NCBI RefSeq assembly: GCF_002102355.1
Contig: NZ_LQPT01000093.1
Location: forward strand, 1 to 64,000
Direction of reading: 5' to 3'
From: Mycobacterium sherrisii
GTDB lineage: Bacteria; Actinomycetota; Actinomycetes; Mycobacteriales; Mycobacteriaceae
Length of the DNA: 64,000 nucleotides
The translations under genes and the position numbers were made by a program. Each line of letters begins with the position of its first letter. The stretch's first letter is position 1. Shown here one piece after another: positions 1-64,000 of this stretch. The notes beneath the pieces are model-generated. The model was not told the DNA's origin and searched no databases. It saw nothing but the letters and a program-made list of their open reading frames with translations.

Positions 1-2
1 CC

Positions 3-125
3 AACCTAAGAATCACTACACGGGGTGGGGACTTTTACATGGCCACCAGCGAGGACTTCGACTTGGCCATTGACAGCCAAGGGCATCCTTTAACGCCATG
101 TGCTACGGAGGTTCAGACTAAATGA
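3..125 (+). CDS. 3' end of an unidentified protein (partial)
   Basis: An open frame enters from the left edge without a stop and ends at TGA 123-125, giving about 40 residues with the acidic stretch ATSEDFDLAID. Its stop overlaps the ATG of the next gene (ATGA), the usual sign of translational coupling in this genome, and a GGAGGT-like ribosome site for that gene lies inside it. I do not recognise the family from this tail. The coupling suggests it was cotranscribed with the GMC oxidoreductase before that gene decayed. Confidence 0.45.
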   Translation, partial: NLRITTRGGDFYMATSEDFDLAIDSQGHPLTPCATEVQTK

Positions 126-1547
126 CGGACAACGGTGCTTTCGATTTCATCGTGGTCGGCGCGGGCAGTGCCGGCTGCGTGCTCGCCAACCGGCTCACCG
201 CTGACGGCTGTGCTCGCGTGCTGCTGCTCGAAGCGCGCGGCGAAGACTCCGCACCGGAAGTCCACATCCCAGCCTTCTTCGGCGCGCTGTTCGAAACGGA
301 AATGGACTGGGCCTACCGAACTGTCCCACAGACTGGCACAGGTGGCCGAGTCGCGGCACCGCGGGGCCGACTGCTGGGCGGCTCGTCGTCAATCAACGGC
401 ATGATCTATGTTCGTGGCAACCCAGCTGATTACGACTGCTGGCGCGACGAACATGGCGCTGTCGGATGGGGGTACGAGGAGGTATTGCCGTACTTTATCC
501 GGGCGGAACGCACTGCCCGGCTTGCTCGCCTTTGCACGTGTTGATGGTCCTCTACACGTGCAAGACCCGGTTTACTTGCACAGTCTCAATCGGTTTGGGC
601 TGAGTCCGCAACGGCTTGGGGTCCACCCCCGAACGACGACTTCAACGGTCGTCACTAGATCGGGATTGGTCCTTTAGCTCACACAAAACCAAGGCAAGCG
701 GTGGTCGGCGGCGGACACCTACTTGCGTCCGGCGTTGCATCGTCCGAACCTCACTGTACGCACCCGCGCGTTCGTTCATCGCGTGATTATAGCGAGTGGG
801 CGGATGGTCGGCGTCCTTTATGACCATGGCACACAACAGCATTTCGCCAGAGCCGAACGAGAGGTAATACTTAGTGGGGGATCGATCAACTCTCCCCGTC
901 TGTTGCTGCTGTCCGGTGTCGGACCCGCGCAACACCTGCGCCAGCACGATATCGACGTCGTGGTGGACCTGCCCGGCGTCGGTGCCAACCTGCATGATCA
1001 CCCCACCTTGCCGATAGTTTGGAAAACCCAACACGCTACTGATGTCCTGAAGCTCGCGCAGAATCCTTTGGCAGTAAGGCAGTTTAATGCTGGCGAACCT
1101 GGCCCGCTGAACTCCGTTCTATGTGACGTCGGGGGATTCTTCTCCATCGGCGCCGACCCCAAGGTGCCGGATATCGAATTTCACACCGCACCAACGGCGT
1201 TCGCCGACGGATTGGACCAACCGTCGACACCGTCTTCACTGAAACCGTGTCGCTGCTCAACCCAGCTAGCCGGGGTGCTGTGCGCCTCGCAACGCAAGCT
1301 AGGCAGGCATCCCCCCTCGATCAGTCTTGCATTCCTAAGCGAGAGAACCGACTTCGTCGTGCTTCTCGTTGGAGTGCAGGCATTCATTGAGATGAGTACG
1401 GCTGGACCCCTTGGCCCCTATCTGGAGACAATGTTCTTCCCAACGCCAGCCCGTTTTGAAACCGCCGAATTCAAGGCGGCCGCACGGGCTCACACCCAAA
1501 CGATGTATCACCCGGTGGGGAGTTGTGCAATGGGACGCAGCTTGGAC
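122..1547 (+). pseudogene. GMC-family FAD oxidoreductase, degraded
   Basis: The first 130 residues are a clear glucose-methanol-choline oxidoreductase N-terminus: FAD dinucleotide motif VVGAGSAGCVLANRL, then RGRLLGGSSSINGMIYVRG. The frame is lost near 510-545. Matching pieces follow in other frames: DGPLHVQDP near 543, PNDDFNG near 628, RWSAADTYLRPAL near 700, then a long stretch with GGSINSPRLLLLSGVG. Another shift lies near 1215, where the family-like reading TETVSLLNPASRG continues in a different frame. The C-terminal signature HPVGSCAMG is present, but the gene ends abruptly after LDAV, where insertion-sequence sequence begins. The family oxidises alcohols or choline-like substrates; this copy cannot make a full enzyme. 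Several independent frameshifts argue for old decay rather than a single sequencing error. Confidence 0.9.
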
Positions 1548-2095
1548 GCCGTGCGTGGGCCACCGACTTCACCTACGCGCCCACCTAGTGGAATTCGTCT
1601 ACGTCGCGCTGGTGATCGACTGCTACTCGCGGGCGATCGTGGGCTGGCAGGTATCTACAACCAAGGACACCGCGATGGTGACCCACGGCGTTGAAGATGG
1701 CCATGCGACGCCGCGACCACTACGGTCGCACCATAGCCAAGGGATTGATCCCCCACAGCGACGCCAGTTCAGCCTGCACATCGATCGCCTTCGCCGAAAC
1801 CCTTCTAGTGAAAGGGATCGCGCATACGTCGGCAGCATCGGTGACGCTTACGATAACGCATTGGCTCAGACCACAATCGGCTTATTTTAGACGGAAGCGA
1901 TCACGCCGAACAAGCCATTTGGGACCCGGCCGCTCAGAACCCCCGACGACGTCGAATACCTCGTCATGGAACGGGTCTACTGGTACAGCAGCCGCGGCCT
2001 ACACAGCGTGCTCGACTACGTCCCGCCCGCCCAATCCGAGAACGCCTACTACCCCAGCTCCGGGCCCCCCGAGCCGGAGATGTCGCAACCATGAA
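1548..2095 (+). mobile_element. IS3-family transposase remnant (integrase core, 3' part)
   Basis: Fragments of an IS3-type OrfB integrase core read in order but in different frames: RAWATDFTYAPT at 1548-1586 followed by TAG, then FVYVALVIDCYSRAIVGWQV from about 1593, then GIDPPQRR/HSDASSACTSI near 1745-1785, GSIGDAYDNALAQTTIGLF near 1832-1890, and LDYVPPAQSENAYY near 2010-2050. These match the DDE catalytic region and the usual C-terminal end of the family. OrfA and the N-terminal part of OrfB are missing, and I could not find terminal inverted repeats. The element is inactive. Its left end coincides with the truncation of the GMC gene, and its right end lies 25 bases from the stop of the ammonia-lyase gene. 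Confidence 0.85.
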
Positions 2096-2120
2096 GCCGG
2101 CACATCAAACCCGAAACGGT

Positions 2121-3806
2121 TCACGGGCGTGGTGCCCGCCATCTACCCTCGCTCGAGCCACACTCAGTGGGGTAGACACCGGCCAACAGGCTGCCATCTC
2201 GGATCATGCCAACCACCGTGCGGATGTCGCCGTCCATCGCCCTATCGTGGCCCACGAATGGGACTTTCGCGCGGATGCTGGCGTGGATGGCCTTCGTCCG
2301 CCCGAGCTTGTCCGCTCCCCGGATGTCGGCGGCCTGACACAGCGCCAGCAGGTGGATCGCCGCAACGCGCTCGACGATCTCCACGACGTCGCGGGCCTTT
2401 CGGGCCGCGGTCGCCCCCATCGAGACCTTGTCCTGGTTGTGGCATTCGGTCGAGCGGGAGAACGCGCTGAGCGGCATGCCGCGGCTGAGCGCGTCGGCAG
2501 TGAGCGACGAGCACGCGATCTGCATGCCCTTGAAGCCATGGTTAAGACCGAATTCGGGATGCTCATCGGGGTAGGAGACGACGAGGTTGGGGCCCAGGGC
2601 CCGGTTGAATCTTTCGTCGACGACCAGCTCGAGCTGCCGGTCCAATAGGTCGGCGACGCTGGCCACCGCCGCCTTGAGGGAATCCATGGCCATCGCCACG
2701 TGCCCGCCGGAGAAGTTACCGCCGGAGAACACCTCGGCCGACTGGGGATCCACGAGCGGGTTGTCCGTGCTCGAGTTGATCTCCGTTTCCAACCAACGTG
2801 AGACCCATGCCAGTACATCCCAAAGGACTCCGGTGAAGTGCGGCGCGCACCGAATCGAGTAGGCGTCCTGAATCTCGTTCTGGTTCACCACCTTTCCCTC
2901 CGCGATCAGCTCGTCCACCGCGTCCGCGTATGTGCGCCCCAGACGGCTGCCGGTTAGGAGATGCCGGATATTTGCGGCCGAACGAATCTGTCCGGCATGG
3001 GGTTTGGCCACGTCGTGCAGGAACCGTTCGAAGGGCGTGGTAATTCCGCGGAGAACCTCGGTGGTCATGGCCGTGCACGCATCCGCCACGTTCGCGAGTC
3101 TTCTGGCGTCCAGCCACGCCATTGCCGCGATGCCCGTCATGTACGCCGTGCCGTTGACCACGCTCAGGCCTTCCTTCGGCTCGAGCACGAGCGGGGACAG
3201 TCCCGCTACCCGCAACGCCTCTTTGGCCGTGACGACGCGCCCGCGGAAGTGCACCGAACGCCGGCCGACCAGGGCGGCGGCCACGTACGACAGCGGAACC
3301 AGGTCCCCGCTGGCTCCGACGGAGCCTTCCTCGGGGATTACCGGTGTGATACCCGCGTTGAGCAGGTCCAGAAGCATCTGAATCAGCTCCGGGCGTACCG
3401 CGGAGTATCCGCGAGCTAAGTTGTTGGCCCGGATCAGCAGCACCGCCCGGGCGGTCTCCGTCGGCAGCGTGGGGCCAGTCCCGTTGCCCAGGAACTCGAT
3501 CAGGCGTTCCTGCAGGAGGTGAGCGCTTTGGGAATCGACACGGCGGCGGACCGAAGCGCCGAAACCGGTGGTCACCCCGTACACTGGGGTCCCGCTTTCG
3601 ATCAGTCTTTCCAGCCGCCGGGCACCGCCGACTATCCGTTCCCGCACCCTCGGGTCGGCCGACAGGAACGCGAGCGTCCCGCCGCGGGCAACCCGTCCGA
3701 CGTCGTCGAGCGACAACCGGTGTCCGTCAACTTGCACGGGTGAGACTTCACTCACATCGTCGTCGGAAATCCTTTGCGCCCCTTGGTCGATCGTCATATC
3801 TGTCAC
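2121..3806 (-). CDS. MIO-type aromatic amino acid ammonia-lyase (phenylalanine-type) or aminomutase
   Basis: A 561-residue protein of the HAL/PAL/TAL superfamily, which eliminates ammonia from an aromatic amino acid using an autocatalytic MIO group. The MIO tripeptide Ala-Ser-Gly is at residues 165-167 in GSVGASGDL. The catalytic-loop tyrosine is in YGVTTGFG (76-83). The pair that sets substrate choice reads Phe105-Leu106 in QERLIEFLGNG, like plant PAL (QKELIRFL) rather than the His of tyrosine or histidine enzymes. SSTDNPLVD and GNFSGGHVAMAMD follow. The likely product is trans-cinnamate, or beta-phenylalanine if it acts as an aminomutase; sequence alone cannot decide. The start is GTG at 3806; ATG at 3797 is possible, and neither has a strong ribosome site. 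There are no hut genes nearby, and neighbours are an IS remnant and ESX-like genes, so recent acquisition is plausible. Confidence 0.82.
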   Translation of the reverse strand: MTDMTIDQGAQRISDDDVSEVSPVQVDGHRLSLDDVGRVARGGTLAFLSADPRVRERIVGGARRLERLIESGTPVYGVTTGFGASVRRRVDSQSAHLLQERLIEFLGNGTGPTLPTETARAVLLIRANNLARGYSAVRPELIQMLLDLLNAGITPVIPEEGSVGASGDLVPLSYVAAALVGRRSVHFRGRVVTAKEALRVAGLSPLVLEPKEGLSVVNGTAYMTGIAAMAWLDARRLANVADACTAMTTEVLRGITTPFERFLHDVAKPHAGQIRSAANIRHLLTGSRLGRTYADAVDELIAEGKVVNQNEIQDAYSIRCAPHFTGVLWDVLAWVSRWLETEINSSTDNPLVDPQSAEVFSGGNFSGGHVAMAMDSLKAAVASVADLLDRQLELVVDERFNRALGPNLVVSYPDEHPEFGLNHGFKGMQIACSSLTADALSRGMPLSAFSRSTECHNQDKVSMGATAARKARDVVEIVERVAAIHLLALCQAADIRGADKLGRTKAIHASIRAKVPFVGHDRAMDGDIRTVVGMIRDGSLLAGVYPTECGSSEGRWRAPRP

Positions 3807-4183
3807 GCAGTCAACATTAACGATGGCCTGGCCACCGAGTCACTTCGAGCAGAGGTAAACCGGCTGAACTTCGCGTGACGAGTCCGGCTATCTTGTGAAC
3901 AACTCGCCGCATTTGTGTCCACCAAGGGGGCTACACAATCGGACGTCGAACAAGTGCAGCCGTGTCATAGCGGGCGTAGGCGGTCGTCGCGCGATTAACC
4001 GATCCACAAAGCCACTCAGACAAAGCGTGGGCATGCCGACCGTTGGCTGCGGAGAGCAATGTTCACGCAGTGTTTGTGAGAATGAACGGTGCTTGTGAGG
4101 TAAACGACGGGTTCCCGTCATTGGCGTCACCCGGCATTGGTGTTCGACGGCCTCGAAGGCGTTGCCTCCCCGACGAGATCAGG
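3807..4183. other. Intergenic stretch with no recognisable gene
   Basis: About 380 bases between the ammonia-lyase start and the truncated PPE-like gene. Short open frames on both strands have no recognisable content, and no RNA gene or clear repeat is visible. It probably carries the promoter of the ammonia-lyase gene and decayed sequence from the PPE-like gene. Confidence 0.5.
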
Positions 4184-4510
4184 TTACGCGTTCTGGTGGT
4201 TACAAGCTGGTTTCCGCCGAGTCGGTGTCACGCGACGTCGGCAAAGCGGACCGCTGACCGGGCCACCCCCTGAAATGAATTTGCTGACCTTGCATGGGGT
4301 CGGGCGGTGTGGTGAGCCGACTGCGGTGAACGCGTTCTTGATCTTTTTCGATGGATTGTCGTATTCCTCTGAAATGCTTGCCCATTCGTCGGCGACCCGC
4401 ACCCAGGCGGCACCCACCTGACTGACCGACATGGGTCCTAGTCCGTCACTGAGGTCGCGGGCAAGTTCTCCAGCACTGCGCAATTCCCACGCCACATTCG
4501 TGAATCCCAT
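4184..4510 (-). pseudogene. PPE-like / ESX-associated protein, truncated
   Basis: The first 60 residues (MGFTNVAWELRSAGELARDL, then GAAWVRVADEWASISEEYDN and KIKNAF) resemble the helical N-terminus of PPE-type proteins encoded next to EspC-family genes in mycobacteria, including the W-x-x-V-A-x-x segment. After about residue 65 the sequence turns basic and proline-rich, with cysteines, and stops at 108 residues, which does not look like a PPE domain (normally about 180 residues). I read this as a gene truncated by a frameshift or deletion after KIKNAF. It lies 39 bases downstream of the EspC-like gene on the same strand, matching the usual EspC-PPE pairing. Confidence 0.6.
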
Positions 4511-4549
4511 ATCCTGACCTCCTCTCCCGGCGATCTCGGTGCTGCTTCG

Positions 4550-4918
4550 TTAGACGGTGAGGTCCGAGCCGTTCGGATCGTTCTGGTTAGTGGGCGGTCC
4601 AGCCTGCGGCGGAGCGGCCTGTGGCGGAGGTATCGAGGGTGCAATAGCGGCGGCTTGCTGCGCACCGTTGGTGTCTGTCATTGCAAACTCGGCACCCGCC
4701 ACCGCCGATTTGACTGCGCTTGTTTGCGCTCGTCGGGCCAAGACAACGATGGCTCCACCGAGAGCCGCGTGGGCAGCGCCCACCGCGCCCGATGTCGCTT
4801 GGGTGGGCAACCCGACCCGAGGCAGGGGAGTCGCCGCCACCAACTGCGCCGACACCTTCTCGCAGTGCGCTGCCAGCACCTGCAGCCCCTCATCACTGAC
4901 CTGAAGAACGTCAGCCAT
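4550..4918 (-). CDS. EspC-family (DUF2580) ESX secretion-associated protein
   Basis: The 122-residue product begins MADVLQVSDEGLQVLAAHCEKV, typical of the EspC/DUF2580 family of small helical proteins linked to type VII (ESX) secretion. The N-terminal 90 residues form two predicted helices with a short Pro-Gly turn (TPLPRVGLP). The last 30 residues are a low-complexity tail rich in Pro, Gln and Asn. I chose ATG 4918 because the family starts at MAD; the open frame extends 28 codons further upstream without family likeness. It precedes the truncated PPE-like gene. The secretion system itself is not in the window. Confidence 0.7.
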   Translation of the reverse strand: MADVLQVSDEGLQVLAAHCEKVSAQLVAATPLPRVGLPTQATSGAVGAAHAALGGAIVVLARRAQTSAVKSAVAGAEFAMTDTNGAQQAAAIAPSIPPPQAAPPQAGPPTNQNDPNGSDLTV

Positions 4919-4987
4919 GTCGCAAAAGCTTAGGCCGGTACTACCGATTAGCACTTCACCTCGTTCGAAGGCAGATCGGGCGGCGAT

Positions 4988-4993
4988 TAGGCT
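4988..4993 (+). promoter_or_regulatory. -10 element for the Rv3038c-like gene
   Basis: TAGGCT fits the mycobacterial -10 pattern TANNNT and ends 7 bases before ATG 5001, so the transcript may be leaderless. No ribosome site precedes the ATG. Confidence 0.5.
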
Positions 4994-5000
4994 GCCCTGC

Positions 5001-5963
5001 ATGACCGACGTAACTCCGGCGGCCCAGGTGACGGCCGATCAGGTCGAAGCCGCGCGGCACGACACCAAGCTCGCCCAGGTGCTCTACCACGACTGGGAGG
5101 CCGAGACCTACGACGAGAAATGGTCGATCTCCTACGACCAGCGCTGCGTCGACTACGCCCGGGGCCGGTTCGACGCCATCGTGCCCGACGCCGTCCAGCG
5201 CGCGCTGCCATATGACCGGGCCCTCGAATTGGGTTGTGGCACAGGGTTTTTCCTGCTCAACTTGATCCAGTCCGGCGTTGCGCGGCGCGGCTCGGTCACC
5301 GACCTGTCGCCCGGCATGGTCAAGGTCGCCACCCGCAACGGGCAATCGCTGGGCCTGGACATCGACGGCCGGGTCGCCGACGCCGAGGGCATCCCTTACG
5401 ACGACAACACCTTTGACCTGGTCGTCGGGCACGCAGTGCTGCACCACATTCCCGATGTCGAACTGTCGCTACGCGAGGTGATCCGGGTGCTCAAACCCGG
5501 TGGCCGGTTCGTCTTCGCCGGCGAGCCCACCAATGTCGGTGAGGTCTACGCCCGCTCACTGTCCACCCTGACCTGGCGGGTTGCCACCAACGTCACCAAG
5601 TTGCCCGGTCTTGGCGGCTGGCGCCGGCCCCAGGTCGAGCTGGACGAGTCCTCCCGCGTCGCCGCGCTGGAAGCAATCGTCGACCTGCACACCTTCGCTC
5701 CCGAAGACCTGGAGCGGATGGCCACCAACGCCGGCGCGGAGCAGGTCGCGACCGCCAGCGAGGAGTTCACCGCCGCGATGTTCGGCTGGCCGGTTCGCAC
5801 CTTCGAGGCGTCCGTGCCGCCGGGGCGGCTGGGCTGGGGCTGGGCGAAGTTTGCGTTCAACGGGTGGAAGGCGCTGAGCTGGGTGGACGCCAACATCTGG
5901 CGGCACGTCGCGCCGAAAGGCTGGTTCTACAACGTGATGGTCACCGGGGTTAAACCCTCCTGA
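5001..5963 (+). CDS. Class I SAM-dependent methyltransferase (Rv3038c-like)
   Basis: A 320-residue Methyltransf_11/25-type enzyme. The SAM-binding motif ALELGCGTGFFLLNL is near residues 74-88, the acidic end of strand 2 is in VTDLSPGMV, and motif IV is FDLVVGHAVLHHIPD, followed by LKPGGRFVFAGEP. The C-terminal third, with several tryptophans (WGWAKFAFNGWKALSW), is particular to this family. The start is ATG 5001, directly after a -10 element; the frame stays open upstream but overlaps the EspC-like gene. It opens a plus-strand run with the Rv3037c- and Rv3036c-like genes. Its substrate is unknown; a role in the neighbouring MGLP pathway has been suggested for genes in this block but is not shown by the sequence. 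Confidence 0.85.
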   Translation: MTDVTPAAQVTADQVEAARHDTKLAQVLYHDWEAETYDEKWSISYDQRCVDYARGRFDAIVPDAVQRALPYDRALELGCGTGFFLLNLIQSGVARRGSVTDLSPGMVKVATRNGQSLGLDIDGRVADAEGIPYDDNTFDLVVGHAVLHHIPDVELSLREVIRVLKPGGRFVFAGEPTNVGEVYARSLSTLTWRVATNVTKLPGLGGWRRPQVELDESSRVAALEAIVDLHTFAPEDLERMATNAGAEQVATASEEFTAAMFGWPVRTFEASVPPGRLGWGWAKFAFNGWKALSWVDANIWRHVAPKGWFYNVMVTGVKPS

Positions 5964-7141
5964 ACTTCAGCACCGAGGACGTCGGCTACCTGCGGTCGGA
6001 ATCGGGCGCCGCGGCGCTTGCCGCCGTCGCGGCATATCCGTTGTCCGACGCCACCCGGATCGCCGACATCGCCGCGGTGCGGGCCCGGTTCGGCGACCGC
6101 GCGCCTGTGCTGGTGGAAACCACGCTGCTGCGCCGGCGCGCCTTGGACAAATTGGGCGAGCTCGGGGCCGTGTCGGGCTGGTTGTTCACCGACGAGGCCC
6201 TACAGCAAGCCACCGCGGCGCCCGTGGCCGCACACCGCGCGACCCGGCTCGCGGCGCTCGGCGTCGTCGTCCACGACGCCACCTGCTCGATCGGCACCGA
6301 AGTGGCCGCGCTGCGCGGCGCGGGCGCGCGCGTGCTGGGCAGCGACCTCGACCCGGTACGCCTGATGATGGCGGACCACAACCTGGGTCCCGGCGCGGCG
6401 CTCTGCCGCGCGGACGCGCTGCACCCGGTGACCCGCGACGCGGTCGTCGTCGTCGACCCCGCGCGGCGCCAGGCCGGGCAACGCCGATTCAACCCGGCCG
6501 ACTACCGCCCGGGCCTCTCCCAGCTGATCGACTGCTACCGCGGTCGTGACCTTGTCGTAAAGTGCGCTCCCGGAATCGATTTCGACCAGGTGCGCCGGCT
6601 CGGCTTCGACGGTGAGATCGAGGTGACGTCCTACCGCGGCTCGGTGCGCGAGGCGTGTCTGTGGTCGGCGGGTTTGGCCGAGCCGGGTGTGCGGCGTCGG
6701 GCCAGCGTGCTGGATCGGGGCGAACAACTCGCCGACACCGAACCCGGCGACTGCGGCGTGCGACCGGCCGGGCGATGGATCGTCGACCCCGACGGTGCCG
6801 TCGTGCGGGCCGGCCTGGTACGCCAGTACGGCGCCCGGCACGGGCTGTGGCAACTCGACCCCGACATCGCCTACCTGTCCGGCGATCGGCTGCCGCCGGG
6901 GCTGCGCGGCTTCGAGGTGCTCGAGCGGCTGGAATTCGACGAGCGCCGGCTCCGGCAGGAGCTGTCCAGGCTGGACTGCGGCACGCTGGAAATCCTGGTG
7001 CGCGGCCTGCGGGTCGATCCCGACGCATTACGCCGACGGCTGCGCCCGCGCGGCAGCCAGTCTCTGTCGGTGGTGTTGACCCGCGTCGGTTCCGGGCCGG
7101 CGGCGCGTGCCACGGCCTATGTCTGCCGTCCGTCGCGCTGA
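5960..7141 (+). CDS. THUMP-like / class I methyltransferase-type protein (Rv3037c-like)
   Basis: About 393 residues. The N-terminal reading (NFSTEDVGYLRSESGAAALA) matches what I recall of the Rv3037c family, and a degenerate SAM-binding core follows (VVHDATCSIGTEVAALRGAG, then GSDLDPVRLMMADHN and VVVVDPARR, a DPxR-like motif). A THUMP-like C-terminal domain has ARATAYVCR at the end. The unusual point is the start: the conserved N-terminus is preceded in frame only by CTG at 5960, which overlaps the upstream stop as CTGA, with a TAA just before it at 5951. The first standard start codon is TTG 6041, which would remove 27 conserved-looking residues. I annotate from the CTG. The protein is proposed in the literature as an MGLP methyltransferase candidate; I cannot confirm that here. 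Confidence 0.75.
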   Translation: MNFSTEDVGYLRSESGAAALAAVAAYPLSDATRIADIAAVRARFGDRAPVLVETTLLRRRALDKLGELGAVSGWLFTDEALQQATAAPVAAHRATRLAALGVVVHDATCSIGTEVAALRGAGARVLGSDLDPVRLMMADHNLGPGAALCRADALHPVTRDAVVVVDPARRQAGQRRFNPADYRPGLSQLIDCYRGRDLVVKCAPGIDFDQVRRLGFDGEIEVTSYRGSVREACLWSAGLAEPGVRRRASVLDRGEQLADTEPGDCGVRPAGRWIVDPDGAVVRAGLVRQYGARHGLWQLDPDIAYLSGDRLPPGLRGFEVLERLEFDERRLRQELSRLDCGTLEILVRGLRVDPDALRRRLRPRGSQSLSVVLTRVGSGPAARATAYVCRPSR

Positions 7142-7212
7142 CGCCCGGTACGCTGTCGGCGGTCCTTTCCGGGGGGACCGCGCCATCACCGTCGACAAGG
7201 ACAATTCAAGTT

Positions 7213-7896
7213 ATGCGCTATGTGATCGCGGCCGCGATGCTGGTCACCGCGGTGGTGGTGGGCGGACCCGCGGCCGCCGAACCGGCCTCATGCGCGAGCC
7301 TGGCGGGCACCATCGAGGCCGGCCAGCTGTGTCATGTGCGTGCGACCGGGTCGAACTACACGCTCAACCTGACCTTTCCGGCCGACTACCCCGACCAGCA
7401 GGCCATGACGGACTACATCGCGCAGAACCGCGACGGCTTCCTCGCGGTCGCGCAGACGTCGGGTCCCCGCGACCAGCCCTACCAGATGGAGGCCACCACC
7501 GAGCAGCACTACGCCGGTCAGCCCCCGCACAACACCCGCAGCGTGGTGCTCAAGTTCTTCCAGGACGTCGGCGGCTCCCACACGTCCACCTGGTACAAGT
7601 CGTTCAACTACAACCTCGCCACGTCGCAGCCCATCACCTTCGACACCCTGTTCGCGCCGAACACGTCACCGCTGGACGCCATCTTCCCGCTGGTTCAGCG
7701 CGACCTGGACCGGCAAAATGCCTTCGGTGCGGCCATCCTGCCGTCGTCGGGCCGCGACCCGTCGCACTACCAGAACTTCGCGATCACCGACGACCAGCTG
7801 ATCTTCTATTTCGCGCCGGGGGAGTTGTTGCCCGCGTTCGCCGGCGCCAAGCAAGCCCAGGTACCGCGCAACGCCATCCCGCCGCTCGCGATCTGA
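7213..7896 (+). CDS. Secreted RsiV/DUF3298-type protein (Rv3036c, TB22.2-like)
   Basis: A 227-residue exported protein. Residues 1-21 (MRYVIAAAMLVTAVVVGGPAAAEP) form a Sec signal peptide with an AAA cleavage site and no lipobox. The mature part has the DUF3298-like core found in TB22.2/MPT64-type antigens: TLNLTFPADYPDQQAMTDYI, FNYNLATSQPITFDTLF, FAITDDQLIFYFAPGEL. It is probably a small secreted or surface protein without an enzymatic motif. The start is ATG 7213, 71 bases after the previous gene. It is convergent with the following lipoprotein gene, with 6 bases between stops. Confidence 0.85.
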   Translation: MRYVIAAAMLVTAVVVGGPAAAEPASCASLAGTIEAGQLCHVRATGSNYTLNLTFPADYPDQQAMTDYIAQNRDGFLAVAQTSGPRDQPYQMEATTEQHYAGQPPHNTRSVVLKFFQDVGGSHTSTWYKSFNYNLATSQPITFDTLFAPNTSPLDAIFPLVQRDLDRQNAFGAAILPSSGRDPSHYQNFAITDDQLIFYFAPGELLPAFAGAKQAQVPRNAIPPLAI

Positions 7897-7902
7897 GCAG
7901 GG

Positions 7903-9246
7903 TTAGGCCGGCCCGTAGCTGTAGACCTGCCCGTCGCTGGTGGCGGCCACCACCCGGCGATCGGTGCCGATCGCGAGCCCGACGGGATATCCGGTGGCCT
8001 CGGGTAGCGGATAGCTGCTGAGCGTGTGGCCGTTGCCCGGATCGAATACCAGCAGCGACATGCCCGCGACGCCGTCATGGGCCGGGCCGCCGGTCACCAC
8101 GTAGCCCACGGCGCCGCCGGCCAGTCCCGACGACGACAGCGGGGTAACGTCGTCACGCCGCCACACCTGGTCGGCATGATCGCCCGCGTCCTTGAACGCC
8201 GCCAACCGGGTGTCGGGCCCGCCGCCGGTCACGATCAGGCCCTGCGGGGTGACCGCGGGCGGCGTCTGAGCCAAAAATCCCAGCGGCACCGACCACTTCG
8301 GTTTTCCGTCGGCCGCCGACAGGGCCCACAACCGCTGGTCGCGCCCGTTGACGTAAACGGTTGCGCCGTCGGCGGAAAGCACCGGGCTGGCGATGACCCC
8401 GGCGCCGATCGCGTCGCTGGTCCACTCCCGCGTGATCAGGGGCGACTGGCCGCGGTGGTACTTCAGCCCGACGAGTCCCGCCGCCGGCGCTCCGGGCTGC
8501 CAGACGCCCAGCACGGCGATGCCCGACGCCGTCGAATACGCCGGGGCCGCCGCGACGGGGCAGCCCTGTCGTGCCGGGGCGCAATCCGCCAGCCCGCGCG
8601 TCGCGTCCGTCGGGTCGATCCCGTCGACCAGGTCCAGCGGACTACCTACCACCATGCCGCGGTGCGCGTCGAATACCAGCACCTGTCCCAGGTGCGTCGT
8701 GACCAGCAGTTGGCCGCCGCCCAAAAACCTTGGTGTGGAAGGCATTCCGATCACCGGTTGACGCCACCGGGTCCACTGCGTCACGGGGAACGACAGGAAG
8801 GCGCCCGGCTGGCCGACGTAGAGGTTGTCGAAGCCGTCGAACAGGGGGCCGGCGAAGCCGCCGCCCTGAAACAGCCGCACGCACCAGCGCTGACGGCCCT
8901 TGTCGTTGTTCTCCCACTCCATCAGCGAACATCCGCCCGGGGTTTGGGCGTTGAGGGCTACATAACTGCTGCTCAGGGCGGGGCCGGCGCCCAGGCTGCC
9001 CTTGACCGAGCGGGTCCACTGCAGCGACAGGTTCTCGGCGCCGCCGGTCGCCGTGTAGCTGCTGTTGGCCGCGTCGGCGTAGGGCGCCGACCAACCCGGC
9101 GAGGGCGCGGCGTCGACCCATGAATCGGTGTTGCCGCAGCCGCCGAGGCCCACCGCCAGCACGACCCCCAAAACGACCCCCAAAACGACCTCCAAAACGA
9201 CCGAGGACGGACGCCGAAGCCCACTGACCAGTTGTCGGGCAAGCAC
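7903..9246 (-). CDS. PQQ/WD-like beta-propeller lipoprotein (Rv3035-like)
   Basis: About 447 residues. The N-terminal hydrophobic segment ends in a lipobox, LGGC, so it should be a lipoprotein of the outer face of the membrane. The rest is a PQQ-like propeller with repeated blades such as YVNGRDQRLWALSAADG and VVAATSDGQVYSYGPA. The signal peptide is built from repeats (VVLEVVLGVVLGVVLAVGL), reflecting a 12-base tandem repeat at 9164-9201. The start GTG 9246 is preceded by a purine-rich GGGAAA; GTG 9228 is also possible, and the frame open beyond has no likeness to the family. Its function is unknown. It is divergent from the acyltransferase gene in the MGLP block. Confidence 0.8.
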   Translation of the reverse strand: MLARQLVSGLRRPSSVVLEVVLGVVLGVVLAVGLGGCGNTDSWVDAAPSPGWSAPYADAANSSYTATGGAENLSLQWTRSVKGSLGAGPALSSSYVALNAQTPGGCSLMEWENNDKGRQRWCVRLFQGGGFAGPLFDGFDNLYVGQPGAFLSFPVTQWTRWRQPVIGMPSTPRFLGGGQLLVTTHLGQVLVFDAHRGMVVGSPLDLVDGIDPTDATRGLADCAPARQGCPVAAAPAYSTASGIAVLGVWQPGAPAAGLVGLKYHRGQSPLITREWTSDAIGAGVIASPVLSADGATVYVNGRDQRLWALSAADGKPKWSVPLGFLAQTPPAVTPQGLIVTGGGPDTRLAAFKDAGDHADQVWRRDDVTPLSSSGLAGGAVGYVVTGGPAHDGVAGMSLLVFDPGNGHTLSSYPLPEATGYPVGLAIGTDRRVVAATSDGQVYSYGPA

Positions 9247-9368
9247 GTTCGGTTTCCCAAATCCTTCTTGCGAGGCGGGCCGCGCGTGGGCAGACCCGGC
9301 CGTTCGGCGGCGATTGAGTACAGGTGAGGGTAACCCGTGGCGGTTCGCACGCCGATGATTGCCCGCGT

Positions 9369-9374
9369 TAGGCT
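9369..9374 (+). promoter_or_regulatory. -10 element for the Rv3034c-like gene
   Basis: TAGGCT ends 8 bases before ATG 9383, and no ribosome site is seen, so a leaderless transcript is likely. Confidence 0.45.
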
Positions 9375-9382
9375 TTCCGGCC

Positions 9383-10120
9383 ATGACGAGCATGTGGGGG
9401 GCCCCGGTCCATCGCCGCTGGCGGGGATCACGGTTGCGGGACCCACGCCAGGCCAAGTTCCTGACGCTGGCCTCGCTGAAGTGGGTGCTGCGCAACCGCG
9501 CCTACACGCCGTGGTACCTGGTGCGCTATTGGCGGCTGCTCAAGTTCAAGCTGGCCAATCCGCACATCATCACCCGGGGGATGGTGTTCCTCGGGAAGGG
9601 CGTCGAGATCCACGCGACACCTGAATTGGCGCAACTCGAGATCGGCCGGTGGGTGCACATCGGCGACAAGAACACGATCCGCGCGCACGAAGGCTCGCTG
9701 CGGTTCGGCGACAAGGTCGTGCTGGGCCGTGACAACGTGATCAACGCCTACCTCGACATCGAGCTCGGGGATTCGGTGCTGATGGCCGACTGGTGCTACG
9801 TCTGCGATTTCGACCACCGGATGGACGACATCACCCTGCCCATCAAGGACCAGGGCATCGTCAAGTCGCCGGTGCGGATCGGGCCGGACACCTGGGTGGG
9901 GGTGAAGGTGACGGTGCTGCGCGGCACGTCGATCGGGCGCGGCTGCGTGCTCGGCTCCCACGCGGTGGTGCGCGGGGTGGTCCCGGACTACTCGATCGCG
10001 GTCGGGGCGCCGGCCAAGGTGGTCAAGAACCGGCAGCTGTCCTGGGAGAGCTCGGCCGCCCAGCGCGCCGAATTGGCTGCCGCGCTGGCCGATATCGAGC
10101 GCAAGAAGGCGGCCCGCTAG
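9383..10120 (+). CDS. Hexapeptide-repeat O-acyltransferase (Rv3034c-like)
   Basis: A 245-residue left-handed beta-helix acyltransferase of the maltose/galactoside acetyltransferase type. Hexapeptide repeats run from about residue 70 to 200 (IGRWVHIGDKNTIRA, VVLGRDNVINAY, VRIGPDTWVGVKVTV, GTSIGRGCVLGSHAVV), with catalytic-loop histidine in CDFDHRMDD and the closing VGAPAKVVKNRQL. It has been proposed as an acyltransferase for methylglucose lipopolysaccharide because of its position in the MGLP gene block. ATG 9383 is chosen because the homolog starts at M-T-x-M-W-G-A and because of the -10 element just upstream. Its stop overlaps that of the convergent DUF4333 gene by 4 bases. Confidence 0.88.
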   Translation: MTSMWGAPVHRRWRGSRLRDPRQAKFLTLASLKWVLRNRAYTPWYLVRYWRLLKFKLANPHIITRGMVFLGKGVEIHATPELAQLEIGRWVHIGDKNTIRAHEGSLRFGDKVVLGRDNVINAYLDIELGDSVLMADWCYVCDFDHRMDDITLPIKDQGIVKSPVRIGPDTWVGVKVTVLRGTSIGRGCVLGSHAVVRGVVPDYSIAVGAPAKVVKNRQLSWESSAAQRAELAAALADIERKKAAR

Positions 10121-10671
10121 CCCGCAGATGGGCGGTCGTCGACGACGAAGTGGTAGTCGACCGTGCCGCCGTCGACGCCCGTGACCGACACGTTCACCCC
10201 GTAGGTCTCGCCGTTGGTGACGAGCTTGCAGCGCAGCGTCGCGCCCTGCACGCCCTTGAGGTTGTCGGGACAGGTGACCGATTCGGGTTTGGTGCCCACC
10301 TGCTGGGTGATGTTGTCGCTGATCGCGGTGGCGACCTGGTTCTTGTCGACGGTCTCCACCATGTCGAACTTGACGTCGCTGCCGCTGACACTGGTCACCG
10401 TCACGTTGACGTTGTAGGTCGAGCCCTTCACCTTCATCGTGCAGTTCAGCTGCGCCCCGATCGTGGCGGGCAGGTCGCCCGGGCAGTCCACGGACTCGGG
10501 CTTGGTGCCCTGAGCGTCGGTCAGCTTCTGGGTGATCTGGCTGGCGACGTCGCCCTTGGCTACCGCGTGCGACGACGACGAACCGATCGAGCACGAACAC
10601 GCGCCGGCGCCGGCCATCAGGCCCGCGGCGGCAGCGGAAATCAGCAAGGTCCGAACGAGCGAGTGTGTCAT
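10117..10671 (-). CDS. Lipoprotein with two DUF4333 domains (Rv3033-like)
   Basis: A 184-residue lipoprotein: hydrophobic N-terminus, then the lipobox-like GAGAC near residue 25. Two tandem DUF4333 domains follow, about residues 45-105 and 110-172. Each has the same order: ITQKL or ITQQV, GTKPESV, a Cys-Pro pair (DCPGDL, TCPDNL), then LNCTMKVKG or LRCKLVTNG, then a V-N-V strand. The paired cysteines in each copy probably form a disulfide outside the cell. The start is ATG 10671 with GGGAGGCG upstream. Its function is unknown. The carotenoid island begins just upstream of it. Confidence 0.85.
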   Translation of the reverse strand: MTHSLVRTLLISAAAAGLMAGAGACSCSIGSSSSHAVAKGDVASQITQKLTDAQGTKPESVDCPGDLPATIGAQLNCTMKVKGSTYNVNVTVTSVSGSDVKFDMVETVDKNQVATAISDNITQQVGTKPESVTCPDNLKGVQGATLRCKLVTNGETYGVNVSVTGVDGGTVDYHFVVDDRPSAG

Positions 10672-10783
10672 ATCGCCTCCCGCGGCGCATCAGCAACTGC
10701 CGGTCGGCTGATAGTTGCATGACAGAGCGCCTTGAGAGGGGGATTCCGCAAATATTTTGCGGGTGCTCGCGGGTCGGTTTCGG

Positions 10784-12112
10784 CTAGGAACTCAACACCT
10801 GATACCGGTGCAGCGCCTCCCTGCGTTCGGCCCCGTGGTCGACGATCGGCGCCGGATAGCCGGGTGGGCGGTCACCGGTGCGCACATGGGCGTCGACGGC
10901 GTCGCGAAGCTCGGGCACCCACTGCCGGATGTAGTCCCCGTCGGGGTCGAACTTGACGCCCTGTGTGGTCGGGTTGAACACCCGGAAGTAGGGCGCGGCG
11001 TCGGTGCCGGACCCGGCGCACCACTGCCAGCCGTGCTGGTTGTTGGCCATGTCGCCGTCGAGAAGCTGATCGAGGAACCACGCGGCGCCCCACTGCCACG
11101 GCAGGTGGAGATCTTTGACGAGAAACGAGGCGACGATCATCCGCACCCGGTTGGGCATGAAGCCGATCTGGCGCAGCTGGCGCATTCCGGCGTCGACGAT
11201 CGGAAATCCGGTCTGCCCGGCCTGCCACGCCTCGAAGCGGCGTTGCGCCTCGGCGCCGGTGTCGGTCTCGATGTCGTCGAAGTTGCTGTTCCAGTTGCGC
11301 CAGGCGCTGCGCGGCCAGTGATGCAGCACGTCGGCGTAAAAGTCGCGAAAAGCCAACTCGCGCAGATACGCCTGGGCGCCGCGTTCGCGCGGGTCGAGGT
11401 CGACGACCATGCTGCGGGGGTGGATGGTGCCGAATTTCAGGTGGGCCGACATGCGGCTGGTGCCCGCGATACCGGGCCGGTTGCGGTCGGTGTCATAGGT
11501 TTTCAGCCCCTTACCCACGAACGACTTCCACTGCTCGTGCGCGGTGCCGGCCGCGATGTCCAAACGGGAACCGGGGTCGGGAATCGCGCAAGCCTGGATC
11601 GGCACGTCGGCCGGGTCGATCCAGCGCGCGGACGCGGCGTCGGACTTCGCCGGTGTTCGCCAGCCCGCCGCGCGCCACTGGCGAAGGAACGGGGTGAACA
11701 CCTTGTCGGGGGCGCCGTCCGGTTTCGTCACCCGCCCGGGCGACACCAGGTAGGGCGAGCCCGTCGCGACCAGTGGGACCGAACCCAGTGCGGCGCTGAC
11801 CTTTTCGTCGCGTCGCTTGCCGTAGGGCGCGAAGTCTTCGGAGATGTGAACCGCCGGGGCGCCGATTTCGCGCGCCAGAAGCGGAATCTGGTGCTCGGGC
11901 CGTCCGCGAACCACCAGAAGCCGGCCATCGAGGTCGTCGCGCAGCGCCCGCAGCGCGTCGCCCAGGAATTGCAGGCGACGCTGACCCGACGATCGCTCCA
12001 ATCGCGGGTCGAGCACGAAGCAGGCCAGCACCTGGTCGCTGTCGGCCGCGGCGAGCAGCGCGGGGTGGTCGCGCACCCGCAGGTCGCGGCGAAACCACAA
12101 CAGCGCGGGCAT
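10784..12112 (-). CDS. phr: Deoxyribodipyrimidine photolyase
   Basis: A 442-residue class I cryptochrome/photolyase that repairs UV-induced pyrimidine dimers using light. It starts MPALLWFRRDLRVRDHPAL, and the FAD-binding C-terminal domain holds GTSRMSAHLKFGTIHPR, the WRNWNSNFDD region, RQIGFMPNRVRMIVASFLVKDL and the signature DGDMANNQHGWQW. ATG 12112 overlaps the stop of tspO by one base (TAATG), so it is the last gene of an mmpL-tspO-phr operon. The frame stays open upstream, but that stretch is the tspO coding region read out of frame. Placing photolyase beside carotenoid genes is a common light-response arrangement in actinobacteria. Confidence 0.95.
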   Translation of the reverse strand: MPALLWFRRDLRVRDHPALLAAADSDQVLACFVLDPRLERSSGQRRLQFLGDALRALRDDLDGRLLVVRGRPEHQIPLLAREIGAPAVHISEDFAPYGKRRDEKVSAALGSVPLVATGSPYLVSPGRVTKPDGAPDKVFTPFLRQWRAAGWRTPAKSDAASARWIDPADVPIQACAIPDPGSRLDIAAGTAHEQWKSFVGKGLKTYDTDRNRPGIAGTSRMSAHLKFGTIHPRSMVVDLDPRERGAQAYLRELAFRDFYADVLHHWPRSAWRNWNSNFDDIETDTGAEAQRRFEAWQAGQTGFPIVDAGMRQLRQIGFMPNRVRMIVASFLVKDLHLPWQWGAAWFLDQLLDGDMANNQHGWQWCAGSGTDAAPYFRVFNPTTQGVKFDPDGDYIRQWVPELRDAVDAHVRTGDRPPGYPAPIVDHGAERREALHRYQVLSS

Positions 12113-12600
12113 TATTGGCCGCCGCGATTGAGCCGCCAGATGTGGGTGGACAACACGGTGGCGAACGCACACCACGCCGGGTAGGGCGAGAGCGTAAGCC
12201 CGGCGCGGGGATCCGCGGCGGCGGCGCGGCGGGCCAGGTCGGCGCTGCTGGCGGTCAGTGCGGCGGCACCGAACGCAGCGGCGCCCAGCTGGTGGAACCG
12301 GAAGAACAGCCAACTCCACGCGGCGTTGAGCACCAGATTGACCGTCAGCGCGGTCGCGTACCCGCGCGACTTGTCGTGCTGTCCCGCGGCACGCAACTTG
12401 TCCAGCGTCACCGCCGACGTGGTGGCGAGGTCGGTGTACAGACCGGTCCACACCACCGGGAACGCCGCGGCGGGCGGCTGATAGTAGGGTTTGCGCAGCC
12501 CCGCGAACCACCCCGGCGTCCGTCGCGGGCCGGCAATGCTTCCGGTGCCGGCGGCCGCGGCAACCGCCAGGGCGGTCGTAGCCAGCGTCGAGGACTTCAC
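12112..12600 (-). CDS. tspO: TspO/MBR family membrane protein
   Basis: A 162-residue five-helix membrane protein of the TspO/peripheral benzodiazepine receptor family, which binds porphyrins and tunes pigment or oxidative-stress responses in bacteria. The family signature is visible in TPGWFAGLRKPYYQPPAAAFPVVWTGLYTDLA, followed by LNAAWSWLFFRFHQLG and the last helix with LSPYPAWCAFATVLSTHIWRLN. GTG 12600 overlaps the stop of the mmpL gene (GTGA). In Rhodobacter, TspO modulates photopigment gene expression, so a pigment-linked role here is a reasonable inference. Confidence 0.9.
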   Translation of the reverse strand: MKSSTLATTALAVAAAAGTGSIAGPRRTPGWFAGLRKPYYQPPAAAFPVVWTGLYTDLATTSAVTLDKLRAAGQHDKSRGYATALTVNLVLNAAWSWLFFRFHQLGAAAFGAAALTASSADLARRAAAADPRAGLTLSPYPAWCAFATVLSTHIWRLNRGGQ

Positions 12601-14699
12601 AGTCGGCTCCGTTCGTATTGTATCCAATTGGTCTGCACCGCAGTGGGTTTGGTTGACGTCGGGGAGGTGGGCCACCAGATCCGCTCGCCGATCAGGGCGA
12701 AGATCGCCGGGATCACCAGCGTGCGCACCACGAAAGTGTCCAACAGAATGCCCAGGCCGACGATGATGCCGAGCTGTGTCAGCACGATCAGGGGCAACAC
12801 GGCCAGCACGCAGAACACCGCCGCCAAAACGATTCCGGCGCTGGTGATTACGCCGCCGGTGGCGGAGACGGCGCGAATGATGCCGTCGCGGGTACCGTGG
12901 TGTTCGGCTTCCTCGCGGGCGCGGGTGACCAAGAAGATCGTGTAGTCCACGCCGAGGGCGGCCAGGAAGAGGAACGCGAAGAGCGGCGTGCTGTTGTCCA
13001 GCGCGGGAAATCCGAATACGTGCATGCTCGTCCAGCCGCCCAGCCCGAGCGCTGCCAGCGCGCCCAGGATGGTCGCGGACAGCAAGTTCGGCGGCGCCAG
13101 CGCCGAGCGCAGCAGCACGAAGAGGACGACCAAAATCACGGCCAGGATTGCCGGAATCAGCAGCAGCCGGTCGTGGGCGGCCGCGTCGCGGACGTCGAGC
13201 GCTTGCGCGTCGGGACCGCCGACGAGCGCCGACGGCGTGATCGACTTAGTCGAATGTCGCAGCGCGACAATCGTTTTGAATGCTTGACCGGATGACGGCG
13301 CGGCGTCGGTCACCACCGACCACTTCGTCAGACCGGTTGCCGATCGGCCCGTTTGGGTTGCCGACACCACACCGGGGGTGGCCGAGATCGCCGTCTGCAG
13401 TTGCGTCTCCTGGGCAGTGGGACCGACAACGAGTGTCGGGTTGGCCGCACCGGCCGGGAAGTGTGCGGAAACCACGTCGTAGCCGGACACCGAATCGGCT
13501 TGCACGCGGAACTGTTGGGTCTGCGACAGGCCGATGCGCGTTCCGAGCAGGCCGGTGGCCAGCACGCCCAGCGCGGTGATCGCGACTACGGCGACGACCG
13601 CCGGGCGGCGGGCGACCCGTTCGGCGATGCGGTGCCAGGCCGCGCCGTCGGCCGTGGGGCCTGCCGCCGTGATGCGCGGCCAGAAGAGTCGTGGCCCGCA
13701 CACCGCGAGCAGCGGTGGCAGCACCACCAGGATCGACGCCGCGGCAATCACCAGACCACAGGCCCCGAGCGCGCCCAGGCTGCGGGTGCTCGGTGTGGCG
13801 GCGAACAGCAAGGTGAGTAGGGCCAGCACCACGGTGGCGTTGCTGGCCAGGATGGCCGGTCCGGCCCGGCGCACCGCGCGCCGCAGCGCGTCGCGATGGT
13901 CGGTGTGCCGCCGGAGTTCTTCTCGGTAGCGGGAAATCAGCAGCAGCGCGTAGTTGCTGCCCGCCCCGAACACCAGCACGCTGGTGATGCCGGAGGTGGA
14001 GCCGTCGAAACTCAGGCCGGTCAACGATGCGACCGCCGTGCCCACCGCGGCCGCGACCCGATCGGCGAACCCGATCACCAGCAGCGGCGCCAGCCACAGC
14101 ACCGGTGAGCGGTAGGTGGCGATCAACAGCACGGCCACCACCGACGCCGTCACCGCCAGCAGCGTGATGTCGGCATGGGTGAAGGCCCCGGCGATATCCG
14201 CGCCGAACGCCGGGCCGCCCGTCACGTGCGCGACGAGATCGGCCGGCAAACCATTGCGGGCAGCGCTGCGCAGCGCGGCCACCCCCTGGCTCAGGACCAC
14301 GCCGGACAGGTCCGCGCGAATGGTCGCGACGCCGAGGGCCGCCTTGCCGTCCGCCGACACCGTGGGCGGCTGCGGATGGCTGGACCCGAACGGTGTCACC
14401 GCGGCCTGCATCCGATCGCGGGCGTCCTGGGTGGCCGCGATGTCGGGCGCGGTCAGGCGCGCGCCGTCGGCCCGGTTGACCACCAGCAGCACCGGCGCGT
14501 CGTCGCCGCCGGGGAACTGAGGTGCCAGGTTGTCGAGTTTCGCGGACTCCGAATCGACCGGAACCGACTGTGGCGCCCGCCCTGCTGCGGCATTTTCGCC
14601 GATCAACATCATGAGGCCGGTGCCCAGCAGTACGGCGGCCAGCCCCCACCGCCACGAGTGGCGGTCGGTGACCCAGCGGGCGAAAGCGTCCGACATCAA
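12597..14699 (-). CDS. MmpL-type RND transporter in the carotenoid locus
   Basis: A 700-residue MMPL-family protein with the two-fold layout of one helix, a periplasmic loop (about 35-165), five helices, then a second loop (about 385-500) and a second helix bundle. Conserved pieces include [20 protein letters not shown] in the first half and [21 protein letters not shown] in the second, the latter with the proton-relay-like Asp-Tyr pair. It is shorter than the 950-residue MmpL proteins and lacks a cytoplasmic tail. It leads the mmpL-tspO-phr operon. The C. glutamicum crt operon also contains an MmpL-like gene (cg0722), so a link to carotenoid placement or export is plausible but unproven. The start is ATG 14699 or 14696. 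Confidence 0.88.
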
Positions 14700-14723
14700 C
14701 CTACTATTTCAATCAATTAATAA

Positions 14724-14736
14724 TTAAGCAACTTAA
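14724..14736. promoter_or_regulatory. Palindrome TTAAG-CAA-CTTAA, candidate operator
   Basis: A perfect 5-base inverted repeat with a 3-base centre, overlapping a second palindrome TTAAT-A-ATTAA (14717-14727). Both sit in an AT-rich spike 18-40 bases upstream of the mmpL start, very unlike the surrounding GC-rich DNA. The size and symmetry suit a MarR dimer, and a MarR gene lies in the same locus. Confidence 0.45.
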
Positions 14737-14777
14737 CAACCTGGCTGGCCGCAGGTCAGTATGCTGCGATTCTGACG

Positions 14778-14802
14778 TACCCAAACCTGGGTGCCCTGCA
14801 AC
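14778..14802 (-). promoter_or_regulatory. Candidate SigF-like promoter for mmpL-tspO-phr
   Basis: On the minus strand GTTG is followed after 16 bases by GGGTA. This is one base off the GTTT-N15-17-GGGTA pattern of mycobacterial SigF promoters. It would give a leader of about 70 bases containing the AT-rich palindromes. Confidence 0.35.
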
Positions 14803-14887
14803 GTACGGAATCGGAAGAACCACAAACCATGCGGCACTACCTCGAATCGACGCGCGTTCGCGGCCCGCGAATGGGTACCACCTGAGG

Positions 14888-15931
14888 ATGCACCGTCGCG
14901 GTGAGATCACCACCCGCAAGCGCCGCCACATCGACGTCTGTCTGCACGACGACGTCGGCTACCAGCACGTCACGACCGGCCTCGAGCGCTACCGGCTGCC
15001 GTACAACGCGTTGACCCAGACCAACCTCGGCGACGTCGATCTGTCCACCGAATTCCTCGGCGTGCCATTGCGGGCACCAATTCTGGTGGGGGCCATGACC
15101 GGCGGTGCCCGCCTGTCGGGCACCATCAACCGCAATCTGGCCGCGGCGGCCCAGCAATTGGGCATCGGCATGATGCTCGGATCCCAACGCGTGATGCTGC
15201 GCGGCGCATCGGGGGAGCGGGCCGCCGCGAGCTTCGCCGTGCGCGACGTGGCGCCCGACGTGCTGCTGCTCGGCAACATCGGCCTGTCGCAGTTCACCAA
15301 GGATGCGCTGCCTGACATCGTAGCGGCGCTCGACCGGGTTGGCGCGAATGCGCTTGCCGTGCATACGAATCCGTTGCAGGAGGCCGTCCAGCGACACGGC
15401 GACACCGACTTCGCCGGCTCGCTGGACCGGCTGCATGACCTGACCGACCTGCTGGGCTATCCGGTGCTGCTGAAGGAGGTTGGGCACGGGATCGGTGCCG
15501 GTGCCATCGGTGAACTGCTGCGCTTGACCGGTGCACCGCCGGTGGCCGCGATCGATGTGGCCGGTGCCGGTGGCACGTCGTGGTCACGCGTCGAACAGTT
15601 CGTCCGCTACGGCGAAGTGCGCTACCCGGATCTGGCGGACTGGGGCATACCGACCGCGCAGGCGGTACGGGAGGTGCGTGCGGCACTGCCGAATATCCCG
15701 TTGGTCGCCTCCGGCGGTATCCGCACCGGAACGGATGCGGCCAAGGCGCTGTGCCTGGGCGCCGACGTGGTGGCGGTTGCCCGCCCCCTGCTCTCGGCGG
15801 CCATCGAATCCGCTGCCGCGGTAACGGGTTTGCTGCAGGACATCGTCGACGAGCTGCGGGTGTGCCTGCACGGCTGCGGCGCGTGGAACCTGGCTGCGCT
15901 GCGCGACGTCGGCCTGACCGGTCTCCCGTGA
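14888..15931 (+). CDS. fni: Type 2 isopentenyl-diphosphate delta-isomerase
   Basis: A 347-residue FMN-dependent isomerase that interconverts IPP and DMAPP, feeding GGPP synthesis. Visible family motifs: [11 protein letters not shown] near the start, [42 protein letters not shown] (flavin and substrate loop), [16 protein letters not shown], then [23 protein letters not shown] of the TIM barrel phosphate-binding end. Length and order fit the family exactly. ATG 14888 lies 10 bases after GGGTA (14873-14877), but no proper -35 partner is found. It is followed after 6 bases by the glycosyltransferase gene, so the two form a short operon. Confidence 0.93.
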
Positions 15932-15937
15932 GGGAAA

Positions 15938-17212
15938 ATGGCGAAAATCCTGGCATACGGTTCACCCGCGCTCGGTCACGTGTACCCGTTGGCGGCTCTG
16001 TTGGCCGAACTCGTCGGGCGTGGACACCAGGTGCATCTGCGTACCCTGGCGGCCGAGGTGGCGACGATGTCCGGGATCGGCGTGCACGCGCAGGCCGTGG
16101 ATGCCCGCGTCGAGGCCATTACCGGACGGGATTGGTTGGCGGGCAACGCCTTGGGCGTGCTGCGCAGCACCCTCGACGTGCTGTGTCGATGCGCGGTCGT
16201 CGAGGTCGACGACCTGCGGCACGCCATCGATGACGTCGCGCCCGACGTCGTGATCGTCGACGCGAACTGCTGGGGCGCCATCTCGGCGGCGCAGGCCAGT
16301 GGTATCGGTTGGCTGGTGTTTTCGCCGTTCACGCCGTACCTGCGTTCCAGCGCGGCGCCGCCGTTCGGTCCCGGCTTGCGGCCGCTGCCCGGCCCCCTCG
16401 GGCGACTGCGCGACGCATCCGTGCGCCCCGTCGTGCGTCAGCTCTTCGACCGCCCGGTATTGCCCGCCCTCAACAGGATTCGGGCGAGGTTGGGCGTGCG
16501 TGCGGTCGGGTCGGTGGACGAGCTGATGCGTCAGGCGCCGCTGTTGCTGGCGGTGGGCGGCGAACCCTTCGAATATCCACACCCCGATTGGGACGACGCC
16601 GTGCACTTCCTCGGCGCCTGCGATTTCGAACCCGTACCCGCGGTCGTGCCCGAATGGCTGTCCGGGATCGATCGAGGCAGTGACACACCCCTGGTGCTGG
16701 TCAGCACGTCCTCGATCCCGCAGGCTGATGCGAGGCTGGCACACACGGCGTTGCGCGCGCTGGCCGAGGAGCCCGTCCACGTGGTGGCCACCTTCCCGGC
16801 CGGAATACCGCCCGGCCTGCCGTCGACGGCCAACGCGTCGGTGACCCGCTTCCTCAGTCACAGCGTGGTCCTCGACCGGGCGGTCTGTGCGGTGACCCAC
16901 GCGGGCATGGGTGCCACCGTCAAGGCGCTGAGCCGCGGTGTGCCGGTGTGCACCGTGCCGTTCGCGCGGGACCAAGCCGAAGTTGCCCGCCGGGTTCAGG
17001 TGGCGGGCTGCGGTACCCGCCTGCCGGCGCGCCGGCTCACGACCGCGCGCCTGGCCGAGGCCGTGCGCACGGCGATGACCATGGCCGAGGGTGGCCGCCG
17101 GGTTCGCCGCGACCGGGGGTGTGGCGCGCGGCGCCGACCTGATCGAGCAGCGCCTGTTGGGCATCGCTGCGGCGGGGTCTACTGCGCTGCGCCCTGCCGC
17201 GCGGCACGCTGA
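15938..17212 (+). CDS. UDP-glycosyltransferase, CrtX/MGT-like; C-terminus probably frameshifted
   Basis: A GT-B glycosyltransferase of family 1 (MGT or zeaxanthin glucosyltransferase type). N-terminal domain: ILAYGSPALGHVYPLAALLAEL. Donor-binding domain: PLVLVSTSS, the PSPG-like SVVLDRAVCAVTHAGMGATVKAL (His-Ala-Gly-Met-Gly), and GVPVCTVPFARDQAEVARRV. After TMAEGG at about 17092 the frame becomes arginine-rich and unlike the family. The +1 frame continues naturally as VAAGFAATGGVARGADLIEQ and reaches TGA at 17244. A small deletion or sequencing error there is likely. As read, only the last 40 residues differ. It may glucosylate a hydroxylated carotenoid, an inference from its neighbours. Confidence 0.75.
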   Translation: MAKILAYGSPALGHVYPLAALLAELVGRGHQVHLRTLAAEVATMSGIGVHAQAVDARVEAITGRDWLAGNALGVLRSTLDVLCRCAVVEVDDLRHAIDDVAPDVVIVDANCWGAISAAQASGIGWLVFSPFTPYLRSSAAPPFGPGLRPLPGPLGRLRDASVRPVVRQLFDRPVLPALNRIRARLGVRAVGSVDELMRQAPLLLAVGGEPFEYPHPDWDDAVHFLGACDFEPVPAVVPEWLSGIDRGSDTPLVLVSTSSIPQADARLAHTALRALAEEPVHVVATFPAGIPPGLPSTANASVTRFLSHSVVLDRAVCAVTHAGMGATVKALSRGVPVCTVPFARDQAEVARRVQVAGCGTRLPARRLTTARLAEAVRTAMTMAEGGRRVRRDRGCGARRRPDRAAPVGHRCGGVYCAAPCRAAR

Positions 17213-17733
17213 TCGGAGTTCGGCGGCGGGCTCGGTGCCGCGCTGAGGACTTCGTCCTCGAACGTCGACATCGCCGTGAGCATCGCGGTGAAGACCCGGT
17301 GCGCGGCCAGCAAGTCGTCGTCGCTCAGATCGGCCATCGCGGCGCTGAAATGAGCGCCGAGTGGTTTGAAAAACGAGTGCGCCATGCTCATCCCGGTGGG
17401 CTCATAACGCAACAGCCACTTCCGCCGGTCCTGCGGGTCTGCTTCGCGGCGAATGTGGCCGGCCTCGATCATGCGGTCGACGAGGTAGGTGATGGCCGCC
17501 GGCGACACATCCATCCGCTGCCGTAACTGCGCGGAGGTCAACGGCTCTCCCGCCGTCTCGGCGACCATGATGTGCAGCAGCGCGTGAAAGTCGCTGCTGC
17601 TCACCTCGTTCATCCGGGCGAAATGGCGGCCGACGCGATCCGATCTCGCGGTGATGGCCCGCAAATCGGCCGACAACGATCGTTCCAACTCGGCCCGGCT
17701 GAGTTGCTGGTCAGATGTGCGGCGCTTGGTCAC
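17179..17733 (-). CDS. MarR-family transcriptional regulator of the carotenoid locus
   Basis: A 184-residue winged-helix regulator. The DNA-binding core is LTSAQLRQRMDVSPAAITYLVDRMIEAGHIRREADPQDRRKWLL (about residues 75-118), with the classic D-x-R-D/R wing. The flanking helices form the dimer interface, and a proline-rich tail ends the protein. It is the last gene of the minus-strand crt run, and its 3' end overlaps the convergent glycosyltransferase gene. In Corynebacterium glutamicum a MarR protein, CrtR, represses carotenoid genes and responds to GGPP. A comparable role is likely here but not shown. The palindromes near 14724 and 26042 are candidate sites. Confidence 0.85.
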   Translation of the reverse strand: MTKRRTSDQQLSRAELERSLSADLRAITARSDRVGRHFARMNEVSSSDFHALLHIMVAETAGEPLTSAQLRQRMDVSPAAITYLVDRMIEAGHIRREADPQDRRKWLLRYEPTGMSMAHSFFKPLGAHFSAAMADLSDDDLLAAHRVFTAMLTAMSTFEDEVLSAAPSPPPNSDQRAARQGAAQ

Positions 17734-17841
17734 TTCCCGGATCCTTCATCAGATGTCCCAGCGTATCCGCGCGCTCGAGGGTGAACTACCCGAGCCGGTG
17801 CGTGTCGGGGGCGGACCTGGCGGAGCCGCGGGTGGGCCGGG

Positions 17842-18169
17842 TCAGGTTCGGGTCGGGTCGTGGCCCCAATTCATCAGCGAATAACGCCACGCGGAATCCT
17901 GCACATCCCCGCGCGGTCGTTGGGTCAGATGCCGCTTGGCGTAGCCGACGACCTTACGCATGTGTGCGTAGTCGTCCTCGTCGAGATCGGAGCGGTTGGC
18001 ACGCAGGATGGCGACGATCCGACGGCCGCTGGCGTCCGGTCGACTCCTGGTTTCCGTGCTTTTGACCTACGCTCTTCGATTCCGCTGTCGCCAGCCACTT
18101 TTCGAGCTCCTCGGCCGTCATGTTGACCGTCTGGTGAAATTGTGTCCACACGATATCGGTGTCGGTCAT
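17842..18169 (-). pseudogene. DUF3140 protein with a single frameshift
   Basis: From ATG 18169 the frame reads MTDTDIVWTQFHQTVNMTAE and on to GQKHGNQESTG, the start of a DUF3140 protein. One base in excess near 18032-18036 then breaks it. The next frame continues with the family's own sequence: ASGRRIVAILRANRSDLDED, YAHMRKVVGYAKRHLTQRP and WRYSLMNWGHD, ending at TGA 17842-17844. The repaired protein would be about 108 residues. The intact second half suggests a recent mutation or a sequencing error rather than old decay. DUF3140 genes usually sit next to DUF2945 genes, as here. Confidence 0.8.
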
Positions 18170-18184
18170 TCGCCACCCCCGACT

Positions 18185-18397
18185 TCAGCGGCGCCGCAGC
18201 GCGCCGGGCTTGTGCACGGCGTCGGCGCCGGTCTTGTCGCTGCGCACCAGGTATTGCGGATCCTCTTTCGACGCGCGCACGGTGCGCCCCGCCGCCGCAG
18301 TGTCCGAGGTGATGACGCGCACGGCGACGCCCGTCACCGTCGTTGCGTGGCTGCGCCATTCGACCTTGTCGCCCTTACGAAGTATGTTGTCGACCAA
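18185..18397 (-). CDS. DUF2945 (Tudor-like) small protein
   Basis: A 70-residue basic protein starting MVDNILRKGDKVEWRSHATT, with QYLVRSDKTGADAVHKPGAL at the end. This is the DUF2945 / hypervirulence-associated Tudor-domain family, a small SH3-like beta barrel of unknown role. It starts 15 bases after the Rieske gene and lies 16 bases before the DUF3140 reading frame, within the long minus-strand run. The two small genes often travel as a pair in mycobacteria; why they are inside the pigment operon is unclear. Confidence 0.8.
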   Translation of the reverse strand: MVDNILRKGDKVEWRSHATTVTGVAVRVITSDTAAAGRTVRASKEDPQYLVRSDKTGADAVHKPGALRRR

Positions 18398-18411
18398 GTG
18401 TTTTCACCTTC

Positions 18412-19413
18412 CTAGCGGGATGTTCCGGCGCGTAGAGCGTAACGGCGTTCGGCGTAGTCGAGATCGTCGCGCCACAGCCGGTTGGCCGCATAGCGCGCCA
18501 GCGGGGTGATCAGGGGCGCGGCGCGCTCGGCGTGCCGGAACCCGGGGCGTCCGGAGTGCGCGACGACCGCTTCGACGACCGCGACCCTGGGGGTGCCGTC
18601 CGGCCCCGGGCCCAACGGCGTCGCGTGGGTTTCCACCACGCTGCCGGTGCCTTCGCCCTCGACGATGCGCATGACGATGGTGCGTGCGTCCGGGCTGGTG
18701 AACTCCGCGAGCACCGGCACCCCGAAGGGGCCCATCCGGAACGTGACCGCGACGACGAACCGGTCGTCGGTTTCGGTCGGGGCGCTCAACACCTCGAGGC
18801 GGGTGAACGAGTACGGGTGAAACCAGGCGCCGTGCCAGGGATCGAGCCGGTTGGCGATGATGTCGCAAGTCTCGCAGCGACCGACGCTGCGGGCGACGGC
18901 GTGCACCGTCGGGCCGGGCGGTCTTTCCGGCACGATCGGCGCGTCCAACGGTGCCTCGTTGCCGACGGCGTCCAGACGCACCCAGGTCAGCACGCCGTCG
19001 TCGTGGCTGGGCAACGGCCTCCAGCGCATCTTGCAGCTCTGCCCGTCGAACGCCAAACCATGCCAGCGACAGAACAACACGCCGTCGCGCACGGCGCCGG
19101 TGGCCAGATCCGCCCCCAGGTGCGGACACACGGCGGGACCGACGCACAGATGTCCGTCGCGATCCCGCCAGGCCACGAGTTCGATGCCGGCGACCCGGGC
19201 GCCGAACGGGCGGTCTGCACGGACGTCGCGGCTGGCGGCGAAGACGTACCAGTTTCCCGTCGGCCTGCGCTGGGACCTGCGCAACGCGGCCTCGATGATG
19301 CTCGGCTTCGCCTCGGCATGGGTCGGCCGTTGCTCGGCCCACGGATGGTGCGGCAGCATCTCGATCGGCCAGCCTTTCGGCCAGCGGTGCCGGAGTCGGT
19401 CGCGGGTGTTCAT
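18412..19413 (-). CDS. Rieske [2Fe-2S] protein (DUF5914 type), carotenoid-associated
   Basis: A 333-residue protein with an N-terminal Rieske domain: the cluster ligands are CPH (in VCPHLGADL) and CxxH (in LFCRWHGLAF), spaced 16 residues. The C-terminal two thirds match the DUF5914-type domain found with Rieske proteins in actinobacterial pigment loci, with CETCDIIANRLDPWHGAWFHPYSF, where paired Cys and His could bind iron. It is probably an oxygenase-like enzyme; hydroxylation of a carotenoid ring is a guess from context. ATG 19413 overlaps the stop of the crtU-like gene. The frame extends far upstream without family likeness. Confidence 0.8.
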   Translation of the reverse strand: MNTRDRLRHRWPKGWPIEMLPHHPWAEQRPTHAEAKPSIIEAALRRSQRRPTGNWYVFAASRDVRADRPFGARVAGIELVAWRDRDGHLCVGPAVCPHLGADLATGAVRDGVLFCRWHGLAFDGQSCKMRWRPLPSHDDGVLTWVRLDAVGNEAPLDAPIVPERPPGPTVHAVARSVGRCETCDIIANRLDPWHGAWFHPYSFTRLEVLSAPTETDDRFVVAVTFRMGPFGVPVLAEFTSPDARTIVMRIVEGEGTGSVVETHATPLGPGPDGTPRVAVVEAVVAHSGRPGFRHAERAAPLITPLARYAANRLWRDDLDYAERRYALRAGTSR

Positions 19414-20942
19414 CGCGTCCGCCGTTGCCGTTGTGCCAGCGCTCGAAGGAGTTTCGACCGTCCGGCCAGGGGAACGGTGGTCAGCTCGTGGCCGGCCAGC
19501 CCCCATCCGGTGAGTAGTCGGTTGGCGGCGATCCAGCCCGTGGTGGCGGCGCGTTCCATCAGTGCCACCGGCAGGTCGACCCGAATCCCGTCGCCGGCCA
19601 ACATCAGCGCGGGATGCGGCGTCGTCACGGTCGGTCGCCGCGCATGCGTGCCGGGGGCGAACAGCGGGCAGTCGCTGCGGCGCAGCACGCGTTCGTGCAG
19701 CACGCGCGCGGCCGCCGTCTCGGGATATATTCGATGCAGTTGCTGGATCCCGTCCTCTGGCGAGGTATCGGAATCGACTGCATACGAGTGCAGTTCGACG
19801 ACCGAGCCGCGGGTGCGGCGCGCCCAGGCGGCGGCTTCGCGTTCGTATCGTTCGAGCACGCTGATGTTGTCCAGCGGTGGATGGCCCGAGGTGCCCAAAA
19901 ACGGCGCCCGGCCGGAGTCGACCGGCCGGTCCAGCCACAGCCGATGCACGACAAACGGTGGGGCGGTGCGCAGGTCCCGGATTCGGGCGCGCCACCGGTC
20001 ATCGCCGAGTCCCGGGGATGCCGCCACGACCTGTTGCAGACCGGCCACATCGGCGGCCAGCACGACTGCGTCGGCGCCCAGCCGGTCGCCCGAGTGTGTT
20101 TCGACGTACCCGGATGCCGCTGCGGCCAGGTTGATCCGCCGCACCTCGGTGCCGAGGTGCACTCGAACTCCTCGGTCCTGCAATTGCTGCCGCAGCGGAT
20201 CCCACAGGCTCGCATCGAAATTCGCGTTGGCGACGTCGAAGATCAGGCCCTCGCGCGAGCCCAGGAAGTAGATGTGGAACATCGTCGCCAACTCGGCGGC
20301 CGAGAGTTGTTCCGGTGCGGCGAAGAAGCTGCGGGAGAACACCTCAAACGCGAGATGCCGTGCGGATTCCGGGAAGTTGATGCACTTCAAAAAGGTTTCG
20401 GCGTTGAGATGATCGAGCTGGGAGTAGATGTCGGGCACCGACACGGCGGCCAGTGGGGCGGCGGCGCGAGCGTCCAGGCGCAGCAAGTCACCGAATCGAA
20501 ACGTCGGGCTGCGCAAGGCGAATGCCACCGCGTTCCACGGTGGTGTGCGCGGCAGCCCCCGAAAGGTGTCTCGCCGGCCCGCACCGTCGACCAACGGATA
20601 GTCGTCGACGGGTACCAGCATCCGCAACTGCGGGTCGACGCGGCGCAACAGCGACCGCAGGTTGTAGTACTGGCGGAAGAAGGCGTGGAATCCCCGGTTC
20701 ATCGCGAAGCTGTTGTCCGAGTGCGGGTTTGCGGGCTCCGTCCAGCCGCCCACCCGGCCGCCCAGGTAGGGTTCGCGCTCCACGACGTCGACGGCGACGC
20801 CGCGCTCGGCCAAGGCGGTGGCCGCTGTCAGCCCGGCAATGCCCCCGCCGACCACCACGGCCCGGGGGCGCGACGACAGCGCGCCCGCGTCGGGCAGCCC
20901 AGCCGGTGCGGGGTGCCGGTGGCGGCGCCGGTCGGTCGTCAC
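19410..20942 (-). CDS. crtU: CrtU-like carotene desaturase/methyltransferase (aromatic end-group formation)
   Basis: A 510-residue FAD-dependent enzyme. The FAD motif is AVVVGGGIAGLTAATALAERG near residues 29-49. It is followed by GFHAFFRQYYNLRSLLRRVD and HLAFEVFSRSFFAAPEQLSA with MFHIYFLGSREGLIFDV, all of which I recall from actinobacterial CrtU (isorenieratene synthase). CrtU converts the beta-ionone rings of beta-carotene to aromatic rings with methyl migration. The C-terminal FAD-closing segment is MLAGDGIRVDLPVALMERAATTG. GTG 20942 overlaps the previous stop (GTGA). With crtYcYd, crtB, crtI and crtE upstream this predicts isorenieratene (leprotene) or a derivative. A generic CrtI-like oxidoreductase is the alternative. 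Confidence 0.8.
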   Translation of the reverse strand: MTTDRRRHRHPAPAGLPDAGALSSRPRAVVVGGGIAGLTAATALAERGVAVDVVEREPYLGGRVGGWTEPANPHSDNSFAMNRGFHAFFRQYYNLRSLLRRVDPQLRMLVPVDDYPLVDGAGRRDTFRGLPRTPPWNAVAFALRSPTFRFGDLLRLDARAAAPLAAVSVPDIYSQLDHLNAETFLKCINFPESARHLAFEVFSRSFFAAPEQLSAAELATMFHIYFLGSREGLIFDVANANFDASLWDPLRQQLQDRGVRVHLGTEVRRINLAAAASGYVETHSGDRLGADAVVLAADVAGLQQVVAASPGLGDDRWRARIRDLRTAPPFVVHRLWLDRPVDSGRAPFLGTSGHPPLDNISVLERYEREAAAWARRTRGSVVELHSYAVDSDTSPEDGIQQLHRIYPETAAARVLHERVLRRSDCPLFAPGTHARRPTVTTPHPALMLAGDGIRVDLPVALMERAATTGWIAANRLLTGWGLAGHELTTVPLAGRSKLLRALAQRQRRTR

Positions 20943-21661
20943 GGCGCCACCCCCACGAAGGTGTGCACGACATCGCGTTCCCAACCCGGCACGGTGTCGC
21001 TGTGCACCGCCACCAAGCCCGCCTCGGTCAGCCGGTTCCGAAACTGCGTGGCCCCGTCGAAGGCCAGCACGCTGCGCCACAGGTGCCGGTACAACACCGT
21101 GTCCCGGGTGTGCCACCAGCCCGCCGGGATGATGATGCCCCAACACACCGCGTGCCAAAGCCAGGTCGCCGCACGGGAATCGCGCACCGAGTACTCGTGC
21201 ACCGCCAGCGTGCCGCCCGGGCGCAGCAGGGCGCGAAACGCGGGCAGCGCAGCATCCGGGTCGGCCAGGTTGCGCAGCAGGTAGGCCGCCAGGATGCCGT
21301 CGAACGGGCCGGCGACGCCGTGCTCGTCGAGGTCTTCGACGCGCGCGTGCACGAATCGGACCGACGCCGGCCAGTCCTTGGCCCGCGCGGCATCCAGCAT
21401 TGCGCCCGCGGCGTCGACCGCGACGATCTGAGCCTCGGGAGCCGCCCGCAGCAGCGCCGCCGTCGAGGCGCCGGTGCCGCAGCCCGCGTCCAGCAGCCGC
21501 AGGCCGCGGCCCCGGTCGGGGATTCGCATCCGGCGCGCGGACAGTTCGAGACCGGCGTGATAGCCGGGGTTGGCGCCGACCAGCCGGTCATAGGCGCGCG
21601 CCCCGACGTTGAAGGCGTCGGGCACGTCGTCGCGCGGCAGACCCCGATTATCGATGCGCAC
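20939..21661 (-). CDS. UbiE-like SAM methyltransferase of the crt operon
   Basis: A 240-residue class I methyltransferase: LRLLDAGCGTGASTAALLRAAP (motif I, near 52-73), IVAVDAAGAML, FDGILAAYLLRNLADPDAAL (motif IV) and LLRPGGTLAVHEYSV. A tryptophan-rich segment (WLWHAVCWGIIIPAGWWH) follows and may touch the membrane or a lipid substrate. Methyltransferase genes occur at the same place in other actinobacterial aromatic carotenoid clusters, but isorenieratene synthesis does not need an outside methyl group, so its substrate is unknown. GTG 21661 overlaps the end of crtYd by 14 bases, and its stop overlaps the crtU start. Confidence 0.8.
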   Translation of the reverse strand: MRIDNRGLPRDDVPDAFNVGARAYDRLVGANPGYHAGLELSARRMRIPDRGRGLRLLDAGCGTGASTAALLRAAPEAQIVAVDAAGAMLDAARAKDWPASVRFVHARVEDLDEHGVAGPFDGILAAYLLRNLADPDAALPAFRALLRPGGTLAVHEYSVRDSRAATWLWHAVCWGIIIPAGWWHTRDTVLYRHLWRSVLAFDGATQFRNRLTEAGLVAVHSDTVPGWERDVVHTFVGVAP

Positions 21662-21959
21662 GCTGATACTCCCACAACAGCAGGACGGCGGTGACCAGTG
21701 CGAAGCCGAACAGGAAGTCCTCGACCGGGATGTCGAGCGGGAACCGCACCCCGCTGGTGTCGCGGTCGTGGTAGATCACCACCGGCGCGCTGGTCTTGGT
21801 CAGCCAGCCATCCACCGGCACTTGGAAACCGAGCACGATCAGCATCGTCAACCAGTACGCCAGCCGGCGAAACAACCCGGTACGCAGCAGCGTGAATTCC
21901 AGCCCGATCACCGTCAGCACCGACACGACCGCGGGCACGGTGTAGCCCAAGCCGGTCAT
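21648..21959 (-). CDS. crtYd: Lycopene beta-cyclase subunit CrtYd
   Basis: A 103-residue, three-helix membrane protein. This is the second half of the heterodimeric lycopene cyclase known from actinobacteria. The conserved end of the cyclase domain is FPLDIPVEDFLFGFALVTAVLLLWEY, with the Pro-Val-Glu-Asp-Phe motif matching the PIEE/PVED motif of CrtYc-type subunits. ATG 21959 overlaps the crtYc stop (ATGA), as expected for a coupled pair. Together they form beta rings at both ends of lycopene. Confidence 0.92.
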   Translation of the reverse strand: MTGLGYTVPAVVSVLTVIGLEFTLLRTGLFRRLAYWLTMLIVLGFQVPVDGWLTKTSAPVVIYHDRDTSGVRFPLDIPVEDFLFGFALVTAVLLLWEYQRAHR

Positions 21960-22279
21960 CGGCGTTTGCTCCGAGCCAGGATGGCGGTCACCGCGTTGTA
22001 GGTCAGCAGGCCGCACAACGGAATCACCACGAAGAACAGCACTTCCTCGATGGGTATCCCGAACGGGATGTGCAGGCCGCTGATGTAGGCGCTGTTGTAG
22101 GTCCACACCCCGGCGGCGATGGCGATGGCGTCCCAGACCAGGAATACGGCCGCCACTGATAGCACGGCGCGCAGTACCCGACGTGGTTGTCGGTAGACCC
22201 CGGGGCCGAAAAGTTCCAGCGGCGCGGTGATCGCCAGGCACAGCCCCAGCACGATCAGGTATTGCCAATGGTCAGTCAT
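21956..22279 (-). CDS. crtYc: Lycopene beta-cyclase subunit CrtYc
   Basis: A 107-residue, three-helix membrane protein. The signature IPFGIPIEEVLFFVVIPLCGLL is the PIEE motif of heterodimeric lycopene cyclases, with VWDAIAIAAGVWTYN before it. ATG 22279 overlaps the stop of crtB. It works with CrtYd as one enzyme; neither half is expected to act alone. The presence of both intact halves indicates cyclic carotenoids rather than lycopene as an intermediate. Confidence 0.92.
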   Translation of the reverse strand: MTDHWQYLIVLGLCLAITAPLELFGPGVYRQPRRVLRAVLSVAAVFLVWDAIAIAAGVWTYNSAYISGLHIPFGIPIEEVLFFVVIPLCGLLTYNAVTAILARSKRR

Positions 22280-23229
22280 GCCGCGCCGTGATCTTGTTGA
22301 TAGGACTCGGCGAGTCGCAGACGCCACGACCGCAGCAGACCGCCCGCGGCGACGCGCAATCGTCGCGACGTGGCGACAGTGGCGCGTCCGCTGAATACCG
22401 AGAAGTCGCTTGCCTCAATGCGATCCAGGATCTCCGAATACAGCGTCAACGCGGTACTGACACAGGGGCGTGAGCGCGGGGCCAGCGCCGAGATGCCCTC
22501 GGCGGCGAAGCGGTAGATCGTGCGGGTGATGTCGTGCTGGGCCGCCAACGCGGCACGCACCCGCGGGTCGGTGCGGCGCTGCTCGTGGCACCACAGTAGT
22601 AGTTCGCGGTCGACGTCGAAGCTCGCGAGTTCGTCGGCGGGCAGGTAGATCCGGTTGCGTTGCAGGTCCTCGTCGACGTCGCGCAGAAAGTTGGTGAGCT
22701 GAAAGGCGCGACCCAGCGCGGCCGCGTGCGGTGCCGCCTCGTCGGGGTCACCGACGGTTCCCAGGATCGGAAGCATTTGCAGGCCAATCACTTCCGCCGA
22801 TCCGCGCATGTACACGTTGAGCGCGGCGCGGGTGGGGTAGTCGGTGACGGTGAGGTCCATCCGCATGGAGTTGAGGAAGTCCTCGAACAACTCCGCGGCT
22901 ATCCCGTAACGTCCGATCGTGTCGGTGACCGCGGCGATCACCGGTTCTTGCCGATGCCGCCCGCCGGCGAAGAGGTGTTCGGAGAGGCGCTGCAGGCGTC
23001 GGGCGCGGGTGGCGGTGTCCAGCGCGGGGTCGAATTCGTCGAGGATGTCATCGGCGTGGCGGGCGAAGCCGTACAGCGCGTGCACGGCCGGGCGCTGGTC
23101 GGGGGCCAGCAGTCGGGTGGCCAGGAAGTAGGTGCGGCCGTGCTGAGCGGCGATCCGCCGGCAATGGCGGTAGGCCAGGCGAAGCGCCGGGTCCGCGACG
23201 CCGGCCGCATCCAGTTCGGTGCGGATCAT
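22276..23229 (-). CDS. crtB: Phytoene synthase
   Basis: A 317-residue trans-isoprenyl diphosphate synthase that condenses two GGPP to phytoene. Both Asp-rich motifs are visible: ALYGFARHADDILDE (DDILDE, near residue 60) and LGRAFQLTNFLRDVDEDLQRNRIYLP (DVDED, near 180). YFLATRLLAPDQRPAVHAL is the expected N-terminal segment. Length is normal. ATG 23229 overlaps the crtI stop (ATGA), so synthesis is coupled to the desaturase. It takes GGPP from CrtE two genes upstream. Confidence 0.95.
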   Translation of the reverse strand: MIRTELDAAGVADPALRLAYRHCRRIAAQHGRTYFLATRLLAPDQRPAVHALYGFARHADDILDEFDPALDTATRARRLQRLSEHLFAGGRHRQEPVIAAVTDTIGRYGIAAELFEDFLNSMRMDLTVTDYPTRAALNVYMRGSAEVIGLQMLPILGTVGDPDEAAPHAAALGRAFQLTNFLRDVDEDLQRNRIYLPADELASFDVDRELLLWCHEQRRTDPRVRAALAAQHDITRTIYRFAAEGISALAPRSRPCVSTALTLYSEILDRIEASDFSVFSGRATVATSRRLRVAAGGLLRSWRLRLAESYQQDHGAA

Positions 23230-24749
23230 CGCAGCGGCACCTTCACGTCGAGTACCGTTGCGGGCCGGTGCCTTTCGTCGCGCGAGCCGGTGACGCGCTC
23301 GGCGGCCAGCCGTCCGGAGATCATCGTCGTGGGCACCCCCACGCCGGGCACGGTCGACGATCCGGCCAGCGCGACGTTGGCAATTCCGCGCACGGTGTTG
23401 GCCGGCCGGAACGGGCCGGTCTGGGCGAAGGTGTGGGCAAGCGCGAACGGCGTCCCGGCCGCCATGCCCTGGTCGGCCCAATCGGCGGGGGTGTGCAGGC
23501 CCAGCAGTTCGGCGCCCGCGCCCAGCTCGGGCAGCAGGCGCTCGCGCACCGCTTCCAGCAAGGTGCCGGCATACGCCCGGCCTTGCCGCGACCAATCGAT
23601 GGCCCCCCGGGACAGGTTCGGCGCCGGGGCCAGCACGTAGAGCAGGCCGCGCCCGTCCGGCGCCAGGGTGGGGTCGCCGACCGTGGGGCGCGTCACCAGC
23701 AGCGAGGGGTCCCGCATGGTTCGGCCGTCGCGGATGATGTCGGTGAACGTCTGCTCCCAAGACTCGCCGAACAGGATCGTGTGATGAGCGTGCGGTGTCG
23801 CGTCGGCGGGGCGGAATCCCACGTGCATCACCACGGCCGAGGGCGCGGGGCGCAGCGGTATGACCCGGCGCGGCCGCCGGCCCACCAGCCGGTAGGTTTC
23901 TGGTAGCTCGGTGGTCAGCACGACCGCGTCGCACCGGATGCGTTCGCCGTCGTCGGTGCGCACCGCCGTGACCCGGCCACCCGTTCGGTCGAGCGCAGAA
24001 ACCGTTGTCCGGTAACGGAACTCGACTCCGGTCTGGACCGCGGCGGCCGCGAGTCCGTCGGGCAGTGCGCGCACCCCGCCGCGCGGGAAGAAGACCCCGG
24101 CGACCGTGTCCATGTAGGCGATCACCGAATAGACCGCCAAGGCGTGCTGCGGCGCGACGCCGGCATACAGCGACTGGAACGTGAAGATCCGCCGCAGCCG
24201 CGGATCGGTGATGTGGCGTTTGACCATGGTGTCCCAGCGCCGGAATCCGCCGATTGCCGCCAGTTGCACCAGTCGCCGGTTGACCAGCGACAGCGGCGAA
24301 TTGAAGTTGGAGCCGATGAACCCGTCGAACTCGGTGCGGTAGAGACGTTGCAGCCACGCCCGCAAGCGCAGGTACCCCGCGGCCTGTGCCGGGCCGGCGA
24401 ATTCGCGTACCGCGGCCGTCATCCGGTCGGCGTCGGCGTGCACGTCGATGCTGCTGCCGTCGGCGAACATCGCCCGATAGGCCGGATCGACCGGCCGCAG
24501 GTCGACGAAGTGCGCACGTTCTTTCCCCGTGGCAGCGAAGGTTTCGTCGATGATGTCGGGCATGGTGAGCACGGTGGGCCCGGTGTCGATCCGATAGCCG
24601 GCGACGTCGAGGCGTCCCGCTCGTCCGCCGGGCCAGGCCTGGCGCTCGACGACCGTCACCTCCCGTCCCCGACCGGCCAGGTGCAGTGCCGCGGACAGGC
24701 CCGCGAATCCGGCGCCCACCACGACCACCCGGTCCGGTGCGGCGTTCAT
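23226..24749 (-). CDS. crtI: Phytoene desaturase
   Basis: A 507-residue FAD-dependent bacterial-type desaturase that takes phytoene to lycopene. The N-terminal FAD motif is VVVVGAGFAGLSAALHLAGRG with VVERQAWPGGRAGR and DTGPTVLTMPDIIDE. The middle holds FTFQSLYAGVAPQHALAVYSVIAYMD, and the C-terminal bacterial desaturase signature is NVALAGSSTVPGVGVPTTMISGRLAAERV. ATG 24749 is chosen at the start of the family likeness; it overlaps the stop of crtE. All parts of the fold are present and in frame. Confidence 0.95.
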   Translation of the reverse strand: MNAAPDRVVVVGAGFAGLSAALHLAGRGREVTVVERQAWPGGRAGRLDVAGYRIDTGPTVLTMPDIIDETFAATGKERAHFVDLRPVDPAYRAMFADGSSIDVHADADRMTAAVREFAGPAQAAGYLRLRAWLQRLYRTEFDGFIGSNFNSPLSLVNRRLVQLAAIGGFRRWDTMVKRHITDPRLRRIFTFQSLYAGVAPQHALAVYSVIAYMDTVAGVFFPRGGVRALPDGLAAAAVQTGVEFRYRTTVSALDRTGGRVTAVRTDDGERIRCDAVVLTTELPETYRLVGRRPRRVIPLRPAPSAVVMHVGFRPADATPHAHHTILFGESWEQTFTDIIRDGRTMRDPSLLVTRPTVGDPTLAPDGRGLLYVLAPAPNLSRGAIDWSRQGRAYAGTLLEAVRERLLPELGAGAELLGLHTPADWADQGMAAGTPFALAHTFAQTGPFRPANTVRGIANVALAGSSTVPGVGVPTTMISGRLAAERVTGSRDERHRPATVLDVKVPLR

Positions 24750-25936
24750 GCGGCCCGCCGGGTGCACACGTCGGTCATGTCGATCAGGGCGGCCAGCGCC
24801 GCATCGTCAAAAGGCTTGCTGTCCAGCGCCTTTCGTGCGATGGCAACCCTCTCGTCAATCAGCTCCTCGATGAATTGCACGGCGCCGCTGGCCAAAATCA
24901 GCGTGCGCCAGTGCTCGATGGCGTCCTCGTCCAGGTGCGCGCGGTTGATCAGTTCGCCGAACTGCCGGCGAGTGGACGCGTCGGCAAGCTGGTAGGCGGC
25001 CACCACGACACTGGTGGCTTTGCGCTCACTGAGGTCCCCGCCGTTGGGTTTGCCGGTGGCAGTGGGTGATCCGAAGACGCCGAGAATGTCGTCGCGCAGT
25101 TGGAACGCTTCACCCAGCGCCGCGCCGTATTCGCCGAGCCCGGCCAGCATTACGTCGTCACAGCCGGCCATGGCGGCGCCGATCTCCAGGGGCCGGCGCA
25201 CGGTGTAGTTGCCGGACTTCATCCGGGCCACGGCCAGCACCGAATCCAGCGTCGGAAGGTCGCGCAGATCGGTTGCCACATCGGCGAATTGGCCGATCGC
25301 GAGTTCGGTGCGCATGGCGTCGTAACGCGGCCAGGCGCGTCGGAGCGCGGCTGGTTGCACGCCGCTGTCGCGCAGCATCTGCTCGGCCCACACCAGGCAC
25401 AGGTCGCCGAGTAAGACGGCGGCCGATTCGCCGAACCTCTGCGACGACCCGGACAGGCCGCGCCGCCGGTGCCACTGCGCGAATTGCACGTGCGCGGACG
25501 GACGCCCGCGCCGAGCCGGCGATGCATCCATCACGTCGTCCTGCAGCAGCGCGAACGCCTGCAGGAGTTCCAGGCTGGCGGCCGCGCCCAGCGCCGCATC
25601 GTCCGGCGGCGCGCCGCACAACCAGCCCAGGTACATGAACGTGGGGCGCAGGCATTTGCCGTGTTGGACGAATTCGGCCAACACCTCGCCGGCCACGTCG
25701 ACTCCGCAGGGGCCCAGATCGGCGGCACAGCGCGCGGTGACGAACTGCGCCACCTGCGCCAGCACCGCTTGCCGCACCCCGTGGCGCCAGGCGCCCAACT
25801 GTCCGGGCTCGGGCAACAGCGCAACCGCGTCGGGGGCTGCCGCCACGGGGCGCAGCTGCGGAAACGAACGCACGGTTCCCACCGAAGCACCCCTCGCACG
25901 GTCGGTCAGCCGCTGTTGTGAACGGCTTGGATTCAC
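24746..25936 (-). CDS. crtE: Geranylgeranyl diphosphate synthase
   Basis: A polyprenyl synthase of about 396 residues. Motifs: HGKCLRPTFMYLGW, the first Asp-rich motif in FALLQDDVMDASPARRGRPSAH (DDxxD), and the second in FQLRDDILGVFGSPTATGKPNGGDL. It supplies GGPP to phytoene synthase. The start is uncertain: GTG 25936 sits at the predicted start of transcription of a SigF-type promoter, giving a leaderless message; GTG 25882 and 25873 (VGTVRSFPQL) are downstream alternatives and could be closer to the conserved N-terminus. As first gene of an eleven-gene run, its promoter should control the whole pigment operon down to marR. Confidence 0.92.
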   Translation of the reverse strand: MNPSRSQQRLTDRARGASVGTVRSFPQLRPVAAAPDAVALLPEPGQLGAWRHGVRQAVLAQVAQFVTARCAADLGPCGVDVAGEVLAEFVQHGKCLRPTFMYLGWLCGAPPDDAALGAAASLELLQAFALLQDDVMDASPARRGRPSAHVQFAQWHRRRGLSGSSQRFGESAAVLLGDLCLVWAEQMLRDSGVQPAALRRAWPRYDAMRTELAIGQFADVATDLRDLPTLDSVLAVARMKSGNYTVRRPLEIGAAMAGCDDVMLAGLGEYGAALGEAFQLRDDILGVFGSPTATGKPNGGDLSERKATSVVVAAYQLADASTRRQFGELINRAHLDEDAIEHWRTLILASGAVQFIEELIDERVAIARKALDSKPFDDAALAALIDMTDVCTRRAA

Positions 25937-25943
25937 GCGTTGG

Positions 25944-25967
25944 TACCCCTTCGGCGCGACAACAAAC
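25944..25967 (-). promoter_or_regulatory. SigF-type promoter for crtE operon
   Basis: On the minus strand GTTT (25967-25964) is followed after exactly 15 bases by GGGTA (25948-25944), matching the mycobacterial SigF pattern GTTT-N15-17-GGGTA. Transcription would begin about 7 bases later, at GTG 25936. SigF is known to control carotenoid production in M. smegmatis. Confidence 0.65.
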
Positions 25968-26041
25968 AGGCGAGAACAAACAGCCGCGGTCCAACAGTGC
26001 GTCGGCACCCCGGTCTCACCGAGATGCCACATAGTTCATTT

Positions 26042-26056
26042 ACTTAAACATCAAGT
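26042..26056. promoter_or_regulatory. Imperfect palindrome ACTTAAACATCAAGT
   Basis: Arms ACTT and AAGT with partly matching inner bases, in an AT-rich patch between the two divergent SigF-type promoters. It could bind the locus MarR protein, but it is a weak palindrome and differs in arm order from the site at 14724. Confidence 0.3.
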
Positions 26057-26074
26057 TCGTGGATCAAGCTCGGG

Positions 26075-26098
26075 GTTTGGCCGGCGGACAGCCGGGTA
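26075..26098 (+). promoter_or_regulatory. SigF-type promoter for the gene at 26157
   Basis: GTTT (26075-26078), 15 bases, GGGTA (26094-26098): the same spacing as the divergent crtE promoter 110 bases away. It would give a leader of about 50 bases with a good ribosome site (AAGAGGAG, 26141-26148) before GTG 26157. Confidence 0.6.
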
Positions 26099-26156
26099 CG
26101 CGAGCGCTCACGGCTTGCAGCGCGCTGAATATGCCCAACCAAGAGGAGCCAAACCC

Positions 26157-26852
26157 GTGAGTGTCGCCGATGTGGTTGCTTTGCCGTTCCGCGTGGGATC
26201 GGCCATGCGGGGCCGACGGTTTTTCCATCCGGTGGGGGTGCTGGCGCACGGGCGTGCCGAACGCGTGGCACCCGCGCAATGCGGGCTGCCGCTGCCGTCC
26301 AGCGACGTCGTCGTCCGGGTGTCCAAGGCGGTCGGGACACCGGGGTCCCTGCCCGACCTCATCGGGCTGGCCATCCGGGCCGACGCCCCGCAGTCGTGCG
26401 CCAGGCCGTGGGACATCCTGTTGGTCTCGGCGGGATCGGGCGTGCTGACCCGGGCGTTGGCGCTACGCCCGGTCACCTCCTGGACGGGGCAGCCGCTGTC
26501 CAACCTGATGCCGCTGCGCTACCGGGACAGTCCGTGGTGGTTGCGCGCCCGCATCGAGACCGACATCCGCGGCAACGGGCTCTCGCTGGACGACGTCGAA
26601 CGGCGCATCAGCCACGGCGGGATCGACGTGGCGCTCGACCAGGCCCGCGGGCGCGGCGATTTCACCCCGTTGGCCCGGCTGCATCTGTCGACCGTGCTCG
26701 ACCCGCAGCAGGAAGACGTGTCGTTCGATCCCGTCGTCAATACCCCACCCGGGCTGACGCTGTATCCGGGCTGGCTCGCCGATCTGCGAGCGCAGGCCTA
26801 CCAGCGCAGCCGTGAAGGCCGGCTGTTCGGCCTGCTGCCGGGGCACCGCTAG
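26157..26852 (+). CDS. Protein of unknown function, weakly catalase-like, divergent from crtE
   Basis: A 231-residue soluble protein starting at GTG 26157, with AAGAGGAG 8 bases before it. Segments such as RRFFHPVGVLAHGRAE, VVVRVSKAVGTPGSLPDLIG and LAIRADAPQSCARPWDILLV recall the heme-side region of catalase-fold proteins (HPVG, V-R-x-S, G-L-A-I/V-K/R). The ending LYPGWLADLRAQAYQRSREGR also resembles catalase-like C-termini. The likeness is faint, and I see no clear proximal tyrosine, so I leave the function open. Related actinobacterial proteins are sometimes labelled phosphodiesterase without support. A SigF-type promoter of its own suggests stress-linked expression together with the pigment genes. 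Its stop overlaps the convergent epimerase gene by 4 bases. Confidence 0.6.
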   Translation: MSVADVVALPFRVGSAMRGRRFFHPVGVLAHGRAERVAPAQCGLPLPSSDVVVRVSKAVGTPGSLPDLIGLAIRADAPQSCARPWDILLVSAGSGVLTRALALRPVTSWTGQPLSNLMPLRYRDSPWWLRARIETDIRGNGLSLDDVERRISHGGIDVALDQARGRGDFTPLARLHLSTVLDPQQEDVSFDPVVNTPPGLTLYPGWLADLRAQAYQRSREGRLFGLLPGHR

Positions 26853-28204
26853 GCGCCGCGGCCGAGAAGATGCGCCAACGCCTGACTCAGCTCCGGTTGA
26901 CGGAAGCGGTGGTCGGCTCGGTCGAGCTTTTGCGGGGCGACGTGCTGATTGGCCAACGCCAGTTCGCGGGCACCCTGACGGCCGAGCAGCATCCGCGGTC
27001 CCAGCGACGGGACGGGTAACACCGTCGGCCGTCGCAGCACATCGCCGAGAATCCGGGTGTACTCCGCATTACGGACGGGTTGCGGCGCAACGGCATTCAC
27101 CGGGCCGGACAGCGCGGCATCCCACAGGGCGCGGTGATACACCTCGACCAGATCGTCGATGCCTATCCACGACAGCCACTGGCGCCCGTCGCCGAGCCGA
27201 CCGCCCAGCCCGGCGGTGAACAGCGGTCGCAGCAGCCTCAGCGTGCCGCCACGGGGCGATTGCACGATGCCGGTGCGAACTTGTACCGTCCGCACGCCGG
27301 CGTGCGCGGCGGGCATGGTGGCCGCCTCCCAGTCGTCGACGACGTCGGCCAGAAACCCGTCGCCGCGGGTGCTGGCCTCGGTGAGGATCTCCTCCCCGCG
27401 GTCGTAACCGTAATAGCCGATCGCCGACGCCGAGATCAGGATCGACGGACGATCGGGGCCGCGCGCGACCAGCTCGGCCAGTCGACGCGTCGGGCCAATC
27501 CGGCTGTCGTGCACGGCTTTGCGGTGCTCGTCGGTGAACCGGCCGGCGATAGAGGCGCCGGCCAGATGGATCACCGCGTCGACGCCGGCCAGCAGGTCGG
27601 GGTGCGGGTCGTCGGGATTCCACTGGCGTTCCCCGCGTCGGCGTGCGGTGCGGCGGACCAGCCGGATGACGCGGTGGCCGCCGGTGCCCAGAAATGCCGC
27701 CAGCGCCGAACCCACCAGGCCCGACGATCCGGTGATCGCGACGGTCGACGGGGCCAGGCCGTGTTCGGCGGCCAGCCGATGCGCGGCCAGGTCGTCGGCC
27801 AGTTGGCGGTGCCGATAACGGAACATCGGCCGCAACGCCGCGCCGGGCAGCGGCGTGTGCACCCGGTCGATCACCCTGGTGCGCTGGTCGCCGAGATCCT
27901 CGAACTCGTGCACGTGCCGCCACCGGATGGCCACCCGGGCCGGCAGCGAGGCCAGCCCGTCGCCGCCGATGCCGTCGACGAAGCGGCGTGGCGGGTCGTA
28001 GCCGTCCCGCTGGTGCTGGGCCACCCAGCGCAAGCCGCCCGGCAGCGCCAGCTCGGCCCGCCCGTCCTCGAGTGAGGACGCCTCGGCGACCAGCCGCATG
28101 GGTGCCCACGGCGGCGAGAGCCGCTCGAAGGCGCCCGGGCGGCCGTGCCAGGCGAACACGTCTTCGCGCGGCGCGTCGACCACGCTCGAGAATTCCAGTC
28201 CCAT
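26849..28204 (-). CDS. SRPBCC domain fused to TIGR01777-family NAD-dependent epimerase
   Basis: A 451-residue protein of two parts. Residues 1-145 are an SRPBCC/START-like domain (MGLEFSSVVDAPREDVFAWH, WRHVHEFEDLGDQRTRVIDRVH). From about 150 an extended SDR domain of the TIGR01777 (YfcH/SulA-like) family follows: TVAITGSSGLVGSALAAFLG is the Rossmann Gly motif, then DAVIHLAGASIAGRF, ISASAIGYYGYDRGEEILTE with the Tyr, and the C-terminal DUF1731 part (FRQPELSQALAHLL). The fusion is common in actinobacteria; its substrate is unknown. ATG 28204 is 54 bases after the MGLP glycosyltransferase, so it may be cotranscribed. Confidence 0.85.
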   Translation of the reverse strand: MGLEFSSVVDAPREDVFAWHGRPGAFERLSPPWAPMRLVAEASSLEDGRAELALPGGLRWVAQHQRDGYDPPRRFVDGIGGDGLASLPARVAIRWRHVHEFEDLGDQRTRVIDRVHTPLPGAALRPMFRYRHRQLADDLAAHRLAAEHGLAPSTVAITGSSGLVGSALAAFLGTGGHRVIRLVRRTARRRGERQWNPDDPHPDLLAGVDAVIHLAGASIAGRFTDEHRKAVHDSRIGPTRRLAELVARGPDRPSILISASAIGYYGYDRGEEILTEASTRGDGFLADVVDDWEAATMPAAHAGVRTVQVRTGIVQSPRGGTLRLLRPLFTAGLGGRLGDGRQWLSWIGIDDLVEVYHRALWDAALSGPVNAVAPQPVRNAEYTRILGDVLRRPTVLPVPSLGPRMLLGRQGARELALANQHVAPQKLDRADHRFRQPELSQALAHLLGRGA

Positions 28205-28258
28205 CGTCGAGGCGGGATACCCGCTGGCGGCCGGAGCATGCCCGGCTGCGGGTGCGGC

Positions 28259-29503
28259 TCAGCGGTCGGGCAGCGCGTGCTCGACGATGGGCAGGCGGGG
28301 AAGTTGCTGACGCTCGCCGCGTTTGGCCGCCAGGTACACCTGCGCGGTCTGGCCGGCGACGGTGTGCCAGTCGAAGTCGGAGGTGAGGCGTTGCCGGGCG
28401 GCCCGCGCGCGCCGCTGCGCGCCGGCCGGGTCGTCGAGCACGGTGCGCACCGCCGCGGCCAGGGCCGCCACGTCGCGGGGTGGACAGGACACCCCGGTGT
28501 GCCCGTTGATCACCGCCTCGCCCAGTCCGCCGATGTTGGAGGTCACCAGCGGGGTGCCGGCCGCGGCGGCCTCCAACGCGACGAGGCCGAACGGCTCGTA
28601 GTGGCTGGGGAATACCGCAGCGTCGGCCCGATGCAGCGCGGTCAACAGTTCGTCATGGTTCAGGTGCCCGACGAAGCGAGTTGCCTTGAGAACACGGTGT
28701 TTACGGGCCTGCTCGACGAGCCAGTCCTGCTGGGTTCCGTCGCCGGCGATGGTCAGCGTGGTGCCGGGGTTGGTGCGCCTGATCCGCGGCAGCGCGGCGA
28801 TCAGATCGTGCACACCCTTCTCGTACTCCAAACGACCGACATAGAGCAGTTCGGCCGGACCGGTGTGTGAACGACGCGGCGCGAACGGCCACCGCGCCGC
28901 GTCAATACCGTTGCGGATGACCGTAGTTTCGGCCAAACCGGGACCGAACAGCTCGGTGATCTCGTCCGTCATCGACGCCGAACACGCGATCAGCGAATCG
29001 GATTCACGAACCAGCCAGGATTCGATCGCATGCACCTGCCGACTGATCGCTCCGGACACCCAGCCGGAATGCCGACCCGCCTCGGTCGCGTGAATCGTGG
29101 AAACCATTGGCGTGTCGTAGAATTGGGCAAGCGCGATGGCGGGATGGGCAACCAGCCAATCGTGCGCGTGCACCACGTCGGGCCGCCAGGGCCGTCCGGT
29201 GCCGGGCCTTTTCAGGTTGAGTCCGGCGCGGATCATGGCGTGGCCCATCGCCAGCGTCCAGGCCATCATGTCGGTGCCGAAACTGAATTCGTGCGGATCC
29301 TGCGCGGCCGCGATCACCCGGACGCCCTCGCGGATCTCGTCGGACGACGGGTGCGTGCTGGGGTCGGTGCCGGACGGGCGCCGCGATAGCACCACCACGT
29401 CGTGGCCCGCGGCGGCCAGCGCGGTCGACAGGTGATGCACGTGGCGGCCCAGCCCGCCGATCACGACCGGCGGGTACTCCCACGACACCAGCAGAATTCT
29501 CAT
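28259..29503 (-). CDS. Alpha-glucosyltransferase GT4 (Rv3032-like), MGLP synthesis
   Basis: A 414-residue retaining GT-B enzyme. It starts MRILLVSWEYPPVVIGGLGRH (glycogen-synthase-like Gly-Gly-Leu-Gly), has DVVHAHDWLVAHPAIALAQ, LLYVGRLEYEKGVHDLIAAL, and the E-x7-E motif in FPSHYEPFGLVALEAAAAGTP. In M. tuberculosis Rv3032 elongates the alpha-1,4-glucan of methylglucose lipopolysaccharide and also contributes to glycogen-type glucans, using ADP- or UDP-glucose. ATG 29503 overlaps the stop of the GH57 gene (ATGA). The order methyltransferase, GH57, GT4 is the conserved Rv3030-Rv3032 operon. Confidence 0.92.
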   Translation of the reverse strand: MRILLVSWEYPPVVIGGLGRHVHHLSTALAAAGHDVVVLSRRPSGTDPSTHPSSDEIREGVRVIAAAQDPHEFSFGTDMMAWTLAMGHAMIRAGLNLKRPGTGRPWRPDVVHAHDWLVAHPAIALAQFYDTPMVSTIHATEAGRHSGWVSGAISRQVHAIESWLVRESDSLIACSASMTDEITELFGPGLAETTVIRNGIDAARWPFAPRRSHTGPAELLYVGRLEYEKGVHDLIAALPRIRRTNPGTTLTIAGDGTQQDWLVEQARKHRVLKATRFVGHLNHDELLTALHRADAAVFPSHYEPFGLVALEAAAAGTPLVTSNIGGLGEAVINGHTGVSCPPRDVAALAAAVRTVLDDPAGAQRRARAARQRLTSDFDWHTVAGQTAQVYLAAKRGERQQLPRLPIVEHALPDR

Positions 29504-31083
29504 CGCGGCAGCCTTCGGGCATCCAGTGCGCCGAACAGCCCGTCGGCCCGGTTCCAGCCGTCGGCGAGCCGCTGCGCGGTGTCGCGCCGGCCCGAGGCCA
29601 ACGCCCCGGCGATCTCGCGGGTGGCATGGGCGTGCAGGTGGGCGCGATAGCGGGCGTAGTCCGCGGCCGAGTCCTTGCTGACCATGAATGGCCAGTCGCT
29701 GGACACGGTCAGCAGCGTCTCGCGCAGGATCTGGTCGGCCACCCGGTCGCGCGGGGTGGGCCCGTCCAGCGACGCCGAGGTCTGTGCCAGCGCCTTGTCG
29801 ACGGTGCTCAGCGCGGTGTCCACGACCTCGGTGTTGAGCTGCACCAGGTCGGCTACCCGTTCGCCGGCCCAGACCTGCCAGTCCTTGCCCGAACCCCACG
29901 AACTCGGCGGCAGCGCCACCGGCTCGCCGACGAAGCCGCCGGTTCGCGCGTCGTTCAGGGTGCCCACTCGCACCCCGGCGGCGGGCAGCGCGCGCAGCAC
30001 GCGCGCCAGCCAGGTCGGCCCCTCGTACCACCAGTGGCCGAACAACTCGGTGTCGAACGCCGCGATCACGTGGGCCGGGCGGCCGATGCGCTCGGACTCG
30101 CTGTGCAGCCGGTTGCGCACCACGTCGACGAAATCGGCGACATGGGTGTCGACGGCATGGTCGGCGCGCTCCGGGTCGTAGGGTGCCTTGTCCTGCGAAG
30201 AGACGTTGCGCCCGGTGACTCGCGCGGGTTTGAGCCCGGTCAGGTGGTCGTAGGTGTGGAAATCGCGGTAGGCGGCATGCCCCGGATAACCCGACTTCGG
30301 CGACCACACGCGGTAACTGACCTGCAGGTCGCGCCCGAATGCCAGCACAGCGGTGTCGCCGACCGGCCGGCCCAGTGCGGTGTCACCGTGCAGCGACGGA
30401 CCGTCGACCATGAAGTGGGTGACGCCCGCGGCGGCGTAGTCGTCTTCCAGGCCCGGCGCGTAGGCGCACTCGGGCGCCCAGATGCCGCGCGGGGTGTGGG
30501 CCAGCCGCTGCTGCGCGTCGGCCAGGCCCTCGCGCAGCGCGAACTCGCGCAGCCGCGGGTTCAGCAGCGGCTGGAACGGGTGAGCCAGCGGGCCGCCGAG
30601 CAACTCCACCGTGCCGGCGTCGACCAGGCTGCGCAGCAACGGGCTGCCGCCGTGCCGCCACAGCGTGGCAAAGTCGTCCAGCGCGCGGTCGGCCTCCGCG
30701 CATTCGCGAATTCCGAACGCCCGCAACGCTTCCGGAGTGCACGACAGGTAGCCGGCCGACTTCGATTTGGGGATCGAGCGCACGCTGGCGGCCTCGGCCG
30801 CGCGCAACCGCCAATTGGCCAGCCAGTGATGCATGCCGTCCAGGCAGTACGGGTCGTCGAGCTGGGCGTTGACCACCGGCGTCACGCCGAGGGTGAGCAG
30901 CCCGTGCCGATCCTCGTCGGCCAGCGTGCGCAGCACGCGCAGCAACGGCAAATACGCCGCCGCCCAGGATTGATAAAGCCATTCCTCACCGACCGGCCAG
31001 CGGCCGTGGTGGGCCAGCCACGGTAGGTGCGTGTGCAGCACCAGCGTGAACATGCCGGGCACCGGCGCCGCGGAGCGGGTCAC
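29500..31083 (-). CDS. GH57 alpha-1,4-glucan branching enzyme (Rv3031-like)
   Basis: A 527-residue GH57 family protein. FTLVLHTHLPWLAHHGRWPVGEEW opens the catalytic domain; GIWAPECAYAPGLEDDY holds the expected nucleophile Glu and AAFDTELFGHWWYEGPTWL the acid-base Asp. A DUF1957 C-terminal helical domain follows (SSWGSGKDWQVWAGERVADL, FMVSKDSAADYARYRAHLH). It should introduce alpha-1,6 branches into the MGLP glucan. Annotated start GTG 31083 overlaps the methyltransferase stop (GTGA); the ATG ten codons later (MFTLVL) is an alternative. Length is typical. Confidence 0.92.
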   Translation of the reverse strand: MTRSAAPVPGMFTLVLHTHLPWLAHHGRWPVGEEWLYQSWAAAYLPLLRVLRTLADEDRHGLLTLGVTPVVNAQLDDPYCLDGMHHWLANWRLRAAEAASVRSIPKSKSAGYLSCTPEALRAFGIRECAEADRALDDFATLWRHGGSPLLRSLVDAGTVELLGGPLAHPFQPLLNPRLREFALREGLADAQQRLAHTPRGIWAPECAYAPGLEDDYAAAGVTHFMVDGPSLHGDTALGRPVGDTAVLAFGRDLQVSYRVWSPKSGYPGHAAYRDFHTYDHLTGLKPARVTGRNVSSQDKAPYDPERADHAVDTHVADFVDVVRNRLHSESERIGRPAHVIAAFDTELFGHWWYEGPTWLARVLRALPAAGVRVGTLNDARTGGFVGEPVALPPSSWGSGKDWQVWAGERVADLVQLNTEVVDTALSTVDKALAQTSASLDGPTPRDRVADQILRETLLTVSSDWPFMVSKDSAADYARYRAHLHAHATREIAGALASGRRDTAQRLADGWNRADGLFGALDARRLPR

Positions 31084-31910
31084 GGACGCACCGCGATCGC
31101 GACCAGATCCAGGCTCTCGTCGATGTCCCGGTCGGCGGCGGCCACCAGGTCGAAGTCATCGGTGGTGACCGCGGCGACGTCGGCCGCCAACTCCGCCGGC
31201 CACGACGCGCCCTCGTCGCCGGCAACCGCTCGGGCGATCTGCGCGTCGATGATCGATCCGCCGTGCCGGGCATCCATCTCGCGCAGCCGGGCGCCGTGAA
31301 ACAGCCCGCTGACCGCGACCCCGGTGAACCCGGCGTCGACCAGCAGCTCGGTCAGCTCGTCGGCGTTCAATTCCCGGGTGTGAAACGGGTTGATCGGGGT
31401 GTCGCGGCCCGGGGAGAAGGTGATCCGGTTGGGCGTGGACATCATCAGCAGCCCCGATGGGCGCAATACCCGCGCGCACTCCCGGACGAATTGCGGCTGA
31501 TCCCACAGATGTTCGATGACCTGAAAATTCACCACCACGTCGATCGATGCGTCGGGCAGTGGCAGCTCGGCCAGGTTCGCATGCATCACCTCTACCCGCG
31601 GATAACGGACGCGGACGTGGGCCACCGCCGCTTCGTCGTAATCCACCGCGACCACCCGCCGCGCCGACTCGGCCAGCAAATCCGCGCCGTAACCTTCGCC
31701 ACATCCGGCCTCCAGCACGTCACGGTCCACACAGTGCGTTGCCAGCCGCTGATACACCACCTGATGGCGACGGAACCAGTAGTTCTCGATGTCCAGATCG
31801 GGGAGGGTGCGCTCGCCGGTCAGCGGCAACGCCGGTGCGATCGCCTGTGAGACCGCCGGTGCGGTGCCGCCGGGGCGAGTGTGGGGGGCGTCGGGGACGA
31901 ATGCGCTCAT
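31080..31910 (-). CDS. SAM methyltransferase (Rv3030-like), MGLP operon
   Basis: A 276-residue class I methyltransferase: VLEAGCGEGYGADLLAESARRVVAVDYDEAAV (motif I and the acidic residue binding SAM ribose), DASIDVVVNFQVIEHLWDQPQF (motif IV) and VLRPSGLLMMSTPNRITFSPG. It is first in the operon with the branching enzyme and glucosyltransferase, which makes it a good candidate for O-methylation of MGLP glucose units; that is proposed for Rv3030 and is inference here. A -10 like TAGCCT (31925-31920 on this strand) ends 9 bases before ATG 31910. It is divergent from etfB. Confidence 0.88.
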   Translation of the reverse strand: MSAFVPDAPHTRPGGTAPAVSQAIAPALPLTGERTLPDLDIENYWFRRHQVVYQRLATHCVDRDVLEAGCGEGYGADLLAESARRVVAVDYDEAAVAHVRVRYPRVEVMHANLAELPLPDASIDVVVNFQVIEHLWDQPQFVRECARVLRPSGLLMMSTPNRITFSPGRDTPINPFHTRELNADELTELLVDAGFTGVAVSGLFHGARLREMDARHGGSIIDAQIARAVAGDEGASWPAELAADVAAVTTDDFDLVAAADRDIDESLDLVAIAVRP

Positions 31911-32039
31911 TGCATAGGGAGGCTAACGCGAAGTGTCGGATTCGCGAACCGTCCGGCGGGGTAGGCCCCGGTCGCGGCAAGAGGCGGCCCGCAAGAACCT
32001 GCAGTACGACCCGCTATGGTGTGAGGGCAGGTCGCACAA

Positions 32040-32057
32040 TGTTACCGAGAAGTAACA
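32040..32057. promoter_or_regulatory. Inverted repeat TGTTAC-N6-GTAACA upstream of etfB
   Basis: A perfect 6-base inverted repeat with a 6-base spacer, 20 bases downstream of a TATGGT -10-like element (32015-32020) and 81 bases before etfB. The symmetry suits a TetR- or GntR-type operator; no such regulator is adjacent. Confidence 0.45.
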
Positions 32058-32138
32058 CAATCGTGCGTGGCAGAACGCGTACTGAAAGTCTCGTGGCTCG
32101 CCGCTGCGAGGCTCCTTCAAGGAGGACGAACCACACTC

Positions 32139-32930
32139 ATGACGAACATCGTGGTCCTGATCAAGCAGGTCCCAGACACCTGGTCGGAGCGCAAGCTGAC
32201 GGACAGCGACTGGACGCTTGACCGGGAGGCCGCCGACGCGGTCCTGGACGAGATCAACGAGCGCGCGGTCGAAGAGGCCCTACAGATCCGTGAGCGGGAA
32301 GGCGGCGAAGGGTCGGTGACCGTGCTGACCGCGGGCCCCGAGCGCGCTACCGAGGCCATCCGTAAGGCCCTGTCGATGGGCGCCGACAAGGCCGTTCACG
32401 TCAAGGACGACGGCCTGCACGGCTCCGACGTGATCCAGACGGCGTGGGCGCTGGCCCGCGCGCTGGGCACCATCGAGGGCACCGAGCTGGTCATCGCGGG
32501 CAACGAGGCCACCGACGGCACCGGGGGTGCGGTCCCGGCCATCATCGCCGAGTACTTGGGCCTTCCGCAGCTGACCCACTTGCGCAAGCTGTCCATCGAG
32601 GGTGACAAGGTCACCGGCGAGCGGGAGACCGACGACGGTGTGTTCACCCTGGAGGCCACGCTGCCCGCGGTCGTCAGCGTCACCGAGAAGATCAACGAAC
32701 CGCGCTTCCCGTCCTTCAAGGGCATCATGGCCGCCAAGAAGAAAGAGGTTACGGTGCTCAGCCTGGCCGACATCGGCGTCGAGCCCGATGAGGTCGGGCT
32801 GGCCAACGCCGGATCGTCCGTGCTGTCCTCGACCCCGAAGCCGCCCAAGACCGCGGGTGAGAAGGTCACCGACGAGGGTGAAGGCGGCAACGAGATCGCC
32901 AAATACCTGGTGGCTCAAAAGATCATCTGA
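32139..32930 (+). CDS. etfB: Electron transfer flavoprotein beta subunit
   Basis: A 263-residue ETF beta subunit (fixA in M. tuberculosis naming). NIVVLIKQVPDTWSERKL opens the protein, and the AMP-binding region GADKAVHVKDDGLHGSDV, VIAGNEATDGTGGAVPAIIAEYLG and LPAVVSVTEKINEPRFPSFKGIMAAKKK are all typical. It carries electrons from acyl-CoA and other dehydrogenases to the respiratory chain as a heterodimer with EtfA. ATG 32139 is preceded by AAGGAGG (32119-32125); the frame open upstream lacks likeness. The etfA gene follows after 36 bases. Confidence 0.95.
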   Translation: MTNIVVLIKQVPDTWSERKLTDSDWTLDREAADAVLDEINERAVEEALQIREREGGEGSVTVLTAGPERATEAIRKALSMGADKAVHVKDDGLHGSDVIQTAWALARALGTIEGTELVIAGNEATDGTGGAVPAIIAEYLGLPQLTHLRKLSIEGDKVTGERETDDGVFTLEATLPAVVSVTEKINEPRFPSFKGIMAAKKKEVTVLSLADIGVEPDEVGLANAGSSVLSSTPKPPKTAGEKVTDEGEGGNEIAKYLVAQKII

Positions 32931-32966
32931 CGCTGACCCCCTTACACGAGAAGAGCGAAATAACCC

Positions 32967-33923
32967 ATGGCTGAAGTATTGGTGCTCGTCGAGCACGCCG
33001 AAGGCGCGGTGAAGAAGGTCACCGCCGAATTGATCACCGCCGCCCGCACATTGGGTGAGCCGTCCGCCGTCGTCGTCGGGGCCCCGGGCACGGCTGCGCC
33101 GCTGACCGACGCGCTCAAGGAGGCCGGCGCCGCCAAGATCTACGTCGCCGAGTCCGACGACGTCGACAAGTACCTCATCACCCCGGTTGTCGACGTGCTG
33201 GCTTCGCTGGTCGAATCCGCTTCTCCCGCAGCGGTTTTGCTGGCTGCCAACGCCGACGGCAAAGAGATCGCCGGCCGGCTCGCCGCCCGGATCGGTTCCG
33301 GCCTGCTGGTCGACGTGGTCGAGGTCCGGGAAGGCAACAAGGCCGTCCACTCCATCTTCGGTGGCGCGTTCACCGTCGAGGCGCAGGCCAACGGCGACAC
33401 CCCGGTGATCACCGTGCGGGCCGGCGCGGTCGACGCGGAGCCGGCCGCGGGCGCGGGTGAGCCGATCACGGTCGAGGTGCCCGCACCCGCGGAGAACGCC
33501 ACCAAGGTCACCTCCCGCGAGCCCGCGGTCGCCGGGGACCGTCCGGAACTCACCGAGGCCACCGTCGTGGTGTCCGGTGGCCGCGGCGTCGGCAGCGCGG
33601 AGAACTTCAAGGTCGTCGAGGAGCTCGCCGACTCGCTGGGCGCGGCCGTCGGCGCCTCGCGTGCCGCCGTCGACTCCGGCTACTACCCGGGCCAGTTCCA
33701 GGTCGGCCAGACCGGTAAGACGGTGTCCCCGCAGCTCTACATCGCGCTGGGCATCTCCGGGGCGATCCAGCACCGCGCCGGCATGCAGACGTCGAAGACC
33801 ATCATCGCGGTCAACAAGGACGAAGAGGCACCCATCTTCGAGATCGCCGACTACGGCGTGGTGGGCGACCTGTTCAAGGTGGCTCCCCAGCTGACCGAGG
33901 CGATCAAGGCCCGCAAGGGCTGA
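32967..33923 (+). CDS. etfA: Electron transfer flavoprotein alpha subunit
   Basis: A 318-residue ETF alpha subunit (fixB). The N-terminal domain begins [19 protein letters not shown]. The C-terminal FAD domain has [62 protein letters not shown] and [20 protein letters not shown], covering the usual FAD contacts. A ribosome site (GAGAAGAG) lies before ATG 32967. It forms the ETF heterodimer with EtfB. A strong hairpin terminator follows, ending the operon. Confidence 0.95.
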
Positions 33924-33937
33924 GCCGGGCTGCATCC

Positions 33938-33967
33938 AAACACCCCCGCCGCCGGGCGGGGGTGTTT
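33938..33967 (+). terminator. Hairpin terminator after etfBA
   Basis: A perfect 13-base stem, AAACACCCCCGCC paired with GGCGGGGGTGTTT around a GCCG loop, 14 bases after the etfA stop. The 3' tail has only a short T run, as is common in mycobacteria. Confidence 0.85.
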
Positions 33968-34081
33968 GCTGTCACCGGGCGCACGAGACGGGGTCTTTGG
34001 CACCGCATTCGTCATCTGACGTGCACCGACATGTCATAGCGGCGATGCCGATTCGCTCCTCGGTTGCGCGACGTTGTTCCC

Positions 34082-34945
34082 GTGAGCATTGCTTCTGTTC
34101 TGATCCCGAGCGACAAACCGGACGGGGCCCCAGCCAGCGCTGGCGGGCCGCGCTATTCGCTGTTGCTGTCCACCGACCCCAGCCTCGTCGAGGCGGCCCA
34201 GCGGCTCCGCTACGACGTGTTCACCAGCACCCCCGGCTTCGTGCTGCCGACCACCGGCGCCGGGGACCGCGACACCGACCGCTTCGACGAGTTCTGCGAC
34301 CACCTGCTGGTCCGCGACGACGACACCGGCGAGTTGGTCGGGTGCTACCGGATGCTGGCCCCCGCCGGTGCCATCGCGGCGGGTGGCCTCTACACCGCGA
34401 CCGAATTCAACCTCGCCGCGCTCGACCGGCTGCGGCCCTCGCTGGTGGAGATGGGGCGGGCTGCGGTTCGCGACGGGCACCGCAACGGGGCGGTGGTGCT
34501 GCTGATGTGGGCCGGGATTCTGGCCTACCTGGACCGCTACCAGTACGACTACGTGATCGGGTGTGTGTCCGTGCCGATCAGCGGGGGCGATGCGGACCAG
34601 GCGCCCGGCAGCCAATTGCGTGGGGTGCGCGACTTCGTGCTGAACCGGCACGGCGCGCCGCCGGAACACCAGGTAATCCCGCACCGGCCGGTGCTGGTGG
34701 ACGGCAAGAGCCTCGACGAGATCGCACCGCCGCCCCGGCCCGCGATACCCGCCCTGATGCGCGGCTACCTGCGGTTGGGCGCCAAGGTGTGCGGAGAGCC
34801 CGCCCTGGACCCCGACTTCGGCGTCGGCGACTTCTGCGTCGTGCTCGCCAAGAGCCAGGCCGACACCCGCTACCTGCGGCGGCTGCGGTCGGTGTCGGCG
34901 GCGTCCCAGCTCAGCGGCGAGACGGCGGGCGGCGACACCCGATGA
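34082..34945 (+). CDS. GNAT-type N-acyltransferase, OlsB/hemolysin-like (Rv3027c-like)
   Basis: A 287-residue protein of the Acetyltransf_5 / OlsB family. LRYDVFTSTPGFVLPTTGAGDRDTDRFDEFCDHLLV and TGELVGCYRMLAP are the N-acyltransferase core, and LVEMGRAAVRDGHRNGAVVLLMWAGILAYL matches the family's conserved EixGR-type motif. YVIGCVSVPISGGD and GDFCVVLAKSQADTRYLRR complete it. OlsB enzymes transfer a 3-hydroxyacyl chain to the alpha-amino group of ornithine. The next gene is a PlsC-type acyltransferase overlapping by 4 bases, as OlsA follows OlsB, so ornithine-lipid synthesis is a reasonable hypothesis. GTG 34082 is chosen over TTG 34064. Confidence 0.75.
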   Translation: MSIASVLIPSDKPDGAPASAGGPRYSLLLSTDPSLVEAAQRLRYDVFTSTPGFVLPTTGAGDRDTDRFDEFCDHLLVRDDDTGELVGCYRMLAPAGAIAAGGLYTATEFNLAALDRLRPSLVEMGRAAVRDGHRNGAVVLLMWAGILAYLDRYQYDYVIGCVSVPISGGDADQAPGSQLRGVRDFVLNRHGAPPEHQVIPHRPVLVDGKSLDEIAPPPRPAIPALMRGYLRLGAKVCGEPALDPDFGVGDFCVVLAKSQADTRYLRRLRSVSAASQLSGETAGGDTR

Positions 34946-35781
34946 GCGCCCCCCCGAGGAATCCACGCGCCACCCCACACGCCTGGATGCCGCGCGCGAC
35001 GTGCGACAGCAGCTGCGTGGGCGTCGGCCCCGCGTCGCCACGGTGGCAAGTGGTGCTGCGGGTGACGCTTCGCCTGCTGCTGGCGCTGTCGATCGCGTCG
35101 GTGCTGCCGCTGGCGCTGATCCCGATGCCGGGTCAGATGCGGCTGCGCCAGTTCTACTGCCGGACGCTACTGCGCTGCTTCGGGGTGCGCATCAGCGTCT
35201 CGGGGGCCCCGATCCGGAACCTGCGCGGCGTCCTGGTGGTCAGCCCGCACATGTCCTGGCTGGACGTCTTCGCCATCGGCGCGGTGCTGCCCGGCTGGTA
35301 TGTGGCCCGCGCCGACATGTTCGGCGAGCCGTGGGCGCGGCTGCTGAAGATCATTCCCATCGACCGGGCCAGCCTGCGCCGGCTGCCGGGCGTGGTGCAC
35401 TCCGTGGCATCCCGGCTCAGCGCGGGCCAGACCGTGGTGGCCTTCCCCGAGGGCACCACCTGGTGCGGGGTGGCCTGCGGGTCGTTCTACCCGGCGATGT
35501 TCCAGGCCGCGATCGACGCGGCCCGCCCGGTGCAACCACTGCGGTTGACCTACCACCACGTCGACGGCCTCATCTCGACCGCCCCGGCCTTCGTCGGCGA
35601 CGACACGTTGGGGGCGGCGATCTTCCGGCTGATCACCCAGCGCCGCACCCTGGCCCACGTGCACGTCGAGTCTTTGCAGCTGCCCGGCGGTGATCGGCGG
35701 GCGCTGGCCCGGCGCAGCCAGCAGGCCGTGGGCGTCGGCGTGACGCGTCGCCCAGGTCAGCGCCACGCGCTGGCCGCCTAG
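34942..35781 (+). CDS. PlsC-family 1-acyl-glycerol-3-phosphate-type acyltransferase (Rv3026c-like)
   Basis: A 279-residue membrane-bound acyltransferase. One hydrophobic helix ([19 protein letters not shown]) is followed by the acyltransferase motifs: [15 protein letters not shown] (H-x4-D), [30 protein letters not shown] (FPEGT) and [10 protein letters not shown]. It should add the second fatty acid to a lyso-lipid acceptor; with the OlsB-like gene upstream the acceptor may be lyso-ornithine lipid rather than lysophosphatidate. ATG 34942 overlaps the upstream stop (ATGA). The first 30 residues vary in composition and may be unstructured. Confidence 0.85.
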
Positions 35782-35849
35782 CGGGAGGACCCCGCACGCC
35801 GCCGCGGCCTGCGTCGTCGCCGGGCCGGCCCGGTATCGTGGGGCGAGTC

Positions 35850-37028
35850 ATGGTCTACCTCGATCACGCCGCCACCACCCCGATGCACCCCGCCGTCGTC
35901 GAGGCGATGACGGCCGTGTTCGGCACCGTGGGCAACGCCTCCTCGCTGCATACCAGTGGCCGGGCCGCGCGGCGCCGGATCGAGGAGTCCCGCGAGCTGA
36001 TCGCCGACCGGCTGGGTGCCCGCCCATCGGAGGTCATCTTCACGACCGGCGGCACCGAGAGCGACAACCTAGCCGTCAAGGGCATCTATCGCGCCCGCCG
36101 CGACGCCGATGCCCGTCACCGCCGCATCATCACCAGCCAGGTCGAACACCACGCGGTGCTGGACTCGGTGCACTGGCTGGTCGAGCACGACGGCGCCGAG
36201 GTGACCTGGTTGCCGACCGAGCCGGACGGATCGGTCGGCGCGGCCGCGCTGCGCGAGGCGCTGCAAACCCACGACGACGTGGCACTGGTCTCGGTGATGT
36301 GGGCCAACAACGAGGTGGGCACCGTCATGCCGGTCGCCGATCTCGCCGCCGTCGCCGCCGAATTCGGCGTGCCCATGCACAGCGACGCCGTGCAGGCGGT
36401 GGGTCAGCTGCCCGTCGACTTCACCGCGAGCGGGTTGTCCGCGCTGAGCGTCGCGGCGCACAAGTTCGGCGGTCCGGCGGCCGTGGGCGCGTTGCTGCTG
36501 CGCCGGGACGTCGCCTGTGTGCCGCTGTTGCACGGTGGTGGGCAGGAGCGTGATATCCGTTCCGGCACACCGGATGTCGCCGGTGCGGTGGGAATGGCAA
36601 CGGCCGTGAAGCTTGCGGTGGACGGCTTGGAGGCCAACAGCGCGCGGCTGCGGGTGCTGCGCGATCGTCTGGTCGACGGCGTGCTGGCCGAGATCGACGA
36701 CGTGCGCTTCAACGGCTCCCGCGAAGCGCGGCTTCCGGGCAATGCGCACTTCACCTTCCGCGGCTGCGAAGGCGATTCGCTGTTGATGTTGTTGGATGCC
36801 AACGGCATCGAGTGCTCGACGGGGTCGGCATGCACCGCCGGTGTGCCGCAGGCCTCGCACGTGCTGATCGCGATGGGCGACGACGCCGCCACCGCGCGCG
36901 GATCGCTGCGACTGTCGTTGGGGCACACCACTGTTGACGCCGACATCGACGAGGTGCTGCGGGTGCTGCCCGCGGCGGTCGATCGCGCCCGGCGCGCAGC
37001 GATGGCCGCCGCAGGGGCATCCGGGTGA
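35850..37028 (+). CDS. iscS: Cysteine desulfurase
   Basis: A 392-residue PLP enzyme of the NifS/IscS class that moves sulfur from cysteine. [19 protein letters not shown] opens it, [24 protein letters not shown] and [14 protein letters not shown] follow, the PLP lysine is in [11 protein letters not shown], and the catalytic cysteine in [16 protein letters not shown] 35850 is chosen from the family start; GTG 35838 is in frame upstream. The stop overlaps the start of mnmA (GTGA), which fits a job supplying sulfur for tRNA 2-thiouridine as well as iron-sulfur clusters. Confidence 0.93.
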
Positions 37029-38101
37029 GAGTGCTTGCCGCGATGAGCGGTGGCGTCGATTCGTCGGTCGCCGCCGCTCGCATGGTCGACGCCGGGCACG
37101 ACGTGGTCGGTGTGCATCTGGCGTTGTCGTCGGCGCCGGGCGCGCTGCGCACCGGCTCGCGCGGATGCTGCTCCAAGGAGGATGCCTCCGATGCGCGCCG
37201 CGTCGCCGACGTGCTCAAGATTCCGTTCTACATCTGGGATTTCGCGGAGAAGTTCGCCGCGGACGTGATCGACGATTTCGTGTCGTCCTACCAGCGCGGC
37301 GAGACGCCCAATCCCTGCGTGCGCTGCAACCAGCGCATCAAGTTCGCCGCGCTGTCCGCGCGGGCTGTGGCGCTCGGTTTCGACACGGTGGTCACCGGCC
37401 ACTACGCCCGGCTGTCGCAGGGGCGGCTGCGCCGCGCCGTGGACCGGGACAAGGACCAGTCCTATGTGCTGGCCGTGCTGACCGCGGAGCAGTTGCGCCA
37501 CGCCGCCTTCCCGGTCGGCGACACGCCCAAGCCACAGATCCGCGCGGAGGCCGCCCGCCGCGGTCTGGCGGTGGCGGACAAACCGGACAGCCATGACATC
37601 TGCTTCGTCCCGTCCGGGGACACCCGCGCGTTTCTGGGCGAGCGCATCGCCGTGCGCCGGGGCAACGTGGTCGGCGCGGACGGCACGGTGCTGGCCACGC
37701 ACGACGGCGTGCACGGTTTCACGATCGGTCAGCGCAAGGGACTGGGCATCGCCGGGCCCGGACCCGACGGCCGCCCGCGCTACGTGACGGCCATCGATGC
37801 GGACACCTCGACCGTGCATGTGGGCAGCGCCGCCGACCTCGAAGTGCGGGCGCTGACGGGTCGCGAGCCGGTGTTCACCTCCGGAACCGCACCCGCGGGC
37901 CCCATCGAGTGCACCGTCCAGGTGCGCGCGCACGGCGAAACCGTTGCTGCGGTTGCCGAATTGGTCGGCGAGGAGCTCGACGTGCGGCTGCGCACTCCGC
38001 TGCGCGGGGTGGCACGCGGCCAGACCGTGGCGCTGTACCGGCCGGATCCGGCCGGCGACGAGGTGCTCGGCAGCGCCATCATCGCCGGCACCGCCCGCTG
38101 A
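37025..38101 (+). CDS. mnmA: tRNA 2-thiouridine(34) synthase
   Basis: A 358-residue ATP-dependent tRNA thiolase. The PP-loop is [20 protein letters not shown] near the N-terminus. The first catalytic cysteine is in [13 protein letters not shown], and the second in [40 protein letters not shown] lies between them. It makes the s2U modification at the wobble base of Glu, Gln and Lys tRNAs using sulfur from IscS, encoded immediately upstream with a 4-base overlap. GTG start. Length is standard. Confidence 0.95.
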
Positions 38102-38212
38102 CCGGAGCACCCACCGCGCGTTCCAGGGATCCTTTTAGCCGTTGTGGAGACCATTCGTTCCGACACTGTGGCGACCCGGGAGCGGGACTCGGAGCGGGAA
38201 GGAACAGCGACG

Positions 38213-38488
38213 ATGAGCGACAACCAGGCCACCGCGCAGACGATGCCGACCAACGGCCTGACCGTGGCGGCGTTTGTGCTGAGCATCATGGGCATGTACG
38301 CCAGCCCGATCTTGAGCGGCGTGCTGGCCCTCGTCGGGATGCGTCAGGTCAAACAACATGGGCAGCAGGGATTCGCGTTCGGCGTTGCCGCGTTGGTGGT
38401 CTCGGCCGCGGTCACCGTCCTGCACGTCGCGATCTGGATCGAGTGCGGGCAGCCCAACTTCGAGCTGATGACCACCGCGCATTGGTGA
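38213..38488 (+). CDS. Small DUF4190-like membrane protein
   Basis: A 91-residue protein with two transmembrane helices: NGLTVAAFVLSIMGMYASPILSGVLALVGM and FAFGVAALVVSAAVTVLHVAIW, joined by the loop RQVKQHGQQG. This is the DUF4190 pattern (two helices around a charged R-x-x-K/R turn). The start ATG 38213 has AAGGAA upstream; a GTG at 38144 is in frame but its extra 23 residues look unstructured. Its role is unknown. It is convergent with the lipoprotein gene. Confidence 0.65.
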   Translation: MSDNQATAQTMPTNGLTVAAFVLSIMGMYASPILSGVLALVGMRQVKQHGQQGFAFGVAALVVSAAVTVLHVAIWIECGQPNFELMTTAHW

Positions 38489-38522
38489 AAGACGTTCGCG
38501 TACAGGAACTTTCACAACGAAG

Positions 38523-39167
38523 CTAGTGGGGCATGTTGGCGGTGATGTTGGTCATCACGATGTCGGATACCGATTGCGGAAAGCCGCAGAACGTCACTTC
38601 CAGCAGGGCCACCGACAGCTGGCGGTAGTCGCGGCCGCAACCGCCGGGCCCCAGGTGCAGCGAATCGGCGCCGGCCTTCCATTCGCCGACGAATGCTCGG
38701 CCGTCGGCGCCGCCGGCACAATCGGTCACCGTCGACACCAGCGCGCCGAAGGCGCGTTGCGCGGTGGCCACGTCCCGGTAGGCCGCGGCGCCCTCGGAGA
38801 TCAGCGCGCCGTCGGGCGGATCCTGGAAGGTGATCTTGTGGAATTCCTCGATCTCGGGCCCGAACGTCGCGGTCTCGGCGTAGAGGAAGCGGCAGGGCGC
38901 CGGCATGGTGCCGGCCAGCGCCTCGATGTCCACCGGCGCGCTGCCGTCCATCGACGGGATGATCGACAGATGTTCACCGGCGCCGGTGATCGCACGCATC
39001 CGCGACTGGTCGAGCAGGATGGTGTCGACATTCACGCCGCCGACGCCCCTGGCGCCACCGGTGTAGCCGGGAACCGCAGCGCCGTCGACGATTCGGGTGC
39101 ACGCCACGGTGAGCGCCACCGCGCCGCACATCAGCAGCGGCCTTGCGAATCCTGCCCTGCGCCACAC
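38523..39167 (-). CDS. PknH-sensor-like lipoprotein (LpqA-like, Rv3016-like)
   Basis: A 214-residue lipoprotein. The signal segment FARPLLMCGAVALTVAC ends with a Cys that fits a lipobox (TVAC). The mature domain resembles the extracellular PknH_C sensor fold: LLDQSRMRAITGAGEHL, DIEALAGTMPAPCRFLYAET, FGALVSTVTDCAGGADG, and GGCGRDYRQLSVALLEVTFCGF. The four cysteines in it probably form two disulfides. GTG 39167 with GAGGGGT upstream is the likely start; the frame further upstream crosses the divergent promoter. Function unknown. Confidence 0.75.
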   Translation of the reverse strand: MWRRAGFARPLLMCGAVALTVACTRIVDGAAVPGYTGGARGVGGVNVDTILLDQSRMRAITGAGEHLSIIPSMDGSAPVDIEALAGTMPAPCRFLYAETATFGPEIEEFHKITFQDPPDGALISEGAAAYRDVATAQRAFGALVSTVTDCAGGADGRAFVGEWKAGADSLHLGPGGCGRDYRQLSVALLEVTFCGFPQSVSDIVMTNITANMPH

Positions 39168-39253
39168 CGTTTTGCACCCCTCTAAAGCTTCGAGCGTAGT
39201 CCTGGCGGCGGGATCACACACCCCTGGCCCGCCGACCGCGATGCCGCGTCGAA

Positions 39254-39259
39254 TACGGT
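39254..39259 (+). promoter_or_regulatory. -10 element for the MetE-like gene
   Basis: TACGGT ends 6 bases before GTG 39266, with no ribosome site, indicating a leaderless start. Confidence 0.5.
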
Positions 39260-39265
39260 TGGCCG

Positions 39266-40294
39266 GTGAGTGTTTTCGCCGACATCGTTCCCAAGGCCAC
39301 TGGTGTCGGATCGTGGCCCGGCACCGCGGCCCGCCCGGCGGCACAGGTTGTCGTCGGGGAGTTGGCGGGCGCGCTGGCCCACCTGGTGGAGCTGCCGGCC
39401 CGGGGAGTGGGCGCCGACCTGTTGGGGCGGGCCGGCGCGCTGCTGATCGACGTCGCGATAGACACCGTGCCCCGCGGTTACCGGATCGCCGCCCGGCCCG
39501 GCGCGGTGACCCGTCGGGCGCTCAGCCTCCTCGACGAGGACACCGACGCGCTGGAGGAAGCCTGGGAGACGGCCGGCTTGCGCGGCGGCGGGCGGGTGGT
39601 CAAGGTGCAGGCCCCCGGCCCGATCACGCTGGCCGCCGGGCTGGAGCTGGCCAACGGGCACCGGGCGATCACCGATGCCGGGGCGGTCCGCGACCTGACG
39701 GCCTCCCTGGCCGAGGGCGTCGCCGTGCACCGCGCCTCACTGTCCAGGCGGCTGGACACGCCGGTCGTGGTGCAGCTCGACGAGCCGTCGTTGCCGGCGG
39801 CATTGGGTGGGCAGTTGAGCGGGGTGACCGCGCTGAGCCCGGTGGCCGCGCTGGACGAAGCGGTGGCCGAGGCGCTGCTCGACAGTTGCGCCGCGGCACT
39901 GGGCAACGACGTGCTGCTGCACAGCTGCGCGCCCGCCTTGCCGTGGGAACTGTTGGGGCGCAGCGCTATTGGCGCGGTATCGGTGGACGCGGCGACGTTG
40001 ACGGCGGCGGACTTGGACGGGATCGCGGGGTTCGTCGAATCGGGGCGCACCGTGTTGCTGGGGGTGGTGGCCGCCACGGCCCCGGAGCGGCAACCCTCGG
40101 CGGAGCAGGTCGCCAGCGCGCTCGTCGGGGTGACCGATCGGCTCGGCTTCGCGCGCTCGGCGCTGCGGGATCGCATCGGCGTCACGCCGGCGTGCGGTCT
40201 GGCCGCGGCGACGCCGCAGTGGGCCCGCACCGCGATCGAGCTGGCCCGGCAAGCCGCCGAGGTGTTCGCCCAGGACCCCGACGCCATCGGCTAA
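39266..40294 (+). CDS. MetE C-terminal-like protein (Rv3015c-like)
   Basis: A 342-residue protein of the cobalamin-independent methionine synthase C-terminal (UROD/MetE-like) fold. ATGVGSWPGTAARPA opens it; KVQAPGPITLAAGLELANG and VVVQLDEPSLPAALGG are the substrate-side strands with an Asp-Glu-Pro motif; LLHSCAPALPWELLGRS could hold a zinc-binding His-Cys pair; and DRIGVTPACGLAAATPQWA gives another cysteine. It is too short to be full MetE, and its substrate is unknown. It precedes ligA with 63 bases between, as in M. tuberculosis. Confidence 0.8.
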   Translation: MSVFADIVPKATGVGSWPGTAARPAAQVVVGELAGALAHLVELPARGVGADLLGRAGALLIDVAIDTVPRGYRIAARPGAVTRRALSLLDEDTDALEEAWETAGLRGGGRVVKVQAPGPITLAAGLELANGHRAITDAGAVRDLTASLAEGVAVHRASLSRRLDTPVVVQLDEPSLPAALGGQLSGVTALSPVAALDEAVAEALLDSCAAALGNDVLLHSCAPALPWELLGRSAIGAVSVDAATLTAADLDGIAGFVESGRTVLLGVVAATAPERQPSAEQVASALVGVTDRLGFARSALRDRIGVTPACGLAAATPQWARTAIELARQAAEVFAQDPDAIG

Positions 40295-40345
40295 GCACCC
40301 GCTCGTGGGGCGGCGATGCGAGCTAGCACTGTCGGGGTGCTTCGA

Positions 40346-42442
<2,097 letters not shown>

Positions 42443-42477
42443 CAGCGAGGCACTGGGCTACACACAGGTAGCGGATC

Positions 42478-42483
42478 TATGGT
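42478..42483 (+). promoter_or_regulatory. -10 element for the TetR gene
   Basis: TATGGT ends 7 bases before ATG 42491, suggesting a leaderless start; it also contains an in-frame ATG at 42479. Confidence 0.4.
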
Positions 42484-42490
42484 GGGCGCT

Positions 42491-43087
42491 ATGACGCAGA
42501 CCGCCGAACCGTACACGGAGGACTCTCCGTGGTCTCCGCGCGAGGCCGAACTGCTGGCGGTCACCCTGCGGCTGCTGCAGGAGCACGGCTACGACCAGTT
42601 GACCGTGGACGCGGTGGCCGCCGCGGCCCGGGCGAGCAAGGCCACGGTGTACCGGCGCTGGCCGTCGAAGGCCGAACTGGTACTGGCCGCCTTCACCGAG
42701 GGGGTGCGCGAGGTGGCGGTCGTCCCCAACACCGGCACCCTGCGCGGCGATCTGATCAGACTCGGCGAAGTCTGTGGCGAGCATGGCCGCCAGCACGCCA
42801 GCACCATTCGCGCGGTGATGGTCGAGGTGTCGCGGCATCCCGCCCTCAACGAGGCCCTGCAGGAGCAATTCCTCAAGCAGCGCAAGGCCCTGATTCAGCA
42901 TGTGCTGCGGCAAGCCGTCGAACGCGGCGAGATCACCGATGACGCAATCGACGACGAACTTTGGGACCTGCTGCCCGGGTACCTGATCTTCCGGTCGATC
43001 ATCCCGGGCCGGCCGCCCACTCGTCGCACCGTCCAGCTGCTCGTCGACCAGATCCTGCTGCCGGGCCTGACCCGAACCACCAGCTAA
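42491..43087 (+). CDS. TetR-family regulator next to mmpS-mmpL
   Basis: A 198-residue repressor. The helix-turn-helix is LTVDAVAAAARASKATVYRRWPSKAELVLAAF (about residues 38-69). The ligand domain is of the TetR_C_16/AcrR-like type (DLLPGYLIFRSIIPGRPPT). ATG 42491 follows a -10 element; ATG 42479 is an in-frame alternative. It lies just upstream of mmpS and mmpL on the same strand, with a palindromic operator inside the mmpS promoter, so local repression of that pump is the simplest model. This unit is not in the M. tuberculosis block between ligA and Rv3013. Confidence 0.88.
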   Translation: MTQTAEPYTEDSPWSPREAELLAVTLRLLQEHGYDQLTVDAVAAAARASKATVYRRWPSKAELVLAAFTEGVREVAVVPNTGTLRGDLIRLGEVCGEHGRQHASTIRAVMVEVSRHPALNEALQEQFLKQRKALIQHVLRQAVERGEITDDAIDDELWDLLPGYLIFRSIIPGRPPTRRTVQLLVDQILLPGLTRTTS

Positions 43088-43129
43088 CCGCCGCCGGCCC
43101 GCGCCGCGGGGTGGGTACGTGAGCGTCTC

Positions 43130-43158
43130 TTGTGCAGTACGGTCCAGTACCGTACTCT
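43130..43158 (+). promoter_or_regulatory. mmpS-mmpL promoter with TetR operator in the spacer
   Basis: TTGTGC (43130-43135), 17 bases, TACTCT (43153-43158). Inside it is a perfect 7-base inverted repeat AGTACGG-N7-CCGTACT (43136-43156), covering the spacer and part of the -10. A bound repressor would block RNA polymerase. Confidence 0.65.
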
Positions 43159-43242
43159 AAGACGCGTCGGTCCCACCTGAGCGCGACACCGGTCGTGGTC
43201 ACCAGCCGATCGAGCAACGCCCGACCAGCGAAAGGCCAACGG

Positions 43243-43689
43243 GTGAAGGCGGTTTCGTTGTCCACCGTGCTGCGGCAAGGATGGATGGTATTGGTCGCGG
43301 TGCTCGTCGTCGCGATCGCGGGATTCGGCATCTATCGCCTGCACGGCATTTTCGGCTCGGATGCCGGCAATTCGGCCAACAGCGGCCTGGCCAACGAGAT
43401 CGTCCCGTTCAACCCCAAGCAGGTGGTGCTGGAGGTGTTCGGCGCCCCCGGGGCGGTGGCCACCATCAACTACCTTGACGTCAACGCCCAGCCGCAACAG
43501 GTCAAGGACGCGCCGCTGCCCTGGTCGTTCACCATCACCACGACCGAACCCGCCGTCGTCGCCAACGTCGTGGCGCAGGGCGACGGCGACACGCTCGGCT
43601 GCCGCATCACCGTCAACGGCGAAGTCAAAGATCAACGCACCGTCCACAAAGTCGACGCCTACACCTTTTGTCTGGATAAATCGGGATGA
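43243..43689 (+). CDS. MmpS-family transport accessory protein
   Basis: A 148-residue protein with one N-terminal membrane helix ([21 protein letters not shown]) and a periplasmic beta domain typical of Mmp[40 protein letters not shown], then [26 protein letters not shown] and a second Cys in [10 protein letters not shown], likely a disulfide. The start GTG 43243 has AAAGG 8 bases upstream. Its stop overlaps mmpL (ATGA). MmpS proteins act with their MmpL partner in exporting lipids, siderophores or drugs. Confidence 0.92.
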
Positions 43690-46598
43690 GCACTCATGAG
43701 CAGTCGCGGCCGTTCGTGCCGCGCACCATCCGCCGGCTGGCACTGCCGATCCTGCTGTTCTGGGTGGCGCTGGCCGCGTTGACCAACATCGCGGTGCCGC
43801 AGCTGGAAGACGTTGGCAAGACCCACAATGTCGCGCTGAACTCCCCGGATGCTCCGTCGCTCAAGGCGATCAAGCGAATCGGGGAGAAGTTCGGCGAGTT
43901 CGACACCGACAGCACGGCGATGATCGTCTTGGAGGGCGACAAGCCACTCGGCGCGGACGCACACAAGTTCTACGACGAGATGATCCGTCGGCTCGAGCAG
44001 GACCGCAAACACGTCGAACATGTGCAGGACTACTGGGGGGACACGCTGACCGCGGCCGGATCGCAAAGCAGCGACGGCAAGGCCGCCTACGTCCAGGTCA
44101 ACCTGGCGGGCAACCAGGGCTCCGCGCTGGCCAACGAGGGCGTCGGCGCCATCCGCGACATCGTCGACCACATGAGGCCGCCACCGGGCGTCAAGACCTA
44201 CGTCACCGGCGCGGCGCCGCTGATCTCCGACCAGTTCGACGTCGGCAGTAAGGGCACCGCCAAGGTCACGGCGATCACCATCGGGATGATCGCGGTGATG
44301 CTGTTCTTCGTCTACCGCTCGGTGCTCACCACGCTGCTGGTGCTTGCCACGGTCCTGATCGAAATGTCCGCCGCCCGAGGACTTGTCGCGTTTCTCGGAA
44401 ACGCCGGCGTGATCGGGTTGTCCACCTACGCGACGAACCTGTTGACGCTGCTGGTGATCGCCGCGGGAACCGACTACGCGATCTTCTTCGCCGGCCGTTA
44501 CCAGGAAGCGCGTGGAACCGGCGAGGACCGAGAAACCGCGTTCTACACCATGTATCACGGCACCACACACATCGTGCTGGGTTCGGGGCTCACCGTGGCC
44601 GGGGCAGTGGCGTGTCTGAGTTTCACGCGTCTGCCCTACTTCCAAAGTCTGGGTATTCCAGCGGCTTTGGGCATTCTGGTGGCGTTGTGCGCCGCGCTGA
44701 CCCTGGGTCCGGCGATTCTGACCCTGGGAGCCAAGGCAGGCATCTTCGACCCCAAGCGGACGATCCGGACCCGCGGCTGGCGGCGGATCGGCACCGCCAT
44801 CGTGCGCTGGCCCGGTGCCGTGCTCGCGTCTGCTACCGGCCTGGCCCTGGTGGGACTGATCGCGTTGCCCGGCTACAAGACCAGTTACGACACCCGTCCC
44901 TACATGCCGGCCAGCGCGCCGGCCAATATCGGCTACACCGCGGCCGAGCGGCACTTTTCGCGAGCTCGACTGGAGCCCGAATTGATGATGGTCGAAACCG
45001 ATCACGATATGCGCAACCCGGAGAGCATGCTGGTGCTGGACAAGGTGGCCAAGGCGGTGTTCCACGTGCCGGGGGTCGCGCAGGTGCAGACCATCACCCG
45101 GCCGTTGGGCACCCCGCTGGTGCACAGCTCGCTGGCGTTTGTCGTCAGCAATCAGGCGGCCGGCCAGCAGCAAAACCTTCAGTATCAACGGGATCGGGCC
45201 GACGACGCGCTCAAGCAGGCCAACGAGCTGTCGAAGACGATCAACATCTTGAAGCAGCAATATCAACTGCAGCAGCAACTGGCCAACGCCACGCACAGCG
45301 AGACCCAAAGCTTTCACGACACCATCGACACGATCCAGGAGCTGCGCGACAAGCTGGCCAACCTCGACGATTTCCTGCGCCCGCTGCGCAGCTACTTTTA
45401 TTGGGAGAAGCACTGCTACGACATTCCCGCGTGCTTCGCGTTCCGGTCCACCTTCGAGGCGCTCGACACCACCGACCAGCTCACCGAGAAGTTCGAAAAC
45501 CTCACGGCGACACTGGATAAGCTCGACGCGCTGCAACCGCAGCTGGTCGCGTTGATACCGCCGCAGATCCAGAGTCAGGAGACGAATCGCGATCTGACGC
45601 TGGCGAATTACGCTACGCTGTCCGGCATCTACGCCCAGACCGCCGCCGCGATCGACAATGCGACGGCATTGGGCCGGGCCTTCGACGCCGCCAAGAACGA
45701 CGACACCTTCTACCTGCCGCCCGAGGTGTTCGACAACCCCGACTTCAAGCGCGGGCTGAAACTGTTCCTCTCGCCCGACGGCAAGGCCGTGCGGATGATC
45801 GTCACGCACGAAGGCGATCCCGCTACACCGGAAGGCATTTCGCACATCGACCCGATCGCCAAGGCCGCGCACGAGGCCCTCAAGGGCACCCCGATGGCCG
45901 ATGCGAAGGTGTACCTCGGTGGAACCGCCGCCACGTACAAGGACATCCAGGACGGCGCCAAGTACGACTTGATGATCGTGGCGTTTGCCGCGTTGAGCCT
46001 GATCCTGCTGATCATGATGATCATCACGCGGAGCCTGATCGCCGCGGTGGTCATCGTCGGCACGGTGGCGCTGTCGCTGGGCGCCTCGTTCGGCCTGTCG
46101 GTCCTGGTGTGGCAGTACATGTTTGGCATCCAGTTGTATTGGGTGGTGCTGGCGCTGGCCGTGATCCTGCTGCTGGCCGTCGGATCCGATTACAACTTGC
46201 TGTTGATTTCCCGGTTCAAGGAAGAGATCCATGCCGGGCTCAACACCGGCATCATCCGGGCGATGGCCGGCTCCGGCTCGGTGGTCACCTCGGCGGGCAT
46301 CGTGTTCGCGGTCACCATGTGCGCGTTCGTATTCAGCGGATTCCAGGTGCTCGGGCAGATCGGGACGACGATCGGCCTCGGTTTGTTGTTCGACACGCTG
46401 ATCGTGCGGGCGTTCCTGACGCCTTCCATCGCAAGGCTTTTGGGCCGGTGGTTCTGGTGGCCGCAGCGGGTTCGACCGCGCCCGGCCAGCACGATGCTTC
46501 GGCCCTATGGCCCGCGTCCGGCGGTGCGTCAGCTGCTGTTGTGGGATGACGACGATGACACGGTGCTGGCCGGCTCCCCGGCCCCGGCCTCGCGCTGA
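43686..46598 (+). CDS. MmpL-family RND transporter
   Basis: A 970-residue transporter of the MmpL4/MmpL5 type: twelve predicted helices, a first periplasmic loop (about 35-195), then a long second loop (about 415-760) with the coiled-coil-like stretch [21 protein letters not shown] that is characteristic of this subgroup. Proton-relay segments are [19 protein letters not shown] and [21 protein letters not shown], each with Asp-Tyr. A short C-terminal cytoplasmic tail follows. With MmpS it probably exports a lipid or siderophore and could affect drug tolerance, as MmpS5-MmpL5 does; its own substrate is unknown. Confidence 0.93.
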
Positions 46599-46608
46599 CC
46601 GTCGGGGA

Positions 46609-47265
46609 TCAATGCAGCAGGGTCGCGACGATGCCGGCCAAGTAACCCAGCCGGGCCACCTCCGACGGCCGAAATTCCGGTCCGGGCCGGCCCAGCACCA
46701 CCGCCGTATGCGGGTCGCCGAGGGGGGCGGCCACCATCGTGGTGTCCATGTCGCGCCAGGCCTCCGGCACCCACTCGGCGCTGCCGTCCAGCGTCACCGC
46801 CCCCCGGATCGGTAACCACGGCGCCGAGACCGCGCGCGTCTCGGGAGCACCCGGGCTGGCGGCCAGACGCAGCAGTTCGCCGTCGGCACTGCGCAGCACG
46901 GTGCACCAGCTCACCCGCAGCACCCGGGGCGCCTCGTCGGCCAGCACCTGCAGCCGCGCCGACTGGTCGTGCGCCGCGGAGACGTGATCGAGCAGCTCCA
47001 GCTCGCGGTGGGCTTCCAGCAGCCCGGTGTGCGGGCGCACGCTGTCCACCCGCACACCGTTGAGCGACTCGGCGGCGGTGATCAGCGTGTCGGGCATGGC
47101 GCCGGCGGGCAGCTCGATGACCAAGTCGTCGGTGGCGTAACCGGCGCTGCGCTCCACGACGTCCAGCGACAGGATGTCGGCGCCCACCGACCCCAGCGCA
47201 ACGGCCAGCGCGCCCAGGCTTCCCGGGCGGTCCAGGAGCTCGATGCGCAACAGATACGACGGCAC
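46609..47265 (-). CDS. ACT-domain protein (Rv3013-like)
   Basis: A 218-residue protein. The N-terminal ACT domain reads [33 protein letters not shown], with the Arg-Pro-Gly-Ser-Leu ligand loop, up to about residue 75. The rest may be a second, GAF- or ACT-like sensory domain ([44 protein letters not shown]) without catalytic motifs. It presumably senses an amino acid or nucleotide. GTG 47265 start, divergent from gatC, and convergent with mmpL with 10 bases between stops. Confidence 0.8.
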
Positions 47266-47311
47266 GCGCCCACTGTTGCACAGTGCCGCGCGCGCGGCAT
47301 TTCAGCCCGGT

Positions 47312-47317
47312 TAGGCT
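47312..47317 (+). promoter_or_regulatory. -10 element for gatC
   Basis: TAGGCT ends 8 bases before GTG 47326, consistent with a leaderless gatCA transcript. Confidence 0.45.
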
Positions 47318-47325
47318 TTTCGCTC

Positions 47326-47634
47326 GTGTCCCAGATCCCCCGCATCTCTCGTGATGAGGTCGCGCACCTGGCCAAGCTGGCCAGGCTGGCGCTGACCGAT
47401 ACCGAGCTGGACAGCTTCGCCGGCCAACTCGACGCCATCCTGACCCACGTCGGCCAGATCCAGGCGGTCGACGTGACCGGCGTCGAAGCGACCGACAATC
47501 CGCTCAAGAGCGTCAACGTCACCCGCGCGGACGCGGCCCGGCCGTGCCTGACGCAGCAGGAGGCGCTGGCCGCGGCCCCCGAGGCCGTTGACGGCCGGTT
47601 CGCGGTCCCGCAGATCCTGGGGGACAGCGAGTGA
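47326..47634 (+). CDS. gatC: Asp/Glu-tRNA amidotransferase subunit C
   Basis: A 102-residue Gat[45 protein letters not shown] and [31 protein letters not shown], the belt-like helical protein that steadies GatA on GatB. The complex turns misacylated Glu-tRNA(Gln) and Asp-tRNA(Asn) into Gln- and Asn-tRNA. GTG 47326 is chosen because the family starts at this point and a -10 element precedes it. Overlaps gatA by 4 bases. Confidence 0.95.
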
Positions 47635-49118
47635 GCGAGATCATCCGCTCGGACGCAGCGACGCTGGCCGCCAAAGTTGTGGCCAAGGAGCTGTCGTCGG
47701 TCGAGATCACCCAGGCCTACCTGGACCGCATCGCGGCCACCGACGACCGCTACGGTGCCTTCCTGCACGTCGCGGCCGACGAGGCGCTGGCCGCGGCGGC
47801 CGCGGTCGACGCGGCGGTGTCGGCCGGTGAGCAGCTGCCCTCGGCGCTGGCCGGTGTTCCGCTGGCCCTCAAGGACGTGTTCACCACGGTCGACATGCCG
47901 ACCACCTGCGGATCCAAAATCCTCGAGGGATGGCGTTCCCCGTACGACGCCACCGTCACCGCCCGGTTGCGCGCCGCCGGCATCCCAATCCTGGGCAAGA
48001 CCAACATGGACGAGTTCGCGATGGGCTCGTCGACAGAGAACTCGGCCTACGGCCCGACCCGCAACCCGTGGGACCTCGACCGGGTGCCCGGCGGCTCGGG
48101 CGGTGGCAGCGCCGCGGCGCTGGCCGCGTTCCAGGCGCCGCTGGCCATCGGGACCGACACCGGCGGCTCGATCCGTCAGCCCGCCGCGCTGACGGCGACC
48201 GTCGGGGTCAAACCCACCTACGGCACGGTGTCCCGCTACGGCTTGGTGGCCTGCGCCTCGTCGCTGGACCAGGGCGGCCCGTGCGCCCGCACTGTGCTGG
48301 ACACCGCGCTGCTGCACCAGGTGATCGCCGGGCATGACGCGCTGGACTCCACCTCGCTCGACGTCGCGGTGCCCGACGTGGTCGCCGGCGCCCGGGCCGG
48401 CGCGGCCGGTGATCTGCGGGGCGTGCGGATCGGGGTGGTCAAGCAGTTGCGTGGCGAGGGCTACCAGCCGGGGGTGCTGGCGTCGTTCGAGGCCGCGGTG
48501 CAACAACTGACCGAGCTGGGCGCGCAGGTGAGCGAGGTCGATTGCCCGCACTTCGATCACGCCCTGGCGGCCTACTACCTGATCCTGCCCTCGGAGGTGT
48601 CCAGCAACCTGGCGCGCTTCGACGCGATGCGTTACGGCCTGCGGGTCGGGGACGACGGCACCAAGAGCGCCGAGGAGGTCATGGCGATGACGCGGGCGGC
48701 GGGATTCGGCCCGGAAGTCAAGCGCCGCATCATGATTGGCACCTACGCGCTGTCCGCCGGTTACTACGACGCCTATTACAACCAGGCGCAGAAGGTCCGC
48801 AACCTGATCGCCCGCGATCTGGACGCGGCCTACCAGTCGGTCGACGTGTTGATCTCGCCGGCGACCCCGACGACCGCATTCGGCTTGGGGGAGAAGGTCG
48901 ACGATCCGCTGGCCATGTACCTGTTCGACCTGTGCACGCTGCCGCTGAACCTGGCCGGGCACTGCGGCATGTCGGTGCCCTCAGGGCTGTCCCCGGACGA
49001 CCGGTTGCCGGTGGGCCTGCAGATCATGGCGCCCGCCCTGGCCGACGACCGCCTCTACCGGGTGGGTGCGGCCTACGAGGCCGCGCGCGGGCCATTGCCC
49101 GCGGCGCCGACCGTTTAG
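47631..49118 (+). CDS. gatA: Asp/Glu-tRNA amidotransferase subunit A
   Basis: A 495-residue amidase-signature enzyme that releases ammonia from glutamine for GatB. The Ser-cisSer-Lys triad is visible: Lys in [18 protein letters not shown], cis-Ser in [15 protein letters not shown], and nucleophile Ser in [30 protein letters not shown] and [11 protein letters not shown] are conserved downstream. GTG 47631 overlaps the gatC stop. pfkA follows after 45 bases. Confidence 0.97.
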
Positions 49119-49163
49119 CCGCGGACTTGCCCACCGGGCCGCCGGGACGGGCAAGATAAGGGC

Positions 49164-50195
49164 ATGCGGATCGGAGTACTCACCGGGGGTGGCGACTGTC
49201 CCGGCCTCAACGCTGTCATTCGGGCGGTGGTGCGCACCTGCGACGCCCGGTACGGCTCGTCGGTGGTCGGATTTCAGGACGGGTGGCGCGGTTTGCTGGA
49301 AAACCGGCGAATCCAGTTGCAAAACGACGACCGCAACGACCGGCTGCTGGCCAAGGGCGGCACGGTGCTGGGCACGGCCCGGGTGCACCCCGACAAGCTG
49401 CGGGCCGGCCTGGACCAGATCAAGCAAACCCTGGACGACAACGGCATCGACGTGCTCATCCCGATCGGCGGCGAAGGCACCCTGACGGCGGCGCATTGGC
49501 TGTCGGAGGAGAACGTGCCGGTGGTGGGGGTGCCCAAGACGATCGACAACGACATCGATTGCACCGACGTGACTTTCGGGCACGATACCGCCCTGACGGT
49601 GGCGACCGACGCGATCGACCGGTTGCACAGCACGGCCGAGTCCCATCAACGGGTGATGCTGGTCGAGGTGATGGGCCGGCACGCCGGCTGGATCGCGCTC
49701 AACGCGGGGCTGGCCTCCGGTGCCCACATGACACTGATCCCCGAGCAACCCTTCGACATCGAGGACGTGTGCCGACTGGTCAAACGGCGCTTCCAGCGCG
49801 GGGATTCGCATTTCATCTGCGTGGTCGCCGAGGGCGCCAAGCCGATCCCCGGCTCGATTCCGTTGCGCGAGGGCGGGATTGACGAGTTCGGGCACGAGCG
49901 TTTCACCGGTGTGGCCCAGCAGCTGGGCATCGCGGTGGAAAAGCGGATCAACAAGGACGTTCGGGTCACGGTGCTGGGTCACGTGCAGCGGGGCGGCACG
50001 CCGACCGCCTACGACCGGGTGCTGGCCACCCGGTTCGGGGTGCACGCCGCCGACGCCGCGCATGCCGGTGAGTACGGGCAGATGGTGTCCCTGCGCGGGC
50101 AGGAAATCGGTCGCGTGTCGCTGGCCGATGCGACCCGCCACCTCAAACTGGTGCCCGACACCCGCTACGACGAGGCCGCCGCGTTCTTCGGGTGA
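49164..50195 (+). CDS. pfkA: 6-phosphofructokinase (ATP-dependent clade III type)
   Basis: A 343-residue Pfk[20 protein letters not shown] binds the nucleotide; [15 protein letters not shown] has Gly after the acidic residue (E. coli 104 equivalent, typical of ATP use), while [13 protein letters not shown] has Lys at the 124 equivalent, as in PPi enzymes and in the actinobacterial ATP-using group. [17 protein letters not shown] and [22 protein letters not shown] complete the active site. It phosphorylates fructose 6-phosphate in glycolysis. The position between gatA and gatB is conserved in mycobacteria. Confidence 0.95.
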
Positions 50196-50293
50196 TCTCC
50201 GCCGGCCGCACGACTTTGCCGGCGCTGCGCGATCGAGTGGGGTTGGTCACATTTTCGGGTTTAACTCGCTGCTCGCGGCGGCTATCCCCGGGT

Positions 50294-51436
50294 ATGAGCA
50301 ATCGCGGTGGTGTTCGCGGAGTCCCCGGGCAGTCCCCGGTCGCGCCGGCCCCGCCGGGGCCCTCAGGCCCCGTGAGGCACACGGGGCCCGCGCCTTCGGT
50401 TTCCTGGCGTCGCGGCGACCCGACGGCCGCCACGGTGCCCGAGCCACGCCATCGGCTGTCCCGGTCGCGCGGCCCCGCCGCGCCGTATCGTCCCGGTCTG
50501 ACGCTAGGTGGCACCGCACTGGACGGCGTGGACCACGGCGATTCCGCACGTTCGGTACGGTCCGGCTGGCGACAGGTGATCCACCGCGTGACCGGAATCG
50601 ACGTGGGCCCGGGCAAGGACGCGCTGCACGAGCACGGCCTGCGGCAGCGGATCGCGACGCCGCTGGGCGCGGTGTTCCCGATCGCGGTGCTCAACTTCAA
50701 GGGCGGTGTCGGCAAGACCGCGGTGGTCGAGGCGCTCGGCTCGACGTTCGCCGAGGCGCGCGGGGACCGGGTGATCGCCGTCGACATCGACACCGGCGAC
50801 CTGGCCGAACGCCACGGTCGCCGCAACCCGTTGAGCCTGGCCGACCTGGTCGCCCGCAATTCGGTCACGCAATATTCCGAGATTCGGGCGCACACCCACA
50901 TGAACAGCTTCGGCCTGGAAGTGCTCGGGCTGCCCGATTACGGCCAGACCGGCTGGCGGCTGGAGCGCCGCGACTTCGCCAAGGTGTTCTCGATGGTGCG
51001 GAATCACTACTCGGTGGTGCTGGTGGACTGCGTCAAGGCGATCAACTCCGCGGTGATGGAAGCCGTGCTGCCCGAGGCGCGCGCCCTGGTGGTGGTCACC
51101 GGCACTTCCATCGACGCGGTACGCAAAACCAACACCACCCTGGAATGGTTGTGCAACAACGGGTATCGGCACCTGATGACCTCAACCGTGCTGGTGATGA
51201 ACTACACGGAGCCGACCAAGCCGGACGGCGTGGTCGTCAAGGAGTTCGAGTCCCTGGCCGCCCGCGTCGCCGCCGCCGCGGTGTTGCCGTTCGATCGGCA
51301 TGTGCACGAAGGCCGGGAACTCGGCCTGGACCGGCTGAGCAAGGAAAGCCGGCGCGGCTACCTGGAGCTGGCGGCCGCGCTGGGCGATATGGCCGCCGGA
51401 CGTCCGGCGCGGGACGGTTCGGCCCGCATGCCCTAG
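50294..51436 (+). CDS. MinD/ParA-like ATPase, EspI-type (ESX-associated)
   Basis: About 380 residues. The first 125 are a proline- and arginine-rich disordered region (APAPPGPSGPVRHTGPAPS). The C-terminal 250 form a ParA/MinD-like P-loop ATPase: Walker A in VLNFKGGVGKTAVVEALGS, VIAVDIDTGDLAERHG, VVLVDCVKAINSAVMEAVLPEA (Walker B) and VLVMNYTEPTKPDG. This layout matches EspI and other ATPases encoded near ESX systems rather than plasmid ParA. ATG 50294 is chosen; GTG 50192, which overlaps the pfkA stop, would add 34 low-quality residues. In M. tuberculosis nothing like this separates pfkA and gatB, so it is an insertion. It has no ParB partner here. Confidence 0.8.
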   Translation: MSNRGGVRGVPGQSPVAPAPPGPSGPVRHTGPAPSVSWRRGDPTAATVPEPRHRLSRSRGPAAPYRPGLTLGGTALDGVDHGDSARSVRSGWRQVIHRVTGIDVGPGKDALHEHGLRQRIATPLGAVFPIAVLNFKGGVGKTAVVEALGSTFAEARGDRVIAVDIDTGDLAERHGRRNPLSLADLVARNSVTQYSEIRAHTHMNSFGLEVLGLPDYGQTGWRLERRDFAKVFSMVRNHYSVVLVDCVKAINSAVMEAVLPEARALVVVTGTSIDAVRKTNTTLEWLCNNGYRHLMTSTVLVMNYTEPTKPDGVVVKEFESLAARVAAAAVLPFDRHVHEGRELGLDRLSKESRRGYLELAAALGDMAAGRPARDGSARMP

Positions 51437-51471
51437 TCCGCGCCCGCCCCGGTCGCCCACCCCGTCCCCAC

Positions 51472-51477
51472 TAGGAT
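51472..51477 (+). promoter_or_regulatory. -10 element for gatB
   Basis: TAGGAT ends 7 bases before ATG 51485. It gives gatB its own probable leaderless promoter after the inserted ATPase gene. Confidence 0.5.
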
Positions 51478-51484
51478 CTTTTCC

Positions 51485-52996
51485 ATGACTGTCACGTCCG
51501 GGGCCGACCTGCTGGATTACGACGAGGTCCTCGCGCGTTACGAGCCGGTGCTCGGCCTCGAGGTCCACGTTGAGCTGTCCACCGTCACCAAGATGTTCTG
51601 CGGCTGCTCCACCGCCTTCGGCGCCGAGCCGAACACCCAGGTGTGCCCGGTCTGCCTGGGCCTGCCCGGCTCGTTGCCCGTGCTCAACCAGGCCGCGGTG
51701 GAATCGGCGATCCGCATCGGGTTGGCGCTGAACTGCGAGATCGTGCCGTGGTGCCGTTTCGCCCGGAAGAACTACTTCTACCCGGACATGCCGAAGAACT
51801 ACCAGATCTCCCAGTACGACGAGCCGATCGCCGTCAACGGCTACCTGGACGCACCGCTGGAAGACGGCACCACGTGGCGCGTCGAGATCGAACGCGCCCA
51901 CATGGAAGAGGACACCGGCAAGCTGACCCACCTGGGCAGCGAGACCGGCCGCATCCACGGCGCGACGACGTCGCTGATCGACTACAACCGCGCGGGTGTG
52001 CCGCTGATCGAAATTGTCACCAAGCCCATCGTGGGGGCCGGGGCGCGGGCTCCCCAAATTGCCCGCGCCTACGTGACGGCGTTGCGAGACCTGTTGCGGG
52101 CGTTGGGTGTATCCGACGTCCGGATGGACCAGGGGTCGATGCGTTGCGATTCCAACGTGTCGCTCAAACCGATCGGTGCCACCGAGTTCGGCACCCGCAC
52201 CGAAACCAAGAACGTCAACTCGCTGAAAAGCGTCGAGGTGGCGGTGCGATATGAAATGCAGCGCCAGGCCGCCGTTCTGCTGGGCGGCGGTCGAATCACG
52301 CAGGAAACCAGGCACTTTCACGAGACTGGCTATACTAGCCCGGGCCGCACCAAGGAAACCGCCGAGGATTACCGCTATTTCCCCGAGCCCGACCTGGAAC
52401 CCGTCGCGCCCAGCCGGGAGCTGGTGGAGCGGCTACGCCAGACCATCCCTGAGCTTCCGTGGTTGAGCCGCAAGCGAATTCAGCAGGAGTGGGGTGTTTC
52501 CGACGAGGTGATGCGCGATCTGGTCAACGCCGGCGCCGTCGAGTTGGTCACCGCGACCATCGCGCACGGCGCCGCCAGCGAGCCGGCCCGCGCCTGGTGG
52601 GGAAACTTTCTGGTGCAGAAGGCCAACGAGGCGGGCATCGAGCTGGACGAGTTGGCCATCACGCCCGAACAGGTCGCGGCGGTCATCGCACTGGTCGACG
52701 AAGGCAAACTTTCCAACAAGCTGGCCCGCCAGGTCGTCGAGGGCGTGTTGGCCGGTGCGGGTGAACCCGAAGAGGTGATGACGGCCCGCGGTTTGGCGCT
52801 GGTGCGCGACGACTCGGTCACCCAGGCCGCCGTCGACGAAGCGCTGGCCGCCAATCCCGATGTGGCGGAGAAGATTCGCGGCGGGAAAGTTCAAGCCGCC
52901 GGGGCCATCGTGGGTGCGGTGATGAAGGCGACCCGCGGCCAGGCCGACGCGGCGCGAGTGCGCGAACTGGTGTTGGCCGCCTGCGGGCAGAGCTAA
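51485..52996 (+). CDS. gatB: Asp/Glu-tRNA amidotransferase subunit B
   Basis: A 503-residue GatB. The kinase-like cradle domain begins [27 protein letters not shown], with the zinc-type cysteines CGCS and [59 protein letters not shown] and [17 protein letters not shown] follow. The helical and YqeY-like tail domain runs from about 300 to the end ([39 protein letters not shown]). It activates the misacylated amino acid and transfers ammonia from GatA. Confidence 0.97.
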
Positions 52997-53025
52997 GCAG
53001 TCGGTTTGCCGTGTGGCGGCGCGGT

Positions 53026-54147
53026 TTAGGCCTTGTCGTCGTTGTTGCGGGGGAAGCCGCCGCCCTGCGGGAACAGCGGGAACACCACATCGTCTAACCT
53101 CTCGGCGTCACCGGCGGTTTTGTTGATGGTGGCACCCCAGACGTTGCCGTCCGGCGACAAGCGCAACGCCCACGCGTGCGCATGCGTGTCCTTGCGGACC
53201 ACCTCGGGCTCGCCGGTCACGGCGCCGGTGTTCGGCGCCAGCCGCAGCGCCACCGTCATTTTGGTGTTGACCAGGTTGACCATCACGGTCCCGTCCATCG
53301 CCGCACAGCCGGCCACGCCCGGCTTGTCCGGCCAGGTCCACACCGTGGAAACCTCGGAAGCCTTGGTGATGCGCTGCAACCGGTCGGCGGTGGGGGTGCG
53401 GTCGGCCACATAGAGCGAGCCGTCCACCGGGTCGATGCACATGCCGCCGCCCGAACCGACACCGGACAGCGCGGTCGTCGGCGGCGCCTGTCCGACGGTG
53501 GTCGGCTGTTCGATGCGTAACACCTTGCCGGCCAACGACTTAGGATCGGCGGCCAGCGCCGGGTTGCCCGCGTCGCCGGTGAGCACCAACAACGTGGTAG
53601 GGCTGCTGAACAGCAGCGCCCCGGTGTTTCCGACGGCGCCCTTGGGGATTCCAGTCAGGATGTCCTTGGGGATGTCACCGTCGGCGATCCGGATGACCCG
53701 GTTGTCGCTCGGCGTGCTGACGTAGGCGTACATCAGCCGGTCCTGGGTGTAGGTCGGTGAGAGCACGATGTCCATCAGGCCGCCGTCGCCGGACGGGTCC
53801 ACCGGAACGACCAGCTTGACCTTCGGCTCGGCGCTGACGGAAATCTCCTTCACCGCGCCGGTGGTGCGCTCGGCGACCAGTGCCGTCTTGCTATCGGGGC
53901 CCATGATCAGGCCGCTGGTGCTCTCCAGGCAGCCCTGCATCACCCCCGGGGCCGGGCAGGCCTTGGGAAACGGCGTGGGCGGCAACGGCGGCGGTGGGGG
54001 CGGCGTCGAACTCGGCTGCGGTTTGAGTTCCGGGGCCGTGGTGAACGGCGCGGATGCCGCATCGTTGAACCGGGCGCAGCCCGTCGCCACCAGCAGCACC
54101 GCGCACAGCGCAGCGAGCCCGCACCGAACCGGCCACCCCAGACGCAT
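53026..54147 (-). CDS. lppZ: Lipoprotein with glucose/sorbosone dehydrogenase-like propeller (LppZ-like)
   Basis: A 373-residue lipoprotein. Residues 1-24 (GLAALCAVLLVATGC) form a signal with lipobox ATGC. A proline-rich linker (KPQPSSTPPPPPPLPPTP) leads to a six-bladed propeller of the GSDH type: LIMGPDSKTALVAERTTGAV, GDGGLMDIVLSPTYTQDRLM, GGMCIDPVDGSLYVADRTPT and WALRLSPDGNVWGATINKT. It resembles M. tuberculosis LppZ, an abundant surface lipoprotein of unknown substrate. ATG 54147 lies 7 bases after a -10 element on the same strand. Confidence 0.88.
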   Translation of the reverse strand: MRLGWPVRCGLAALCAVLLVATGCARFNDAASAPFTTAPELKPQPSSTPPPPPPLPPTPFPKACPAPGVMQGCLESTSGLIMGPDSKTALVAERTTGAVKEISVSAEPKVKLVVPVDPSGDGGLMDIVLSPTYTQDRLMYAYVSTPSDNRVIRIADGDIPKDILTGIPKGAVGNTGALLFSSPTTLLVLTGDAGNPALAADPKSLAGKVLRIEQPTTVGQAPPTTALSGVGSGGGMCIDPVDGSLYVADRTPTADRLQRITKASEVSTVWTWPDKPGVAGCAAMDGTVMVNLVNTKMTVALRLAPNTGAVTGEPEVVRKDTHAHAWALRLSPDGNVWGATINKTAGDAERLDDVVFPLFPQGGGFPRNNDDKA

Positions 54148-54154
54148 GACCGAC

Positions 54155-54160
54155 AGGCTA
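54155..54160 (-). promoter_or_regulatory. -10 element for lppZ
   Basis: TAGCCT on the minus strand ends 7 bases before ATG 54147, so the message is probably leaderless. Confidence 0.5.
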
Positions 54161-54364
54161 CGGATAGTGCGGGCACCGGCGCCACAGGCGTGCGGCAGCG
54201 CACCCTCGTCCGACCGCGGGCGACGGCCGTGGTTACCGTTTCGAGACACCGTCGAGCCGATTTCGAGTCGATCCGGGCCGATTTTGCGGTATATGGGTCA
54301 ATTATCCGGCGAAAGCGCCGCTCAAATCCCCAATTCGGGCGTCGATGCCCTTACCCTGACACCC

Positions 54365-55231
54365 GTGACCGGTCAATCTCATGACGCACCCTGGCAGCGG
54401 CCCGGCGACGCACCGGAGCCGGCCCCGGGACGCCCCGCCGCAGCGCGCTTGGTCGACCCCGAGGATGACCTGACCCCCGTCGGGTATCCGGGCGACTTCG
54501 GCACCACCACCGTCATCCCCTACCAAGACCCGAATCAGGTTGTGGCGCCCGCGGCGCCGACCTATCACGTCCTCGACCAGCAGGAGCCGCTGCCGTACGT
54601 GCAGCCGCAACCGCCGGCCCAGCCGGTGTCGACACCGGCACCGCGGCATCTGGCCGCCGAGCCCACCGAGATCGACCCCAGCGAGGACTACGAACGGCAA
54701 CACGCCGTCGGCCGGCGCGGGACCCAGCATCTCGGCCTGCTGGTGCTGCGCGTCGGCCTCGGGGTGGTGCTCGGGGCGCACGGCCTGCAGAAGTTGTTCG
54801 GCTGGTGGGGCGGCCAGGGAATGACCAGTTTCAAGAACTCGCTGTCCGACGTCGGCTACCAGCACGCCGACATCCTGTCCTACGTGAGCGCCGGCGGTGA
54901 GATCGTCGCGGGCGCGCTGCTGGTGCTGGGGCTGTTCACCCCGGTGGCCGCGGCGGGCGCCCTGGCCTTCCTGATCAACGGCATGCTGGCCACCGTTTCG
55001 GCGCGCCCGCACACGTTCGCGTTCTTCCTGCCGCAGGGTCATGAGTACCAGATCTCTTTGATCGTGATGGCGGTCGCGGTCATCCTGGCCGGCCCGGGCC
55101 GCTACAGCCTGGACACCAACCGCGGCTGGGCGCACCGCCCGTTCATTGGGTCGTTTGTGGCCCTGCTCGCCGGCATCGCCGCCGGTATCGCGGTGTGGGT
55201 GCTGCTCAACGGCGTCAACCCGGTGGCCTGA
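54365..55231 (+). CDS. DoxX-family membrane protein (Rv3005c-like)
   Basis: A 288-residue protein. The N-terminal 120 residues are hydrophilic and proline-rich (QPQPPAQPVSTPAPRHLA). A DoxX domain with four helices follows: GLLVLRVGLGVVLGAHGLQKLFGWWGGQGM, VSAGGEIVAGALLVLGLFTPVAAAGAL, and ISLIVMAVAVILAGPGRYSLD. In M. tuberculosis Rv3005c (SseA-SodA-DoxX complex) is tied to oxidative-stress defence at the membrane. GTG 54365 is chosen; ATG 54294 is in frame. It is convergent with the cfp6-like gene, with 6 bases between. Confidence 0.85.
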   Translation: MTGQSHDAPWQRPGDAPEPAPGRPAAARLVDPEDDLTPVGYPGDFGTTTVIPYQDPNQVVAPAAPTYHVLDQQEPLPYVQPQPPAQPVSTPAPRHLAAEPTEIDPSEDYERQHAVGRRGTQHLGLLVLRVGLGVVLGAHGLQKLFGWWGGQGMTSFKNSLSDVGYQHADILSYVSAGGEIVAGALLVLGLFTPVAAAGALAFLINGMLATVSARPHTFAFFLPQGHEYQISLIVMAVAVILAGPGRYSLDTNRGWAHRPFIGSFVALLAGIAAGIAVWVLLNGVNPVA

Positions 55232-55237
55232 CCCGCG

Positions 55238-55633
55238 TCAGCGGTAGGGGTTGGGCACCCGGCCCGAACTGGCGGCCGCCAGCTGCGGCAGCGTCGCGAA
55301 TGTGACGGCCGGCAGACGCAGCTCCGCACCGCTTTTGAGCTTGGCACGGGCCCAGGAGCCGCGGTGGAACCGCAGCCCGTCGATGTCGTCCCACACCACG
55401 GCCCGGCTGCTCAGCAGGTTCCGGACCGTCACACCGTGGTCGTCGGCGACCGTGCGCAACCGGACAATCATGGCCGACAACAGCACCGGAAGGCCGAGCA
55501 GCGGCGCCGACGGCGGCCAGTACAGCACCGGGATCAGCAGCCCCAGCGTCAAGAATCCCACGGCCAGATGCGCCATCGGTGAAATCCTGATCACGACGGG
55601 CGCGGGTGTCGGAGCAGCAGAACCGGAGGCCAC
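55238..55633 (-). CDS. cfp6: PH-domain membrane protein, CFP6-like (Rv3004-like)
   Basis: A 131-residue protein with two N-terminal helices (LAVGFLTLGLLIPVLYW and LLGLPVLLSAMIVRL) and a bacterial PH-like (bPH_6 type) domain: TVRNLLSSRAVVWDDIDGLRFHRGSWARAKLKSGAELRLPAV. It corresponds to the low-molecular-weight T-cell antigen CFP6. The function is unknown. The start is GTG 55633; about 70 bases of intergenic DNA separate it from the divergent ilv promoter. Confidence 0.85.
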   Translation of the reverse strand: MASGSAAPTPAPVVIRISPMAHLAVGFLTLGLLIPVLYWPPSAPLLGLPVLLSAMIVRLRTVADDHGVTVRNLLSSRAVVWDDIDGLRFHRGSWARAKLKSGAELRLPAVTFATLPQLAAASSGRVPNPYR

Positions 55634-55701
55634 CCGAGCATCATTTCACCCGGCCCGCGCCGACCGGTGCCGGGCGCCGGTGCGGCCGGACGGACCCGGA
55701 T

Positions 55702-55731
55702 TTGACGGTTGAGCAGTGCGAAGGCTACCGT
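55702..55731 (+). promoter_or_regulatory. ilvBNC promoter
   Basis: TTGACG (55702-55707), 18 bases, TACCGT (55726-55731): a good primary-sigma promoter. Transcription would begin near 55738-55740, at or just before the leader peptide ATG. Confidence 0.7.
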
Positions 55732-55739
55732 CGAGGGCT

Positions 55740-55799
55740 ATGGATACCGCCGGAAACCCCGGGATGCTCGTAGTAATTAGTCGGCGCGTTGGTGCCTGA
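55740..55799 (+). CDS. ilvB leader peptide
   Basis: A 19-residue reading frame, MDTAGNPGMLVVISRRVGA, followed by TGA. It has a run Leu-Val-Val-Ile (codons CTC GTA GTA ATT) and another Val near the end; GTA and ATT are rare in this GC-rich genome. The leader begins 8 bases after the -10 and may be leaderless; a second in-frame ATG is at 55764. Branched-chain amino acid codons in front of ilvB are the mark of translational attenuation, known for ilvBNC in corynebacteria. Confidence 0.8.
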   Translation: MDTAGNPGMLVVISRRVGA

Positions 55800-55876
55800 C
55801 TAGCTCCTTCAGCATGTGAAGCGATCCGGAACCAACGCGCAACCCTCGATCAGCGGGAGCTGACGGGGGTTTTTTC
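55784..55876 (+). terminator. ilvBNC attenuator: long-range helix and terminator hairpin
   Basis: Terminator: AACCCTCGATCAGC (55841-55854) pairs with GCTGACGGGGGTT (55859-55871) around GGGA with one bulge, followed by a run of T. A perfect 10-base helix can form between GCGCGTTGGT (55784-55793, inside the leader peptide) and ACCAACGCGC (55831-55840). CCTTCAGC (55806-55813) can pair with GCTGACGG (55859-55866) in place of the terminator, a candidate antiterminator. A ribosome stalled at Leu-Val-Val-Ile would block the first helix and leave the antiterminator strand free. Confidence 0.75.
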
Positions 55877-55923
55877 TTGCGTCGACCAAACTTTCACAGC
55901 CAGCCCAACAAGATAGGACCAGA

Positions 55924-57810
55924 GTGAGCGCACCCACCAGGCATCAGCGAGCCGGGTCGGCGAACGGCGACTGGGCGCCGGACGACCCGGACGCTACCGC
56001 CGCCACCGCCGCGAAAGTCCCGGCCCCACAAGCCAAACACGTTGCACCGCAACAACTTACCGGTGCCCAGTCGGTGATCCGGTCACTTGAGGAACTCGGA
56101 GTGGAGGTCATTTTCGGGATCCCGGGCGGTGCGGTGCTGCCGGTCTACGACCCGCTGTTCGACTCGAAGAAGCTGCGGCACGTGCTGGTTCGACACGAGC
56201 AGGGCGCCGGTCACGCGGCCAGCGGCTATGCGCACGCCACCGGCAAGGTCGGCGTCATGATGGCCACCTCCGGCCCGGGGGCCACCAACCTGGTGACCCC
56301 GCTGGCGGACGCGCAGATGGACTCGATTCCCGTGGTCGCGGTCACCGGGCAGGTGGGACGGGGCCTGATCGGCACCGACGCCTTCCAGGAAGCCGACATC
56401 TCGGGCATCACCATGCCGATCACCAAGCACAACTTCCTGGTCCGCTCCGGCGACGACATTCCCCGGGTGCTGGCCGAGGCCTTTCACATCGCGTCATCGG
56501 GACGCCCGGGCGCGGTGCTCGTCGACATTCCCAAGGACGTGCTGCAGGGCCAGTGCACCTTCAGCTGGCCGCCGCGGATGGACCTGCCGGGCTACAAGCC
56601 GAACACCAAGCCGCACAACCGCCAGATCCGGGAGGCCGCGAAGCTGATCGCGCGGGCGCGCAAGCCGGTGCTGTACGTCGGCGGCGGCGTGATCCGGGGC
56701 GAGGCGACCGAACAGTTGCGGGATCTGGCCGAGCTGACCGGGATTCCGGTGGTCACCACGCTGATGGCGCGGGGTGCGTTCCCGGACAGTCACCGGCAGA
56801 ACCTGGGCATGCCGGGCATGCACGGCACGGTCGCCGCGGTCGCCGCGCTGCAGCGCAGCGATCTGTTGATCGCGTTGGGCACCCGCTTCGACGACCGCGT
56901 GACGGGCAAGCTCGATTCCTTTGCGCCCGAGGCCAAGGTCATCCACGCCGACATCGACCCGGCCGAGATCGGCAAGAACCGGGCGGCCGACGTGCCGATC
57001 GTCGGCGACGTCAAGGCCGTCATCACCGACCTGATCGCGATGCTTCGCCAGGACGGCGACGGCGGTGCCGCCAAGGTCCCGGACATGGATGCGTGGTGGG
57101 CCTACCTGGACGACGTTCAGTCCACCTATCCGCTCAGCTACGGCCCGCAAAGCGACGGCAGCCTGAGCCCGGAGTACGTGATCGAGCAGCTCGGCAAGAT
57201 TGCCGGGCCCGAGGCCGTCTACGTCGCCGGCGTCGGTCAGCACCAGATGTGGGCGGCGCAGTTCATCTCCTACGAGAACCCCCGCACCTGGCTCAACTCC
57301 GGCGGCCTGGGCACCATGGGCTTCGCGATCCCGGCGGCCATGGGCGCCAAGGTCGCTCGGCCCGAGGCGGAGGTCTGGGCGATCGACGGCGACGGCTGCT
57401 TCCAGATGACCAACCAGGAGTTGGCCACCTGCGCGGTCGAGGGCATACCGATCAAGGTGGCGCTGATCAACAACGGCAACCTGGGCATGGTGCGGCAATG
57501 GCAGAGCCTGTTCTACGAGGAGCGCTACTCCCAGACCGACCTGGCCACGCACTCGCGCCGCATCCCGGATTTCGTGAAGTTGGCCGAGGCGTTGGGGTGC
57601 GTCGGATTGCGTTGCGAGCGTGAGGAAGACGTGGTCGACGTGATCAACCAGGCGCGTGCCATCAACGACTGCCCGGTGGTGATCGACTTCATCGTCGGCG
57701 CCGACGCGCAGGTGTGGCCGATGGTGGCCGCCGGCACCAGCAACGACGAGATTCAGCACGCCCGCGGGATCCGGCCGTTGTTCGACGACGAGACCGAGGG
57801 GCACGCCTGA
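55924..57810 (+). CDS. ilvB: Acetolactate synthase large subunit
   Basis: A 628-residue ThDP-dependent enzyme making acetolactate and acetohydroxybutyrate for valine, leucine and isoleucine. [19 protein letters not shown] has the expected start of the ThDP site with the catalytic Glu in [16 protein letters not shown]; the FAD-binding middle domain includes [14 protein letters not shown]; the ThDP/Mg motif is [21 protein letters not shown] with [13 protein letters not shown]. The first 45 residues are a non-catalytic extension. GTG 55924 start, 50 bases after the attenuator. Followed by a MIRU and ilvN. Confidence 0.97.
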
Positions 57811-57888
57811 CATGCGCGCCGGCGACGATGCAGTGGGGGCACCTCCCCCTCGCGGGGGACGTAGCGATGAGAAGGAGCGGCGCTAGAC

Positions 57889-57890
<2 letters not shown>
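57808..57890 (+). repeat. MIRU (mycobacterial interspersed repetitive unit) between ilvB and ilvN
   Basis: The spacer starts at the ilvB stop and ends at the ilvN ATG, and contains hairpin-forming GGGGGCACCTCCCCC and CCCCCTCGCGGGGG, then CGTAGCGATGAGAAGGAG. This matches the class of MIRUs whose ends overlap the stop and start codons of operon genes. It encodes a 24-codon frame from ATG 57812 to TAG 57884-57886 beginning MRAGDDAVGAPPP, a peptide I recall from MIRUs, so ribosomes could run on from ilvB to ilvN. Confidence 0.75.
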
Positions 57891-59470
<1,580 letters not shown>

Positions 59471-59485
59471 CGCTTTTCGGTCAGC

Positions 59486-59562
59486 CCGCCCGCAGCGTCC
59501 GCCCGCAGCGTCCGCCGCGTCCGCGGCGTCCGCGGCGTCCGCGGCGTCCGCGGCGTCCGCGA
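59486..59562. repeat. Short tandem repeat of CGTCCGCGG units after ilvC
   Basis: Five 9-base units CGTCCGCGG in a row (59518-59562, last unit ending CGA), preceded by two related 12-13-base units built from CGCAGCGTCCGCC. It lies 15 bases after the ilvC stop, outside any gene. The unit number may vary between strains. Confidence 0.8.
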
Positions 59563-59563
59563 A

Positions 59564-59612
59564 ACTTAAACCACGGCGAGAAGCTTCGGCGTGTCGTGTG
59601 CGTGGTTTAAGT
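59564..59612. terminator. 12-base perfect inverted repeat between ilvC and wrbA
   Basis: ACTTAAACCACG (59564-59575) and CGTGGTTTAAGT (59601-59612) pair perfectly around a 25-base loop. It lies between the convergent ends of ilvC and the WrbA-like gene. It could act as a bidirectional terminator, though the loop is long, or be a dispersed palindromic repeat. Confidence 0.5.
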
Positions 59613-59625
59613 GTCGCGGCGGGCG

Positions 59626-60225
59626 CTAGGACGCCAGGCGGTCGGCGATCGCGACGACCCGGCGCGCCAGGTGTTCCAACGCCGCGACCGTGACCTCACC
59701 GATGTCCTCGATGTTGTCGTGCGTACTGACCAGGCTCACCCCATACGGGTTGCCGTCGACGAACTTGCACGGATCGGTGTAACCCGGCGGGACGAGGATG
59801 CCGCCGAAGTGCATCAGCGTCAGGTAAAGCGAGACGAGCGTGGTTTCCTGGCCGCCGTGCAGGGTGTTCGAGGACGTGAACCCGGCGTAGACCTTGTCGG
59901 CCAGCTTGCCCTCGGCCCACAGTCCGCCCAGCGAGTCCAGAAAGTCGCGTAGCTGAGCGGCGGGCGAGCCGAAGCGGGTGGGGGAGCCGAAGATGACGGC
60001 ATCGGCCCACACGATGTCCTCGCCGGTGGCGCTCGGCAGGTCCTTGGTGGCGTGGTAGTTCGCCGTCCAGGCGGGGTTCTGCGCGATGGATGCCGGGTCG
60101 CGCGTTTCGGCCACGGGGCGGACGCGCACCTCGGCGCCGGCCGCCTCGGCCGTGGCGGCGACGCGGTTGGCCATCGTGGTGCCGTGGCCGGTGGCCGAGT
60201 AATAGATGACTGCGAGTTTGGTCAC
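59626..60225 (-). CDS. wrbA: NAD(P)H:quinone oxidoreductase, WrbA type
   Basis: A 199-residue flavodoxin-fold protein. LAVIYYSATGHGTTMANRVAATAEAAGAEVRV binds FMN phosphate; IVWADAVIFGSPTRFGSPAAQLRDFLDSLGGLW and SSNTLHGGQETTLVSLYLTLMHFGGILVPPGY are WrbA signatures. It reduces quinones by two electrons and protects against redox stress. GTG 60225 lies 7 bases after a -10 element (TAAGCT). It is not part of the M. tuberculosis order at this point (Rv2997-Rv3001c), so its position is variable among mycobacteria. Confidence 0.92.
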   Translation of the reverse strand: MTKLAVIYYSATGHGTTMANRVAATAEAAGAEVRVRPVAETRDPASIAQNPAWTANYHATKDLPSATGEDIVWADAVIFGSPTRFGSPAAQLRDFLDSLGGLWAEGKLADKVYAGFTSSNTLHGGQETTLVSLYLTLMHFGGILVPPGYTDPCKFVDGNPYGVSLVSTHDNIEDIGEVTVAALEHLARRVVAIADRLAS

Positions 60226-60232
60226 GCGGGTC

Positions 60233-60238
60233 AGCTTA
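60233..60238 (-). promoter_or_regulatory. -10 element for wrbA
   Basis: TAAGCT on the minus strand ends 7 bases before GTG 60225; probable leaderless start. Confidence 0.45.
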
Positions 60239-60296
60239 AGGCGCCGGGGCGGGCATCGCCGTGCTACCGAATTCGCGGCCCAACCGGCGCTCGGCG

Positions 60297-60328
60297 GCAG
60301 CCACCCCGCCGCCCGGCGGGGTGGCTGC
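60297..60328. promoter_or_regulatory. 14-base perfect hairpin upstream of serA
   Basis: GCAGCCACCCCGCC and GGCGGGGTGGCTGC form a perfect stem around GCCC. There is no T run on either side, and it lies between the divergent wrbA and serA promoters, ending 14 bases before the serA -10. It is too close to serA to lie in its message, so it would act as DNA (cruciform or protein site) or end a transcript coming from the left. Confidence 0.5.
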
Positions 60329-60341
60329 GGATCCCGGCCTA

Positions 60342-60347
60342 TAGCCT
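60342..60347 (+). promoter_or_regulatory. -10 element for serA
   Basis: TAGCCT ends 6 bases before GTG 60354; the same arrangement as ligA and probably leaderless. Confidence 0.5.
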
Positions 60348-60353
60348 GGTCGG

Positions 60354-61940
60354 GTGAACTTGCCTGTTGTGTTGATCGCCGACAAACTCGCTCAATCCAC
60401 CGTCGCCGCCCTGGGTGACCAGGTCGAGGTGCGCTGGGTAGACGGACCGGACCGGGAGAAGCTGCTGGCGGCCGTGCCCGAGGCCGACGCGCTGCTGGTG
60501 CGGTCGGCGACCACCGTGGACGCCGAGGTCTTGGCGGCCGCGCCCAAGCTGAAGATCGTCGCCCGCGCCGGCGTCGGACTGGACAACGTCGACGTCGACG
60601 CCGCCACCGAACGCGGTGTGCTGGTGGTCAACGCGCCCACGTCGAACATCCACAGCGCCGCCGAGCACGCGATCGCGTTGTTGCTGGCCGCATCCCGGCA
60701 AATCGCGGCGGCCGACGCCACGTTGCGCCAACACACCTGGAAACGCTCGTCGTTTTCCGGCACCGAGCTATTCGACAAGACCGTCGGCATCGTCGGGCTG
60801 GGCCGGATCGGCCAATTGGTCGCGGCGCGGCTTGCGGCGTTCGGCACCCACATCGTGGCCTACGATCCGTACGTCTCGGCGGCGCGCGCCGCGCAGCTGG
60901 GCATCGAGCTGCTGGCGCTGGACGACCTGCTGGCGCGCGCCGACTTCATCTCGGTGCACCTGCCGAAGACGCCGGAGACCGCGGGCCTGATCGACAAGGA
61001 CGCGCTGGCCAAGACCAAGCCCGGCGTCATCATCGTCAATGCGGCGCGGGGTGGTTTGGTCGACGAGGCGGCGCTGGCCGAAGCGATCACCAGCGGCCAC
61101 GTCCGCGCCGCCGGGCTCGACGTGTTCTCCACCGAGCCCTGCACGGACAGCCCGCTTTTCGACTTGCCGCAAGTGGTGGTGACACCGCACCTGGGCGCGT
61201 CGACCGCCGAGGCGCAGGATCGTGCCGGCACCGATGTGGCCGAAAGCGTACGGCTGGCCCTGGCCGGGGAGTTCGTCCCCGACGCGGTCAACGTCGGCGG
61301 CGGCGTGGTCAACGAAGAGGTGGCGCCGTGGCTGGACCTGGCGCGCAAACTCGGGGTGCTGGCCGCCGCGCTGTCCGACGGCCTGCCGGCCTCGTTGTCG
61401 GTGCAGGTGCGCGGCGAGCTGGCCGCCGAAGACGTTGAGGTGCTGAAGCTTTCGGCCCTGCGCGGATTGTTCTCGGCGGTCATCGAAGACCCCGTCACCT
61501 TCGTCAACGCCCCGGCGCTGGCCGCCGAACGCGGGGTGACGGCCGAAATCAGCACGGCCACCGAAAGTCCCAACCACCGCAGCGTCCTGGACGTGCGCGC
61601 CGTGGCCCACGACGGCTCGACCGTCAACGTGGCCGGCACGCTGTCCGGTCCGCAGCTGGTGGAGAAGGTCGTTCAGATCAACGGCCGCAACTTCGACCTG
61701 CGCGCGCAGGGCACCAACCTGGTGATCAACTACGCCGATGCGCCCGGCGCGCTCGGCAAGATCGGCACTATCCTGGGCGAGGCAGGCGTGAATATCCAAG
61801 CCGCGCAGCTCTCTGAGGACACCGAGGGGCCGAGCGCGACGATCCTGCTGCGGCTCGATCAAGATGTACCCAGCGATGTCCGATCGGCGATCTCGGCCGC
61901 CGTCGGCGCCAACAAACTGGAAGTGGTTGACCTGTCATGA
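60354..61940 (+). CDS. serA: D-3-phosphoglycerate dehydrogenase
   Basis: A 528-residue enzyme, first step of serine synthesis. Catalytic N-terminal and NAD domains: [55 protein letters not shown], the Arg in [18 protein letters not shown], and His in [18 protein letters not shown]. The mycobacterial long form then has an intervening domain (about 320-450) and a C-terminal ACT domain ([25 protein letters not shown]) for serine feedback. The stop overlaps leuB by 4 bases. Confidence 0.97.
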
Positions 61941-62947
61941 AATTGGCGATCATTGGCGGTGACGGTATCGGCCCGGAGGTGGTTGCCGAGGCGGTCAAAG
62001 TCCTCGACGCCGTCAAACCGGGTGTGCAGAAGACCGAATACGACCTCGGCGCGCGGCGCTATCACGCCACCGGCGAGCTGCTGCCGGAGTCGGCGCTGGC
62101 CGAACTGCGTGAGCACGACGCGATTCTGCTCGGCGCGATCGGTGACCCCTCGGTGCCCAGCGGCGTGCTGGAGCGAGGACTGTTGCTGCGACTGCGCTTT
62201 GAGCTCGATCACCACGTCAACCTGCGCCCGGCCCGGCTCTACAAGGGCGTGAACAGTCCGCTCGCGGGAAACCCCGACATCGATTTCGTGGTGGTGCGCG
62301 AGGGCACCGAAGGGCCGTACACGGGTAACGGCGGGGCGATCCGGGCGGGCACCGCGCACGAGGTGGCGACCGAGGTCAGCGTCAACACCGCGTACGGGGT
62401 GCGCCGCGTGGTCAAGGACGCGTTCGAGCGAGCCCAACGGCGGCGCAAGCATGTGACGTTGGTGCACAAGAACAACGTGCTGGCGTTCGCCGGGAAACTG
62501 TGGTCGCGCGTCTTCGCCGAGGTGGCGGCCGAGTATCCCGATGTCGAGGTGGCCTATCAGCACGTCGACGCCGCCACCATTTTTTTGGTGACCGACCCGG
62601 GGCGTTTCGACGTGATCGTCACCGACAACCTGTTCGGTGACATCATCACCGACCTGGCCGCCGCGGTGTCCGGCGGAATCGGGTTGGCCGCCAGCGGAAA
62701 CATCGATGCCACCCGAACCAATCCGTCGATGTTCGAGCCGGTGCACGGCAGCGCGCCCGACATCGCGGGCAAGGGCGTCGCCGATCCCACCGCGGCGATC
62801 ATTTCGGTGGGGTTGCTGCTCGCCCATCTCGGCGAGGCCGACGCGGCTAGTCGGGTGGAGCGGGCCGTCGAGAGCTACCTGGCGTCGCGGGGCGGCGAAC
62901 AGCTCGCCACCAGCGAAGTCGGCGAACGGATTGCAGCCGCGCTGTAG
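61937..62947 (+). CDS. leuB: 3-isopropylmalate dehydrogenase
   Basis: A 336-residue NAD-dependent decarboxylating dehydrogenase of leucine synthesis. [22 protein letters not shown] opens it; [20 protein letters not shown] holds the substrate arginines; [15 protein letters not shown] follows; [11 protein letters not shown] carries the catalytic Lys; and [28 protein letters not shown] has the metal Asp residues. ATG 61937 overlaps the serA stop (ATGA). The 3' end overlaps the convergent MFS gene by about 100 bases. Confidence 0.96.
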
Positions 62948-64000
62948 TTTCCAAACCCGGTGGTAGCAAACGGATTGGCACCAGCGGGATCGCCAGGAGC
63001 GGGAACAGCCCGCACAACGCCCACGCCGGTGGATAACGCGCCGCGCTGATGAACGCACCGAAAAGCGGGGGACCCGCCGCCGCCATCAGCCGCTGGGTGG
63101 TGTTCTGGATGCCCAGCGCCCGCCCACTCCAGAACGGGCCGGCGAACTCGGTGATCGCGGTTGCCTCCAAACCGTTGTCGAGCACCGCGATCACCGAGAC
63201 CAGGATCATCAGCGGTACTTCGTAGCGGGAAGTGTGGCCGTCGGCGTACGCCAGCGCAAACAGGGTGAGGGTTGCGGCGGCGGCGATCAGGGCGACCGGG
63301 CGCATCCGCGAACCGATGCGGTCCGACCATCGTCCGACCAGGATGCGGCCCAGCGCGCCAAGCAGTTGCGAGACGGTCATCGCCGCGCCGGCGGACGCGA
63401 TCGACCAGCCGTCGTTGCGAATCAGCCAGACCAACATGAACGTCACGGTCACCGTCTGCGGCATCATCAGCAGCGCCGACGCCGCGTGGATTCGCCACAG
63501 CACCCACGACCCGCGATACGGGCTGGCCAGTTCCTTGTCGGTGGCCGACTCGCGGGATTTGCGCGGCGGGTCGGTGATCCCCACCAGGCTGATCAGCGCG
63601 CCCAGCGTGCACGCGATCGCGGGAAACATCAGGCCGGCGTGCGGACTGTGCTCACCCAACTCGGGTATCACCAAGGCGCCCAAGGCAATCCCCAGCGGCT
63701 GGGCCGTTTGGCGAATCCCCATCGCGAGACCGCGTTGCTGCGGCGGGAACCAGCCCGAGACCAGCCGGCCACCGGCGGCGTTACAACCGCCCGCAGCCAT
63801 TCCGCCGAAAAACAGCAACAGGCCGATCCACACCAGGGAGTCCGTCGCGGTCGCCGCATACGCCAAGGCCGCCGTCAGCGCCGAACCGACAGTCAAAACC
63901 ACTCGCTCGCCGGCGCGATCGAGTACGTAGCCCCACGCGATGAGTGTCACGACCATGCCCCAGCTGGGCATCGACGACAACAGGCCGGCCTGTGCCAGCG
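62847..64000 (-). CDS. MFS transporter (Rv2994-like), 5' end beyond the window
   Basis: A major facilitator protein whose reading frame runs off the right edge ([20 protein letters not shown] precedes any clear start), so the first helix is missing. Visible: loop 2-3 motif [52 protein letters not shown] (a nitrate/oxalate-like helix), [18 protein letters not shown] as the second-half loop motif, and [20 protein letters not shown]. About ten helices remain. The last 33 codons overlap the end of leuB on the other strand, and that tail is arginine-rich and unlike a membrane protein, so it may not be conserved. Substrate unknown. Confidence 0.85.

Follow-up and report, generated by a model that had tools for sequence, protein, structure and literature searches.

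Genes and candidate promoters at the locus

The window, by which we mean the whole stretch of 64,000 nucleotides that was analysed, carries a set of carotenoid genes on its minus strand and, diverging from crtE, a plus-strand frame encoding a 231-aa protein (Table 1). The two lycopene cyclase domains occupy frames 21956-22327 and 21648-22268. Further minus-strand frames lie within 18412..21661, and their membership of the operon is putative; the nearby MarR-family gene is a possible counterpart of CrtR. Between crtE and the plus-strand gene, the motif GTTT-N15-GGGTA occurs twice in exact form, pointing apart, at 25944-25967 (minus strand) and 26075-26098 (plus strand). A preliminary description of this DNA had reported these two sites with their identical spacer of 15, and a sequence scan confirmed them; as it also held, they face crtE, which is a PF00348 member on the minus strand, and the gene at 26157, which is the 231-aa frame.

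Two further elements were noted in this region. An AT-rich block around CTTAAACAT (window 26034-26066) lies between the two promoters and is kept in loci L001 and L011; it might serve as an upstream element or bind a regulator. A tandem repeat at 25956-25983 was considered as an operator and rejected, its second copy being kept in neither L001 nor L011.

Table 1. Features of the locus, with coordinates in the window
Feature	Position	Strand	Evidence
Predicted SigF-type promoter of the carotenoid operon, GTTT-N15-GGGTAC	25943..25967	-	Exact motif; matrix score 19.03; kept in 25/26 other crtE loci
Predicted SigF-type promoter of the catalase-fold gene, GTTT-N15-GGGTAC	26075..26099	+	Exact motif; matrix score 19.03; score at least 12 in 48/51 homologous loci
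crtE, polyprenyl synthetase family	24746..25936	-	PF00348; proposed GTG start 25936-25934
crtI, phytoene desaturase family	23226..24767	-	TIGR02734 over cut-off
crtB-like squalene/phytoene synthase, start approximate	22276..23160	-	PF00494 over cut-off in longer frame; NCBIfam below cut-off
Two lycopene cyclase domains, crtYc and crtYd	21648..22327	-	TIGR03462 over cut-off in both
Methyltransferase frame	20939-21661	-	Pfam
Amine-oxidase-type flavoprotein, crtU-like by position	19410-21158	-	Pfam
Rieske/DUF5914 protein	18412-19995	-	Pfam
MarR-family regulator near crt genes	17179..17733	-	PF12802
GAGGAG, likely ribosome-binding site	26143..26148	+	Sequence
231-aa minimal catalase-fold protein, GTG start	26157..26852	+	Translation; start aligned with homologues; fold; profile link; residues

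The 231-aa protein has a predicted catalase fold and probably binds heme

The gene at 26157 had been called catalase-like, and this reading held up: the predicted structure model of its product has the catalase fold, and its profile aligns end to end with that of catalase-related proteins (hhalign E 5.8e-6, 219 columns, probability 85%). By structural realignment it shares 14% identity with the catalase-related protein of M. avium subsp. paratuberculosis (PDB 3e4w/3e4y), which has 303 aa against the 231 here. We read the protein as catalase-like because of this realignment and the profile comparison; a sequence search for its solved relatives returned nothing significant, and the Foldseek matches that follow 9jdb, among them nitrobindins and fluorescent proteins, have E values no better than 0.007. 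The frame has no PF00199 match and is therefore not assigned to the true heme catalases. PF00199 matches four other proteins of this genome (loci L105 on G000:C74 and L106 on G000:C23), of which two are true catalases and two are longer proteins of the catalase-related kind.

Across 42 sequences of the family, R54, R211, Y215 and R222 are invariant, H24 is kept in 41 and R21 in 40. The profile-aligned positions supply a distal His, a proximal Arg-x3-Tyr and an Arg near the heme propionates, and we take H24, the Arg-x3-Tyr and the propionate-side Arg to have roles in the heme pocket. On this evidence the protein probably binds heme; its chemistry would be that of peroxides, and its substrate is likewise presumed. 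A protein that kept the catalase fold as a heme-free scaffold or binding protein, having lost enzyme function, seems to us rather unlikely. Such a protein would be consistent with the distal Asn of true catalases being Ser in 38 and Thr in 4 of the 42 sequences, with a length some 70 residues below that of the 303-aa protein, and with the direct profile comparison to this genome's true catalases, which gave no match (E 0.18); without heme, however, there is no obvious need for the near-complete retention of H24 or the invariance of R54, R211, Y215 and R222.

SigF-type sites recur before both genes in related species

To score candidate sites we took 35 published M. smegmatis SigF promoters from PMC5445863 (Appendix Table 10, two transposase rows being omitted) and built a matrix from them; their own scores range from 11.5 to 21.3. 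The two sites, with equal scores (Table 1), rank first and second in the 64 kb, followed by a match at 15.5, and the best score in 20 first-order Markov sequences of window length was 18.8. Both have the GTTT and GGGTA elements of mycobacterial SigF promoters, with a spacer in the range of about 15-17. The window holds no further exact copy of GTTT-N15-GGGTA, against a mean of 0.07 by chance, and none of 100 dinucleotide shuffles contained two. When the spacer was left free at 14-18 the expectation rose to 0.37 and 6/100 shuffles reached two or more, so under that setting the number of sites is weaker evidence by itself. A lower-scoring SigF-like match (12.2) at 26131-26154 on the minus strand, which lies opposite the catalase-fold gene's ribosome-binding region and overlaps it, is probably due to chance.

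Of the 26 crtE loci from other genomes, 25 had a site scoring at least 13 no more than 300 nt from the conserved crtE segment, the sole exception being L059; the rate in shuffled sequences was 2.9%. Control regions before four neighbouring genes, each placed from the first residue of a trimmed query, yielded 0/71 at the same threshold, some of that DNA being possibly coding. An in-frame GTG follows the -10 pentamer by 6-8 nt in 17 of the 18 sequences with a full-length crtE match, the window included. The proposed GTG of the window comes 7 nt after the pentamer, and in 7/18 the pentamer is followed by precisely CCAACGCGTGAAT. Because of this conserved codon we place the crtE start there (Table 1), and its mRNA is probably leaderless; the proposal would also settle where crtE begins. 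Starting crtE at ATG 26032 would put the promoter inside the gene, and the conserved GTG was preferred. In M. smegmatis, 24% of mapped transcripts were leaderless by the rule of the authors (PMC6448022).

Of 297 genomes of the genus, 190 have a match to the catalase-fold gene. Loci from other genomes carried a site of at least 12 no more than 160 nt from the start in 48/51 cases (all except L062, L064 and L071) and one of at least 13 in 42/51; 200 permuted matrices reached, at the lower threshold, a mean of 1.9 and a maximum of 18 of 51. Restricted to 120 nt and to scores of at least 13, the figures were 41/51 loci and 0.8% of shuffled sequences. The loci compared come from related species, and the counts ignore shared descent. 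Among the 48 sites the pentamer was GGGAA in 33, GGGCA in 9 and GGGTA in 4; GGGAA and GGGCA, the majority among homologues, score below GGGTA. Since the pentamer ends 10-11 nt before the start codon in 41/48, most of these mRNAs are probably nearly leaderless. The group to which the window belongs differs: its pentamers end at -59 in the window, at -80 in L011 and at -111 in L001, and in all three a leader with AGGAG follows.

Recurrence before crtE and the catalase-fold gene, together with the top ranks from an external matrix, upholds the SigF-type assignment of the preliminary description. Judged from these sequence comparisons, the two sites are very likely working SigF-type promoters of the genes they face.

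The catalase-fold gene usually keeps its SigF-type site away from crtE

Of the 51 catalase-fold loci, 13 have the conserved crtE segment on the opposite strand less than 600 bp away, and in another 13 it is 0.9-2.6 kb distant; for the other 25 the stretch examined contains no crtE, some stretches ending at contig ends. Where crtE is not nearby the catalase-fold gene usually retains its site, so the two promoters are separate. Counted over 297 genomes, after removal of weak matches (7 of the 190 for the gene, one for the cyclase), the gene and the lycopene-cyclase family were both present in 116, the gene only in 67, the cyclase only in 44 and neither in 70 (odds ratio 2.75, p 4e-5, a statistic that ignores kinship). 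The cyclase accompanies 57/61 close orthologues of the gene; its tie to pigment is thus strong among close orthologues and loose overall.

Nine distant loci (L065, L067-L070, L072, L074, L075 and L077) have an opposite-facing SigF-like site, with one mismatch, located between -72 and -39. In L067 (4560-7255) the catalase-fold gene, with SigF-like sites in both directions, diverges from a methyltransferase, followed by a CDGSH-like frame (named by eye) and, beyond it, a convergent iron-containing redox enzyme; by eye, a similar methyltransferase start is present in L065, L068, L070, L072, L075 and L077.

Comparison with described carotenoid loci

SigF control of carotenoids is already known in M. 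smegmatis: MSMEG_2343-2347 are lowered in the sigF mutant, and GTTT-N16-GGGTA lies 97 bp before MSMEG_2347 (PMC4694148). The preliminary description had invoked this precedent, which is published, but for a site upstream of crtI with crtE elsewhere (PMC4694148). The two loci thus share a GTTT/GGGTA promoter before carotenoid genes and differ in spacer (16 there), in the gene that follows the site and in the location of crtE; we met no catalase-fold neighbour in the account of the M. smegmatis locus (PMC4694148). The published MSMEG_1773 promoter was found in 0/396 genomes of the genus, among which the M. smegmatis strain is apparently not represented. A SigF-like motif has been proposed before the mevalonate operon of M. 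marinum (PMC12632256).

The CRT locus of M. kansasii has the same order, crtE-crtI-crtB-crtYc-crtYd, and a MarR regulator nearby. It differs in that a glycoside hydrolase gene lies upstream of crtE and in that the crtE promoter is induced by light and repressed by CrtR, SigF not being mentioned in the account of that promoter (PMC9861118). By this precedent, the operon studied here might be mainly under a MarR-type repressor and light, the site before crtE serving for polymerase binding only and the link to its neighbour being incidental. The MarR gene of the window and the conserved AT-rich block between the promoters would suit such control. We consider it improbable as the main explanation, given the SigF-type site in 25/26 crtE loci and the finding that in M. 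smegmatis the crt locus depends on SigF (PMC4694148). The two modes of control can coexist.

SigF-family genes and the genome-wide distribution of the motif

Two proteins of this genome exceed the SigBFG cut-off (TIGR02980) and so belong to the SigF family. One of the genes overlaps a UsfX-like anti-sigma frame, with RsfB-like and AccA3-like frames beyond (names by eye), an arrangement that we take to match that of M. tuberculosis. The other (L133, G000:C84:30500-35500, frame 1863-2843) has no anti-sigma-like, RsfB-like or AccA3-like neighbour within its 5-kb stretch. A member over the cut-off was present in 95/98 sampled genomes of the genus, and several other genomes list more than one. The second factor might recognise the sites in place of canonical SigF: it scores nearly as high (302 bits vs 312.6), and further members over the cut-off occur in many genomes of the genus. 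We nevertheless regard its involvement as quite improbable, since the published promoters behind our matrix are described as SigF promoters and we know of no recognition motif for this paralogue.

The genome (5.56 Mb, 128 contigs) was scanned for the exact motif. It matched 31 times and its reversed version 10 times, which suggests that roughly one match in three could be background. Of the 29 outside the intergenic region studied here, 17 had a same-strand open frame downstream (at least 90 aa, high GC3, within 600 nt) and 12 had none, several of the latter sitting within other frames. Some adjoin hemerythrin-, DoxX- and Dps-like frames (by eye) and a Mn-catalase, kinds that occur in the published M. 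smegmatis SigF set (PMC4694148, PMC5445863).

The rarity of exact pairs could be read from the same scan: divergent sites less than 150 bp apart occur twice, in the window and at C101:7390(-)/7472(+). The latter pair (L080, G000:C101:4000-12500, sites 3391-3414 on the minus and 3473-3496 on the plus strand) is flanked by a short-chain dehydrogenase and a manganese catalase (PF05067), and a hemerythrin-like frame nearby has its own exact site. It resembles the window pair in having back-to-back exact sites, one directed toward a peroxide-related gene, and differs in that its partner is the dehydrogenase, not pigment genes. That the window pair is a chance double match, as the 10 reversed-control matches and the 6/100 free-spacer shuffles might suggest, is extremely improbable because the sites are conserved before both genes in other species.

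Discussion

We propose that the 220 bp separating the start codons of the two genes hold two separate SigF promoters facing apart. SigF, once freed from its anti-sigma factor, would direct RNA polymerase to start both transcripts. That of the carotenoid operon would begin at or beside the crtE GTG, giving a probably leaderless mRNA; the other would carry a leader of about 50 nt and encode the 231-aa protein, which has the predicted catalase fold and probably binds heme. Under stress, this protein and the pigment may then increase together and counter organic hydroperoxides or reactive oxygen. The analysis shows the motifs and how they are conserved, the gene families, the predicted fold and the conserved positions of the heme pocket; that SigF acts here in vivo, where the transcripts start, and that the protein binds heme and handles peroxides are what we infer. 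The shared stress switch of the preliminary description survives in that one predicted sigma factor would serve both genes, and gives way to two independent promoters in place of one shared element.

In the open-licence literature we found no description of the divergent arrangement or of a small SigF-linked catalase-fold family. One lead to an M. smegmatis counterpart is MSMEG_6305, an uncharacterised gene that falls in the sigF mutant and has GTTT-N16-GGGCA at a distance of 8 nt from the start (PMC4694148); several distant homologues of the catalase-fold gene have the same promoter form. That the sigF mutant of M. smegmatis is sensitive to peroxide has been attributed largely to lost pigment (PMC4694148). 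If that species has a homologue, loss of a SigF-linked heme protein would be a further candidate cause.

More tentatively, and with the balance still somewhat against it, we suggest that a widespread, unrecognised catalase-fold heme family of about 225 aa is a core mycobacterial SigF target that reduces organic or lipid hydroperoxides beside carotenoids, its distant members standing back to back with a methyltransferase module through SigF-like sites. What began as motif sightings becomes a claim about a conserved member of a stress regulon, a small catalase-fold, probably heme-binding protein missed by Pfam and NCBIfam. Many mycobacteria appear to keep this small catalase-like gene under a SigF-type promoter.
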